DNA of 64,000 bases from Tritrichomonas musculus (taxonomy: Eukaryota > Parabasalia > Tritrichomonadida > Tritrichomonadidae). Shown one piece after another: positions 1 to 64,000 of this stretch (its first letter is position 1; each line of letters begins with the position of its first letter). Under the pieces are notes generated by a model. That model searched no databases and had not been told where the DNA came from. It saw nothing but the letters and a program-made list of their open reading frames with translations. The stretch lies in NCBI GenBank assembly GCA_039105265.1, contig JAPFFF010000056.1, positions 434,001 to 498,000 on the forward strand. The letters are read 5' to 3'. Position numbers and translations under genes: made by a program.

Positions 1-489
1 CTCATTTCTGAAGGCAAACGCATATTAATGGAAAAACAGGATGAATTACTAGATAACAAAAAACAGATGAAAGTTCAAGAAGCCCACCAAAAGTCTATTA
101 AAGGTGGTATTCTACACCTTTTCGAAGTAATGAGTCTCATTCGTGGCGAGGAAGACAAGATGCCCGAGGAACCAGATCAAACACTCAAATGGTGTAATGA
201 AAAAGTGACGTTTATCAAACAAATGATGAACGATGAAGATTTTGATTTTATTTCAATTATTAACAAACCAGCCTTTGTTTCACTAATTCAAAGAACCGAA
301 AATAATTTCGACATGCAAGAAGTTGAATCAAGTAAGAAGACAAAGAAGCCTTTTGAACAACACAAAAGAGCTCCGAAAGAGAAAACAGGAGATATTCAAG
401 CAAGAGTCCTTGATAGAGCTCAGGTAAAGTTACAATCTCAAAAAGCAGTACAGATGTCATTACAAAATCAAAAGAAAGTATTTAAATGA
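1..489 (+). CDS. C-terminal part of a coiled-coil protein (5' end outside window)
   Basis: The reading frame is open from base 1, so the first visible ATG at 28 is probably internal and the gene is truncated by the window edge. About 162 residues are visible, rich in Lys, Gln and Glu. A helical coiled-coil stretch comes first, then a more globular piece (FEVMSLIRG through SLIQRT, roughly residues 40-100 of the visible part), then a basic Gln/Lys tail. The stop is TGA. The arrangement is reminiscent of axonemal CCDC/outer-dynein-arm docking proteins, which a flagellate would have, but I cannot place it in a family and give no function. Confidence 0.7.
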   Translation, partial: LISEGKRILMEKQDELLDNKKQMKVQEAHQKSIKGGILHLFEVMSLIRGEEDKMPEEPDQTLKWCNEKVTFIKQMMNDEDFDFISIINKPAFVSLIQRTENNFDMQEVESSKKTKKPFEQHKRAPKEKTGDIQARVLDRAQVKLQSQKAVQMSLQNQKKVFK

Positions 490-884
490 TGTGCGAAGTT
501 TTTAGATAATTTTATGTTGATTAATAATAGTAAAATTATTAATACGTATTAAAACTTTTTATATAAAGTATATTAATATTTTTGAACCTGCAAACATTAT
601 TAGGATCAAATAAATAGTTATATACATCAATGTTTTTGATAATTTTATTTTGAATAAAGTTCAAGATTTAATCTAATCAGTATTGCTAATAGATGATAAT
701 GATTCTTAAATGAATCATGCTTTGCAAAGGATTCTCTTGAAAGAGCTAGTTTAATGAAAATAAATAGCAAATTCAAATTATTAATATGATTTCAAATAAT
801 AAAACAAGACAAGATAAATCATAAAAACAATATAACAATAATGAAAAAGATATTTAAAAATATTTATGAAACATGAAATCAGAT
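490..884. other. Intergenic spacer, nothing recognised
   Basis: AT-rich spacer between two convergent genes. I see no ORF, RNA gene or repeat. Confidence 0.6.
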
Positions 885-2198
885 TTATTTCTTCTGCTCT
901 TTTAGCTTTTGAACAGCCTCAGTTGCCGAAGTTACCTGATCATAAAGATCCATTGTTGCCATTTCTAAGCTTGAAGTTCTTGAAACCAAATATTTTAAAT
1001 CTGTAAATAATTCGCTTAATGGCTTAACGTTCGGATTAGGTAAATTTTCATTTTGCTTTTTTAATGAGTCTGGCGATTCTTTATTTTTTGGTTGACCAAC
1101 AGGAATCATACCGTGGTCAGGATCACGATCATTATCATGATGCGTTTCAGGAATTGGGTTATCAACAGTAACAGTAAATCTACCAACTTTAACAGATGGC
1201 GGACGAACAGTATTTTTAGTTTCATTTTCCTCTTTTTCATCAAAAGAAAACATCATTGGTTTCATTTCTTTAGGGATACCATCAGATCCAGCTTGCTTTC
1301 TCTGATTAAATATTACAGTAAATCTTTCTGGTAAAGATGGCAAGTTTTCAAGCACATTTGTTTCTATATAATTAGTTGCAGTTGCCTTTTTGAGGAATGG
1401 GTGTCGCGCTAATTCAGAAGCCGTAGCACGATTTTCGGGTTCATATTCCAGACATTTGCTAACGAAGTCTTTAAATTCGGATGAATAAGTTTCGGGGAGA
1501 CGTGGGGTATTTTTTGATGTGATCATTTTCATTTGTTCGATAGGATCTTGGCGTGAACTATATGGATTAGAACCTGTTGCTAATTCAATTGCAGTTACTC
1601 CTAAACTCCATATATCTGATGATGATGTAAAGCATGACCCATCTTGTAAAGCTTCTGGGGGCATGTATATTGTAAAACCAACAACAGATTTTTTATGGTG
1701 CTTTTTTTGATTAGCTTCATTTAAAAGTCCGAGAGCAAGACCAAAGTCTGCCACTTTAACATCACCATTTTTAGCAAAAAAGATGTTACTTGTTCGAATT
1801 TGCCTGTGAACTTGCTTGTTATCATGCAAATAAACTAATAAGTTGACAACTTCGCTTAAAATAGTTGCGATTAAAACCTCATCTTTGAATCCGCGCTTAT
1901 AGGAATAATGAATAATGTCATAACATGATCCTTCCATTAGTTCTGTAAGAAACCAAAGCGATGTTCCATCTATGAAAGAACCGTAATATTTCAACATATT
2001 CTTATGCTTTGATTTCTCCCAAAAAGAAACTTCTTCCTGGAGTTGGTTAAGATCAATTGGACACAATTGAAGATTAATTACTTTGATTGCTACTAACTTT
2101 TCATTTGTTAAACATTGAGCAATATAAACACTAGCATAACTTCCTCGGCCGATAATATCTTGAAGTTTATATTTCGTTTTATCAAGCGGAAAAGTCAT
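885..2198 (-). CDS. STE20-family (OSR1/SPAK-like) protein kinase, probable pseudokinase
   Basis: 437 aa. The kinase domain spans residues about 10-270: Gly-rich loop GRGSYASVY (17-25), ATP-binding lysine in VAIK (K39), DFG (151-153), a DIWSLG motif near 195-200 and a final PENRATASELARHPF segment typical of STE20 kinases. The order and GCK-type features resemble OSR1/SPAK/Fray and the related STRAD pseudokinases. The catalytic loop reads HRQIRTSN (131-138) instead of HRDxKxxN, so the catalytic Asp is Gln (codon CAA, plus-strand 1800-1802) and the following Lys is Arg. The activation segment reads VGFTIYMPPE instead of VGTxxWMAPE. ATP binding may be kept but phosphotransfer is unlikely. The C-terminal 165 residues are low complexity followed by a short helix. 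An initiator lies 12 nt before the ATG and the TAA stop overlaps TAAA. It is divergent from the next gene. Confidence 0.88.
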   Translation of the reverse strand: MTFPLDKTKYKLQDIIGRGSYASVYIAQCLTNEKLVAIKVINLQLCPIDLNQLQEEVSFWEKSKHKNMLKYYGSFIDGTSLWFLTELMEGSCYDIIHYSYKRGFKDEVLIATILSEVVNLLVYLHDNKQVHRQIRTSNIFFAKNGDVKVADFGLALGLLNEANQKKHHKKSVVGFTIYMPPEALQDGSCFTSSSDIWSLGVTAIELATGSNPYSSRQDPIEQMKMITSKNTPRLPETYSSEFKDFVSKCLEYEPENRATASELARHPFLKKATATNYIETNVLENLPSLPERFTVIFNQRKQAGSDGIPKEMKPMMFSFDEKEENETKNTVRPPSVKVGRFTVTVDNPIPETHHDNDRDPDHGMIPVGQPKNKESPDSLKKQNENLPNPNVKPLSELFTDLKYLVSRTSSLEMATMDLYDQVTSATEAVQKLKEQKK

Positions 2199-2204
2199 AT
2201 TTTA

Positions 2205-2212
2205 TAAAATGA
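2205..2212 (-). promoter_or_regulatory. Initiator (Inr) of the pseudokinase gene
   Basis: TCATTTTA on the minus strand, with the presumed +1 A at 2210, 12 nt before the ATG. It fits the trichomonad Inr TCA(+1)Y(T/A). Confidence 0.5.
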
Positions 2213-2430
2213 GGATAAAATTTCATTATTGAATTTTTGAGAAATTATTATAAATAAACTATTCAATATAGTAATTTTGAATTATCATATTAAAAAGGTG
2301 TAATATCTTTGGCAATGCAAATTAATATCTTTTAATGAAAAAACTTATCTTTTTTAGTTTTTACCCAAAATCAAGTGCCACTTTTTTACCTAGACGTTAA
2401 ACAAAAAATTATATTGAATTTTATTTCTCA

Positions 2431-3573
2431 ATGCAAGGTACAAATTCGGATCCAATGAATACGACAAAGCCTGCAAATGCTACAGAACTCGAAGAAATGA
2501 ATAAGGAAGCTGATATGATGCTAAAACAAAAAGAAAAAGAATTAAAAAGTTATATGGACGCTGTAAATGAAGCTGAAAAAATATTACGTCAACTTCAAGA
2601 TATTGTAGCTAAGAAAACAGCAGAATTAGCATCAATTACCAAGCCAGATGAAAATGCAGAATCAGATCGCTTCGCAGTTGAAGAAGAGATAGAAAAACTT
2701 GAAGCAGAACATCAAAAAGAAATGCAACGTCTTCAAGATCAACATATGGAAGAAATGATGGCACTCAAAGCAGATTTTCAAAATACATTAAACGAAGCTG
2801 AAAATTGGTCAAACAGACACGCTGAAATAGCACTTCAAGAAAAGATGAACGAACTAGAAAGATTAAAACAGGAAGCAATTGATGCAAAACAACAACTCAA
2901 TGAAACAACTTTTCTTAGATCGAGATCTTCCTCTTATAATAATGGCCAAAATAACTCAAAAAACAGTTCCAATGCATTAAGCCAGAAGACAGTTGCTGAT
3001 CAGATCGCCAAACTTGAAGAGCAACTTTCTGAACTCACATCAGTTACCAGAGAAGAACTACGTGATTCAAGAGCAAAAATAGATGAATGTGTAGCAGCAA
3101 TAGAACTTAGACGCCAATCACAAGCAGCAGAAATTCGTCGTCTCGAAGATGAAATCAAGCAAAGACAAGAACGATATGCAAACCACATCTCAGCTGTTAA
3201 AGAACAATATCAACTTGAAAGACAGACCCTTGAACAATCTATTGAAGTTACTAGTGCCCGAGGCACTAATACAGAAAAGATAATCTCTCAACTTGAGCAG
3301 CACCATGAGGCTCAGTTGAATGAAGTTCTTAGCGATATAGAATCAATGAGAAAATCAATTGATAACTCTGGAAATAAAGCAAATTCAAATGCAGCTTCTG
3401 TTCGTTCAGTAATTAGAGAGATACAAAAATTAACAGAAGAAAAAAGCGCAATTATCGAAGAAACCAAAATGATTGAAAGTGAGATTCAAGAATTAGATGA
3501 AGAGAATGAAAAATTAAGAAGCGAGCTGAATATTTTGAGAACGAGACTATCAAAATCTACCAAGAAAATTTGA
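2431..3573 (+). CDS. Long coiled-coil protein
   Basis: 380 aa, almost entirely alpha-helical and rich in Glu, Lys, Gln and Arg with heptad spacing. A short Ser/Asn-rich break near residues 163-190 separates two coiled-coil segments. There is no signal peptide, membrane segment or catalytic motif. Such proteins are usually structural (cytoskeleton, basal body or flagellar apparatus), but that is inference from composition only. The ATG at 2431 follows TCTCA directly, so a TCA initiator would leave almost no leader; translation may instead begin at Met9 (2455). It is divergently placed from the pseudokinase, 232 bp apart. Confidence 0.8.
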   Translation: MQGTNSDPMNTTKPANATELEEMNKEADMMLKQKEKELKSYMDAVNEAEKILRQLQDIVAKKTAELASITKPDENAESDRFAVEEEIEKLEAEHQKEMQRLQDQHMEEMMALKADFQNTLNEAENWSNRHAEIALQEKMNELERLKQEAIDAKQQLNETTFLRSRSSSYNNGQNNSKNSSNALSQKTVADQIAKLEEQLSELTSVTREELRDSRAKIDECVAAIELRRQSQAAEIRRLEDEIKQRQERYANHISAVKEQYQLERQTLEQSIEVTSARGTNTEKIISQLEQHHEAQLNEVLSDIESMRKSIDNSGNKANSNAASVRSVIREIQKLTEEKSAIIEETKMIESEIQELDEENEKLRSELNILRTRLSKSTKKI

Positions 3574-3891
3574 TTCATTATTCGAAATAATATTTGGAAT
3601 TTTATTTGTTTAATATTTGTTTGAGTTAAATATTTTACATTTATTTATTCTTTTCTTTTATCTCATTTCGATTTTTTTATCCTCAGAAATGAAAGAAGAC
3701 ATCACAAAATAGAGTGCTTCATTGAGTATTTATTTTAATCTTTAAAATCATTTTAATTCTTTTTTTAGTTAGAAATGATATATATATATTTTTTCATGAA
3801 ATACTAAAAACATTGGTAATCAAAATTTTGGAAATTTAAAAGATCCATGATAATTTTATTAACAAATATATTAAGTATTTCTATTGTATGA
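3574..3891. other. Convergent intergenic spacer
   Basis: AT-rich spacer between convergent genes with a short TA run near 3780. Nothing else is seen. Confidence 0.5.
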
Positions 3892-4518
3892 TTAAATTAA
3901 AATATAGTCATTGTTACATTTCCCTTTGTAATGCTTTGGAATGCTGCTTTCACATTCGTTACTTCTCATAAGCTTTGTTTCTACTTTTCCATTGCTGCTT
4001 TTACTCTTTTTATTTTTCTTTAATGAGCTCTCTATATAAGGAGCTGTAATTGAAAATTGAACTTGTATTTGGCCATTTACTTTTCTGTCTCTTTGTTTGA
4101 TGTTATTATTTGTACCTTCAGCATTTTGCCTTAGAATTGGCTCATAAATGTTTAAAATTTTAACATCAGAGCAAATCGTTTCTGCGCTTGTATCAAAATT
4201 TTGTGGAATTTTAATGAGTTGGTTTGAGTGAATTGTTGTACATGCGATAATTGGGTCATTGAACATGAAACTTTTCTTTCTGAAAACAATCAAAATCATT
4301 TTGGTTTGGTTTGTTATATTTAGTGTAAAAACATGATTGGTATGACCCATATTCTTTGCATGCATACGAAAATGCTGCTTTACCCCTTCTGGAAATGTTG
4401 TTATACTTACTCTAACATCTTCGTTATCTTTAATAAGATCTCTGGCAATTGTAAAGGATAATAAATGAATATTAAGTCCAACTTCAAAAGTTCTTTTGCT
4501 TTGTGCCATAGCTGCCAT
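3892..4518 (-). CDS. Conserved-type trichomonad protein with a possible C2-like beta domain
   Basis: 208 aa. Residues about 10-150 alternate short hydrophobic strands (FEVGLNIHLLSF, VRVSITTF, HVFTLNIT, MILIVFRK), suggesting a beta-sandwich such as a C2-like fold. The C-terminal 50 residues are Lys/Ser-rich and probably disordered. There is no signal peptide or membrane segment. I do not recognise a named family; the C2-like idea is only a strand-pattern inference. An initiator lies 15 nt before the ATG. Met4 could also be the start. Confidence 0.7.
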   Translation of the reverse strand: MAAMAQSKRTFEVGLNIHLLSFTIARDLIKDNEDVRVSITTFPEGVKQHFRMHAKNMGHTNHVFTLNITNQTKMILIVFRKKSFMFNDPIIACTTIHSNQLIKIPQNFDTSAETICSDVKILNIYEPILRQNAEGTNNNIKQRDRKVNGQIQVQFSITAPYIESSLKKNKKSKSSNGKVETKLMRSNECESSIPKHYKGKCNNDYILI

Positions 4519-4527
4519 TGTTTAGAA

Positions 4528-4535
4528 AAAAATGA
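4528..4535 (-). promoter_or_regulatory. Initiator of the C2-like gene
   Basis: TCATTTTT on the minus strand, about 15 nt before the ATG. A second TCATTTC lies just upstream. Confidence 0.45.
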
Positions 4536-5129
4536 AATGATTTGAACTTTCATTTTAATCTCTTTTATTTCAGTTGGTGAATATAAAATATAATCAATTA
4601 TTTTATTTCATATTCAATTTTTTTTTATTTAATTCAAAAATGAAAAAATAATCATTTAATTTTTGTGAAAGATAATTTATACTTTTCAGAATTTTTGAAT
4701 ACTTTTCAGAATTTTTTGATTTTTTAAAACGAAAATAAAAGAAAATCAGATGAAAATATGAATATATGTATACTTTAATTAAGGATTACTTTCAAAGCAG
4801 TTTCAAAAAATACATATTATTTTAGAATTGCTAAAAAGAAAAAAGAAAAATATTATTATATTTTTTTTCAATCCATTTTTTTGGAAAAAAGTCTATGAAT
4901 TTTGTAGGATTAAGCATAAATATTAATACTATTCATTTGTTGTCCACATTCGATACGTTAAAAAAAATTCTTTTTATGCTTATTTTTCTATATTTTCTTT
5001 GTTTTTGAAAATAAAAATAAATATTTATATTAATATTTTATATAACTGAATTTAATTAATATAAAATAATTTCTAAAAATTGTTTATTTATGGAGATATA
5101 AAATAATCACTCAAAAAAATTACGAATTG

Positions 5130-5762
5130 TAAACTGGAACCAAAAAGTCAGTACCACCAAATAAGTTATCAAAAAGTTTTATATATGTATAATAATATTT
5201 TTTTTCTTAAAATCGTAGCAAATTAGGCCAACTATCGCATTTAGACTCCCAAGACCGATATCCCCAAATGCACATCCGATGTATTATACCATGAATTGCA
5301 AATTTTTTCCAATTTGGTCATGCTTTAATAAAATCGCATATCTTTGAAATTACATTGTTACTTTATATTCTTACCTACCTTATTTAGTAATCCGACAGAA
5401 AAATAGGAAAACTTTTCCTTACAACTAGTTCCAGCTAATAAAGTTATAGATACAATACTATATTTAAGTTATTCTCCTCAAGATCTTTTTTTTATATATA
5501 ACTTAAAAGTCAACACACATATACTAAATGGAAACTTAGGAAAGAAAATTAATTACAGTGTTAATAATTAAGATAATTAAGATTTATTTTTTTTTATTTT
5601 TATAAACTTTTTGAAGCGGCCATAATCTCAGTACCAATTATTTTCACTTTTTGAAGCAATTTTATTTTATTTTATTTTATTTTATTTTATTTTCTCTTCA
5701 TTTCTTTTGAATTTTCACTTTTTTGAGAACTTTGGTGGTAATGAGTTTTTGGTTCCAGTTTA
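5130..5762. mobile_element. Non-autonomous TIR element with TA target site
   Basis: The left end TAAACTGGAACCAAAAAG (from 5130) is repeated inverted at the right end, CTTTTTGGTTCC-type, closing with CCAGTTTA at 5762. The match continues through the ACCACCAAA block (about 32 bp with three mismatches) and more weakly beyond. TA dinucleotides flank both ends, as in Tc1/mariner-type insertions. The roughly 630-bp interior holds no transposase ORF. Confidence 0.7.
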
Positions 5763-6310
5763 AGGAGAGGTATATAAAAATTTTTAGCCCTTATATTACT
5801 TCATAAAACACACCTACATTCAAAATAAGACATGATATTTCATCCTGTTCCAATTTGACACAAAACATTATTAATATAAATAACTAATTTATTTTTTGAT
5901 TGATTTGTTTTGGGAAATAAAAAATGAGAATAAATATTTTGCTTCATCCTTTAAAATTTTTATTAGTTATCACTATTAAAAATCAACAAAAAAAAATACT
6001 TTGAAAATCAAATCAAAAAATATATAACAAATATTTTGTCTCATTTATTTTCTGATCAATAAATCAAATATTATTTATGATAAGTACGCTGGGAATATAG
6101 CCAACTCAATTTTAACCCAAATAATACTTGATGAAATTATCAACATTCCATAACCATAATTTTATAATTTAAAAATATTAAAGATTTCTAAATCCTGCGA
6201 CGTTTATCTTTAATATATTAAAATTCGTGGATTTTTATTGAATTTGATTCATTTGACCAACTATAATATTAAACAAAGATATTCAATAATTTATATATAA
6301 ATTTTTAGAA

Positions 6311-7576
6311 ATGACTGAAGAAGAACTCTCAGAACAGCAAGAAGTAGAACGTATGGTTAACGCATTAGCAAATAAATCTGTCTCATCCATTAAACATGAA
6401 ATAGAAACTTTAAAAACTCAAATTATTTATTATCAAACAAATATTCACCGCACTAAAGAAGCTATTGAAAGAGACCAAAAAGAAATTAATGAAATAAAAA
6501 CCGTCATCGTTAAAAACAAAATTACCCCATACATTGTTTCGAGTGTTGTTGAAACATTAAAACTTGATGATGAAGATGCTACAGAAGCATACAAAGGGGC
6601 ACAAGAGCAAATGTCTGTTGTTGTTAAAACCACTCGCCGCGATACAGTTTTTCTTCCACTTCCAGGATTAGTTCCTGTTAAGGATTTACGCCCAGCTGAC
6701 ATTATTGCATGCAATAGAGATACATATACAATATATGAGAAACTTCCACCAAGTTATGATGCTCGAGTTCAATCTATGGAAGTTGCTGATAAACCAACTG
6801 AAACATACGAAGATTTAGGTGGTCTTGACAAACAAATTCAAGAATTAAAAGAAGCTGTTGTTTTGCCAATCATGAATCCAGAAAGATTAACAAAAATTGG
6901 TATTAAAGCACCAAAAGGCGTGTTATTATATGGCCCACCAGGAACAGGAAAAACTATGTTAGCAAGAGCATGTGCAGCTACAACCAAATCCAACTTTTTC
7001 AGGCTTTCAGGTCCAATGCTTGTTCAAAAATATATTGGTGAAGGTGCAAGAATTGTTCGTGAGGTTTTCGAATTAGCTCGAGAAAAAGCTCCATCAATCA
7101 TTTTCATCGACGAAATTGATGCAGTTGGTGGAAAACGTAACGATCAAGATGATCGTAATGGTGAACGTGAAGTTTCTCGAACAATGCTTGAACTCCTTAA
7201 CCAACTTGATGGTTTCTCTGAATTGAACAATGTTAAGTGCATTTGCGCTACAAACAGACCAGATACACTTGATCCTGCTCTTATGCGTGCAGGACGTCTT
7301 GATAGAAAAATTGAATTGCCATTACCAGATGAAGAAGCTCGCGTATCTATTCTTAAGATCCATTCAAAGAAGATGTCAGTAGATGACAATGTAAACTTCC
7401 GAGAAGTTGCAAGATCTACTGAAGATTTTAACGGTGCTATGCTTAAAGCAGTTTGTGTTGAAGCAGGTATGTCGGCTCTCAGGAAAAATGAACAAACAAT
7501 TCATCACGACGACTTTATCGAAGGTATTGCTCAAGTTCAAGCTAAGAAAACAAAGATCTTGAACTATTTCTCGTAA
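6311..7576 (+). CDS. RPT5: 26S proteasome regulatory ATPase subunit Rpt5 (PSMC3, 6A)
   Basis: 421 aa, normal length for the family. It is one of six AAA+ ATPases of the 19S base that unfold ubiquitinated substrates into the 20S core. Visible are an N-terminal coiled coil (about 20-70), an OB-fold region (about 95-160), Walker A GPPGTGKT (208-215), Walker B IIFIDEID (263-270), the REVSRTMLELLNQLDGF block and the arginine-finger segment RAGRLDRKIE. The FNGAMLKAVCVEAGM and VQAKK segments near the end identify Rpt5 rather than another Rpt. The last residues are NYFS; animal and yeast Rpt5 end in an HbYX motif (YYA), so here the penultimate Tyr is Phe. The family assignment is firm. Confidence 0.97.
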   Translation: MTEEELSEQQEVERMVNALANKSVSSIKHEIETLKTQIIYYQTNIHRTKEAIERDQKEINEIKTVIVKNKITPYIVSSVVETLKLDDEDATEAYKGAQEQMSVVVKTTRRDTVFLPLPGLVPVKDLRPADIIACNRDTYTIYEKLPPSYDARVQSMEVADKPTETYEDLGGLDKQIQELKEAVVLPIMNPERLTKIGIKAPKGVLLYGPPGTGKTMLARACAATTKSNFFRLSGPMLVQKYIGEGARIVREVFELAREKAPSIIFIDEIDAVGGKRNDQDDRNGEREVSRTMLELLNQLDGFSELNNVKCICATNRPDTLDPALMRAGRLDRKIELPLPDEEARVSILKIHSKKMSVDDNVNFREVARSTEDFNGAMLKAVCVEAGMSALRKNEQTIHHDDFIEGIAQVQAKKTKILNYFS

Positions 7577-8103
7577 GGGATGTAATTATCCTTCATTTCT
7601 ATTAATAAAAAGATATTTTTATTTCAGTAATCCAAATATTAAATTTTTCTTTGAGATTATTCAAAAATTTTAAATATAAATAATTTATATTGATAAGTCA
7701 AAACTTTCTCGCGATTCTCTATTGATTCTATGTAAGCCCACGGTATGTTATTTCACTATTCTTTTCGGAAAACAGCATCAATTGGTTAGAAACAAGCTGA
7801 TATAGGGGACTGAAAGATTGGCAGCTATCCCACATTTGATATTCTTTGCCATTTAATATTTATATAGTGAACGTTTTTTAAGTTCAAATTAGCCATCAAA
7901 GCATGCTTTATGCAACGATTCTGCTCCTTTATAATGAAAATTAAAAAGAATTGAAGCTATTGTAACACATATATTTCAACATTAGTAATAAGTCACAGAA
8001 TTTTTATTGCCCAGCTGTTTGATTTTGCATCATTCCAAAAAAAAAGCTAAAAAGGCTTTGAAAAAACTATACTTTATTATAATAAATATTTTTTTTTTTT
8101 CAT

Positions 8104-8245
8104 TACAGTTGCTTCACTTTTGTAACGATAAAACCCACTTTTGTAACGAAAAATGTAACCACCAAAATTTTTAAAAATTTTATCACATAACTTTTTTAGT
8201 TTAATTTTCACTTTCGTAACGAAAAATTTCACTTTCGTAACGAAA
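8104..8245 (+). repeat. Solo copy of the CAGTTG terminal repeat family
   Basis: It begins TACAGTTGCTTCACTTTTGT and carries four copies of CACTTTYGTAAC, in the same order as both terminal repeats of the element at 50465-52317 (about 75-80% alike by eye). No inverted partner is seen nearby, so it is a solo or decayed end. Confidence 0.7.
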
Positions 8246-10370
8246 TTATTATAAATTCATTTTAACCAAAAAAGAGAGAAGGCACGAACAAAAAAGCATG
8301 TTAACAGTTGTTTACTAATACGAAATTTGAACTTTTTGGCTTTTCAATTGCGAAAAAAAATCATGAGCCAAATATACTCATTTAAAATAATTTGAAGCGC
8401 AAAAATCAATCATACTACTATTTCCTTTACTTAGTAAAGTATATTTCAGAGCAAATTGATTTCGAATTCAATTTTTTTTTAAAAGCATTGGCTAATTATC
8501 ATTCAATTACCTTATTGACGGCTCATTTAAGATGTTTTTTTGGAAATGTTTGTTGTTATTATTGTTTTTAAATAAAAGAAGAAGTTTTATTATAATGCTT
8601 AAAAGATATTGATAATATAAAAAATGGAAAATGATTAAATAGTCAATAGTATTTTGCTAATCATAGAAACGTTTTTAATTTTTAATAATAATAATAAAGT
8701 ATCTTTCCTATCATTTTTTCTATCATTTTTCCGAGCCTCGGAAATTCCAAGGATGTCCGACGAACTAAATAGTCTATAGATTCTTCTATATTTTTGATAT
8801 TGTTTTTAATATTTTATATTAAAATTATATAAACTATATAATTATTATTTGGTCGAAGAAAATTTAATATATGCAACAAATAAACTTTTGTTTCAAAATT
8901 GAATTATTTTTCAATATTTTGAATATGATTCATCAAAATAAAAAAATAAAAAAAATATTTTTTTTGGCTTAATTTAATTGAAATATTGATTTTTATTAAT
9001 GAAATTTATATTTAAAAATAATCCTCTGAAAGTAAAACTCTTGATTTTTAATATATTTGTGCAAATTAATATGATTTATTTAAGATTCTGAAAAGAAAAC
9101 CAATAAGAAAGAATATTATAGCAAATAAATGATAAAAATCAAAAGTAATTATTAAAAATAATTATAATTTCTTGAAAATTGTTTTTATTCATTATTATTC
9201 ATTGTTTTTTTTTCAATTTTATGCAGTAGAAGATGAGCTAGTACCAAAATCGTGTGAACATATGAAGTATTTATAAAAATTCAACTTAAGTTTATTGTTT
9301 AGGTCGTAAATACTTTGAAATTAAATAGAATAGGTAATTTCTTTTTAGCAATTACCAACTTTTTGTAATTTAAAAATCTGAAATCCGAATTTTTGGAGTA
9401 TATAAATAATGATACTATCATTTAATAATATAAATTTCTTTCCAAGTTGTATGTGATTAACTGAATTCTAGTAATAAGATTAGCAAACTATCCTTTATTT
9501 CCAAATATCGGATCTATTCGATCTATTATATTTCTATAATTGATTTTTTTGCTTTTGATTGCTTCATGTTTTCATATAAAAAGAATAAATACCAAAATGT
9601 ACGTTAAGAATTTAAAATTTATCGTACTTAGCCATTGAAATTTTCTTTTTTCTTTTTCTTTTTTTTTTTTTGAATTAGTATTTGGTCAAAAATGATTAAG
9701 CAAATTTATTTGCTAATATCCTAATTTTAACTCGACAAATATTTGATTAATATATCAATTTATAATTTGATAAAATTAAAAAAAATAAAATAATGATTAA
9801 TAGAATATTTATAGACTATTTTTTTTGTTTCAATCAAAACAACTTGATGATCTTGTTTTTACAAAAGAAAATCAAAACTGTGGCGCAAAAATGCAAATTA
9901 CTAATATAATCATGTTACTAATGCTGTATATCCTTTCAAAACAAAAAAATATATTTACAAGTCAAAGATATTGAGAATTATATTATTTTCACGAATCAGT
10001 CATTCAGCTAAATTATAAGTAGATTTAAACTTTCTCGCTTACATTTATTTGATTTTTCTTATTTTGAACAATAATAAAATAGAAATCATTTAAAAAAATT
10101 GAATTTTATTTCTGTGTGACATCCTCTCATTTTTCCATTCATTTAGTCTTTTTTATATCACATGTCATTCTTTTTCTTTTTTTCTTTTTTTACGTTTTAA
10201 CGCCAAAAGAGCAAATAAAAATGGATAAAAATAAAATGAATGAATGTAATAAATATTAAAATTAATTTTAAAATGAATTTAATTTAAAAATACCATAGAT
10301 ATTCTTATTTTTTTATAGAAATAAAATACTCAATTTTTTTCAAATCATAAACCAATGAAGAAGTTTTTTT

Positions 10371-10751
10371 TGGTGATCTCCAAATGGTCTTTTTTTGGAG
10401 ATTGGAGAAATATAAACCTTTCAAAAGAGCATTTATATAATGAACATTATATTATTTTTATAACCATAAATATAGTTCATAATATAATAACTATATTATA
10501 TTTTTCGAAAAATAAATACTAATTTTAGATTAATTTATCAAGGAAAATTTGATTAATTTGAGGTATTCAAGATAAAAATTTCTTTATATATAAAGAAAAA
10601 GTTAAAAATATATTTGTAATAAGTTTAATAAAATATTGAATTGGGTTTAATAAAAAATTTTACATTATATTCAAAATATATAACAACTTTATATACAAAA
10701 AATTATATATTTTTTCTATAAATCACCAAAAGACCGAAGCAAATCACCATA
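10371..10751. mobile_element. Possible MITE-like inverted-repeat element
   Basis: The left end TGGTGATCTCCAAATGGTCT and the inverted right end (ATGGTGATTTGCTTCGGTCT on the minus strand, ending near 10751) are partly matched. A short internal dyad, ATCTCCAAA/TTTGGAGAT, adjoins the left end. There is no coding content. Low confidence. Confidence 0.35.
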
Positions 10752-12452
10752 CCCAGGCTCTTTTTGCGATTTTTGGATATTATTTACATCCTTACAGAAA
10801 ATAATTATCATAAAGGATGTTTTTCAGTAATTTATAGTCTTGCTAAACTAGGATTTAAATGGTCATTGACCACTTTTTAGCATAAAATCTTTTTGAAAGA
10901 AACAAAAGCAGTTTTTTTGATTGGATTTGGCCATTTTTGATTATATTACCTGCTAATAAAAAAATTATTTTTGAATACATTATGAAAGCATAATATTTCA
11001 ATTTTTTACCATTTTGTGATAAACATATTTGTGCCAATAATTTTATGAGTAAAAATGAATCTGCCATTAATTTCCAAAATGATTCTTTAAAATTGTATTT
11101 ATAGTTTTCCCAAACAAAAACTATATAAATATAGATACCAAATGAATATATTTTTTCATATCAAAATATTAATCTATTTTGTATTTCAAAATTTGAAATC
11201 CCAAATAAATGACCCACATTTATTAATTATAAAATAACTCAATACCCGAAAACAAATATGATGCACTTATATTATGTTACAAAAACATATTTTTAAATCC
11301 ATTTTAAATGAAATGAAATAACAAATAAAAATCCAATTTCTAATTACTGATTCCATTGCTTAAGTTGATAATTAAAAATGGCTAGTATATGGAATAAAAG
11401 TGTTTCTATATTATATAATCTCAAAGCAATGAACGAACTTTTCACATTTATTCTATATTATATTTAAATTTAGAAAAAATATGATGAACAATAAATACGT
11501 ATAAGCTGAAATAATAAAATATAATTTATTATTTTAAAATAAAATATTAATAAAAGGTAATATTATTAAAATAAACATCATATTTATTTTAAGCAGTTTC
11601 GAGCATATTATTAAATTTATCAATCAAAAGGAATCATTGATGGTGATTGATTAAATCACATTTTTAAAAATTTATTGATTTAATTTTTGAGTTACACCGT
11701 ACAATTTCATTGAATTTTTTTCAATAATTATAAATAAACGATTACATATGAAAGTTTAAAAAAAATTCTCAAACTTGGCATTTTTCTTTATATTTTAATT
11801 AAAAATGAGAAAAATCAGTAAAAGCATTGAATAAATAATATATAATAGAAAAAGCTGATCATTTGAGAAGAAATCAAGAATTGAGATAAAAATTATGTCA
11901 TTATTAAGAATGATTATTTTACTATACAATATCATTTTATACAAAGGGATGTTTTATTAAATCAAAATTTTCATAATCAGGACATTATTTTTAATAATAA
12001 TGTTTAATAATATTGACGTGCTTGACGGTAGATATTTGATTTTATGCTTTTTTGAAAATTATTTAATTTTCAATACAAATAATTTGTAAAAGTAATACAC
12101 CTTGCCAAAGGTAGCTTTCCAATAAATATTAAATTTTAAATAATAATAAAGTTTATGAATTTTTTTTTTTTGAATAAACAAAACTCAATAAATCTTTTTT
12201 TGAAATAATGGAGAAACAAAAATTACATGCGTTTGTTTTGTTCATCTCTTACAACTATAATTTTTTATAAATTAAAAATATTTTTAATTTTACCAATTTT
12301 TAAGAATTTTTTTAATAATTTTTTTGAACTGAATTTTTCGTTCTAAACAAACAGATACTCATAAAATCATTGATTTCTAATCCAAAATTATTTAGCACAC
12401 TTTTTTTTTTTTGTGACATTTTATTTCAAAAGAGAATTCATATTTTATATAA

Positions 12453-12791
12453 AGTTGTTAAAAGACAATGACAGATTGACAACCGTAAGACAACCTGAAG
12501 TCCATTGCCCGTAAACAGAGTTTGACAATCAAAAATAACGATGATTTTTTTCTGAAAAAGTTGTATGTAAAACTTTTACCTCTTAATTTTTGAAAAATAT
12601 GGTTTTACAAAAAAAAAAAAAAAGAAAATAATTGATATTTTCAATTATATTCTCAATATATTATTAAAATAGAGTATAAAAGAATATTTACTTAATATAT
12701 CATTTCTTCTAGTATAAAAAATTCGCAATAAATTTATTTTATTTTTTGAATAGCTATTTTTGGGCAATATGACATTGCCTTTTAACAACTA
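12453..12791. mobile_element. MITE-like element with about 25-bp inverted repeats
   Basis: The left end AGTTGTTAAAAGACAATGAC and the right end, read on the minus strand as AGTTGTTAAAAGGCAATGTC, differ at two of 20 positions. The element is about 340 bp with no ORF. The interior is slightly richer in GC at the left end. A target duplication could not be fixed. Confidence 0.55.
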
Positions 12792-13965
12792 TAATTTTAT
12801 ATGAAATTTCCATAATTATCTATAAATGTAAAAAATCAAAGATTGAATACAAAAAAATAACAAATAACCGTTATTATTCAATTTCATATGGTTATTCTGA
12901 AATTAAGATAAAAATAAAAAAAAAGAAATGTAGCCGTTTTTTTTATCAATTTTACATATTTTGGGATTTTTTACTATTCGTTCTATATTTGCTATAATTT
13001 TCATAATTCGAGTCAAGTATAAAAGTTTTATAATCTTTTGAATTAGTTTTTGAGAATTTGAAAATTAACCAGACGGTTACCTTATAAAAATAAAATAACA
13101 AAATGGTCATCTACATCACACACCTAGATCAAAATTAATATCAATAAATTGAAATTCTTAAATGGATATATATATATATTTTACTAGTTGTAATTATCTC
13201 AACATAACAAACCAATTGCTAAAAATCTGGTTTGAGATCAAGAAAATTAGTTTAGGATATCTATCACTAAATTTAAATTAATATTTTTTTTTAATTGTTT
13301 TGAAAAAAATTTCAAAAAAAAGGCAATTTAACAATTATTCATATTTATATGTATAGGTTAATTATCATAAATAAAATCTATGTACTGTAGAAATTATTTT
13401 TTGAATATGACCGTTTTTTAATTTTGATTTAAAATAATTCAACTTTTCAAAAATTTATTATTTGAATATTATTTAATAATCTGACTCTAAAAATAGGTTT
13501 TATTTTCATCTTATTTAAATATTATCAGATTATTATTTTTATATTAATTTCATAAAGAGATAAAAAGAATAAAAATGCATAATTAATTCGTATTTACAAT
13601 TATTACACGTAGAAATATTATAAATAGAATAAAAAATATTTTCTATAAATATTTTCAACTTTTCATAGATAATTATTTTTTGAATACTATACAAAAGTAA
13701 TTATCATTGAAATTTAAATAGGACCATTGGTATAATCTAACTTTTGACACAGATCAATATGGTCTCACTCAACTTTTCAATTAGAGTTGACAAAATGAAA
13801 ATAACACTTTATTTTCTCCTCATTACAATCAAACAATATTGTTTATAAAATTAATAATTCCATAAAATATATTTTATTTTTTGAATTGGTTATTTCCGCT
13901 TTCAAAAAAATGCTTTTTGAAAAAATAAGAATTATCCAATTCAATTTAACTATTGTGATCTAAGA

Positions 13966-14859
13966 ATGAATCAACCCAATGGAAACCAAATCACTCCAAC
14001 TGTAATTTCTAATGATGGCTTAAATGGACGAAATATAATAAATTCTCAGAATACATCTTGTCGGAAAATCTCAAAAAGGTCCAAATTTTCAAAAGATGAT
14101 GATGAAACATTAAGGCAATTGGTTGCAAAGTTTGGTACTAAATCTTGGTCAAAAGTAGCAAGTGAATTTAAAGGGAGAAATGCACGCCAATGCCGTGACA
14201 GATGGAATCATTATCTAACCCCTGAAGCAGATCTTTCAGAATGGACAAAAGAAGATGATTTATTATTGATTTCAAATTATACAGCTATTGGTAGACATTG
14301 GACATTTCTATCGGAATGCTTTCCAGGAAGAACAAGTGTTAATGTTAGAAATCGATGTGTTAAATTAGTTAAACAATTAGATAAAATTCATGAAGATGAA
14401 TGCATAGATTTATCAATTCGTCACAACTCCTCTTCTCCATATAACAGTATTCTCAATAATTATCAAACAAACCAAAAAATCCAAAATATGGTTTTTCCAA
14501 GTTCTTGCACAACTCCTAATTCGACATTTATTAATAATTCAAATTTTGATCCTAACATTAATGTTAATCCTAACTCAAAGCAGCATTCTTATCCTATTTA
14601 TCAAAATAATTATTCACAAATAAATGTTGAACAGCAAAGCCAATTGAAATCGCAAAATAAAAATGTAAATTTACCTAAAATAAATCTTGTCCCTTCATTT
14701 AAACAGGAAAAATTCAACATTAATATGCAATCTGATCTAAACAGTTTTAAGGAATTTCAAAAGAAAACTCTAAATCAATCAAAAGTAATTTTGCCTCCCT
14801 GCAATAGTATTCCATTTTCACATTATCATCCAAATCCAGATTTTTTTTCAAATTTTTGA
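13966..14859 (+). CDS. Myb-like (two-repeat) DNA-binding transcription factor
   Basis: 297 aa. Two tandem Myb/SANT repeats lie at residues about 38-84 (FSKDDDETL...WSKVA...RQCRDRW) and 90-138 (EWTKEDDLLL...HWTFLS...SVNVRNR), followed by an Asn/Gln/Ser-rich, probably disordered C-terminal half. This matches the large trichomonad family of small R2R3-type Myb factors that bind promoter elements in the nucleus. The target is unknown. A TCAATTT initiator-like sequence lies about 23 nt before the ATG. The stop is TGA. Confidence 0.92.
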   Translation: MNQPNGNQITPTVISNDGLNGRNIINSQNTSCRKISKRSKFSKDDDETLRQLVAKFGTKSWSKVASEFKGRNARQCRDRWNHYLTPEADLSEWTKEDDLLLISNYTAIGRHWTFLSECFPGRTSVNVRNRCVKLVKQLDKIHEDECIDLSIRHNSSSPYNSILNNYQTNQKIQNMVFPSSCTTPNSTFINNSNFDPNINVNPNSKQHSYPIYQNNYSQINVEQQSQLKSQNKNVNLPKINLVPSFKQEKFNINMQSDLNSFKEFQKKTLNQSKVILPPCNSIPFSHYHPNPDFFSNF

Positions 14860-17800
14860 GAAATTTAACTTTTTTTATTCTTTATTAACATATATGCGAA
14901 TAATTTTAATTAGTTTATTTAAATATTTTTTCAGTATTATCAATACAAGATTTTTTTTTCCTTCTTCACCCTTTTAATTATTGATATGGCATATCATTTT
15001 ACAGTGATATACGCTCCAAATGTAATAATTAGTTTTTATATAATATTAAATATAAAAAATCTCAATTCTTTTTTTCTTAAATATTATTTAAGTAATCTAT
15101 ACCAATATTAACATGAAATATTTTAAGGTGGCTGAATTATTATTCAATCAAATCATTTTTTTTCTTTCCAACTTTTTATTTTGAAAAAGTTATATAATTC
15201 AGAATAAAATTATATTGAAAGTCATATGATTTTTGTGAAAGTATAGAAATTTAAAAGTATTCAAAGATTTTCCAAGATTTTTAATTTTTTTCCACCTATT
15301 TCTTAGGGAATCCTTTTCATATTTAAATCAATAATAGCAATTTCTTGCTTTTTTAATAATTCAAGTTTTTATATTTGTTGTTTTCTTCTATGGTTTGCTA
15401 TTGATATTAATAAAAATAAATAAATTCAAATGATGACTAATCTTTATCATTTTCTCTGGTTAAAGTATTTTTCGCATCTTGATCTGTTCAAATAATTTAA
15501 TCTTACAAAATATTAGAGATAAAAAAAATTATATACATATATTTAATTAAGTTTTTTCTAAAAGATTGAGATATATTTGCATAATCTAATGGATTTCTTT
15601 TATTTTTTTTAAAAAAAGAAGAGAAATTTTTTTTGTTTTACATATTGATAAAGCATTTATTTTTTTATATGATAATTTATTAATTATTATAAAAAAATAC
15701 TCATATATACTTCTTTTATCTTGCGATTTATCATCAATACTAATACCTTTTAAGAGACATTTTGAATAAAATTTTCCAAAATTTTTCCTTTCTCAAAATT
15801 GATGAATAATTTCATATTGACAACCAATACTATTCTTTAATTTATTGTTCATTGAGAGTACCTTTTAATTTGTTTTAGCTGAAAAATGATTAATAATAAT
15901 TATTTCAAGATATTTATAAATAACTAATTTATCATTAAAAAATCATTTTAAATTGTAATAGCTAAATGAACAATTGCTTAGATGAAGAGCCATTTTTGGT
16001 CAATGTTAATATAATTTTATTTTATTTTTTCCATGCAAAATAACATTCCAAAAGTTTTATTTGAAATTGATTTTCTAAATCAATTCAATTTTCATTCAAA
16101 GGTATTCAAAATAAAAAACCCAAAAATTCTATTACCATAGAAAATTCATAAGGTCATCCATTTTAGAAAATATCAGAATTGAATTTTTCTAATCATGCCA
16201 ATCTACTTAATGAGCTTATACTAAGTTTTCTTTCTTTTCTTTCTATTTTTCAATTGTAAAAAAATTTTTCATTTGTTATAATCAATTGTTATTTTTGTGT
16301 TAGACTAGCCATTTTTTCCTAGGCTTAATGATTTAACCAATATAAATATTATTTTTTATTTTGAAAAATTTGGTTTTTTACCAATGATAATATCTTTTTT
16401 TTGATTTTGGTGATAAAGGCAATAAAAAAAAAAAAAAAAAACAATAAAGCTTTTAAACTCTACACATACTTTATTAACCTGGTAGATTGCAATTCTTAAT
16501 AAAGGAATATAGCAAAAATATTCAAATATAAATTTTATTTTTCTCAATCAAAAAGTCAAGAGAAATACAAAAGTTTATTTAGATTTTGTGAATATCAAAT
16601 ATGACATTCACAAAATATTTATATCTTTGTATTCCTTTTTTATCAGCATTTTATTTGATAAAAAAGTGATTACTAGGCCTTCATTTTTAGACCTTTGGAC
16701 ATTGATATTTTTTGGTATATTAGATCAGCTAAATATACATTGAAATATTATCATAAAATTTTTAAAATTTTTTCATAAAATAAAAGGGTAACGTAGCTTC
16801 AAAATAACGTATTTTTTGTTTTTATATTTTTATTATATATCGTTAAAAAGCAAACAATTTAGCATTATGATTATTATTATGCTTTTTATATTATAATTTA
16901 ACTTTAAAAAAATAATAAAAATATAATAAAAACAACATTTTTAGAAATCCATTATTATTCCATATTTTTGCATGCCAAAATTAAAATGCTTTAAAACAGA
17001 TGTATTTAAAGTAATATCGAATATTATTCATTGATCTTGAATGATGTGAATAAAATAATGTTTTTTTCATGAGTTCAAAGCAGAATTCATGTAAATTATA
17101 AAAAAAATTTATATTTTATATGTATACAAAGAAATATTTAACCAAATAAAGCCAATAATAAAAATGTTATGAATATGATAAATTATGTAAATGGTGTTTA
17201 AAATGTCTTAATGATTGCCCTGCAACTTTATTTCATGTTGAAAAATGATTCAAGTTTTTTCATTGGATTTTCAAGTATACATAAATATTTTGTATATTGA
17301 AATTTAATATTTGTATAAGATATATAAATTAAAAAAATATCTTCAATAAGCTCATAAATTTCAAAGAAATTCTACAACAAAAAAAATTCATTGTTAATAC
17401 AAATTATTGGTAATTATTTATAATTGATAACATTCAAAATTTGATAAGTTTTTTCTCAAATTTTTTTTTCTGATAAATCTAATAAAAATATTGAGAGTTT
17501 TTTATATATTAAATTTAATCATCTAAATATAAACATCTTTCAAAAAAAAATAAAATATTTTAAAAAATTTGAATAATATAATCAGAATTACTAGCAAATT
17601 CTATAAAGCAAATAGAATTTTAAGATATTTTTAATTTGATATCTTAATTTATATAATGATTTACAGATGAAAATTAATTGGATGCGATCATTTTATATGC
17701 AAATTTGTATTAGATGGAACAAATTAACTGTTTCAATTTGTTTTAATATATGTTTGTACAAATGATGGTGTTATCATTTAAAATATTCAATTTATGCTAT

Positions 17801-19239
17801 TAAATTTTTTTTTTTTCATTCATAAATTTAATTTGCAAAAAAGATATTCTGCTAAAAATAAGTCATTTTTTGTTTAATAATAGATAGATATTTCCAAGGC
17901 TTTACTTCATGATATTGACATTTTATATAAAATGATAACTAATTTTTGGCTGCTTTTTACTATTTTCATTTATTTTACTTTAAATTTTTAATTTTAATAT
18001 TTATAAATGAAATAATACGTTTAAAAAGCATATATTTTTTCAAAATATTTTTATTTATAAGTTTATAAGAAATCTGAAAAAATTTTCAATAGTTTCAAAC
18101 AATTTTTTAAAAGGGGTCGACTCTCTCAAATTTTTTTTGATTGAAAAATAATAATATCTTAAAAATTTGATATTTATTTTAATTAATAAATTTTTATATC
18201 AATATTAAATAAAATTCGGATTCATTTATTATATCATAAAAATTAAATAATTCATTATTTATTCCAAAAATCATTAAAAATTGTGTTTTTATTATGCTAC
18301 TTTAGGTATTTTCTTAAATGATTTACTATTCACATTATTTATATGTAGCTTAGAAATATAATAATAATTTTTAATAAAATATATTATTGATATTCAAGAA
18401 ATTATTATTTTTTCTAAATAAAAATTTTGAATTTAAAATTGAATTAAATGCTAGTTTTTGAAAAAATCATTTTGATAACATCAGAATTTTGAAAATATAA
18501 TATTTTTATTAACAAATGCTTATTTTTTAATAATATATCAGTATTATCCTCATATTAATGATAATATATTTTCTATATATATTATAAATCACATTTATAT
18601 TATTATAAAATATATTTTTACATTTTAACACAGTTTATTTGTATACCACAATTGAGAATTAATTATAATAACGTATTAATTCAATTATATTTTTCTTAAA
18701 TAATATTATCTTATATGATATTCAATTAATTAATTTTTAATTAATTTAAAATATGTAAATAAAATTATGAAAAAAGAATATATGATATGAAGGTTAAAAA
18801 ATATTTATATATTTGGATATTTACAAATTCCCAAAATCCCTTTGAATAGTGGAAATTAGATAAGAACTCAAAAATATTTTCCCCTTTCAAAAGTTAAACT
18901 TTTTCTGTTTTTATTTTTTTTAGTGAAATATCTCTATTTTGGGTAATAGAATCGGCTTCATATTTAAAATTGCATCATGTTATTGATAATGCTAATATTA
19001 TTTATTATTAATTTTTTATAATTTTAGAATATGATAACCGCCAAAAGTCGAACCCTTTTAATTTTTTTAAAAAAAATATTATGTCCATATTTTTGTATAG
19101 AAATAATTTAAAAATAGCTCATATATACTTTGAATATTTCTTTATATATATATATATATATATATATAGTTGCGTCACCTATAAAAAGAAAAGATTTTAC
19201 TAATACAGATAGTTCAGAAAAAGATTACTTATTTTTTTT

Positions 19240-19325
19240 CAGAAGTCACGGGAATCGAACCTGTGATCCCAAAAAAATCTAGTCCAAGATTAATAATAAT
19301 TAACACAGTTGATCGAAAAGCTCTC
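19240..19325 (-). pseudogene. tRNA-Ser-like relic
   Basis: On the minus strand a T-arm (CAGG TTCGATT CCCG) and acceptor 3' strand (GACTTCT, then G) are preceded by a 5-bp stem AATCT/AGATT around a TGGACT loop that could carry GGA (Ser). The matching acceptor 5' strand is missing, one T-stem pair is A-C and the D-arm is poor. It is best read as a decayed tRNA or tRNA-derived sequence. Confidence 0.4.
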
Positions 19326-19446
19326 AAAAAAAAAGTAAAAGTTATTAAAAAGTTTGTTTTTTATTAACTTTTTCTTAGACCAAAAATTATTTACACATTA
19401 TTGGACTTGTATAATCCCGTTATTTTGTGCTGCTGCAATTGGTGCT

Positions 19447-19472
19447 AAAAACAACCTTATGTAACCTTCTTT
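19447..19472 (+). repeat. Direct repeat, copy 1
   Basis: AAAACAACCTTATGTAACCT followed by TCTTT; the same sequence recurs at 19975, 528 bp downstream. Confidence 0.7.
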
Positions 19473-19553
19473 TAGTATATTAATTTGTTAAATGAAAATG
19501 TAAGGATATGTACCAGATATAAAAAATGAAATATAATTACGACTTCTGCATTA

Positions 19554-19664
19554 TAAATATTTAAGGTGATCATAAATACCGCCAACGTCAACAGCGGCAT
19601 CACATTGATCGATTACATAGGGATCTATTGTTCGAATGTTGGAAACATTTTTGAATTCATCTGT
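19554..19664 (-). pseudogene. MYG1-family exonuclease relic (about 36 codons)
   Basis: On the minus strand the frame gives TDEFKN, then IRTIDP, then CDAAVDVGGIYDH before a stop. MYG1 proteins have this order: TDEFK, then RTRDP, then CDIVVDVGGxYDP with YDHHQ soon after. A stop precedes the fragment and no further MYG1 sequence is recognisable nearby, so this is a gene fragment. GC content is locally higher than in the flanks, as expected for former coding DNA. Confidence 0.5.
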
Positions 19665-19974
19665 TTAAAAAAAGATTTTTATATTCAATTTAATTATCAT
19701 TATATCCCAAATTTCTTTAATTCAATAATAATTAATATTTCATTATAATATCATTATATAATTTATTATTTTATTTTTTGAAAAATAAACACTTTAACTA
19801 TTTTAAGAGTAGATACATACCTAATTAACTCTTTAAAAAATATTGAAATAAATTTTCAAAGAAACAAAATTTTCTTTATCAAAAATTCAATAAATTTTCA
19901 AAAATCTTTTTTACATTAAACCGTAAATATTTAGCCTTGATCGTTTTCCTCAGAAAGGTCCCCCTTAATGTAAA

Positions 19975-20000
19975 AAACAACCTTATGTAACCTTCTTTAA
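19975..20000 (+). repeat. Direct repeat, copy 2
   Basis: Second copy of the 25-bp sequence at 19447. The two copies bracket the MYG1-like relic. Confidence 0.7.
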
Positions 20001-20507
20001 AGAAATAAATTATTTGAAATTCATATAAAATCATATGAATTAGTTTAATATGATTTTCGAGCCATATGATTTCTCCTAAATTTAGATATTCATTGATGAA
20101 GATCTCCGCATATAGGTCTTTTTATTAATAATAGCAAAACTGGAAAATACGCTAATCAAATGAACAAAACTACTTATTCCTCTTAATTTTCTGCAATTGA
20201 GAATAAGTTTGGTTAATTAAAAGCATTTAAAAGCAAGCATTCGTTGGTCATTCATTGATTATAACATATTTTATACCGAAAAACGATATATTGATCACAT
20301 TTAATATAAAAACTAGTAAAAAATCTTTAAAATCCAATTATTTTTTATATTTTTATACTCAGATGAATTTGGAGAAAATCACATTTTTTCATCTTTTGAA
20401 GGATTATTTACCTTAAGAAAAGGGTAAATAAATTTTTAAGCATTTCAATCTACTTAAATAAAAAAAGCAAAATAATACTTTTAAATTTTTATATAACTAA
20501 AAATAAT

Positions 20508-20924
20508 TTAATCATCATCAAAATCATCATCGTCTTCAGCATCATCAATATGGCTGGATGTACTCGCATTTAGGTATGAATTTTCTAATTTGATTTCTTT
20601 GGTGGCTGCTTCTGCTCTTAGATATTTTTGGACTTTAATTTGATTTCCTTTTATTTTATCTCCATTCATTTTAGATATTGCATTTTCTGCTTCTTTCTCA
20701 TGACTGAATTCAATAAAAGCTATATTTGTTTGTTCTTTTTTCTTGTTTTCATCAATATGGCATAAAACTATATCTCCAAATGGTTTAAATATTTCCATTA
20801 ATTCTTTTTGCTCAACAGATTGATCCAAATTAGATATAAATATAGCATTTTCTTCATTCATTGGTGAATGAAATCCATCATCAATATGAACTTCAGATTT
20901 GAAGAGTCCTAGGATTCTTTGCAT
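20508..20924 (-). CDS. Single-RRM RNA-binding protein
   Basis: 138 aa. One RNA recognition motif spans about residues 25-105, with RNP2 IFISNL (28-33) and RNP1 NIAFIEFS (67-74). The last 12 residues are nearly all Asp. It probably binds RNA in splicing, translation or RNA transport, but the partner cannot be told from sequence. The initiator TCATTTTT lies about 19 nt before the ATG, and the TAA stop overlaps TAAA. Confidence 0.9.
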   Translation of the reverse strand: MQRILGLFKSEVHIDDGFHSPMNEENAIFISNLDQSVEQKELMEIFKPFGDIVLCHIDENKKKEQTNIAFIEFSHEKEAENAISKMNGDKIKGNQIKVQKYLRAEAATKEIKLENSYLNASTSSHIDDAEDDDDFDDD

Positions 20925-20937
20925 TATGATTATAAAA

Positions 20938-20945
20938 AAAAATGA
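20938..20945 (-). promoter_or_regulatory. Initiator of the RRM gene
   Basis: TCATTTTT on the minus strand, +1 A about 19 nt before the ATG. Confidence 0.45.
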
Positions 20946-21409
20946 TATTTGAAAATCATTATAATTTTATGCTTATTGAAATTTCAACGATATTCAATTT
21001 TTTTGAAATAATTAAATTTATAAATTTTTTAAAAAATTTATTTTTAGAATAATAATAGAACAATAAACCTATTTTAATGAAAATCATTATATGAAAAAAT
21101 TGAAGATAATTATAAAAAGCTTTCAAAAATAATATTTCATTTGACTATTCTAATAATCCATATTTGTATTAATTTAGCAGCCTAATGCTGATTAAAAGAA
21201 AAATCTTTTTTTTCAAAGCATTTTTTTTTATCTCTTTAAAAAAGTGAAATTTTGATTGAAAGATAATAAAATTTGTGAAAAATAAAAAAAAAATGATTGT
21301 TTCAGTGATTCAAATTTTCAATTTTTATTTCAAAATTTCAAAATCATAAAAGACATCAAATCATTCATTCATCTATGATAAAAAAATGATTTTCAAAAAG
21401 TCCTAATGC

Positions 21410-21659
21410 CTTAAGGTACAAATCCAGTACGTTATTTTTTGAACAGGAGAACGTTTATTATTTGAATAGTTGCATGTCTCTGAAAAAGTTTAAATTGACT
21501 AGGTTTGTTTTTGACACTTATTTTACAATTTAAATAAATATTATGACATGTTATATGAAATGGATGAAAATAATCGTTTTTTATTTAACATGTCATTTTA
21601 TTCTTTGAGAATGTCAAAAAAAATTGCGGTTACTAAACGTACTGTATTTGTACCTTAAG
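21410..21659. mobile_element. 250-bp MITE with 24-bp TIRs ending in TTAAGGTAC
   Basis: Left end CTTAAGGTACAAATCCAGTA plus CGTT (21410-21433); the right end on the minus strand reads the same 24 bases with one mismatch (21636-21659). If TTAA (21411-21414 and 21655-21658) is the duplicated target, the element proper starts with GGTACAAAT at both ends. There is no ORF. Confidence 0.75.
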
Positions 21660-22047
21660 TAGGTTTTGTGTTAAATATCAGATACGTATTGTCATATGCT
21701 TATCATCCAGATGCGCCAAAGAATAAAAAAAATAATTAATAATTCTTTTATATATTTGAAAAATACGCATTCACAATCTAATTTATCGTATCAACTTAAA
21801 CAAAAATTCAATGTTGCTGCCTTATTTTTTTGATTTTAACAATATTTCTATTGAGAAAAATGATTATAATTAAAAAAAGTTCAATTACTTAGTGTTTCAT
21901 TATATAATGCAAACTGTTTTAAACGATTAAGCTTTTGGTAAATTGGCAATGCCTAATGATAATAATTTAATACTACTTTAGTTTGATTTTTTTCTGCTAT
22001 TTTAAAAAATATTTAACTAATTCTAAAAATAGTTTGAATTACAAGAA

Positions 22048-22119
22048 GTCTCAGTATTATAACGGTTAGAATAGATCCTTCACACGGATCAGGTAGCGGT
22101 TCGATTCCGCTCTGGGACA
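22048..22119 (+). tRNA. tRNA-Val(CAC)
   Basis: The acceptor stem GTCTCAG/CTGGGAC has 7 pairs including one T-G. The anticodon stem GATCC/GGATC encloses loop TTCACAC with anticodon CAC at 22081-22083. The T-arm AGCGG-TTCGATT-CCGCT is perfect, the discriminator is A, and a T run (Pol III terminator) follows immediately. The D-arm pairs poorly in the standard register, although TATT/AATA immediately inside the acceptor stem can pair. Confidence 0.85.
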
Positions 22120-22125
22120 TTTTTT
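22120..22125 (+). terminator. Pol III terminator of tRNA-Val
   Basis: A run of six T directly after the discriminator base. Confidence 0.6.
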
Positions 22126-22163
22126 ATCATCATTATAAAAAAGATTTTTTTTATTTGAAATTT

Positions 22164-23009
22164 TTATTTACTAATGAATTTTGCTATCAAAAACACAACG
22201 ACAGCACCAATTACTATGATTCCAATATTACGAACCATATTTTGTTGTTGGCCTGAAGATGTAGATGTTGATGTCTTTAAATCCTTTGTAACAGATTGAG
22301 CAGTTTTTTGTGGATTGCTCTCACCAAAATTGGATTTAACTTTTGATGTTGCATCTTCAAGCTTATTTTGAATGGAAGAATAAGCATTTTTAACTTGTTT
22401 TGATGCTTCTTCTGTTGCATGTTCTAATGATTTAGCTGCATCAGATTGTTTTATAGATGATGTTACGTCATGTGCTTTTTGTTCAACAGTTTCATAAGCA
22501 CTTTTAACTTGCTTTGAAGCTTCTTCTGTTGCATTATGTAAAGATTGAAATGGATCAGATTGTTTTATTGAATTCACAGCACTTTCTGCTTTTTGTTGTA
22601 ATTGTTTTCCAGCATCTTTGGCCTGCTGAGCTACCTCTCCTGCAACATGTTCAAATTGATTTCCAGCATCTTTGGCATGTTCTTGAATTTCTCCTGCAAC
22701 ATGTTCAAATTGATTTCCAGCATCTTTAGCATGTTCTTGAATTTCTCCTTCAACACGTTCAAATTGATTTCCAGCATCTTTGGCATGTTCTTGAATTTCT
22801 CCTTCAACACGTTCAAATTGATTTCCTGTACTATTTGATGTTGTTGTAGAATCAGCTGGATTATGCTCAAAAGGGTTTAAATCTTCTGCTTTTTGTTTTG
22901 CTGCATTTAGTGCATCTTCTGCTGTTTGTTCAAATTGATTTCCGTTGATTTCAGGTATTTCAAATCTTCCTCCAAAATCATCATTTGCAACCCAGTCTGG
23001 TTGGCTCAT
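22164..23009 (-). CDS. Tail-anchored protein with amphipathic-helix repeats
   Basis: 281 aa. The N-terminal 60 residues are polar. Four 18-residue repeats of the type GNQFExVxGEIQEHAKDA follow (about 65-136), then two longer repeats around ATEEASKQVK..AY (about 155-225). The C-terminus is a single hydrophobic segment (IGIIVIGAVVVFLIAKF) with only ISK after it. This is the layout of a C-tail-anchored membrane protein with a cytosolic helical, LEA- or apolipoprotein-like domain. The target membrane (ER, Golgi or hydrogenosome) cannot be told. The 18-aa units are also 54-bp DNA repeats, so copy number may vary. The TAA stop overlaps TAAA. I know no named homologue. Confidence 0.85.
   Translation of the reverse strand: MSQPDWVANDDFGGRFEIPEINGNQFEQTAEDALNAAKQKAEDLNPFEHNPADSTTTSNSTGNQFERVEGEIQEHAKDAGNQFERVEGEIQEHAKDAGNQFEHVAGEIQEHAKDAGNQFEHVAGEVAQQAKDAGKQLQQKAESAVNSIKQSDPFQSLHNATEEASKQVKSAYETVEQKAHDVTSSIKQSDAAKSLEHATEEASKQVKNAYSSIQNKLEDATSKVKSNFGESNPQKTAQSVTKDLKTSTSTSSGQQQNMVRNIGIIVIGAVVVFLIAKFISK
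22606..22822 (-). repeat. 54-bp tandem repeat inside the tail-anchored protein gene
   Basis: About four units of 54 bp encode the 18-residue GNQFE...HAKDA repeats. Units differ mainly at RVE versus HVA. Confidence 0.8.
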
Positions 23010-24235
23010 TTTTTAACAAAATAAATCACTTCATTAGCGATCATATTCATAGATAAAAATCCTTTTTTAGTTTTCGCTAATATCGCAATATATGTTTTGA
23101 TTTTAAAATTATTTATAGCATAAAATTTTTTATCAATATGTTTATTGATTAAATTGATTATTTATCCTAAAACTTTATGAATGGATGACTGATATTTTTA
23201 ATTATCTTTAAAATTCCAAATAAATGTCAAAAAAAAATTCGGGAATACTTTTGTTCAAAAACATAAATAAAAACCAAATGAGGTCATTTTATATTTTGTT
23301 ATTTATCATATTGATTTATATAAAAGATAATAAACTAATTATTTAGTATAATTTATGATTTAAAATTAAAGATTTGGTCGTTTTAAAATAGTTTATATGT
23401 TAATGAACTTTTTCTTGGAATAAAATAAAAATTCAGAAAATATAAAATTTCTATTGAACATATCATTTAAATTTTTAAATATGAGTTTTTTGGCAAATAT
23501 AATTTTAATTAAAAAATAAATAAGCGAATAAAATTTACGAAATTATTTTAACTATATAGGAGTCATTTTGTAATAAATAATAGGATTTTTCATAATAATT
23601 GAATAAAATCAATAAAAATATTCTAATTCCGCATTCATTAGCATTAAAAAATAATTTTAATTTCCAAAATTGTTTTAGAATTTATGAATCAAGAAAATAT
23701 GAACACCTAATTTTTGAATAAGTATTAAAAGTTGCTTTTATAGCGTTGGAACGCAATAATTATCTAATCCTACAATTATATACTGAATGTAACCAGAAAT
23801 TCACGAAATAATCGCAGGCTTACCCAAATTAAATTGTTAAAATGTGATTGTTCTTTCAAATTTTTTTTCTCCCTTTGAAAAAGCATAATTTAGCGATAAA
23901 AAATAAATTAAACATCTTATTTATACCAAAAAAAATGGCAAATAAGATATGTGTCGCACATTTTTTTTATTCACATACTAAATTCTTCATAATTAATAAT
24001 ATATAAACAAAACCAAAAAGAGAATACAGTAAAAAGTTTGCTTGATGAATGAATCTGGCATTATTTTATTTGCAAGTCGCGGCATCTATCAATTTGAAAA
24101 AAAGCAAAAAGAAATAAAATTAAAGACTTTATTTAAATTTCACTTTAAGTAGTCTTTTATAACTATTAAAGGAGGAGCGAAGTATTCAGATCTCTAGAAA
24201 AGACTTTTTTTAATTTCATAATATACAAAACAAAA
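23010..24235. other. Intergenic spacer
   Basis: AT-rich DNA between two minus-strand genes. I recognise no gene, RNA or clear repeat. Confidence 0.5.
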
Positions 24236-25576
24236 TCAAGGGAAAAGTCTTCTACACTCGAGATAGAACCTCTTTTCATCAGCTTCTCCCATGGAAAAGC
24301 TTTTATTTGGGAGCGAGCCTCTGTGGTTAATTGTTTCAAAGAAACTGTCCTTAGAAACAGGCGGTAGAAGAATCGCTGTTGCTCCGAGTCTCTCGCCAAG
24401 CTTTACTAGCTCATCAGAGCCATGTATGTAGTCGATTATTGGTCTTTTTCCATTGGGATCTCTTTTGGCAATCTCATCTAGTGCCTCGTCAAGTGCTGGC
24501 TGCAGTACAGATACGGCTAAACTGTCAATTTCAGCCTCAAGAAGCTCGAACTTTTTGGCGCCATTTTCATTGAAAGCAAAGCCAAACGAGGATGTCGATT
24601 TTTTAACGGCTTCTTGAAGTGAAGTAGCACTATTAAGAGTCGTGACCTTCCCTCCAAGCTTCTTCAAAATGTCGCTAATAAGAGTCCGTGAATCAGCGCC
24701 AAATACAACTCGATGAATTGGCTCAAAGGTCAGGCCTTCATCGTACATGTTAACGATCTCAACTAGAGCCCAACGTACTGGATTCTGAGCAATTTGGTCG
24801 TCGGGAATTCCTTGTTCTTTGAGCTCTTTCTTGTAATCATCCCAGACAGCTTTGGCTGTAGCAAGTGAGTGGTTTCCATCGCCAACAGCAAAGAGGAAAA
24901 TTGATCCATCAGGAGCTGTTTTTTCAGTTGCTAATTTTGTGATTGCAGAAGTGACATTTGATACTTCAGAATCTGTTGATACACTCCAGCCTTTTACTGA
25001 GCCTCCGCCACACATGAGGTCGATCTGATAGAGTGGTGGCTTGTTACGAACAAGATCTCCTGTTTTTTCGACAAGTTGGCGGCTTTTATCATCTGCAAGG
25101 AGCATGATATGTGGAAGTTCCAGGGGGGCTCCTTTTCGAATTGCTATTCTGGGTGGTATTCGTTCAACAATGGTCTTTTCTGTGGCCCGGATGTTAGCTT
25201 TGCTTAAAGGTTTCCATTCATATTTTTCAAGGTCTATTAAGGCGATCAGTCCTTTGCGTATTCGATTGAAAGGAGTAGTACGTTCTATGTAAACAAAGCA
25301 TTTTTGTGGTGGTTGAAAAACTCCATTCTCAAGATACTCGCGCATCGTTTGCCTGATTTTAGATATTCTTTCTTCTTTGTTGTTTTCTAAGTAAATTTCT
25401 GGGAGAATTAAGTTCAGTGTGGAAGGCTTTCCAGAGGTAATTTCTGATAATTTTTGCCAATAGGTTTTGTCTTGGGTATACTGATCGCAGGCTATTACAG
25501 GCCATGACATCATATTTTTTCCAGCTGGAAGAAGAATTTCTGGCATGCAGATTCCCAAATCTTCAATAGCTTTCAT
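24236..25576 (-). CDS. DUF1015-family protein, likely acquired from bacteria
   Basis: 446 aa, full family length. Signature segments are PVIACDQYTQDKTYW (26-40), RATEKTIVERIPPR (130-143), IDLMCGGGSVKGW (185-197) and the hallmark GDGNHSLATAK (232-242). DUF1015 proteins are common in anaerobic bacteria (Firmicutes, Thermotogae) and archaea; their function is not settled and I assign none. The gene is clearly richer in GC than the spacers and most neighbouring genes, ends in TGA without the TAAA overlap, and has no good initiator (only TCAATGG about 24 nt upstream). All of this fits lateral transfer. No signal peptide; presumably cytosolic. Confidence 0.88.
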   Translation of the reverse strand: MKAIEDLGICMPEILLPAGKNMMSWPVIACDQYTQDKTYWQKLSEITSGKPSTLNLILPEIYLENNKEERISKIRQTMREYLENGVFQPPQKCFVYIERTTPFNRIRKGLIALIDLEKYEWKPLSKANIRATEKTIVERIPPRIAIRKGAPLELPHIMLLADDKSRQLVEKTGDLVRNKPPLYQIDLMCGGGSVKGWSVSTDSEVSNVTSAITKLATEKTAPDGSIFLFAVGDGNHSLATAKAVWDDYKKELKEQGIPDDQIAQNPVRWALVEIVNMYDEGLTFEPIHRVVFGADSRTLISDILKKLGGKVTTLNSATSLQEAVKKSTSSFGFAFNENGAKKFELLEAEIDSLAVSVLQPALDEALDEIAKRDPNGKRPIIDYIHGSDELVKLGERLGATAILLPPVSKDSFFETINHRGSLPNKSFSMGEADEKRFYLECRRLFP

Positions 25577-26037
25577 TTGATTAAGTTGGATACCATTGAA
25601 AACATCGGATATGTTATATAAAAATCATCGATTTTTTACAATAGTGATAAGTTCCATTGAAAAAGTTGATTCGATAAATAAGTTTCTCAATTTTCAATAA
25701 AATCAAATTTTTACCCATTATGTTTTTTTATAAATAAATCTTTCGAATAATTATATATATTCATTTTTTATTGATAAATTAAATTGAGAACAATTCAAAC
25801 TTATAAAATAATTTTTTCAAAATATAAATTATTGTATGATGAATATATTCAAAACAAAGTTGACTAAAATGACCCAAATTAAAAAATAAGCATTTTGAAC
25901 ATTATTTAAAATAAGAATTAAATAATGAGAAAATTTTGCAATTGTGAAATTAATGAGCATTTAAATTCATATAAAATAAATATAGCCTATGATCTCAAAA
26001 TATTCTTTTTATTTGTTCTTTGATAATAAGGATTTTT
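25577..26037. other. Intergenic spacer
   Basis: AT-rich spacer, nothing recognised. Confidence 0.5.
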
Positions 26038-27254
26038 TTAAGATATAGATTTCAATAATAAAATAAAATGATTTATAATAACAACATTAGTTTTCATCTT
26101 GAAAAAAAGTGGATTATATTTTTCAAACATATTTATTAAATTGTTATTCCTTGCTTTTTTAACAAAATCTATAATTTTTACGTTAGGATTGATTAGCATT
26201 TCATTAGCATCAGCACCATTTTGAAGCAGCCATCCAATAACCTTCAAAGGTTTTTGAATTGATAACACGAAATCGCCCAAAATTGAATTGGCTTTATTTC
26301 CATGATTATTTAAATTCGAGTCTTTCACAAAAATTAATTGTAAGATAACTACAGCATCATCTTCATCAATCAAATCGATCATATAATACGGACCAGGATG
26401 TCCATCTTCATCCAATCTGTTTAAATCGATATTTTTGTCTAAAACCATTTTTACAATCTCAATGTTTCTTGATCCACAAATCCAATGAACAGCTGCCTTC
26501 TTATTTAGCTGGTTGCTGATGTCAAAATTGTGCATATTATCGCATAGAAATTTAACAGTTTCTTGAAAATTTTGAAAGCAAGCATTAAAAAAAAAACGTT
26601 TCGCCTGTATTTTCAACAACATGGTCCAATTTATCTCCATATTCAAAAAGAAGAGAAACTGCTTCTTGGTTACCATTTGCAATTGCTGTCATCACATTTG
26701 AATATTCATATTTTTCATAATATTTTTTTGATTCATTTTCTAACAAAATTCTGAGAGATTCAGAATTTTTCATTTTGATTGATTTTCGAACAGATTTATT
26801 GTTATTTTGTGGTTTCGCCCCTTTTTCAAATAGAAGACGAAGGATGTCACAATTACCAGAGATTGTTGCTAAGTAAGTTTCATATGATTCTGAAAGGCAT
26901 GCATAGTGTATTGATAAATATGAATTAACGCTTTTTTGGTCAATAGAAATGCCAATATTATTCAGAAAAATAAATGATTCAAGTGAATCGCAATAAGCAG
27001 CAATATGTAATAAACCTATATAATCTGATGGTAATATAAATAATGATTTATCATCTAAGGTGCCAATTGTTGAAAACAAATAATGATCAGATCTGAAGTT
27101 AGATATCAAAAAAAAAAAAAAAAAAAAAAAAAATAATACGGAAGTGAAAAGTTTATTCCTGTTAACATATTTCTTTGTTCCTCATCATTAATTTTTGCTA
27201 ATTCTTGTAAATTATTTCGACAAACCAGTATTGCAATTTCCTCTAATCATTCAT
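26038..27254 (-). pseudogene. Frameshifted ankyrin-repeat (DUF3447-type) gene
   Basis: Three consecutive minus-strand pieces form one ankyrin protein in different frames. The first (about 27254-27134) contains LPYYF, the second (to 26585) LLHIAAYCDSLESFIFLNN and HYACLSESYE, the third (to 26038) AVHWICGSRNIEIVKMVLDK. The breaks fall exactly in homopolymers: 26 A at 27108-27133 and 10 A at 26587-26596 (plus strand). A one-base change in each would rejoin the frames. It is therefore a pseudogene, or an intact gene with assembly errors in homopolymers. Its neighbour at 27332-30196 belongs to the same broad family and orientation, suggesting tandem duplication. The second piece has no ATG. Confidence 0.75.
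27108..27133. repeat. Poly(A/T) tract of 26
   Basis: Run of 26 A on the plus strand (T on the coding strand) at the first frameshift of the ankyrin pseudogene. Confidence 0.9.
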
Positions 27255-27331
27255 AAAATTTTCGCAAAATTTTCATTTCAGATCTAATTTGGTCGTATAA
27301 AATTATTTACATATAATGCCAAAAACAAGTT

Positions 27332-30196
27332 TTATTTTTTGTCCTTTATTACTTTTTCTATAAAATCGATTAATTTTTGAGAATTAAATTCCTGAGTTTT
27401 AAATTTTTCTTCGTAATAATCTTTTTTCTGATTGAGAATTCCCACCAAGCAATCTAATGAATCCCAACATCTTTTTGAAGCGGCATGTCTTATTTCATAA
27501 TTCAAAGAATTTCCGAAAAAGAAGAAATCCTTAAAATTATCTAGAATAATCATCAAAGCTTCTCTTTGATTTTGATGCAAAGCTACACTAAAAGCTCTTT
27601 TCAATTCGATATCAGCGAAAAGGAGCTTAAATTTTTCATCATCTTTATCATTTAATTTCATATCGAATAGAAGCATCATCTCATCGACGTAACCATGGGC
27701 CACTGCCTTTATGAAAGGAGTAACTTGAGCTCTTTCGTCATAAGTGTACTTAAAAAGTGGACATTTCAAAAGTATCTCGATCGTTTTATAAGAATGCTGA
27801 TCGCAGGCACGACTCATTGCCGTCGTGTTGTTCGTGTTGTTTACGCAATTCACGTCGATTCCGGGGATTCTAAGAAGCAGCTTGACGATGTCGGTGTAGT
27901 TGAAGTAGGCAGCGTTCATCAGGTACGTGTTGTCGTACTCGTCGAGGTCGTTTGGAAAGTTGATGAAGATCGGAAGAAGCTTCGTTCGAAAGTTCTTCAG
28001 ACAAAAGTTGACCTCGCGCTCCGAGATGATGTTCGTGTTGATCTCGAAGTCAACAAGATGGTCGTAGTTGTCGTACAGATAGTCAACAATGTGGTCAAGC
28101 CCATACTTGATCGCAAAAATCATGCAGTTCGTGAACATCTCCTTGATCACGTGGCTGCTGCCCGAGTTCTCATCAAAGACCCAGATGAGATCATCGTCGC
28201 CGTCTTCCGAAGTGTCGCCATCAGCAAGCGAGTCGTCTTCTGAAATATATATGAAATCGTCAATGAACTCTTCTTCTTCTTCCTCTTCTTCTTCATTGTA
28301 ATAATAATGCGCATCCTCGTTGGAACTTACAAAGTGTGCTTTGTTGTCACTTTTCGTGTCACAAGTCACATCATCAGTCACTTTTTTGTTACTGAAAATG
28401 TCATCAGCTTGATGAATGCTGCAAGTATCACTGCTCCTGTCATTAGAAATAGATTCATTATTATTGCTTATATTGTTTTCATCATTTTTGTTATTATCAT
28501 CGTTGTTTTGGCTTTCATTATCGTTGTTTTGGCTTTCATTATCGTTGTTTTGGCTTTCATTATCGTTGTTTTGTCTTTCATTATCGTTGTTTTGGTTTTC
28601 ATTATCGTTGTTTTGGCTTTCATTATCGTTGTTTTGGTTTTCATTATCGTTGTTTTGGTTTTCATTATCGTTGTTTTGGCTTTCATTATCGTTGTTTTGG
28701 TTTTCATTATCGTTGTTTTGGTTTTCATTATCGTTGTTTTGGTTTTCATTATCGTTGTTTTGGTTTTCATTATCGTTGTTTTGGTTTTCATTATCGTTGT
28801 TTTGGCTTTCATTATCGTTGTTTTGGCTTTCATTATCGTTGTTTTGGCTTTCATTATCGTTGTTTTGGCTTTCATTATCGTTGTTTTGGCTTTCATTATC
28901 TTTGTTTTGGCTTTCATTATCGTTGTTTTGGTTTTCATTATCGTTGTTTTGGTTTTCATTATCGTTGTTTTGGTTTTCATTATCTTTTGGGGTCTTTTTG
29001 TTGTCTGTTTCGTTTGCTTCTTTGTCTGTTTCTTTGTTTGCGTTTGTGTTCTCTTCGCTTTCATTATTTTTGTCTTCGTTTTCTTCTTCTTCGTCATCGT
29101 CGTCGGCTGACTGGTTGATGTTGAGGAAGATTTCGATGTATTTCTGCGCTTTTTCGTCTCTGCGGCTTTTGTGATTCTTCCTCTTCACTTTGACCATCAC
29201 AGCGTCCTTCATTATAAAATTTTCGACCATGTGGAACATGTCGATGTTTCTTCCGAAGAGGACTCTTCTAAAGATTTCTTTTGGCCTCAATTTTGCCTCA
29301 TTTAGAAGCAAAAATTTGAAAATTTTGATTGATCCGAAAAGTGCTGCTGCTTCAATGAGCGATCTTTGCTCATCGGTGACGTAATTGATCTTAGGGAAGA
29401 ATGCTGGATCATAAATGGAAGGTGTACAAAGAGAATTAATTGAAATATTGTTTTTTGATATAATATTTTGAAATCGATCAATGTCGTCAGACATCAAAGA
29501 GCAACGTAATGGGTCTGGATCGTACGAATTAAAAGCAAAAAAATCACGATCTTGGCTTAAATAAACTTCAATTTGCCTCTTTCTTCGTCTTTTTATTTCA
29601 TTAAGTTCTTCCTCTGAAAAAGTTGATGATTTATCTGATGTGTTTGTAAGAGGAAAATAGAGCTCTTTTTGGAAATCTTTAGAGTTGCTTATTTGTAAAA
29701 TATCATAAAATAAAGATGGCTTATTCTCGATTATTTCCGGAAGGAAGTATTGAGCAAGTTTGGTATCAAATTGTGATTCAGTGACAATGGTTTGAACACT
29801 AAGAAAATTGTTTTCAAAAAACCATTCATTAACGAAAACATATGGTTCGACAATTTTTATTAGATGAACTTCGTCGTTCTTGAAAAAATGCCCAATTTGA
29901 TCTTTCATTTTTTCAAGAAACAAAAGCGTGGATCGCTCTTTTCTTGAACCTCCGAATAAATTAGATATAATTGCTTGAAGAAGATTATCAAATTTTGTTT
30001 TATTTTTAAAATATTTTTCTGGGATTGAATTAAAAATTTCATTAATTTGGTCTTCGGTTGCACTTACATCTAGATCTCCTAAGTTTTCTTGAATTTTCCC
30101 GATTTCTTCAATGCGATTCAAATAACGAATAAAATCGGGGTCATCAATACTCTTCATTATCTTTAAAATTTTTAATTTGAGAATATAAATGGCCAT
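27332..30196 (-). CDS. Ankyrin-repeat protein (DUF3447-type) with a long heptad Asn/Asp/Glu/Gln array
   Basis: 954 aa. The N-terminus (DFIRYLNRIEEIGKIQENL) matches the conserved start of the large trichomonad DUF3447/ankyrin family, so the real start may be Met14 (about 30157). Ankyrin-like repeats lie before (SLIEAAALFGSIKIFKFLL) and after (NTYLMNAAYFNYTDIVKLLL, NTTAMSRACDQHSYKTIEILL) a disordered insert of about 300 residues. The insert holds about 23 copies of DNE(N/S)QNN and an acidic E/D run. The 3' half of the gene (about 27700-28250) and the region near 29000-29350 are much richer in GC than the rest. Ankyrin domains bind proteins; the partner is unknown. The TAA stop overlaps TAAA. 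Confidence 0.88.
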   Translation of the reverse strand: MAIYILKLKILKIMKSIDDPDFIRYLNRIEEIGKIQENLGDLDVSATEDQINEIFNSIPEKYFKNKTKFDNLLQAIISNLFGGSRKERSTLLFLEKMKDQIGHFFKNDEVHLIKIVEPYVFVNEWFFENNFLSVQTIVTESQFDTKLAQYFLPEIIENKPSLFYDILQISNSKDFQKELYFPLTNTSDKSSTFSEEELNEIKRRRKRQIEVYLSQDRDFFAFNSYDPDPLRCSLMSDDIDRFQNIISKNNISINSLCTPSIYDPAFFPKINYVTDEQRSLIEAAALFGSIKIFKFLLLNEAKLRPKEIFRRVLFGRNIDMFHMVENFIMKDAVMVKVKRKNHKSRRDEKAQKYIEIFLNINQSADDDDEEEENEDKNNESEENTNANKETDKEANETDNKKTPKDNENQNNDNENQNNDNENQNNDNESQNKDNESQNNDNESQNNDNESQNNDNESQNNDNESQNNDNENQNNDNENQNNDNENQNNDNENQNNDNENQNNDNESQNNDNENQNNDNENQNNDNESQNNDNENQNNDNERQNNDNESQNNDNESQNNDNESQNNDDNNKNDENNISNNNESISNDRSSDTCSIHQADDIFSNKKVTDDVTCDTKSDNKAHFVSSNEDAHYYYNEEEEEEEEEFIDDFIYISEDDSLADGDTSEDGDDDLIWVFDENSGSSHVIKEMFTNCMIFAIKYGLDHIVDYLYDNYDHLVDFEINTNIISEREVNFCLKNFRTKLLPIFINFPNDLDEYDNTYLMNAAYFNYTDIVKLLLRIPGIDVNCVNNTNNTTAMSRACDQHSYKTIEILLKCPLFKYTYDERAQVTPFIKAVAHGYVDEMMLLFDMKLNDKDDEKFKLLFADIELKRAFSVALHQNQREALMIILDNFKDFFFFGNSLNYEIRHAASKRCWDSLDCLVGILNQKKDYYEEKFKTQEFNSQKLIDFIEKVIKDKK
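28494..28988 (-). repeat. 21-bp tandem repeat array (about 23 copies)
   Basis: The unit TTTCATTATCGTTGTTTTGG plus C or T (plus strand) encodes the heptad DNE(S/N)QNN. Variants are mainly Ser or Asn at position 4, with one Arg and one Lys unit. The pattern of variants suggests block duplication. Confidence 0.95.
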
Positions 30197-30878
30197 TCAA
30201 AAATGTTAGTATCTCAATTACTATAAAGCCATGTTGAAAATATTTAATAAGTTTTTGTTATTCCTTTGTATATTATTATGAATCCAAAAAAAATCATAGA
30301 AATGAAATATGCCATATAACCTTATCTTAACAAATCTTTGGAAAATTCAAAATAAAACACTTTTAATTTTTCAAAATTATATTGCAATTTCTTTGATGAA
30401 TTGATGAAAAACATAAAAAGTAAATAGCAAATTGAAAATATTATTATTTGCTTTTTAAAGAAAAGTAAATGTTACATTCATATTAACTTCAATGGATTCA
30501 AAGTTATTATTTAAATTTCTCATTTAAATTAGTTATTTTGTTGTAAATCATATTAAATGAATAATAAAATAAAAAAGAAGGGATCAATTAATTTGAAAAA
30601 AATATCAATTTACCGTTTATGATCATTATAAATCAGTAAATATTAAAATTTTATTTTTTAAGAATAATAATTAAGAATTATGGATAAAAAGTTATTGCTA
30701 AATTAATAAATATCTCAAAAAAAATCATTAGCATAGTACGAAATGTACGAAAGATGTAGTAGATCTATAAAAATATGATTTCTGTACTTTTTACTGAACT
30801 CCTGAATGTCAATGGCAGAACTTAAAACATAAATCCTTAATAAGCATTATCATATTTGAATAATATAAATCCTTAACC

Positions 30879-31078
30879 TGTTATATCATCATTTCAGAAA
30901 CTAATCTTATTTTATTTTTAAACATAAATGTAAAATTTTATGAAAAACATTCAATTTTGCAGACATTGCAGAAATAACGAGTTATAAATTGAGGATCATT
31001 AAATTTACAGACTTTGCAGAAATAACCAGTTAAAATTAAAAGAAAATTAAAGTTAATTTCTGAAATGATGATATAACA
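30879..31078. mobile_element. 200-bp inverted-repeat element (MITE-like)
   Basis: TGTTATATCATCATTTCAGA (from 30879) is perfectly inverted at the right end (TCTGAAATGATGATATAACA to 31078), extending to about 24 bp with a mismatch. Inside is a direct duplication of a block ending in TTGCAGAAATAACNAGTTA (about 30968 and 31016). Confidence 0.65.
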
Positions 31079-31216
31079 TATTTTGAGTTCTGACGTGGAA
31101 AATCAGGGTTTTAGACAGAAGGCCGAAAATCATGATTTTTTTATTTAGCAACCTTCTTTATACAATTTTTGCCACCTTAAATTCGAAAAGTTATACCGTA
31201 AAAAAAAAATTTCACT

Positions 31217-31224
31217 TCATTTTT
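31217..31224 (+). promoter_or_regulatory. Initiator of the 101-aa gene
   Basis: TCATTTTT, +1 A at 31219, 10 nt before the ATG. Confidence 0.55.
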
Positions 31225-31228
31225 TTTA

Positions 31229-31534
31229 ATGCCCAGAATAAATTATTTGATGCCTCCTTTATTCGTGTGGGGACCTTGGGTTCAATTACCTGGATCAGCA
31301 GTAGCCTCTGTTGGAAATCAAGATTATCAATATTCCATTGGTACCGATTTAATCGGAGATGCTGGAATTCCTCAAGGTGAAGTTCAATATGTTGCCCCTG
31401 GACATCAAACGAAGGTCGATTCTTTTTTTGATTCTATTACAATCACTCGAGATGGAGGCTCCTTTGATGAAATCAAAGTTCGATTTAAAAATGCTGGTGG
31501 TCCTACCGGATGTGCTATCATTGTTTCATATTAA
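31229..31534 (+). CDS. Small 101-aa protein of unknown function
   Basis: A complete small gene: the initiator TCATTTTT is 10 nt before the ATG and base composition is higher in GC than the flanks. The protein is rich in Gly, Val and Asp, with no Lys/Asn runs, no membrane segment and no clear signal peptide. It alternates short strands (VQLPGSAVASVG, VQYVAPGHQTKV, SITITRDGG, IKVRFKN, CAIIVSY), suggesting a small all-beta domain. I do not recognise the family. Met8 (31250) is an alternative start. Confidence 0.75.
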   Translation: MPRINYLMPPLFVWGPWVQLPGSAVASVGNQDYQYSIGTDLIGDAGIPQGEVQYVAPGHQTKVDSFFDSITITRDGGSFDEIKVRFKNAGGPTGCAIIVSY

Positions 31535-32706
31535 TGATATGGTGCATTTACAATAAAAATTACATTATGACTAATTCTATTTTTTGGTTTATTGATTATT
31601 TTTCATTTATTGAATACATATTTCTATTTAATCTATAGCTTAAAAAGAACCTCGGGCTACATTATTTATACCTTCATTCATGATAAATTTCCAAATTGCC
31701 GTCTATATCAAATTTCTGATTATTTATTCAAAAAGTCAAAAATAAAAAAGGCATTTGAAAGAAAATCAAAATAATGCATTCAAAAAATTTAATTAAATTA
31801 AGAAGATGTAAAAGCTTTAAAAATTCTCATAAATAAATGAATAAAATAATTAATTTTTAATAGAATGAGTAAAGATGTAATGTATTTATTTGTGAAATGT
31901 AAAAAATGTGGGTAAGGTGATGATGAAAAAATGGAATACTTTGATTATTAAGTTTGAAGTAGGGAACTAGTTTAGAAATGAGGTCGATGAATGAGATGGT
32001 GGGAATGATATTGATGATGTTGCATAGGCGCTTTATATAATGGTTTCATTTTTAAATTCTGTGAAGAGTCACTTCTGACTAGCAAAAATCAGGATTTATG
32101 TACGAATTACGGAAGTCATGATTTTTATAATCTACTGATATTAAAACGATTATTTTATTTTTTAGAGAGATATGATATTAAAAAAAAATAAATCCTATTC
32201 TTTGTATAAAGCATGGTTAAGTACGACATTGAGGTTAAACATATAAAATGTGTAAAAGAAAAGCTTGGCAGACAAAAAGTTTTTTTAGAGAAAAGACGTT
32301 AAGGGATGCAAACACAAAAAGCAGATAAACGTACAATATTTTTTTCATTTTTATATGAAGTAAAATTTTATGGTATATCATGGTGAAAAGATCAACTGAT
32401 AAAATATGCTGGGTGGTTTAAAATATTTTCATAAATTTTCTATAATAAGTGGTCTTTTAATTCAATATGTTATTTAAATTCTATCAATTTTTAAATAAAG
32501 ATGATTTTGATTTTATATTATATTTTTCTCAAAATAATAAAGTAAGTTTTTTAAAAAACTTAATATTTTAGATTATATAATATATTATAATTATTAATGT
32601 TTTTAACAAGATGATTCCTATATTTATAATGATTTTATCATTTCTAAAGAAAATCATATAAATTTTATGTCTTATTTATATCACTTTTTTTTCTACAAAT
32701 ACCAAA
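31535..32706. other. Intergenic spacer
   Basis: AT-rich DNA. Near 32068-32126 a block (CTTCTGAC, then AAAATCAGGATTT, then GTCATGATTTTT) loosely repeats a block at 31087-31139. No gene is recognised. Confidence 0.5.
32681..32688 (+). promoter_or_regulatory. Initiator of the CH-domain gene
   Basis: TCACTTTT, +1 A at 32683, 24 nt before the ATG. Confidence 0.5.
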
Positions 32707-34008
32707 ATGGGTCTCCAACATAACGAAGGTGAATGGATCTCACTTCAGATCAAAGTTTTTTCTAGATGGGTGTCTGGTAAGTTAAAAAATACATCCAATG
32801 TTCAAATTGATGATATTACAAAAGATTTAAAAGATGGCGTTGCTCTAGTTGAACTTGCTAAGATTCTTACAAATAAAGAAGCCCCTCGTAGGTGGAAGGC
32901 TGAGCCAAAGAGAAATATTGATATGGTTCAAAATTGTGAATTAGCTATCGACATGTTCATTAAGGATGGTGTCCATTTCATTGGAATTTCAGGTAGAGAC
33001 GTGCATGATAGCAATGAAAAGCTCATTCTTGGTTTAGTGTGGACCCTTATATCTCATTATTCTATTGGTGATACGAAGGATAGCAAAGCTTCACTTCTAT
33101 CATGGGCAAATGACCGAACCGCAAATTATGAAAATGTACAAAAACTTAGTCCATACGATTTAACAATGTGTGCTATATTAGATTCATATGTTCCTGAAAA
33201 AATTAATTTTAAATCATTAGATCCAAATAATTCGATTTACAACTTACATTTGGCGACAGATGTCATGAAAGAATTAGGAATTCCTGTCTATATTTATCCT
33301 GAAGATCTCAATTCAACTAATATAAAGCTTGATCAGCAGGTCCTTTTAACTCAGCTATCACCTGCAAAAGATATATTGGAAAATCTTTCATTAAATGCCA
33401 ATAATAAAGCAGATTCTCAAAAAAACAATAATATTGTTGTAGTAGAACGTTCAATCAATTTTTCTGAGGATCTACTTAACGAAAAAGATTCAACAGAATC
33501 AGAAGATGAAATTGCAGCCAACACATCAAACAGAAACGTCAATATGAATGAAGATAATTCTCAGTATGCAGGCAAAGAATTCGCACTCTTAATGAATACT
33601 AATGGAAATGATTGGAACAACGCAGTAACACTTGAAAGAGATGGAAATTGGTTCTTGAATCCTGCTGGATTGAAGCTAAATCTTGCGGAACGAAATCCAA
33701 ACGATGTTTATCAACAATTCACCTTCGGTCTTGGTGAATGGAACACAGTCATTGATTCTGTTGCTCAGAGAGGAATGGTTTGGGATGTTGCTAATGAAGA
33801 TGATATAAATCCACCTTCAGGAACACCATTTTATCTATTTCCATTCCATGGAAGGCATAATCAGCACTTTGTTTATAATGATGGGAAAATCATTGCAACG
33901 CAAAATGGAATGGCCGTTACATACGTCGGCGGAGAGCAACCTTTCCAAATGATGCCTCTAAGTTCATCACTTGAAGCTAAACAAACATTTAAGATTCAAT
34001 TTTTGTAA
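32707..34008 (+). CDS. Tandem calponin-homology (actin-binding) protein with a beta-rich C-terminal domain
   Basis: 433 aa. CH1 spans about residues 10-119 (VFSRWVSGKL, then DLKDGVALVELAKILT, ending LGLVWTLISHY) and CH2 about 125-222 (LLSWANDRT, then ATDVMKELGIPVYIYPEDL). This is the type-1/type-2 pair of alpha-actinin, cortexillin and filamin that binds F-actin. After an acidic linker comes a C-terminal domain (about 287-433) with repeated short strands and segments such as QHFVYNDGKIIATQNG that resemble a ricin-type beta-trefoil or similar lipid/sugar-binding beta fold; that part is inference. No spectrin repeats or coiled coil follow, unlike alpha-actinin or cortexillin. The stop TAA overlaps TAAA. 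Confidence 0.9.
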   Translation: MGLQHNEGEWISLQIKVFSRWVSGKLKNTSNVQIDDITKDLKDGVALVELAKILTNKEAPRRWKAEPKRNIDMVQNCELAIDMFIKDGVHFIGISGRDVHDSNEKLILGLVWTLISHYSIGDTKDSKASLLSWANDRTANYENVQKLSPYDLTMCAILDSYVPEKINFKSLDPNNSIYNLHLATDVMKELGIPVYIYPEDLNSTNIKLDQQVLLTQLSPAKDILENLSLNANNKADSQKNNNIVVVERSINFSEDLLNEKDSTESEDEIAANTSNRNVNMNEDNSQYAGKEFALLMNTNGNDWNNAVTLERDGNWFLNPAGLKLNLAERNPNDVYQQFTFGLGEWNTVIDSVAQRGMVWDVANEDDINPPSGTPFYLFPFHGRHNQHFVYNDGKIIATQNGMAVTYVGGEQPFQMMPLSSSLEAKQTFKIQFL

Positions 34009-34285
34009 ATAGTTTAGGAATATCATAATCATGATATTATTTAAATAAAAGATTGCATATTAGCATAAATCAAAACTTTGAAAAATCAATATTTTTTTCT
34101 GCACTTATTTAAGATATCATGATATTATTGAAAATTTGATATGATAAGAAAGAAATCAAATTTCGTTCTAACAATTTTTTCAAAAGATAAAATTTTGAAA
34201 AATTGTAAACGATCGTTTACAATTTTTTTGAAATAAAAAAAACAGAAAATATCGTAATTAAAATGAGCTTATCGACATTTATTGT

Positions 34286-35824
34286 TTAATTATTTTGAGC
34301 TTCAGGATTTTCAGGATTTTCGAGAATTTGGTGATGAACGTTAAGTGGACATTGTTCAGTAACATTTGATTGTAATCTCTTGACGATATTCTTATCGGCA
34401 TCTTCAACTTCTTGAGCAGTAAGTCCCCAAATCTTATTTTGAACTTTCTCTCCTTCTTCAACTTGTTCACTGTTAAAGATTTCGTACTTGTTTTGAATAT
34501 CACGTAAGAAGTAGTTACTTCTGAATTGATCATCAACAACCTTAGCAGCAAGGGTTGCGAAAGATTCAGAAATATTCTTGCTCATTGTATCAAGAGTTTC
34601 AGTAATTTCTTCAACGCGTTTGGTTTCTCTTTCAAATGCTTCTCCAGCTTTGTCCAACATTGGTTGAAGTGTATCAACAGCCTTCTTTCTTCTTTCTTCA
34701 TCTTGATTCCTAAGTTCATCAATTTGCTTGTTAGTATTGTCAATAACTGGTCTGCTTCCTGTTGCAACACGGCTCTTGACCAAATCTTGTCTCTCATTAA
34801 TGGCTGCTTGTCTTTCTTCAGTAACACCTTTGAGGTTATGAAGTTTATCTTCAAGCTTGCTGACTTCTTCATTGAAACGATCTTCTTCATCTTGAAGCAT
34901 TTGAATTTGATCTTCCTTGAGCTTCTTTAATGTTTCAATTTGTTCTGCTTGTCTTTGAGCTAATTCTTCAAGTTGGCGAATTTCCGTTTCATAAGCATTT
35001 TGGATTTCTTCCATTGATTTCTTCTTTTCATTGGCGATTTCATCCTTAAGATTTTGAATGGTATCCATGTATCTTTCTTCACTTAATTCCAAGTCATTAT
35101 CTTCCTTGTTCCTAATAGCGCTCATTGAATCAGCTATGAAATATCCCATTGCCTGTTCGTGGATTTCACGGCATTGGAAGATTTCTTCAATTTGAGCATC
35201 AGTTAATAAATCAAAGTCAATTCTGAGGCAAAGTGGAACAGCCTTTTCTGGTTCATTTTCAAAGAGCTTCATTGCGAAATCAATCAAAAGTTGTTGGTTG
35301 ATATGTGATGGATCAGTTGCCATCATGATCTTGAATAAGACTTCTGGATGAACAGTACCAAGTCTTTCATCAGTCAAGTATTGGTTGAAAAGTTTTCCAA
35401 CATCATGAATACAGCTTCTGACAATCAAACTGTGGTCTGGGTCTTTGATGATGCTTGGATTTTTATTTTCTTCATTCAAGTACATAATAAGGTCACCAAG
35501 TGGATCTCCAACATCCCTCTTTTTGATGCCTTTGTCATCAATGTATTTTTTAACAAATGTTTCTAATGATGGAATTTGCCATTCTTCAGCTAATTCATAA
35601 AGTTCCCAAGCATTTTGAATGGTAACTTTGAATGGTTCAAGTTTGCAAGCCTTGGAAAAAGCTTCAAATGTTTCATCAGATACTGGATGAGTAATTTTTC
35701 CTCTGTATTCACCAACTTTAACAAGTGCTGCACACTTCTTTGAAACACGTGCAAATGTGTCAGCTGGATATTCATATGCATTTTCATTGCATGTGAGAGT
35801 GAACTTCTGATTGGAATCGGTCAT
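34286..35824 (-). CDS. Degenerate BTB-like plus coiled-coil protein
   Basis: 512 aa. The N-terminal 90 residues (FTLTCNENAYEYPADTF, then WELYELAEEWQIPSLETFV) look like a divergent BTB/POZ fold, followed by a helical BACK-like region to about 240. A long coiled coil (about 255-400) comes next, then a helical tail ending in an Asn/Pro/Glu-rich stretch. Trichomonads have a family of such proteins; their role is unknown, and oligomeric scaffold is an inference from the domains. A strong initiator TCATTTAG lies 10 nt before the ATG and the TAA stop overlaps TAAA. The gene is convergent with the CH-domain gene, 277 bp apart. Confidence 0.88.
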   Translation of the reverse strand: MTDSNQKFTLTCNENAYEYPADTFARVSKKCAALVKVGEYRGKITHPVSDETFEAFSKACKLEPFKVTIQNAWELYELAEEWQIPSLETFVKKYIDDKGIKKRDVGDPLGDLIMYLNEENKNPSIIKDPDHSLIVRSCIHDVGKLFNQYLTDERLGTVHPEVLFKIMMATDPSHINQQLLIDFAMKLFENEPEKAVPLCLRIDFDLLTDAQIEEIFQCREIHEQAMGYFIADSMSAIRNKEDNDLELSEERYMDTIQNLKDEIANEKKKSMEEIQNAYETEIRQLEELAQRQAEQIETLKKLKEDQIQMLQDEEDRFNEEVSKLEDKLHNLKGVTEERQAAINERQDLVKSRVATGSRPVIDNTNKQIDELRNQDEERRKKAVDTLQPMLDKAGEAFERETKRVEEITETLDTMSKNISESFATLAAKVVDDQFRSNYFLRDIQNKYEIFNSEQVEEGEKVQNKIWGLTAQEVEDADKNIVKRLQSNVTEQCPLNVHHQILENPENPEAQNN

Positions 35825-35828
35825 TATA

Positions 35829-35836
35829 CTAAATGA
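35829..35836 (-). promoter_or_regulatory. Initiator of the BTB/coiled-coil gene
   Basis: TCATTTAG on the minus strand, +1 A at 35834, 10 nt before the ATG. Confidence 0.55.
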
Positions 35837-37064
35837 AAAACAAACGTTAATTTTGAACGATACAATTTCAATTTTATTTTTTCATCAGTTTAGAATTTTT
35901 TTGATAGCAATTTCAAATTAAAAACCGTATACATCATTTCATATTTAAAACATATGTATTAAAAATAATTGATATTCTGGTTGTGCAAAAATATTATTTA
36001 TTTTTACTTTTAAATTTTGAGATAAAACTAAAATTGTATATGAAACGTGTGAGAAAAAAAAAAATTATAAAAAACGGAAACATTCAGAAATTAAACAAGA
36101 AATTAAATTTTATTAGCCAAACTATAAATACATTAATTTATTGATGTGCAGATTCGAAAATTCCTGATGTATCATTTTTTCCTTAATTCTACAAAAAGAA
36201 AAAAGAGGAAAGAATTGTGAAAAAATGAGAAATATTTCTTTCAATATTTTGAAAACGAATTCAATTAATTGAAAAAAATAAATATAAAAAACGTTAATTT
36301 CTGTTAACAAATGAGGTGATGTTAACAAAATATACGTTTATTTCGAGAATAAGCAATGAAGTGATAGAAACAATCTTTTTTTCAATTATTACAAAGGATT
36401 TTCAAAAAAATAAATATAAAAAACTTTAATAGCAATTCATATGTTCTTTTAATTTTATAATTGAAGTTTTTAAAATTCTTTTTTCATATTTTGAAAAATA
36501 TTAATCTATAATATCTATGATTTTTATTAAAATTTACGAAACCAAGATGTTGCTAAATCGATGATAAATAATCAATAGATTCAATTTCTTACATTATATT
36601 ATCCGTTTATATTTAATTATGTACGTTGAATGAATTGTTGAAAAAAAAAAATATTAAACGTACATGTTTTTTTTTTTGATTATCCATATCTCAATAACTT
36701 GTCAATATTTAAATTAAAAATCTTATCATATTTAAATAAATATTATTATATCATATTATATTCTGAAAACTTCATAAAATTTTATAAATTTTATTGAAAA
36801 AATAAATTCATTTGTTTTTGCATTTTATATTAGTTTATCAAATTATCAACTATTTATATATAAAGAAAACAATTCAAAAGTTAGTAAACAATCTACATAT
36901 CATTAACTTAAAAAAAATTTGAATAGTGCACGTAATAAATATTTAAAATTATTTCAACATTTGTTTAAATTGTTTAATTAAATTATATTATGTATATATT
37001 CTGAAAATTATTCGCTGTATTCAAAGATATCTGTATTTTTGGAGTTTCTGAAAATAAATGGTTT

Positions 37065-37735
37065 TTTTTACCTTAAGGTAAAGTATTCAATTTTATATCA
37101 TTCAAAAAGTGAATGAAAGAATGTGTTTTATTATAATATCATGATTAAAAAAAATCTTGATTGGAGCAATGTTGATAAAAAACAATAAGTTATAATATTT
37201 TGTGTTTGCTTGCTCTTAAATATTTCCAAGAATGTAGATATGATAAGGAACATTCATTAGATCAATAGGCACAAGTTGGAAAAAAAGGCTGATCAACTAG
37301 TTTTATTTTGAAATCTTATTATGAAATAAAAAAAAAAAAATCTGGAATCGTGACATTGGATTTCTTTTTATTTCTAATGTCATTTTTTGAGTACTTTATT
37401 TTTTATGCTCCTCAGAAATCTCTTTTTTTCTCACAATTTTTTTCAATTAAAAATATTTTACAACTATCAAACAAATCAGAAAATCATTATCAATTTTCTT
37501 AGACTTCAATTTTTTTCAAAGAATATTAATTCAATTTAATATCATGGATTGATAATTTTATTTAAAATAAACTTATCAATTTTTTTTCTTTTTCAAAAAA
37601 TTAAAATATATTTATTTTTATATTGAACGTCAATTTAATCTTTATATTTAGGGAATATATTTATTTCCTTATATTTTATATTATATAATAATATTTCAAG
37701 TCATCCTGCATTTTTCATACCTTACTATGCTCTGT
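37065..37735. mobile_element. Older copy of the element that splits the PACS-like gene
   Basis: The left end (CCTTAAGGTAAAGTATTCAA, then ATTCAAAAAGTGA) matches the left part of the element at 56501-57264 in order and spacing. Internal blocks (CAGAAATCT..TTTTCTCACAATT, ATAAACTTATCAA, ATTTATTTTTATATT) match its interior. The right end contains ACCTTACTATG, a decayed form of ACCTTAATATGG. Boundaries are approximate. Confidence 0.5.
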
Positions 37736-37908
37736 CCTTTTATTAAAAAATTTGAACATGCTTTGTTTGAATTAATAAGCATAAATATTTTAAGAAATAT
37801 AATATATGCCATTTTTATAAATTAATAAAACAAATTATTAATTATATCTTATTATCTAATATTTGATATAAAACATAAAAAAGTTTTTTAAAATAAACAA
37901 GATAGCCG

Positions 37909-37931
37909 CTTTTTGAGCTACGCTCAAAAAG
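37909..37931. repeat. Perfect hairpin, 10-bp arms
   Basis: CTTTTTGAGC and GCTCAAAAAG separated by 3 nt. The CTTTTTGA/TCAAAAAG word recurs in several of the local elements. Confidence 0.75.
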
Positions 37932-37984
37932 TGTCTTTCTCAAATTTATAAATAAAGTCAATTTACAAATTATTTTTTCGCCAA

Positions 37985-38250
37985 CAGGTATTCCAATTGG
38001 AAGAACAATCGAATGAAATATTTGAATGGATATATCAGAAAAATTGAGAAGACTTGCACCTTGAACGACATGGAAAGGTTGTAATTGTGATTAAAAGATC
38101 GAAATAATTATTTAAATAAAATAATCGATTTTGATCATTTGATAATATTGATAGGAAAACTTGATTCAGAAATTGCATGTGAATCAGAAGAGTTTAACGA
38201 AAGATTAGAAAATAAATATTTATAGCTGGCATCTGGGAAATTAGTCTTTT
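37985..38250 (+). pseudogene. Decayed coding relic, family uncertain
   Basis: Broken plus-strand frames read QVFQLEEQSNEIFEWIYQKN-stop, then EDLHLERHGKVVIVIK, then in another frame KLDSEIACESEEFNERLENK-stop. Composition and codon-like structure are unlike the surrounding AT noise. The HGKVVIV segment vaguely recalls DUF5678-like proteins. There is no intact frame. Confidence 0.35.
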
Positions 38251-38977
38251 ATCTAAAAAAAAAATATTTTCTTTTATGATTCAATCAATTTATCCATCAT
38301 CCAAAATTACAATAATAGTAGTATAAATTATTTCTTTTTATATAATTATGAAATCAATATCTCCTTTTCGTATCATTATAAAAATATTTTTAAAAATGAA
38401 TAAATTGAAAAATTTAATTGAAATTTATTTGGAAATTTGAATTGACCAAAAATAATAATACAAAAATTCAATCTTCAAATAAACTCATAAAAGAAAAAAT
38501 ATGAAAAATAAAGTAATTTATAAAAAGGAATGAAATAATGAAGAGAAAATCGTATCTATAATTTTGTGAGAAATATAAAATTTTTAAAACACATTTATTT
38601 TTATATTGAATTTTTTTTCTCATAATCAACGGAATATATCTGAGCAATCCATATATTTCAGCCCCAAATATAAAATATTATAAGCTAATTAGCGTTTTTT
38701 AATATTTTTCAATACTTTACAAATGGACAACCGCTCTATTTATTTTTAATTATATAATAGAAATGGGCGATCTCTGGCCAACCTAAATTGGTACTATAAA
38801 ACATGCACGCTCAAAAAGTTCACTCCATTGAAAAAGTTTTGATTATTTTTTGAATAGCACTCTCAAATTTCGCACAACTTTTTATGAAGATAAATGGTCG
38901 TGGAAAATTGAGAGAACCGTTACTTTTTGAATATTCTATTTCAAAAAAAGCGCCATTATATTTTTCGGGAAGTGCGT

Positions 38978-39057
38978 GCTAGCATTCCTCCATTAAAGAT
39001 CGAATCCTGGTTGTCCATATTCCACGTGGACAAAGTGGGAAGTGGAGGATGCTAGCA
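38978..39057. repeat. Imperfect dyad around CCACGTGG
   Basis: GCTAGCATTCCTCC and GGAGGATGCTAGC form inverted arms (one bulge) around a second dyad, GTCC..CCACGTGGAC. The GC content is unusually high for the region. Confidence 0.55.
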
Positions 39058-39099
39058 CTTGCGAAGGAAGATATGTTTAATTACATATTATGCATTGCG

Positions 39100-39232
39100 G
39101 AAGATTTGAGGGATGGAGCTCTCCATTTCTTGAACCTTCTGTTTCCGATTACTCAATTACAGAAGATTCGAGGGATGGAGCTCTCCATCTCTTGAATCTT
39201 CTGTTTCCGATTACTCAATTACAGAAGATTTA
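39100..39232. repeat. 62-bp tandem repeats, each a long hairpin
   Basis: Two units start at 39100 and 39162, and a third begins at 39224. Each contains GATGGAGCTCTCCAT flanked by GAAGATTYGAG and CTTGAAYCTTC. In unit 2 the arms 39162-39180 and 39183-39201 pair along their length if G-U pairs are allowed. Confidence 0.8.
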
Positions 39233-39959
39233 ATAAAAAAGCACTTTTCTTTTTTCAGTTATTATATTTGCCTTCTTTATTTATCATCCTTCTCTTCTTT
39301 AGCACTCATCTTTTTGAAATACGTTTCATGAAACTTTGAAGATAAAATGTTAATTAAAAATCAAATATTTTTTATAAAAAGAATCTTCTGTAACATATTT
39401 ATATCACATTTCATATTTGATTTCATGATATTCGATTTCGAATTCATGCATATATTTACAACAGCATTACAAATAATATGCTTATATAAAATTTTCACAA
39501 TAATGTGTATAATTAAAAATTTATAAAAAATAAAGAATACTACTTTGAAAATTTGAGATCATTCAAAATGGAATTGATAAAAATATGCATCATACTACAA
39601 TGTTTGAATATATATATATATTTATTTGTTTTGCTCTTGTACCACATAATATTTACTTTCTTTTTCATTGATATTACTTGCAAAGTTATAATATCATCTT
39701 GGAAAATAATATCAGAATCAATAAAATAATCAAGAAATTAAGTAAGAATCAGCCTTCTTAAATCTCATGTTTATGTTAAAAATGATTTTTATTAAGTTAT
39801 CTCACATTAAACCTACTTTTGTCATGATCTTAAAGATATAAAGAAAACAAACATTGAGTAAACAATTTTTCTCAATAACTTTAATTCTTAACATGATAAT
39901 AACATGATATTGCGAGGTCTCCTTAGAAAGAGTAAGTCTGAGGTGATTTCCTATTAGAA

Positions 39960-40550
39960 ACAAAATCGAGAATGTTGAAAGAGAATTCTCAAAGTTTCAA
40001 AGTTATGGAATGAAAGTGATATCAAAATCCAAGCTTAAGGAAAGAGTAGGCAAAGATTTTGTGAATAAAGTTAAAGATCAGTATCATTGTTATCCAAAGA
40101 TTTTTAAATGAGCAGGCAAAGAATGAGGAAAGTAGGAAATTAAATAAGATTTGATGATAATGAAGTTACATTTGGTGATTTGGAACAATCATAAATACAG
40201 ATTAATTTAAATTATACCCAAATTAAAAATAATTTGAATACTGTTAAAGAGCAATTTGGGATATTTAAAAATAAGACAATCATGAAATCAAATCCATTAC
40301 TTCGATCTGTCATAAAAATAGTTATTTATCAGCTTGTAAATGCCTTTGTTGATAAAACTATTGATATGTTTTAAGTTGATTCAGATACCTATAATAGTAT
40401 GATATTATTATCATAATTTATCTCATCAGGCGCATTTAATATCAAGATTATTTAAAGTATCAAGTAAGGTTGATAAGCTTCTCTAAGAGTTAGTCAAATC
40501 AGGATTGTTGATAGATGATAACAATGATGATTGATTTTGTTGGTATTGAT
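39960..40550 (+). pseudogene. Unrecognised decayed coding sequence
   Basis: Stop-broken plus-strand frames give protein-like segments: KVISKSKLKERVGKDFVNKV (about 40014-40075), NPLLRSVIKIVIYQLVNAFV (about 40290-40350) and FKVSSKVDKLL. I cannot name a family. It lies directly upstream of the mariner relic and could be an unrelated gene or part of the same element. Confidence 0.3.
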
Positions 40551-40679
40551 TCTTAGCAATATGTATGGATTAAAAGCCAACAAATACCAAGAAGTGAATA
40601 ATGTCCATCACATTAATTCAGCACGTAAATTATATTATACAAAGTTCTTGGTGTTGAATATAATTCTAATCCTACCAAA

Positions 40680-41261
40680 GAAGCTCAATTATTGATCAAA
40701 TCATCCAAACGCGGAAAATAGGAGTTGGAAAATCAAGAGCACTTTCGAAAACATTGTACTCTTGTCAAGAAAATAATTTCTTCTCACTAATAACCTTAGA
40801 TGAATCATGGTTCTATTTTGATTATGAAACAAATGTTATGTATGCACCATCAATTGAAAAAGTTCCACCAAGAGTTCTGAAAAAAATTGGTTCAAAAAAA
40901 TGAATGATCACAATTGCTTTCAGTGGAGACCGTTTAATCTGCATTGATGCACTTCCAAAAGGGATCAAATTCAGTCAAGAATATTTTATTGCCTATATTC
41001 TTGATGAAATTTGCCAAGTCATTCATCATGGAGATCATAATATCCGAATTAAAAAGTTCACTCTGCGATTTCTGGCTCTTTGGACGAGTTAAGCAACTTC
41101 TTGAGGAAAACAAGTTAGAGAGCCCAGAAGAACTCATCTCAGAAAAACAATCACTTTTTAATGAAGTGTCTTTTGAAGAGCTCCAATCAGTCTTTCAAGA
41201 ATGGATTGAAAGATTAAACTGGGTAATAAGCAACAATGGAGAGTATTATATTAAACAATAA
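40680..41261 (+). pseudogene. Mariner-family transposase relic
   Basis: Broken frames show TLDESWFYFDYE (first catalytic Asp region), then SKK-stop-MITIAFSGDRLICIDALPKG and FSQEYFIAYILDEI, all in the order of mariner transposases. A shifted frame then gives CDFWLFGRVKQLL and VFQEWIERLNWVISNNGEYY, the mariner C-terminus. The segment between, which normally holds the second Asp (DNAxxH), is missing. After the stop, at 41297-41331, GGGGTCAGAACTTTTTTCAA plus CCCCTATA may be the decayed 3' terminal repeat with a TA. No matching 5' end was found. Confidence 0.75.
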
Positions 41262-42194
41262 ATATTAATTATTAATTATCTTAATTATTTGTCAAAAAAC
41301 AAAGGGGGTCAGAACTTTTTTCAACCCCTATACATCAGATATACTGACAGGATAAAAAATTATAGATTGTTCTTAAACGTAAATATTATGTTGTTCATGA
41401 AAGACTTCTAAGCCAAACTAGAAAATGTTCATATTTATATTTTTACGTATTACATCGAATTACATTCGATAATTTAAAATGTTAAAGCTATAAATCTCTT
41501 TTGGCAAAGCAAAATAGTTAAAAATAAATAGATTTTATTAATGATATCTCTTTGATGCTTATTATTTGATAAAATCTCTACTGTTAATTATTAATACATT
41601 AATGTATACAATAAATACTTTTTCAGGGAATAGACTATTTATTATGATGTTAATCGGTCATTGTGAGACTTTATCGATATTAACATTAATAATTGCTCTA
41701 TACATTTTTTTGTAATTAAGTAATTTGTCTTATGTATTAAACCAACTGTTAAACTCTAAACTGACTTTGTCCAATATATTTTGTTTTTCTTCTTTTTATT
41801 ATTTTGTTTAATGTAATAATTTCAATGTTGACGGCGTTTTTCTATTCGCTTTTCTTTAGTAAGTTTATTCAATTTTTTCTCCCTTTTCGTATAATAAAAT
41901 AATTAAATATAACTATTTAATAAATATTATACAACTATTATAAAATTTTTCAATAAACAAATATTGTATATGTTTATGCTTAATATAGTTGTTAACTCCT
42001 TTATTAGATTATTCGTCTTATATCTTACAAAGTACTTATGCTATTGGAGTTTGATAATCCATTCCTTAAGATCTCAAATAAAGATTTTTTATCCTCGACT
42101 ATATTAATTAACATACCCAGCCACAGTAGCGTGACAGCTATTTAGCCATTATTTTAGGTTATCGTTATTAAAAATGTCATTTATAGATATATGA
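41262..42194. other. Spacer between transposon relics
   Basis: AT-rich DNA between the two transposase relics. Beyond the possible mariner end at about 41331, nothing is recognised. Confidence 0.4.
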
Positions 42195-42803
42195 ATGTTG
42201 AATTTTGTTTCTGAAATAAAAATAAGAAGACTAAAATGGCCTAAAAAAATCAGAAATGAGAAGGTGCTCCGAATCGTCGATGATCATTCAACGAGATCAA
42301 ACCCAGATACATTGAAACTTTTAAGGGGAAATGATATCGAGCTTTTAGTTCTTCCTGCACATTTAACTCATCTTCTACAACCTTTTGATGCTTGATTTGC
42401 TGGAACTCTCAAAATGTTGTTCCGAAAAAGTTTAATTGAATTAAAAACAAGATTTTTTTCAATTGAATGGATGCCAGAATCATCAAGAAAAAGATTGTGG
42501 TATGTTGCTTCATTCATCGAAACACATAAAAAAGCAACAACCTACAAATCGTGGACAAACAGTTTCCAAAAATGCGGGATTTTTCCTTTTAACCCAGACG
42601 AACCACTGAGTAATCCACATTTTCAGAATCGTGGCAATACGGAAGAATCAGAAACTCAAACAAGAAATCGTTTATATATTTCAGGAAAATTACTAACTTC
42701 TGACGAAACATTTAATGAAATTATTGATTATTATGTAAGTAAATGTTGTCCAAATCCTTTCACATATGGTTATGAATCATTATATAATTGTTTTATTAAA
42801 TAG
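42195..42803 (+). pseudogene. Pogo/Tigger-type DDE transposase relic
   Basis: One frame with a single internal TGA (42393-42395). The segment VDDHSTRSNPDTLKLL, then LVLPAHLTHLLQPFDA, then the stop and FAGTLK matches the DDE_1 catalytic block of pogo-like transposases (DGHxSH.., LPPHxxHxLQPLD). The C-terminal part (WTNSFQKCGIFPFNPD) is also typical. The 5' part with the DNA-binding domain is absent. The rest of the frame is open, so decay may be recent. Confidence 0.75.
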
Positions 42804-42883
42804 AAAAATTCTGATGTTTGTTTCAAAAGACTCCTTACTAAATTAACACTAGCACTAATGAATACTTCTTTTATCAATTTTGA

Positions 42884-43642
42884 ATAAAATCTTTTAACAA
42901 ATGCATATTTTATTATTCTAAGTGTTTAGTTGACTTAATCGAAGAAAATTATGAAAGAGAACAAAGACTAAATTACTTTCTTGGGATTGATGAAGCACAC
43001 TTGTTACTACAACATATAAGCATAATTGAGATAACTGCTGATGATATTAAACACTTCGAGTGGATTAGAAATTACATAATCCTTAATCCATATATTAATG
43101 AGAGATATAATCGAAACATCTATGTTAATAAGTTGAAATATAATGTTGATGAACAACGAACCTAAATAGTTAACTTAATAGATACAAAGAGTATGAGCTA
43201 GGATATGGTGTTAGTGAAAATAGAAGATAAGAAAAAGCGTAAGATATTGAAAGAGTTATTGGAAGATAGATACAAGGTTGTATTATATACAGGTGATACC
43301 AAAGAAGTTATGTTAAATGAAGATGATTGGTTCGAAGAAGATGTTGATGATATCATATCTACCTCATCTATCCAAAATAAACAATCTATTAAAGAGAATA
43401 TTCTATCTATATTCGTCCAAATATATATCGATACAATCTCTAGTGAGGTAATGAAATTCGAAACCAGACCTATATGTGTATCCAAACAAACAAAACCAAG
43501 AAATGTATTTCCAGAACAGAGTGATACATATACATTTAAATCCAGATATTACGATTCAAACATCAAATCGTTTAAATACATGGATAAACCTATCAAACCT
43601 TATGTAAGTACTTCACAGATTCTAAGGTTTGTTCTGTGTTAG
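42884..43642 (+). pseudogene. Unknown ORF with two in-frame stops
   Basis: One frame runs from 42884 (no ATG) to 43642 with only TAA at 43163 and a TAG 36 nt later. Upstream part: YYSKCLVDLIEENYE, GIDEAHLLLQHISIIEI, EWIRNYIILNPYINERY. Downstream part (from ATG 43205): KVVLYTGDTKEVMLNEDDWF, ISSEVMKFETRPICV, KSRYYDSNIKSFKY. I do not recognise the protein. It is in a different frame from the pogo relic and may be a second gene of a mobile element. Confidence 0.45.
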
Positions 43643-44845
43643 GTATTAAATCGACAAAGAACACAGATCGTACACACGCACATTAAATCGACATAAGAAA
43701 AGCAATAATATGTTTACTTAGAGATTTAAATACCAAATAAACCTTAAAAATTTCATCCAATACACGAGTAACTTAAGTTTTCATGTGATTACTTAAACAA
43801 TCAGTTTAATGTTTGGTATACTAATATCTTTATCTAATTGTTTAAGTAATCATTTAATTGTTGCTGTTGTACTCTAGAGAAAGCTTTTGAAGATTTTGTT
43901 TAACGTTGCATTATCTTTTGCTTGTTTCTATTCTTGTTCTGTTTCTCCTGGTTGTTGCTGTTTAAGCTTTATTTTCTCAATGTTCTGATATCAATGTTCA
44001 AATATATCAGCTTGCCGTCTATTAGAATGAATTTAACTTTGATATCAGAGAACAACTCATATAATGGCGCTAATGGTTTACTATTGATTTGTTTATTTGT
44101 TACTCCTTTCATATTTTCTACGAACAATATATTGCTTTGGCTTATTATTCGATTAAGATTATAACGTAGTGCTTTGTGCTATTTCTAATCTTTTCAATCT
44201 GCTTTTAATTCAAGTTTTGCATCAGTTCTCGATTTGCTTAATGATATTTCATTTAAATACAGGACAAAAAGCAGATTATTAATTACGAATCTGCTTTATT
44301 AAACATAATATAAATGATTTTTTGCATTTTCTTTTATTATCTTTCTTAAATGTTTCTTTATCTTATAGTTTTCCATTTTGAAGAAATACATTATTTTTTT
44401 TAACTTGACTCATTCATGCTGTGTAAATTTAAGTAGTAAATACAAGTTTAAAAAAACATTTGATGCTAGTTTTGTAAGAGTGGCCATTTTTCGAGTCATC
44501 GAAGCCGAAAAAAGAGGTTTGAATGTCTTTTTTATCTACCTTTCGTTCAGGTCCTCCTATCTCTGGAGGCACATTACTTTATAGTAATCAATTGAATGGA
44601 AAGTCACAGATGAACTTGGCTTTATCTTGAATGCCAATCTTGCAACAAGATGATTTTGTTTGAGAGATTTCAATCTTTAAGTTTTCAATTAAAAATAATC
44701 GTTCAATCCAAAAACCTCAAATCTTTAAAATTTTCATAAATACATCTTTTTTTTTCCTGTTTAAATATAAGTAAAATTTTAGTTTCATTTTTTAATTTGG
44801 GTCATTCTATTTTTTTTTTTAAATTCTCTTTCAGTGAAAATATTT
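43643..44845. other. Spacer with hairpins and a short minus-strand coding-like stretch
   Basis: Besides the 16-bp inverted repeat there is a 10-bp hairpin AAAGCAGATT/AATCTGCTTT at 44268-44297. The minus strand at about 43975-44172 is open and protein-like (NMKGVTNKQINSKPLAPLY, VKFILIDGKLIYLNIDI) but unidentified. Confidence 0.4.
43786..43852. repeat. Perfect 16-bp inverted repeat
   Basis: TGATTACTTAAACAAT (43786-43801) and its exact complement (43837-43852), 35 nt apart. Confidence 0.85.
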
Positions 44846-45709
44846 ATGAGATGTATTGATGAAAACGACTTATCATATGAATTAGATGAAAAAAATCAAA
44901 CAGCAACAGTTATTTGGTCACATCAAGCTTTCGGATCTATAACAATTCCAAAGGCTGTTACATACGATGGGAAAGATTATATTATAAAAAGTATTCATCA
45001 AGGATCATTTCAGAGGAATCATGGCATCAAATCAATTAAATTCTCAGAAGATTCAGAGCTTAATATAATTCATTCAGGAGCTTTTTCAAGTTCTTCTTTA
45101 GAGTATATCTCACTTCCAGCGAGCCTTCAAAAGCTTGAAGATGGCTGGAATAGTTATACATCGCTCAATTTTGATGTCGCAATATCACCTCAAAATAAAA
45201 ACTTTACTTTAATTGATAATCAATTCATTGTTGGTCCATATGAAGGAGAAGAAAAAATAAAATCCAAAAATTTGAATAATAATCTTGTGTTTGCACGACA
45301 TAACATCAATCACTTTAAAATTCCATCTTTTATTATACATATTAATTCATTTGCTTTTTCCCGCTGTAAAAAATTAAAAACAATTGAGTTTTCAGATGAT
45401 TCAAATCTTAAAACAATTGATGGTTACGCATTTTATCAATCATCACTTGAATATGCAATATTTCCAAAAAATATCAATTCAATAGGCCAGTACTCTTTCC
45501 ATGAGTGTTTAAAGCTCAAATCTATCGAATTTTTAGGAAATGATAATTTATCTTTCGATTTCGAATGCTTTTGCTATAGTTTTAAACTTAATATAATATC
45601 TTGTCCAAATGCTAATATCATTCATATTGATAGTAAATATTTTCGTGGATGCCCAAAAGTAATCTCATTATATGCGTCTGCTGGTGCAGAAATACAGAAA
45701 AATATATAA
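44846..45709 (+). CDS. BspA-like leucine-rich repeat (LRR_5) protein, short form
   Basis: About 287 aa from the ATG at 44846; the frame is open a little further 5' but has no earlier ATG. It contains BspA/Treponema-type LRR_5 repeats (IKSIHQGSF, LEYISLPASLQKLEDGW, LKTIDGYAFYQSSLEYAIFP, INSIGQYSFHECLKLKSIEF). Trichomonads carry hundreds of BspA-like genes, many on the surface; this one has no signal peptide or membrane anchor and lacks the BTB-like N-terminus of its relative at 52472. TCATTCTA at 44802 could be the initiator. The TAA stop overlaps TAAA. Confidence 0.85.
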   Translation: MRCIDENDLSYELDEKNQTATVIWSHQAFGSITIPKAVTYDGKDYIIKSIHQGSFQRNHGIKSIKFSEDSELNIIHSGAFSSSSLEYISLPASLQKLEDGWNSYTSLNFDVAISPQNKNFTLIDNQFIVGPYEGEEKIKSKNLNNNLVFARHNINHFKIPSFIIHINSFAFSRCKKLKTIEFSDDSNLKTIDGYAFYQSSLEYAIFPKNINSIGQYSFHECLKLKSIEFLGNDNLSFDFECFCYSFKLNIISCPNANIIHIDSKYFRGCPKVISLYASAGAEIQKNI

Positions 45710-46093
45710 AAAAGATTGATTTTTACTTGGTGAAATCGAAGATTTTTCATTTATTTGAATAAAAAATGAAGTTTTGCATTTAATGTAATTATATGCTACT
45801 GATAAACACCTCCAATATTTAAATTTTTAGATCCATATTGGCTGGAAATCAAAAAGGACCGACAAAATATGATCTTTGATACAGAATTATATTATTGTTA
45901 CGCTAATTATATTTTTGTTTTTATCGATTCTTGAAAGACAAAGACCAATCTGATTATATTTCATGATAAAGTATCTGAATTGCATGAAAAGAAAAATAAA
46001 TAAAATTAACTAGGATTCGATTAATATCCGTTTTTATTCATTAAAAATATATTCAATATAATATAACAAATTGGATCATTAAATAAACAACAT
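45710..46093. other. Convergent spacer
   Basis: AT-rich, nothing recognised. Confidence 0.5.
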
Positions 46094-47191
46094 TTAAATT
46101 TTTGTCGAAATATGATCTAGCAATTGTAAGAGCTGTTCATGATTTAATCCATATCTTTTTTCCAAGTATTTAATCATGTTGATGTCATTTGCGTCTTTTT
46201 CATTACACTCTTCAATTTCCAACGATTGTTGAGAATCATCAGCTCTAAGGTAATCTTCAAAAAGTTGTGCAAATTCGACAGCTTCTTTAGGATTTCTATG
46301 AACACAAATAATGGCAATACAAATTGTTGGCATGTGGGGGAAACGTGTTTTAACAGCTCTAAAAGCTAAATTGTCAATATTAAGATTATCACCTTTCTTT
46401 AATCCAAAAGCTTTCAAAAGTGTATCGTTTGTATTCAGATATTCTTGCTCTTCTTTAGTTGGAATATGTGGAACGAATGTTGTTGAATTTGTGTGAGATA
46501 AAATTTTGCAGATGATTTGTCCATCATTTTCAATGCTTATGTTGCTGTCAAATCCTAATCGTTTTGCTGTTAATAAAACAAGAATATTAAGTATTGAACC
46601 AATTTCTATATTTGATTGAAGAACTTTCCCAGGAATGAATTTAATTGTTTCAACATTTCTTTCAAGAGATTTAAAAAGAGCATCACGAATAACAGGGATC
46701 CAGTCTAAAGGTTGAATTTCTTGTAAGTTTTGTGGATTCATGTTGATTTCAATGCATTTGGTTTTACAAAATAAATGATTATCTGCTATATCTTCAGAAA
46801 TTTGGTGGTTATTGCATTTAAAATTGTTATCTTTGATATCTTTTTTGTTGCAATTCTTATTAATTTCCTTTTCTTCTTTATTTTCGGAAGGTTTGTAAAC
46901 AAATTTCTTCTTATTATTCTTATTTTTTCCATTTTTCTTGTTGTTGTTTTTAGATTCTGATGGTTTGGAGATTGAATTAGACTTTGATTCGTTGTTTTCT
47001 TTCCCTTGATTTGAATGATTTGGAATTGAAACTAGTGTTAAATCTTTTATTTCATTTTGATATTGATTTGAACTTTTCTCTTGTTCTTTTGAAGGAATAT
47101 ATACAAACATTTTCTTATTTTTCTTTGAACGAGAAGCTTTTGTTTGCTTTTCTATTTTGTTTCCGGAATCAAAACTGATATTGGCTTCCAT
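46094..47191 (-). CDS. Unknown protein with basic Asn/Lys-rich N-terminus and duplicated FVYxPS motif
   Basis: 365 aa. The first 150 residues are disordered and rich in Lys, Asn, Ser and Glu, and carry a near-repeat: KKMFVYIPS (26-34) and KKKFVYKPS (94-102). The C-terminal 210 residues are folded (DWIPVIRDALFKSLERNV, IGSILNILVLLTAKRLGFD, FRAVKTRFPHMPTICIAIIC, EAVEFAQLFEDYL) but I do not recognise the domain. There is no signal peptide or membrane segment. The initiator TCATTTTT is about 32 nt before the ATG and the TAA overlaps TAAA. Confidence 0.82.
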   Translation of the reverse strand: MEANISFDSGNKIEKQTKASRSKKNKKMFVYIPSKEQEKSSNQYQNEIKDLTLVSIPNHSNQGKENNESKSNSISKPSESKNNNKKNGKNKNNKKKFVYKPSENKEEKEINKNCNKKDIKDNNFKCNNHQISEDIADNHLFCKTKCIEINMNPQNLQEIQPLDWIPVIRDALFKSLERNVETIKFIPGKVLQSNIEIGSILNILVLLTAKRLGFDSNISIENDGQIICKILSHTNSTTFVPHIPTKEEQEYLNTNDTLLKAFGLKKGDNLNIDNLAFRAVKTRFPHMPTICIAIICVHRNPKEAVEFAQLFEDYLRADDSQQSLEIEECNEKDANDINMIKYLEKRYGLNHEQLLQLLDHISTKI

Positions 47192-47797
47192 TTGAATTGT
47201 TTTGGCAAGTTTTGTTTAAAAATGAAGAGATTGACGCCCTCATTTATTTTGCTTCTTCTCATTAAACAAATTCAATTCTTTATTTTTTATATTTCTGAAC
47301 CTTTTGAAAAATTAAGAATATTATTTTATAGAAAAGATTTATAAAATTCATAATCACATAAATTTTCAATTCAACAAAAAATTCAATTGTTTATATTCTA
47401 AATCTGTTCACAATCTTTTTATTTTGTCTAATGAAATATGAAGAATCAAATGGGCATATATACATATATTAAAAACTCTTAAGTTAAGAGTCTTAAACCT
47501 TTTTGTATTAAAATTAAGCAAAACAATACATTTATTTGCTTGAATTAATAATGAATTCAAATACATGTCATAACATTTAATAGAAGTTCTACCATTAATA
47601 AAAATAAAAAGATGTCATCATCATAAAAAAATAAAAATAAATTTCAGCCAAATTGAAAATACATTTATTATTTCGATATCAAAAAAGAAAAACATTCAAC
47701 AATAATATTTATTTACAAAAGCAGTATTCCAACAAAATAAAGACATTTTGTAAAAGTGCAATATTATTCATAAAACAAATATGTTGGGAATGATTAA
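47192..47797. other. Spacer between two minus-strand genes
   Basis: AT-rich; a small inverted repeat TCTTAAG/CTTAAGA region near 47475-47505. Nothing else. Confidence 0.5.
47218..47225 (-). promoter_or_regulatory. Initiator of the FVYxPS-protein gene
   Basis: TCATTTTT on the minus strand, about 32 nt before the ATG. Confidence 0.4.
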
Positions 47798-49654
47798 TTA
47801 ATTAATACTATTTTCATCAGTATTTTTATCATTTGCATTATTACTGTCATTTACTTCGTCACTTAGATTACTATTATTTTCATTATTATTACTATTATTT
47901 TCATTATCTTCAATTTTATTATCATTAACATTATCCGAATTATTGTTATTGCTATTATTTTCATTATCGTTATCATTATTATTATCACTGCTGCCATTTA
48001 AATCGTCCGCTTGGAGTTCTTGAAGAATTTGGTTTGCCCAATTAACATCATTTGCGGTTCTCTCCTTTTTAGGAATGAAAAAGTCATCATTTAAATCATC
48101 AAGAATTTCTTTGGCCCAAGGTGATCTCGGATCATTTTTTGGTTTCGATATAATAAAGTGATCCAAATCTTCATCATTTTTCAAATCCAGTTCCATTTGG
48201 TTCAAATCCGCTTGACACAAATCAGAACCAACATTGTCATCATCATTGTCATCGACACAAACAACTTGCAGTTCGTCATCAATAAAATCTTCATTTTCTC
48301 GAAGTTCATCATCGATACGAACTTCTCCTTCAATTTCATCAAAATTATCAAAAGAATCGACAGGTAAATCACCTCCATAACTATTATTTATTACTTGCTT
48401 ATATATGGTATAATCTTGAATAAAATGGTCCCAGTCTGTTTCTTCGTTATTGTCATCATTACTATCATCATCACCCAAATCAAGAACAATTTCAGCAAAT
48501 TTGAAAATATACCCCCAAAAGCTAGATTTATTATCATGTTTGGTGATAAGCCAAGCATTTAAAATGCGATTTTTTAAATTGATATTTTTAACAGAGACGG
48601 GAGTATCACATATTGCATAAAGAAAGACAAGGCAAGATGCATGTAGTTTGGTTTGAATAGGGTTGGAAAAAAATTGATCAAGTAAACCATTTACACTCTC
48701 AAAAGTCTTTGGAGAAGTTTTTGCGGCTTTTTTTGATTTTATTAAAATAAGTAAAAGTTCAACAGCTTTTGATGATGATGCATCAAAAGTGGTTAATTTC
48801 GAAATATATTCACACAAATTATCAAAATGATCTAACATAAATTCCATAGTTGCATTATTAAAAATGATTCCTTCATCTTCATTATCATTAGATGAATACG
48901 AATCATTCGCTTGATTTTTTTTACCACATAGAGCTATTAAAAGAGAGAAAGCACCAAATCGAACATTAGAATTAACATTTTTAGTTGCATAATCGAATGT
49001 TTTTGATGCATGCTCATTATCAGCTAAAGAAGCTATCAATGTAGATTCTGTATCAGTATGTAAAATAATTTCTGAGATAATTAGAAATAACTTATCTTGT
49101 GAACTTGGAGGCGATTTTTCTATAAGATTAAATAAAACTGCAGAAGCATTTAAATCTTCAAAAAAAGCGGAAATTGATTGATGATCATTTGATGCAAGCG
49201 CCATTAAGGTTTCATATACAGAATCATTTCCGATAAGCTGACAAAATTTAGGGAAAAAGAATTGATTTTCTGATAAATTTGACATTATATTGTAATTTTC
49301 AGATTTTCCAATAGATAGAATTACTCGCGACAAAACAACAATAGATATTCTTGAAATAGGATCGTTGCTTAAAATAGTATTCATTTTGTTGTGAAAAATA
49401 GTACTTTCACTCATATTAAGTGGAAATTGATCGGCAAGATCAAATAAAATGCCTCTAGATGCCATAGAAAGTTCTGATTCACTGATCGAAATGTCTATTA
49501 ATTCGCTTAAATGATCAAATAAATAATTGATTATTTCTGGAACTTCAAACCTGACTGCATAATTAAGTCGTGTATCTTTTAATATTTCAGTTAGCTTGCA
49601 ATCCGGTTGTTTGACTTTGTTAATAAATTCGTTTTGATCTTCCCGATAAAACAT
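47798..49654 (-). CDS. SAPS-like protein (probable PP6/Sit4 phosphatase regulatory subunit)
   Basis: 618 aa. The N-terminal 350 residues are an all-helical ARM/HEAT-like domain. The start (KLTEILKDTRLNYAVRFEVP, then IINYLFDHLSELIDI) and a later block (FFPKFCQLIGNDSVYETLMA, FFEDLNASAVLFNLIEKSPP, SQDKLFLIISEII) follow the layout of SAPS/PPP6R proteins, which anchor the Sit4/PP6 catalytic subunit. The C-terminal 200 residues are acidic and disordered, with two copies of a short motif, PWAKEILDDLNDD and NWANQILQELQADD, before an Asn/Asp/Glu-rich tail. Assignment rests on pattern memory, so moderate; a plain ARM-repeat protein is the alternative. Confidence 0.8.
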   Translation of the reverse strand: MFYREDQNEFINKVKQPDCKLTEILKDTRLNYAVRFEVPEIINYLFDHLSELIDISISESELSMASRGILFDLADQFPLNMSESTIFHNKMNTILSNDPISRISIVVLSRVILSIGKSENYNIMSNLSENQFFFPKFCQLIGNDSVYETLMALASNDHQSISAFFEDLNASAVLFNLIEKSPPSSQDKLFLIISEIILHTDTESTLIASLADNEHASKTFDYATKNVNSNVRFGAFSLLIALCGKKNQANDSYSSNDNEDEGIIFNNATMEFMLDHFDNLCEYISKLTTFDASSSKAVELLLILIKSKKAAKTSPKTFESVNGLLDQFFSNPIQTKLHASCLVFLYAICDTPVSVKNINLKNRILNAWLITKHDNKSSFWGYIFKFAEIVLDLGDDDSNDDNNEETDWDHFIQDYTIYKQVINNSYGGDLPVDSFDNFDEIEGEVRIDDELRENEDFIDDELQVVCVDDNDDDNVGSDLCQADLNQMELDLKNDEDLDHFIISKPKNDPRSPWAKEILDDLNDDFFIPKKERTANDVNWANQILQELQADDLNGSSDNNNDNDNENNSNNNNSDNVNDNKIEDNENNSNNNENNSNLSDEVNDSNNANDKNTDENSIN

Positions 49655-50318
49655 ATAAAATAAACAGAAAGTTTTTTTTTATTTCATAAAATTTTTCAGG
49701 AGAAAACGATAAAAAAAAATGATAAACTGATACAAGTGAATTCAATCTTAAACTGTTCAATTTTTTTCATTCCTTTATTTAATAATAACAGGTACCTTAA
49801 ACAAAATGGAAATAAAATTAGAATAAAAATTTACATTATCAAATTATAATCAAAATTTTTCAGATGTTTATTTTTTTAGAGAAAATAATACTATCTTCAT
49901 ATTTATCTGATATAATCATTTAATAACCATGAAATTATTTTTATGAAAAGCTTATAAATTAAATAAACATATTTTTTAAAAAATCATTTGAATTTGATTC
50001 TAATGATTTCTAAATACCTACAATATACTCCAAGGTTTCTGTAATTTCGGAATTCTTAGAAAAAGTTGGTAATTATACATACTATATATTTAATTTTTGA
50101 TAATTATTTTTTATCATAAATTTTTAACAATCGTTTTTTTCTGCGTCACTTTTTGAATGGTTTTTCTATCCATGAGCTCATGGATAAGTAAAAAAACCGC
50201 CATCTTAAGGTGAAATTTGAGTTACTATGTTAAGAAATTTAACCAAAAAAATCGTAAAATTTTAATTTTACCTTAAAATTATTACAATTTAATTTTTTTG
50301 ATATAAATTTGTTTATAT

Positions 50319-50460
50319 TTACATATTTTTTCGGGGATATACGCACCAGTGACCACCACGGGGCTGCACGAAGCCGAATTTGGTTCCTTTAATTGCTGGA
50401 TTAATCGGGAAGCTATTTGAACTATATAATTTTGCATTATTTAGTAAAAAATGAATTAAA
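50319..50460 (-). pseudogene. Short coding-like relic
   Basis: About 45 open codons on the minus strand ending in TAA, including FPINPAIKGTKFGF and QPRGGHWCVYPRK. GC content is well above the flanks. It has no ATG start before the adjacent element end, so it is probably a gene fragment. Confidence 0.35.
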
Positions 50461-50464
50461 AAAG

Positions 50465-52317
50465 TACAGTTGTTCCACTTTTGTAACGGAAAAATCCACT
50501 TTCGTAACAGAAAATGTAACCACCAAAATTTTCAAAATTTATTATCACCTAACTTTTTGATTTTTTATTCACTTTCGTAACAGAATTTTCCACTTTCGTA
50601 ACAGACTTTTTTTTTATGATTTTTTAATAATTCATATTTTTCATTTTGCATTTCTTTTTTTATCGAAATTCTTTTATAAAGAGAAGTTTATTCAAGAAAT
50701 GATATTTAGAAAGAGGTTTATTAAGTTATTAATAATAATTATGGATTTACTCAAAACTCTTTTTTTAGAAGAAAATCATGTTTTTATAATTGTACTATAA
50801 TTTAAATGAATATTAAACATGAAAAATAAAAAAAAGGATAGAAATCAAGAAAAAATTAGATTATAATTTCAGATAAAGCAAATAAAAAATCAGTATTGCA
50901 TTATTATAATGAAATAAAAAACATTTGAAATGGAATTTTAAGCTTTTAAAATAACAAAAATTCTTTTTTTAGCAAAATATTTGCAATAATTATAGAGGGG
51001 GTTTCACTCAGGTGTCAAATCCGCTTTTCCATTAAATACGAGAATTTGAGAGTTGATAATTATATTTATATACTATTACATATATTTAATAATAATAATA
51101 CTAATTTCGTAAAAAAATATTTAATATTTATGAATATATATATGTTTAGTTATTTTATTTTTGAGAGAAAAACTGCTTTTTCTTCAGAAAATTAACATCT
51201 TGATAGTGACTTAGATTTCTATACGATTTTATATCAGGTTTTTTATATATTGTAATATCGATTGAAGATATTATATCCAAAATATTCTTCCAAATCATAT
51301 GGCCAATTTTTGTATATTTATGTTTTCAATTTTTATAAAATTTCTGATATCAGAATTTTTTTTTTTGAATATGACATGTTAGATGAAATGATTATTATCT
51401 CTATCAAAGCTTTACTGTTCTCCGCCTTTATTTTTAAATAGAGCCATTAAGTCTTTTTTAAAAAAATACCGACAATGTTTTGCTTTCAAAGAATAGGATT
51501 TTTTTGTCTAGTTATTATTAATTAAAAATAAGATTCTTAGATATCTCTTGAATTTTTATCATTTATAGAGCAAGCGTTAATAATAATGGTATTATTTTAC
51601 TCAGCGGCTTTTATCTATTGCCCTTTTACAAAATTACGAATTCTCTATCAAATATCTACTATTTTTAATCAAATGATTTAATTTATATATGCAATTATTA
51701 ATAAATATCTAAATAAACTGTATTATTCCAATATGTTAATTTTTATCGGAAAGATTTGTATAAATGCATTTGAAATTACTGCATTCCCATTTATTTTTAT
51801 TCAATAATAAACAATTCCATCAAATATTTGTATGTGGTTTTTTTTGACTCTTTTATACATCTTTTTTGTGTTAAATTGCTCATATTTTTCTTCTTCAAAA
51901 CAAATTTCATCTCACATGTCCTTTTCAAAATGATCATATGTAATATTTCAAAATTGGCCATATGGAATAGATTAAAAATAATAAAAACCAATTATCTGTC
52001 CATTAATAAAATAAATATTATAATTTTAGAAAAATCCTATAGAGATTTGCAGAGTGCTGCCCCTTCTATAATTATCTTCATTCATAATTTCAAATAAAAT
52101 GTTGTTCCCAATAACTACTGTGTTTTCTACAATTATTTGCATTATATTAAAAATGTAAAAACTCATTAAAAACAAAGATAATTAAATAATAAAGTTTTCT
52201 GTTACGAAAGTGGATAAAAAATCAAAAAGTTAGGTGATAACAAATTTTGAAAATTTTGGTGGTTACATTTTCTGTTACGAAAGTGGATTTTTCCGTTACA
52301 AAAGTGGAGCAACTGTA
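50465..52317. mobile_element. 1.85-kb non-autonomous Tc1/mariner-like element with 117-bp TIRs
   Basis: The terminal inverted repeats 50467-50583 and 52199-52315 are nearly identical (differences at a handful of sites) and begin CAGTTG, flanked by TA on both sides (50465-50466, 52316-52317). Each TIR contains several CACTTTYGTAAC words. The interior is AT-rich without a transposase ORF, so the element depends on a helper. A solo relative is at 8104. Confidence 0.85.
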
Positions 52318-52458
52318 TAAAAAAGTATTCAAAAAGCTTAAAAGTTTACAAAAAGTGGCGTAAATTTTGTCTTATAAAATTGAATGATAATTTTCAAAAA
52401 CAAGACATTATATAACTTATCAAAATTTCAGAACATGACAAAGTTTTCACGAATAATA

Positions 52459-52466
52459 TCATTTTT
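52459..52466 (+). promoter_or_regulatory. Initiator of the BspA-like gene
   Basis: TCATTTTT, +1 A at 52461, 11 nt before the ATG. Confidence 0.5.
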
Positions 52467-52471
52467 TTTAA

Positions 52472-54670
52472 ATGGAAAATAAAGCAAAGCTCATATTTAA
52501 GTCAAAGGAATATATAATTCCTTCTGATTTATCAGATTTATCAAATGTTAATGAAGAAGTTATTAAATCATTGACAAATAATTATCAATATGAAGTTAAG
52601 TCAGATATAACAGAAAATGTTTTTAATGGTTTTATTCAACATTTGTTTGATAAAAAATTACCAGATATTTCCCCTAGCAATTTAGAAGAATATGAACAAA
52701 TAAGTAAAGAATTTGGAATAGATCTATTATCACTCAACAAAAAAGAAACATCGGAAGCATGCAAAGATGAAGATTTCAAATTTTTGGAAACATTAACAAG
52801 TGAGAAGTGCGAACAAGATGGATTATCTTTCATTTTAGATGAAACAACCAAAGGAGCAAGTGTATATCAAGATCTAGGCACACATGATACAATTGTAATT
52901 CCAAGATCAATCAAATTCAAAGGACAAGAATACATAGTTAAAAAAATACTTGAAAATGCATTCAGTGATTCACCCAATATCAAAAAAATTTTTATTCCTG
53001 ATGATTCAGAAATTGAAATATTTGAAAATTATTCTTTTTCAAATACAGATATCGATAGTATTACGATTCCAATTCATACCAAATCAATAGGAAAACATTG
53101 TTTTTCGAATTGTAAAAAACTTACGACAATTACATTTCCAGAAGGTTGTAAATTAGAAAATATTGATGAATACGCTTTTTCCAGTTCTTCAATAAAAGAA
53201 ATCGTCATTCCAAAGAGCGTTACAAAAATTAGTAATTATACTTTTGCATTATGTAATAATTTGAAAAGCGTCTCTTTTGAAAAATGTTCAAAAATTCAAA
53301 TAATTGAAAAAGAATCATTTCTGTATTCATCAATTGAAAAATTAAATCTCCCATCTAGTGTTGATTGCCTGCAAAATGAATGGTCCAATGGTGCCATTAA
53401 ATTGAACAAAATAAACATATTTGAAAATAATGATAAAAAAAATATAAAATTATATGAAAAAACATTGATTATTGGATTAACAGGTCTTCAAAAGAACTCA
53501 CTTTTATTTTGTGTAAAAAATATTGTCAACGTTGTAATTCCTGATTTTGTTATTAACATTGAAGCAGGCGCATTTAATGAATGCAGGCAACTTAGATCAA
53601 TTATATTTACAAGAAAATCAAAAATACAATCAATTGGAAAAAATGCTTTTTCAAATTCATCAATTAGAGAAATTGTTCTTCCTTCAACAGTGAGAAATTT
53701 GGATGCAGGATGTTTTAATGGAACAAACAAATTAATCAACATTACAATTTTAAAAAATAAGGAAGAAAATATCATTTATTATGAGAACAATTTTATACTT
53801 GGAAAATCAGATATTAATTCAGATTTTTTCGATATCCTTCATTTTGCAAGAAGAAATATCAAAAAAGCAACAATTCCATCATTTATAAAATATATATCAG
53901 AAGGTGCATTTAATGATTGCAGACAACTTAATAATGTAGAATTTGATGACAAATCACAATTAAAAATAATTGGCAAAAAAGCATTCTCTTATACATCAAT
54001 TCAATCAATTTCAATTCCTTCATCAGTTACATCAATCGGAGATTTGTCTTTCATGAATTGTTGCGAATTAAAGAAATTGGAATGCTCGAAAGATTCTCAA
54101 TTACAATCAATAGGAGAATATGCATTCTCATACTCATCGATTTCATCTTTAACAATTCCTTCTTCAGTTAGTGAATTTAAAGATGGATGGCGTAATGAAA
54201 CTTCATTGAATAAAATAACAATATTAAAAAGTGAAAATGAGGAAAAAAATTTAATTAAACTTTATGATAATTCATTTATCATTGGAAAATCTTCTTTGTC
54301 GGGGGAATTCGATACTTTATTATGCTCAGTGCATAACACTCAAAAAGTAACGATTCCTTCGTTTATCAAAAAAATTGAAAAATTTGCTTTCTATGAATGT
54401 GAAAAACTTGAAACTGTAGATTTTGCTGACAATTCTCAATTACAATCAATTGGCGAATATGCTTTTTCATATTCTGCAATTAGAAGCATCATCTTACCAA
54501 AAAATGTTTCGCATATTGGAAATCATGCATTTTATGAATGCCAAAATCTTTATTTTGTAGATTTATCCGAGAATGTAGGTCTTATTTCGTTTGACAAAAA
54601 CATTTTTGAGGAATCACCAGTAACATCAATGATGCTTCCACAAAGATTCAGAAATGAAAAAAAAAATTAA
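52472..54670 (+). CDS. BspA-like LRR_5 protein with BTB-like N-terminus
   Basis: 732 aa. Residues about 1-90 (KLIFKSKEYIIPSDLSDL, then LEEYEQISKEFGI) form a divergent BTB-like module. The rest is a long series of BspA-type LRR_5 units with the recurring pattern L(K/Q)SIGEYAFSYSSI..I.IPSSV, grouped in blocks separated by linkers such as KLYDNSFIIGKS. No signal peptide or C-terminal membrane segment is present, so it is unlikely to be a classic surface adhesin; it probably mediates protein interactions inside the cell. The ATG is 11 nt after a strong initiator and the TAA overlaps TAAA. Confidence 0.92.
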   Translation: MENKAKLIFKSKEYIIPSDLSDLSNVNEEVIKSLTNNYQYEVKSDITENVFNGFIQHLFDKKLPDISPSNLEEYEQISKEFGIDLLSLNKKETSEACKDEDFKFLETLTSEKCEQDGLSFILDETTKGASVYQDLGTHDTIVIPRSIKFKGQEYIVKKILENAFSDSPNIKKIFIPDDSEIEIFENYSFSNTDIDSITIPIHTKSIGKHCFSNCKKLTTITFPEGCKLENIDEYAFSSSSIKEIVIPKSVTKISNYTFALCNNLKSVSFEKCSKIQIIEKESFLYSSIEKLNLPSSVDCLQNEWSNGAIKLNKINIFENNDKKNIKLYEKTLIIGLTGLQKNSLLFCVKNIVNVVIPDFVINIEAGAFNECRQLRSIIFTRKSKIQSIGKNAFSNSSIREIVLPSTVRNLDAGCFNGTNKLINITILKNKEENIIYYENNFILGKSDINSDFFDILHFARRNIKKATIPSFIKYISEGAFNDCRQLNNVEFDDKSQLKIIGKKAFSYTSIQSISIPSSVTSIGDLSFMNCCELKKLECSKDSQLQSIGEYAFSYSSISSLTIPSSVSEFKDGWRNETSLNKITILKSENEEKNLIKLYDNSFIIGKSSLSGEFDTLLCSVHNTQKVTIPSFIKKIEKFAFYECEKLETVDFADNSQLQSIGEYAFSYSAIRSIILPKNVSHIGNHAFYECQNLYFVDLSENVGLISFDKNIFEESPVTSMMLPQRFRNEKKN

Positions 54671-55190
54671 AAGTAATTAATAAATGGTCTTTTTATTTTC
54701 AACTTTATTACCAAGCAAACAACTTGGGTATTCATGACTACAAACAAACAAACAAAAAAAGATCAGAACAATACAATTTTTTTTTTTTTGTTAAGTTCAG
54801 TGTTGATATCAAGTTTATGGAATCGATTATTCGATGACAATCCATTCAAAATTGATTTCAATCAGATCTCTTTGACATGTTTTTTTTTTTCTGCCCAAAA
54901 AATAATAAGTTTTTGAAGTTATGTTCAATCTTTTGTATATTGATGCTATGAATATTTTGTTATCATTTGTAGTTGTTAATGTAGAAGTAGGTTAATGTTA
55001 TATAGCTTTTATTTTGTAATTAGCTTATAAAAAAATTATAAACGTAATAATTGAATAAGGATAATAACTTGAAAATAAAATGGTAGAAATTTGTAGTAAA
55101 CAATATTGTTAATAAGTTACTAGATGTAGTTTTTGTTTTTGTAAATGTAACTTGAAAAAAATTTCTGTTTTGAAAATTTAAAAAGTTTAA
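54671..55190. other. Spacer
   Basis: AT-rich. On the minus strand a T run near 55180 lies just past the 3' end of tRNA-Lys and could terminate Pol III. Confidence 0.5.
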
Positions 55191-55229
55191 GCCTCCGGCG
55201 GGACTCGAACCCGCAACCCCAAGATTAAG

Positions 55230-55238
55230 AGTCTTATG
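55230..55238. repeat. Target-site duplication, left copy
   Basis: AGTCTTATG, identical to 55592-55600. Confidence 0.8.
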
Positions 55239-55591
55239 TAGGATGGGTATTTCTATGAGTTAATACAAATTTTGTTTCTCAAAATTGAATTGAAAGAAAA
55301 AATATCAAATATTTATATCTTGCTAGATTATTGATAAATTCAATAATTAAATATATATTTATTTTCATTTAATAATATAATAACAATTTAATAAATTATC
55401 AAATGTTTATAATTATTTATTATTAGAATTTTGAATATATTAGATCTCCTTTCAAAAAATAAAAAGATTCCTCTAAAAAAGTTTCAATATTTCAGAAGAT
55501 TCCTCTAAAAAAGTTTAACTCTCAAACTTGTTAAGATAATTCAAAATTTGTGAAAATTCTCAGAGCTTACACAAATTTTATTAACCAGTCT
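55239..55591. mobile_element. 353-bp insertion in tRNA-Lys
   Basis: AT-rich, non-coding. No clean terminal inverted repeats; GTTAATA-AAATTTG-like words near each end are loosely inverted. Internally AGATTCCTCTAAAAAAGTTT occurs twice (55465 and 55497). The 9-bp target duplication would suit Mutator-like elements, but the family is not established. Confidence 0.75.
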
Positions 55592-55600
55592 AGTCTTATG
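55592..55600. repeat. Target-site duplication, right copy
   Basis: AGTCTTATG, identical to 55230-55238. Confidence 0.8.
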
Positions 55601-55625
55601 CTCTAGCCGGTTGAGCTACGAAGGC

Positions 55626-56408
55626 TTACATTTTTTTCAAATAATATATAAAGTAACTAATATATTAATTTAACAAATATTGAATTCTATTTAAAAAGAC
55701 TTAATTTAATTTCATACTTTGCTTGACATTAAACTTTGTTGATATCTTAGGGAGGCTACTTTATGAAACCGCATAAATACTTATTCATTTTTATAATTGA
55801 ATTTGATGTGACAAAAAAGACCACATTTGAATAGTTTATTTGAATGAATTTGAGAAACCTGTTTTACTGTAAATAATTACCAAAGAAAATCCAGAATTTG
55901 AAAAAGTTCAATTTGTCACAATATCATATTACCACTTGAAATATAAAGTGAAACTTTACATTTTAAACAAATGAAAAAATTGAATGGAAACATTTTTTGG
56001 TGTTCAATTTTCAACCAAACATGGTTCCAAAATATTTTTTTGTTGAAATCCTAACAAGCTCTTAGTATAATTTATTTATTGAAGCAAATGAAAAATATGT
56101 CATTATATCATATTTGAAAAAAAAAAAAAAAGCATTGAAGATTTAATTTGTAGATCCATAGATATTTTATAGTATAATAAACTAAACTAATAGAAATATT
56201 GCTTAATTTTTTTTTCGTTCAGGATATTTTTTTATTTTTTATAATGCATTTCGATGAATTGAATATTTCAATAATAAATTTCAAATTGAATCAAGTTATA
56301 TAAATAAGGGTTCCATTAATCAAAAATTCAATTAAATTTTTGAATCAACAGATCATTTTTTTCAATTTTTCTTTTCACTACTCAACAGAATAATCTAACT
56401 TTTCTAAA
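55626..56408. other. Spacer
   Basis: AT-rich spacer before the PACS-like gene; nothing recognised except the initiator near 56375. Confidence 0.5.
56375..56382 (+). promoter_or_regulatory. Initiator of the PACS-like gene
   Basis: TCACTACT, +1 A at 56377, 32 nt before the ATG at 56409. Confidence 0.45.
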
Positions 56409-56500
56409 ATGTCTTACTCGATTAAACCTGACGAATTAGAACAGAACTTTTTTTCAAATATCAAACCATCTTTTGGCTTGCTTCGTAAAATGAATTTTCA
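56409..56500 (+). CDS. 5' fragment of the interrupted PACS-like gene
   Basis: It starts ATG at 56409 (MSYSIKPDELEQNFF) and reads to MNFQ, where the insertion begins; the frame then stops at 56546 inside the insertion. The residues continue in sense and frame with IPPLSEICFWENI at 57276 once the inserted DNA and one 10-bp repeat are removed. Confidence 0.7.
56491..56500. repeat. Target-site duplication, left copy
   Basis: TGAATTTTCA, identical to 57265-57274. Confidence 0.75.
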
Positions 56501-57264
56501 GACCCTATTAAGGTATTCATTCAATTTTGTAGTATTCAAAAAGTGACAACAAAAATACAAATTTTGCGAAAAATATCATAATAAATTTTAATTTTTTATA
56601 TTAAATATTCATAAAAAAATAATATCATTATATAATATATTTAAATTATTCTATATCTTGCTAAAAGTAGAGATAATTTCATAAATAATCACTCAGCTAA
56701 TCTTTTCAACCTGAGTTAAAATTTGAAAAATTGGACATATTTTTTGATTTTGAAAAGAATTATTTTAAAAAATCAAAAATTCCGACGCTGGGGACTTTAT
56801 TTTGGATAGATTTTTACTTTGAATACTTTACATATTTTTACTTTTCAGAAATCTTTATTTTCTCACAATTATTCAATTGTTTATATCTTACAATCTCACA
56901 ATTATTTCTTATAAAAATGCACAATATTCTGAAGTATATAATAATTTCATAGAATTGATCTCAATTTTCTTATGATTCAAATATTTCATAAAAATTTAAT
57001 TCAATTTAATAAATTAACTAAAAAATATATCTTATATTTAAAATTGCATTTTCCTCATATTTGCTATGATATTTATACAAAACATCATTTTTTTTTCTAA
57101 ACTTATCAAATTGTAAAATTTTCATTCAAAAAGAAAAATTAATTTATTTTTATATTTTACGTTAATTTTACCATTATATTTAGTAAATAAATTGATGTCA
57201 TCATATATTTTATTATATTACAATATGATATCATATACTGCTTTTGTTCAACCTTAATATGGTC
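56501..57264. mobile_element. 764-bp TIR element inserted in the PACS-like gene
   Basis: The ends are GACCCTATTAAGGT (left) and, on the minus strand, GACCATATTAAGGT (right): 14-bp TIRs with one mismatch. A 10-bp direct repeat flanks it. The interior is AT-rich with no transposase. An older relative is at about 37065-37735. Confidence 0.8.
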
Positions 57265-60200
57265 TGAATTTTCAGATACCTCCTTTAAGCGAAATTTGTT
57301 TTTGGGAAAATATTAAAAATTCTAACTATGCACGAAAATATATTGAAGAATGCTTTGATTATCTTTTGTTAAATTGCAGTATCATTAAAGCAACTAATCC
57401 TCAATCCACTCCCCTAGATTCATCAATTTCACATGAAACTGCATCATCAATGAAATCAGTTTTACTGTCTTTAATTCACATTGCAACATTTTATAAAAAC
57501 AAGATTTCAGATAAAAAAAAGAAAGATTCAAGCGCTAATGATATTTCCACGATTCAAGCACTTAATCCTTTAGAAAATAAAGCTTCGATCATAATTAAAA
57601 ATTCATCTTTTCCACAAATAAAAAAAGTTATTGAGCTTATAATTAGGCAACTTTTTTACGAACCAATTAATGTTGTTAATGATATTCCTTCAATGATAAA
57701 TTTTCTTAAATCAACAAATACATCTTCATGCAGAGAACTCGAGTCTACACGATTTTTCAATACAATATTATTACTTCATCGCCTTAAATATGATGATAAT
57801 ACTAAAAAATTGTTTTACCCTAGTGTTGTTGAAATATTGAAATCAAAACTTAAAATTAGTTCAAATTCAACTCAACTTTCTCATAGAATACGCGAACTTA
57901 TTCTATTTTTATATATATATTATCTTGTTATGTCGATCCGTCCAGAACTCAAAGGAAATTTACATCAGATTTTACCCTTTTTAAATGCGAGAATTACAAA
58001 TTCTAATCCTTTTTCATCTTTTTGCCAGCAACTTCTCGAAGTTACAAAGAAAGAAATTAAATACCCTGGCTATTGTTTTTATCAAATGCTGAAATATGCA
58101 TCAGATTTATCACCAGCAACTAACCATACAGTAACCCTATTTTATGATTTTCAATACAAATTATTCCCCAATATGATGTATTGCCGTGAAATGGACAAAT
58201 TCTCATTTAAATTATCATATATAGATTTTGTCAATTATTATTTAACCAACACTCTTGGCGTTCCGTCTGAACAAACAAAGAATTTGTCAATTTCAGATTT
58301 ATTAAAAATATTAGGAATGATAAATTTCAATAGAAAAGACGATAAAAAGATTTTAAGTGCATTTAAACTACAGTCAACCAAGAAAACAGAGAAAACAAAA
58401 AGTAAACGGAGCGAAGAAGAAGATGATAGTGATGATCAAGAAGATAACAGCAACAGCACAGATAGTGAAGGAAAAACGAGTTCAACCAAAGAAAATAATG
58501 TAAAAGTTCCAAATCCACCATATATTCCATTTTCGCTAGTTCGAATTCCACAGAAATTATATCTTAATCCCGACAATCTCATTGTTCTTCAGACCAGTCA
58601 AAAAGTGACACCAAATGACGATGACCAAGACAAGTCTAAAGAGAAGAACAAGAAGAAGAAAGAAGGAAAGAAGAAAGGAAAAAATGAGAATTTTGAAGAG
58701 TCCTACAATGACAAGAAGAAAGGAGACGATGGAAAGGACTATTACCTCTACAACAGCGTGATGCACAAAGTCTATACGGAGGCAGTTTTCAAGCCCATTT
58801 TTGAGTACATGAAGAACAACACGGACGAAGCAGATGATATCATTAATCATCAGATTCTTGTGTGCGGAAACGACTCAGCAATAGGGACGCTTATCATGCT
58901 CCAGCTGATATCGTCGATGCAAACCGATCAAACCGCCAAAAGCAACGGTTTGATTGAAAAATTAAATCTAGAAATTTTTGAGAACGTTAATTTAAAGTAT
59001 TACATTTTCCCATTCAAAAACTCATCGGCAAGTACTCAAATAGCCAATTTTTTGGCCTCTATTGATCCGATTTACGACAAGTTCGTTAAGAACATTTATG
59101 ACCTCACTTCACATATTGCGCCAACTTTTTCAGAGTCATCAACCGTATCGTTCATTCCAGTCGATGAAAATACCGGATTCGAAGTGCAGAAGAAAAATGA
59201 GGCTACCAAACCGCCCAAACCGCCACAACCTCCTAAGAATGACTCAGCAGGCTTGCTCATTGCATCGGAGTCTGGCTCCGATGTAGAATCGAGCTCGGGT
59301 CCCGCCCCAGGTTATTCTGACATTGATGATGAAAAGAGTGAAAAATCAGAAAGCAAGAAAAGTGACACTGAAAATGATTCAGAGAAAAGTGACAAGCCGA
59401 AAAAGTCTGAAGAGCCGGAAGCAGAAAAATTAGAAGTCCAACTGCCACAACCGTCACAACCGCAAACCGCCACAAGTAACGCAAAAACTACCAATGAATT
59501 CGACAACGATAGCCTCTGGACGTGCAACCCAATTCCGTCGTCAATCATGCAGCTGTCCATCCAGCACCTTCTTCTCTTCGCACGCGAGCATGTCGATGTT
59601 CGCGTGTGGCGCTGCGTTCTCTACGTGAACGGCAAGAAGATCGTCATTCCGTTCATTTCAGGCGTCCGTCTTGGCTTCACTTCCGGCAACCAAACTGCGG
59701 CCAGCGCGCAGGGCGCGGCTGGCAGTGCGGCCAACAGTGCGCAAGTTGAAGAGAACAAGCCGAAGCGCCTCATCATCGAAACGACAAATTCAATGAATGA
59801 GACATCTGACCCTCAAAAAGTGAAGCTTGTTTCCTTCTCAATTTGGAACGCAAACATGGAATTGAACTGCGATCCAAGGAGCCCGCTCCTCCTCAAGGAA
59901 GTCTGCTACACGGTGAGCGCGCACACTCAGCTCATGCAGCGCGAGAACCTCGCAGCGAACAGCTCTTACTCGTACTCGTCGAACAAGCTCTCCCTCATCG
60001 ACAGCCAAGACAAGAAGACAAAGAAGAGACTCTCAGTCAACACAAACGCAGTCCCATTCACAAACATGGGACAGTCTGCAATCCAACAAGGCCAAATAAT
60101 TTCACCTCAACCGTCCCAGCAAGCCGCGCAGGCGACGAGCTCTCCAAACCTCAGCAGCGTCGGATCAAACGGAAGCTCAGCCGACATCAACATGAACGAG

Positions 60201-60590
60201 ATGCAAAACTCTGCCACCCAGGGCGAGTCAAACGACAACTTGGGCTTCGATCCTTCGCCGAGAAATAATTCAAGCGTAATTGACCTTAATGGTGAAAGTG
60301 AGGGCTATCACAGAGTAACAAAGAAAATGAGAGACAAGTGGGCAAAACTCGAGCTGCCAAAAACTGAGCCATCCGGACCTGAACAGAATTTGAAGGTCTA
60401 CACTCACGAGTTCATCAAGGGAATAACAGTGTCACTCGACAAGGACCAGCTCCCTTTCAATATCATCATCGACGGCGTCGAGTACGAGCAGATCAAGAAG
60501 TTCTCAATAGACCCAATGATGGACCCTGCCAAAGGAGATGAGCAGATGACGGCAAGACTGGCTTGCTTCTCACCAGAATTAACGTATTAA
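57258..60590 (+). CDS. PACS-like protein, main part of the interrupted gene
   Basis: The frame is open from 57258 (stop TAA at 57255) to 60590 with no early ATG, because the true start is at 56409. About 1100 residues: an all-helical N-terminal region (to about 360), a Lys/Glu linker, then segments resembling the C-terminal part of PACS sorting proteins: LKYYIFPFKN, NFLASIDPIYDKFVKNIYD, DVRVWRCVLYVNGKKIVIPF, and near the end IKGITVSLDKDQLPFNIIID with GVEYEQIKKF (PACS: IDGVECSDVKFF). PACS proteins sort acidic-cluster cargo between endosome, TGN and ER. The typical PACS N-terminal cargo domain is not evident. The 3' 2 kb are far richer in GC than the 5' 1.3 kb. The stop TAA overlaps TAAA. As it stands the gene is probably inactive, unless the element is spliced out or this allele is one of several. 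Confidence 0.8.
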   Translation, partial: YGLNFQIPPLSEICFWENIKNSNYARKYIEECFDYLLLNCSIIKATNPQSTPLDSSISHETASSMKSVLLSLIHIATFYKNKISDKKKKDSSANDISTIQALNPLENKASIIIKNSSFPQIKKVIELIIRQLFYEPINVVNDIPSMINFLKSTNTSSCRELESTRFFNTILLLHRLKYDDNTKKLFYPSVVEILKSKLKISSNSTQLSHRIRELILFLYIYYLVMSIRPELKGNLHQILPFLNARITNSNPFSSFCQQLLEVTKKEIKYPGYCFYQMLKYASDLSPATNHTVTLFYDFQYKLFPNMMYCREMDKFSFKLSYIDFVNYYLTNTLGVPSEQTKNLSISDLLKILGMINFNRKDDKKILSAFKLQSTKKTEKTKSKRSEEEDDSDDQEDNSNSTDSEGKTSSTKENNVKVPNPPYIPFSLVRIPQKLYLNPDNLIVLQTSQKVTPNDDDQDKSKEKNKKKKEGKKKGKNENFEESYNDKKKGDDGKDYYLYNSVMHKVYTEAVFKPIFEYMKNNTDEADDIINHQILVCGNDSAIGTLIMLQLISSMQTDQTAKSNGLIEKLNLEIFENVNLKYYIFPFKNSSASTQIANFLASIDPIYDKFVKNIYDLTSHIAPTFSESSTVSFIPVDENTGFEVQKKNEATKPPKPPQPPKNDSAGLLIASESGSDVESSSGPAPGYSDIDDEKSEKSESKKSDTENDSEKSDKPKKSEEPEAEKLEVQLPQPSQPQTATSNAKTTNEFDNDSLWTCNPIPSSIMQLSIQHLLLFAREHVDVRVWRCVLYVNGKKIVIPFISGVRLGFTSGNQTAASAQGAAGSAANSAQVEENKPKRLIIETTNSMNETSDPQKVKLVSFSIWNANMELNCDPRSPLLLKEVCYTVSAHTQLMQRENLAANSSYSYSSNKLSLIDSQDKKTKKRLSVNTNAVPFTNMGQSAIQQGQIISPQPSQQAAQATSSPNLSSVGSNGSSADINMNEMQNSATQGESNDNLGFDPSPRNNSSVIDLNGESEGYHRVTKKMRDKWAKLELPKTEPSGPEQNLKVYTHEFIKGITVSLDKDQLPFNIIIDGVEYEQIKKFSIDPMMDPAKGDEQMTARLACFSPELTY
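57265..57274. repeat. Target-site duplication, right copy
   Basis: TGAATTTTCA, identical to 56491-56500. Confidence 0.75.
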
Positions 60591-61175
60591 AATATATCAT
60601 TATCGATGCAAGTTTTCATTTTTATTATTATTTCATTGCTTTTTTTTATTTTATATGAAAGAATTAAAAATACTTTTTATCATTACTTTTTTTTAAAGAT
60701 TTGTTTTAGTTAAATTATTGATTGATAATGATTTAAATAATTATTTTTTTTTGTTTTGTGGATAGTACTTTCATATGTTTTATATGCTATTTATTTTATT
60801 AATGAATTTAATTTTATCAAAAAATGTGATTTTCATAAATTCATTAAAATATATTTCAAAAAATTTTAAATATGAATAAAAAAGTTTAGATAATATGTTA
60901 TTATATCTCATTTAAAAATTTTAAATTATATTATTTTTGAGCTCAAAAGTAGATAAAAATGTTTATCATGTAATTTTTCTATTTTTTATTCCTCACAAAT
61001 TATTCTATTCATTATTAAAATTTATATTTTTTTAAGAGAGATTCTTTCAAAATATTAAATCATTATAATTTTATGCTTCTCAAAAAAATTGAATGATACA
61101 ATGAAATAAATAAAAAAAATAAATGGATTAAATGATGACATGCTTTAATATCATTTTTTATTTAAACAAATAACA
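60591..61175. other. Spacer
   Basis: AT-rich; only the initiator of the next gene is recognised. Confidence 0.5.
61151..61158 (+). promoter_or_regulatory. Initiator of the 128-aa gene
   Basis: TCATTTTT, +1 A at 61153, 23 nt before the ATG. Confidence 0.45.
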
Positions 61176-61562
61176 ATGCCTATCCCACACGAAGTTACTA
61201 AAGATTTCTTTGCTCCATATGAAGATCCAATATTTCCAACTGAAGAATTCGCTAGAAGTCACACAGATCAAATGGAAAATAGAGTTAATGACCTTTTATA
61301 TTTATTCAATTTACTTGATGCTGCATTTGGAAGAAGAGATAACCAAAACCAAAATTCAAATCAGCCAAATGAAAGTGCACAGAGTGAAAGTTCAAACGGA
61401 CAAGCAACAGTAACCATGCAAAATGGACGTGCATCTTTCAACTTACCTAATTTTAATAGAGTCAGAGAAGGAGTATTAAACCATTGGCTTGAAAATCAAA
61501 GAAATACAGATCAAGAAGGTCAACAACAAAACCAAACCGAAAGCAGACCTCTTGATTTATAA
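61176..61562 (+). CDS. Small acidic Gln/Asn-rich protein, unknown
   Basis: 128 aa. The N-terminal 50 residues are probably helical (EFARSHTDQMENRVNDLLYL, then FNLLDAAFG), followed by a disordered Gln/Asn/Ser stretch, a short strand-like segment (ATVTMQNGRASFNLPNF), a helix (VREGVLNHWLENQ) and a polar tail. There is no signal peptide or membrane segment. A proper initiator, coding-like composition and a TAA overlapping TAAA support a real gene. No family recognised. Confidence 0.75.
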   Translation: MPIPHEVTKDFFAPYEDPIFPTEEFARSHTDQMENRVNDLLYLFNLLDAAFGRRDNQNQNSNQPNESAQSESSNGQATVTMQNGRASFNLPNFNRVREGVLNHWLENQRNTDQEGQQQNQTESRPLDL

Positions 61563-61867
61563 ATTGTAACAATCTTATACTATAGAAATACTTTTATTAA
61601 ATTATAGAATATAGAGTAAATAATAGATGACTGAATAAATATTATTATGCTTTTTTTTTTTTAAATTTTTTACTAAATTATATTATTATTATTTAATAGA
61701 ATAATTAAATTCAAGAATTATTTGAAATTATAGTTTAAATAGCTTTTTTTTTTAACAATAAACATATTAACATGAATAGGATATAAAATAATAATCATTT
61801 TTGTATACTTGAGAAATGAATTTGAAATATGTTAAAGTAAATAAAAAAATATAAAACTAAACATCAA
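61563..61867. other. Spacer
   Basis: AT-rich, nothing recognised. Confidence 0.5.
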
Positions 61868-61938
61868 GCATCGCTAGTCTAATGGTAGAATTTCACCTTG
61901 CCAAGGTGGGGGTCCGGGTCCGATTCCCGGGCGATGCA
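61868..61938 (+). tRNA. tRNA-Gly(GCC)
   Basis: Acceptor GCATCGC/GCGATGC (7 pairs), anticodon stem CACCT/AGGTG with loop TGCCA flanked as TTGCCAA, anticodon GCC, T-stem CCGGG/CCCGG, discriminator A. The T loop is TCCGATT: the second loop base, normally T (pseudouridine 55), is C. A long T run follows as Pol III terminator. Confidence 0.93.
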
Positions 61939-61952
61939 TTTTTTTTTTTTTA
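61939..61952 (+). terminator. Pol III terminator of tRNA-Gly
   Basis: T run of about 13 directly after the discriminator. Confidence 0.7.
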
Positions 61953-62183
61953 TTTATTTTTTTGGTACTCTCCTATTATTTTGCTTCGTTCTCTCAATTT
62001 TCTGAGGGTTCTCAAATTTGAATGGTGGATAAAAATAAAAATTTTATGGATTTTATGCAATTGAATTTTTGAATGCTCACAATATTTTGGAAATAGTTCT
62101 TGATTTTTTTAAGCAAAAATATCAATTGTATGCCATAATATGCTATCATTTGGTTTTACAATTTGGTATTACTATTTATCATC

Positions 62184-63083
62184 AAAGATTACTACGATTA
62201 TCAATACATATTAAACAATTATAGTAATCAAATTGTATATGATTTTACAACATTCGATGTTTGAATCATTTGCACTAAGTTCAATGTTATATATTCATTT
62301 ATTAACAAAGATTACTACGATTATCAATACATATTAAACCATTTTAATAATCAAATTGTATATGATTTTACAACATTCGAAGTTTGAATCATTTACACTA
62401 AGTTCAATGTTATATATTCATTTATTAACAAAGTTTACTACGATTATCAATACATATTAAACCATTTTAATAATCAAATTGTATATGATTTTACAACATT
62501 CGATGTTTGAATCATTTACACTAAGTTCAATGTTATATATTCATTTATTAACAAAGATTACTACGATTATCAATACATATTGAACAATTATAGTAATCAA
62601 ATTGTATTTGATTTTACAACATTCGATGTTTGAATCATTTGCACTAAGTTCAATGTTATATATTCATTTATTAACAAAGATTACTACGATTATCAATACA
62701 TATTAAACCATTTTAATAATCAAATTGTATATGATTTTACAACATTCGATGTTTGAATCATTTACACTAAGTTCAATGTTATATATTCATTTATTAACAA
62801 AGTTTACTACGATTATCAATACATATTGAACAATTATAGTAATCAAATTGTATATGATTTTACAACATTCGATGTTTGAATCATTTGCACTAAGTTCAAT
62901 GTTATATATTCATTTATTAACAAAGATTACTACGATTATCAATACATATTAAACCATTTTAATAATCAAATTGTATATGATTTTACAACATTCGATGTTT
63001 GAATCATTTACACTAAGTTCAATGTTATATATTCATTTATTAACAAAGATTACTACGATTATCAATACATATTGAACCATTTT
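62184..63083. repeat. 123-bp tandem repeat array (about 7.3 units)
   Basis: The word AAAG(A/T)TTACTACGATTATC starts at 62184, 62307, 62430, 62553, 62676, 62799, 62922 and 63045, exactly 123 bp apart. Two unit types exist: A (TATAGTAAT with TTTGCAC; units 1, 4, 6) and B (TTTTAATAAT with TTTACAC; units 2, 3, 5, 7). The eighth copy is truncated. No coding potential. Confidence 0.97.
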
Positions 63084-63116
63084 GGCATTTGCTTTGGTGT
63101 TGACAAGTTATCTATT

Positions 63117-63120
<4 letters not shown>

Positions 63121-63151
<31 letters not shown>
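63121..63151. repeat. Poly(A) tract of 31
   Basis: 31 A in a row, 38 bp after the 123-bp array ends. Confidence 0.95.
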
Positions 63152-63153
<2 letters not shown>

Positions 63154-64000
63154 ACTTTTTTAATTAGAGAGTCCAGAAAAAACCGTCGACGGATGAAAAA
63201 TGTGTCAAGCCTTGTATAATATTTGAAGAACTGATATTAAAAATATATATTCAACCAAATATCTACTATTAAACCTCCGATTTAAATTATTCAAAATCAA
63301 TAAAAAGTATTTCATCAAATAATAATATTATTAAAATATTTATATTATATAATTTTATATATATATTTATAAATTATATAATTTAATTAATTTAAATATG
63401 GTAAAAAGTAATGAAATATTTGCTTTATTTAAAAGAAAAATTGATTTTAAAAATAAAATTTGAATTTGAATACAAAAATTTTAAAATAAAAAAATAAAAG
63501 TTATTTCATTAAAAAAACATGTAAAGACTAATAAAACTACTAATTTATAAGTATAATTCATTTACTAGGATCTTTTATTAAAGTAACAAGCTTTTTTTAC
63601 TGATATGTATTGATATATGTGGAGATCATTAAAATTATTAAAATCTATTATTCTCATGGTAATCAGCAATCAACAATCATTTTAAAGTATTTTTAAATCG
63701 CTTTGTATTGTCGTAAAAATTCTTTATTTTATATTTTATTTACTGATTTGTATTGATATATTTGGAGATCATTAAAATTATTAAAATCTATTATTCTCAT
63801 CTTAATGAACATTTTAAATTATTTTTATTTACTTAGCTGAATGATATGATATAATCTTCTCAACAATACCTCTCTTGCCTCCCTTTAGTGTTTGCGCTAT
63901 ATTTTTATTCTGTGTTTTTATCTATCTGTATCCAGGGAGTTTGTCTATTGATTCATCCTTGGATTATACTGTTCTTTGTTATTTTTGTCATAATATCTAT
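63152..64000. other. AT-rich end of window
   Basis: Apart from the direct repeat nothing is recognised. Confidence 0.5.
63596..63800. repeat. Direct repeat of about 62 bp, two copies
   Basis: Copy 1 (63596-63658) and copy 2 (63738-63800) share TTTACTGAT, TGTATTGATATAT, and GGAGATCATTAAAATTATTA with the following TCTATTATTCTCAT, with about three mismatches. Confidence 0.85.

Follow-up and report, generated by a model that had tools for sequence, protein, structure and literature searches.

The interrupted tRNA-Lys(CTT) gene

Positions 55191-55625 of the DNA analysed here, a 64,000-nucleotide stretch of the Tritrichomonas musculus genome referred to as the window, hold on the minus strand both parts of one tRNA-Lys(CTT) gene separated by inserted DNA, and this insertion is, in all likelihood, a MITE that disrupts the gene. 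When the element and one of the two duplicates at its borders are removed, the flanks form exactly a 73-nt tRNA-Lys(CTT); thus, the split gene with flawless halves described in the initial annotation is real. ARAGORN called tRNA-Lys(ctt) in the joined flanks and not at this locus in the unedited window, and neither Rfam (gathering threshold) nor ARAGORN detected a tRNA at 55191-55625 in the window as it is. The features of the locus are the following.

55191-55238, minus strand: 3′ part of tRNA-Lys(CTT), nucleotides 33-72, plus one target duplication copy (nucleotides 25-32); identical to positions 26-73 of the 73-nt sequence
55231-55238, no strand assigned: target-site duplication copy 1, GTCTTATG (8 bp), from the alignment with other copies
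55239-55592, plus strand: 354-bp MITE, starting TAGGATGGGTA and ending TTAACCAGTCTA, with boundaries from other copies
55251-55276, plus strand: subterminal repeat, first copy, a 77% match in direct orientation to 55557-55582
55450-55513, plus strand: two adjoining 32-nt units within the element, 84% alike, with one T5 and three T6 runs on the tRNA strand
55557-55582, plus strand: subterminal repeat, second copy, pairing with 55251-55276
55593-55600, no strand assigned: target-site duplication copy 2, GTCTTATG (8 bp), from the alignment with other copies
55593-55625, minus strand: 5′ part of tRNA-Lys(CTT), nucleotides 1-32, one duplicate copy included, from the joined-flank reconstruction

In hand numbering, the insertion point lies after tRNA nucleotide 32, and the duplicated nucleotides 25-32 run from the end of the D stem through base 26 and the 5′ anticodon-stem strand to the first base of the loop. 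Introns of eukaryotic nuclear tRNA genes are short, belong to their gene and occupy the canonical site 37/38. The element resembles them in interrupting the anticodon arm region but differs in lying after nucleotide 32, in its 354 bp and in being multi-copy. The position had already been described as wrong for a canonical intron, which holds, with the exact point now corrected to after nucleotide 32.

Structure of the element and its target-site duplication

The insertion had been reported as 353 bp of AT-rich DNA; its length is instead 354 bp (55239-55592). In a longer form, obtained from the alignment of 30 loci, its start reads TAGGATGGGTATTT. The terminal inverted repeats are imperfect, matching at 8 of 11 positions in this copy and at 9 of 11 between the family consensus ends TAGGATGGGTA and TAGGCTGGTTA, and both termini are of the TAG type. 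The longest open reading frame overlapping 55239-55592 found in an ORF scan encodes 29 aa, which leaves the element with no coding capacity. The subterminal repeat at 55251-55276 is possibly a transposase-binding region.

The 9-bp string AGTCTTATG occurs at 55230-55238 and 55592-55600, with no further plus-strand occurrence in the window, and had been read as a perfect 9-bp duplication. Eight of these bases (55231-55238 and 55593-55600) form the duplication, while the ninth is a coincidence, since the element itself ends in A. Of the 23 unique copies whose 8-bp duplication is perfect, 8 also match at this ninth base, about as predicted from the proportion of A in the flanks (0.377). The chance of a perfect 8-mer match is 8.4e-5 per site. 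Because the window is AT-rich, a repeat of such length and spacing is not rare alone: 8-mers repeat at the same spacing at 10 of 63,622 window positions and 9-mers at 4, both counts including the present locus. The significance of the duplication lies in its exact placing at the element ends, which recurs in other copies. The 30 aligned loci gave 33 element rows, 31 of them unique, whose ends were resolved with a script that let them move by a few bases and demanded TAG and CTA or TTA ends. Ends could be resolved for 27 unique copies, 23 of which have a perfect 8-bp duplication and four of which match at 7, 4, 3 and 2 of 8 positions; the remaining 4 of the 31 unique copies had no clean ends. 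Two target patterns were tried on the duplications: T at position 2 or A at position 7 was found in 29 of 46 cases, where the background is 0.372 (p=3.3e-4), and T4/A5 (nnnTAnnn) in 23 of 46 (p=0.05). The T2/A7 bias is the pattern of the Ac group.

Copy number and age of the family

Using 55242-55594 as the query against an assembly of 193.4 Mb in 746 contigs, we scored 40 of 119 candidates, and each of the 40, the 55239-55592 locus among them, matched at 94-100% identity, so that the element has at least 40 places; four more weak rows were opposite-strand matches within copies. Additionally, end patterns of 26 bases that tolerated at most 3 mismatches matched 74 5′ ends and 63 3′ ends, and the reversed control patterns gave 0 matches. 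Fifty of the 74 5′ ends were paired with a 3′ end, leaving 24 5′ and 13 3′ ends unpaired, for a total of 87 element places by end patterns. Among the 50 pairs, 29 were exactly 354 bp long, 19 measured 317-372 bp, one 242 bp and one 2255 bp. The 31 near-full rows (29 unique places) comprised 26 distinct sequences, with a mean pairwise divergence of 3.5%. Thus, the genome search proposed earlier for the inserted sequence returned a multi-copy element whose other copies carry target duplications of their own.

The 55239-55592 copy is identical at 354 of 354 positions to a copy on contig C4 (L002), whose site is unrelated and whose duplication differs. This identity supports the view that the insertion is recent, as was first proposed from its undecayed halves, and shows that the family moved recently, this copy included. 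An empty site was also sought by flank searches in the T. musculus assembly (40 of 41 left and 40 of 260 right candidates scored), and neither an empty allele nor a duplicate locus was found. On the left, only the tRNA and at most 48 bases of its trailer matched elsewhere (39 other rows); on the right, no other row among the scored candidates spanned 55593-56486, all others being copies of a second repeat described below.

Two copies in opposite orientation lie about 310 bp apart at C45:233471-234487 (L018 and L021), each with its own 8-bp duplication. At C1:10410600-10413100 (L077), a copy is interrupted by some 1.9 kb of other DNA, a nested insertion with no open frame of at least 120 residues.

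Superfamily assignment and known systems

Based on its size, ends, copy number and absent coding capacity, the element is, with near certainty, a MITE: it is short and of rather uniform size, multi-copy and non-coding, with terminal inverted repeats and duplications of fixed length. Its membership of the hAT superfamily is likely, as pointed to by the 8-bp target duplication, the TAG ends and the many hAT transposases in the genome, and the T2/A7 target bias also fits hAT. The hAT end type begins with C/TA-purine, and the short inverted repeats of the element are of this type. The hAT dimerisation domain PF05699 has 79 matches in the T. musculus genome, versus 2 for PF21787, which we take to be a P-type domain. 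For hAT elements in general, two papers give 8-bp target duplications and short inverted repeats (PMC3517528, PMC3942097).

No autonomous element with TAGGATGGGTA/TAGGCTGGTTA-type ends was found among the end pairs, five unpaired 5′ ends and 26 hAT loci. These loci showed no such ends; L061 and L092 among them represent a single place, and for fifteen the sequence covered extends to about 1.5 kb either side of the domain. Of a total of 79 hAT matches, a single one (contig C3) has a listed element end within 15 kb, and this is the end of an ordinary 322-bp copy (L076), an open frame of which gave no Pfam match. Other candidates were rejected as partners. The 2255-bp pair on C1 is the split copy L077, with no frame of at least 120 residues. 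L078 holds a copy minus its first seven bases; an end match of 14 bases lies some 1.4 kb from the 3′ end of that copy, and L078 likewise has no frame of at least 120 residues. Among the five unpaired 5′ ends that were read (of 24), one (L082) is a 322-bp-type copy, and L079, L080, L081 and L083 are truncated or rearranged.

Sequence comparisons with the 26 hAT loci were controlled with 200 dinucleotide shuffles and 176 window tiles of 354 bp. The 60-bp ends of the element matched these loci no better than shuffles did (39/200 and 66/200 reached the best E). The whole element gave 21 rows, whereas the 200 shuffles averaged 11.4 and 12 of them reached 21. Its best row (L074, E 2.6e-8) was equalled by 1 of 200 shuffles and 4 of 176 other window tiles; the match is to an inner AT-rich stretch, and L074 has no end copy better than 8/11 bases.

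A hAT element of a different family was found at C34:293400-296900 (L094). It is 3225 bp long, with an open frame of 614 residues, a confirmed hAT domain, TAG-type ends TAGCCTTTACTT and TAGACTTCACTT matching at 10 of 12 positions, and a perfect 8-bp duplication, ATTATGGG. When 40 of 194 candidates were scored with L094 as the query, short elements with both of its termini and not its middle were present at 33 of the 39 places other than L094 itself; hAT-type miniature elements thus are present, and arise, in the T. musculus genome. On the 5′ side, the match starts at precisely the predicted first base in 17 of the 33 and as far as 36 bases outside it in the others; on the 3′ side, 8 of 39 end at the predicted last base and the others 2-8 bases beyond. 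L094 and its short derivatives are like the 354-bp element in their TAG ends, 8-bp duplication and miniature elements with both termini, but the ends TAGCCTTTACTT and TAGGATGGGTA set them apart as different families.

Among described elements, Mar, a hAT MITE of Drosophila willistoni, is 610 bp long with 11-bp imperfect inverted repeats and 8-bp duplications (PMC3517528). Like the 354-bp element, it is short, AT-rich and non-coding, with imperfect inverted repeats of about 11 bp and mostly intact 8-bp duplications. It differs in sequence and in its Buster target nnnTAnnn, which is weak in the 354-bp element, where T2/A7 is enriched; additionally, the 354-bp element differs from Mar in that no full-length relative was found among the loci examined. 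The Mutator-like elements of Trichomonas vaginalis, a related protist, are also DNA transposons but are coding, unlike the 354-bp element, with duplications of 10-14 bp in part of a table (PMC2725143). Titles and abstract openings in the literature mentioned neither the 354-bp family nor a tRNA gene split by a hAT MITE, an absence that is not proof of novelty.

Consequence for the gene

In the proposed mechanism, a transposase acting in trans would have made an 8-bp staggered cut in the anticodon-arm sequence of tRNA-Lys(CTT), presumably by a cut-and-paste route. Repair of the gaps would have duplicated GTCTTATG, the duplications themselves being observed. With the non-autonomous 354-bp DNA transposon inserted, the gene would become a disrupted pseudogene. 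The A box and B box would be moved 362 bp further apart. On the tRNA strand, the DNA between the halves contains 8 runs of T4 or more, four of them T6, and each of the 30 intact tRNA-Lys genes examined is followed within 25 bases by a T run of five or more, a likely terminator. Since such runs resemble the terminators of the intact genes, RNA polymerase III would be expected to stop before the 3′ half. The earlier reading of a Lys tRNA copy killed by a mobile element is borne out as regards the mobile element, and the split anticodon arm and poly-T runs indicate that this copy is probably dead.

At least 37 full-length tRNA-Lys(CTT) places remain, 33 identical and 4 at 99% (40 of 90 candidates scored); since so many copies are left, no phenotype is expected. 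Some of these places may be duplicate contigs: the 30 intact tRNA-Lys genes examined have 26 distinct near flanks. Three sets (L032, L033 and L051; L034 and L038; L031 and L039) are intact tRNA-Lys(CTT) genes with identical near flanks (25 bases on each side), an identity that would reflect segment duplication or duplicate contigs.

Alternative explanations

The initial annotation had offered, as an alternative to a mobile element, an unusual tRNA intron with direct-repeat ends that is removed by the cell. Both halves are intact and join into a perfect tRNA, as such an intron would require, but the same 354 bp are present at dozens of other sites, and only 1 of the 27 unique resolved copies (55239-55592) lies in an ARAGORN-recognised tRNA, the other 26 lying outside one. 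The position after nucleotide 32 rather than at 37/38, together with the T runs between the halves in a genome where the intact genes probably terminate at T5 or longer, also speaks against it, and we consider the intron reading to have a negligible probability. It is hardly more credible that the locus yields some mature tRNA-Lys, with the element removed from the RNA or precisely excised from the DNA in part of the population, which would make the insertion reversible. An assembly join error is as improbable as the intron: a misjoin would not place an exact element, bordered by its own 8-bp duplication, within a perfect tRNA, and the assembly was built from PacBio and Nanopore long reads (PMC11978803).

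A MITE of another superfamily, such as Mutator-like, P or IS481EU, is unlikely, although no transposase with the ends of the element was found among the loci examined, so that the hAT assignment is provisional. The 9 bp first proposed would fit Mutator, and Mutator-like elements are described in Trichomonas vaginalis (PMC2725143) and IS481EU in several parabasalids (PMC10045372). Nevertheless, the duplication is 8 bp, below the 9 bp or more of Mutator, the ninth base agreeing in only 8 of 23 copies. The T. vaginalis duplications span 10-14 bp (PMC2725143, part of a table) and those of IS481EU about 4, 15 or 25 bp (PMC10045372), and against P stand the 2 PF21787 matches versus the 79 for the hAT domain. 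That the element targets tRNA genes is very improbable. One tRNA insertion was observed where 0.057 is expected by chance for 87 places (1,738 tRNAs of 73 bp in 193.49 Mb), which makes the case mildly unlikely for the 354-bp family alone. However, only 1 of the 27 unique resolved copies lies in a tRNA, the duplications vary widely, and many repeat families could produce such a case; since 42.67% of the assembly is masked as repeats, finding one somewhere would be unsurprising. A hAT-like MITE that landed in this gene remains our preferred reading.

Genome setting

The Tritrichomonas musculus assembly comprises 193.49 Mb in 756 contigs, with a GC content of 29.47%, 1,738 tRNAs and 42.67% of its sequence repeat-masked (PMC11978803). 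With the present family, this mouse gut commensal gains a recently mobile hAT-like MITE family, and the locus is a clear-cut natural case of one gene copy disrupted within a large, redundant set of tRNA genes. The insertion could act as a strain marker and lead to the mobilising transposase. It represents ordinary transposon biology, and no concept is changed by it.

A protein with BspA-type LRR_5 repeats adjoins the tRNA-Lys locus; PMC11978803 counts 2,217 T. musculus proteins with this domain. Beside the locus lies a second dispersed repeat of 766 bp (56500-57265), with inverted ends AGACCCTATTAAGG and AGACCATATTAAGG and the 8-bp sequence GAATTTTC on each side, the first 200 or so bases of which match, with 40 of 260 candidates scored, at least 39 further places at 99-100%.
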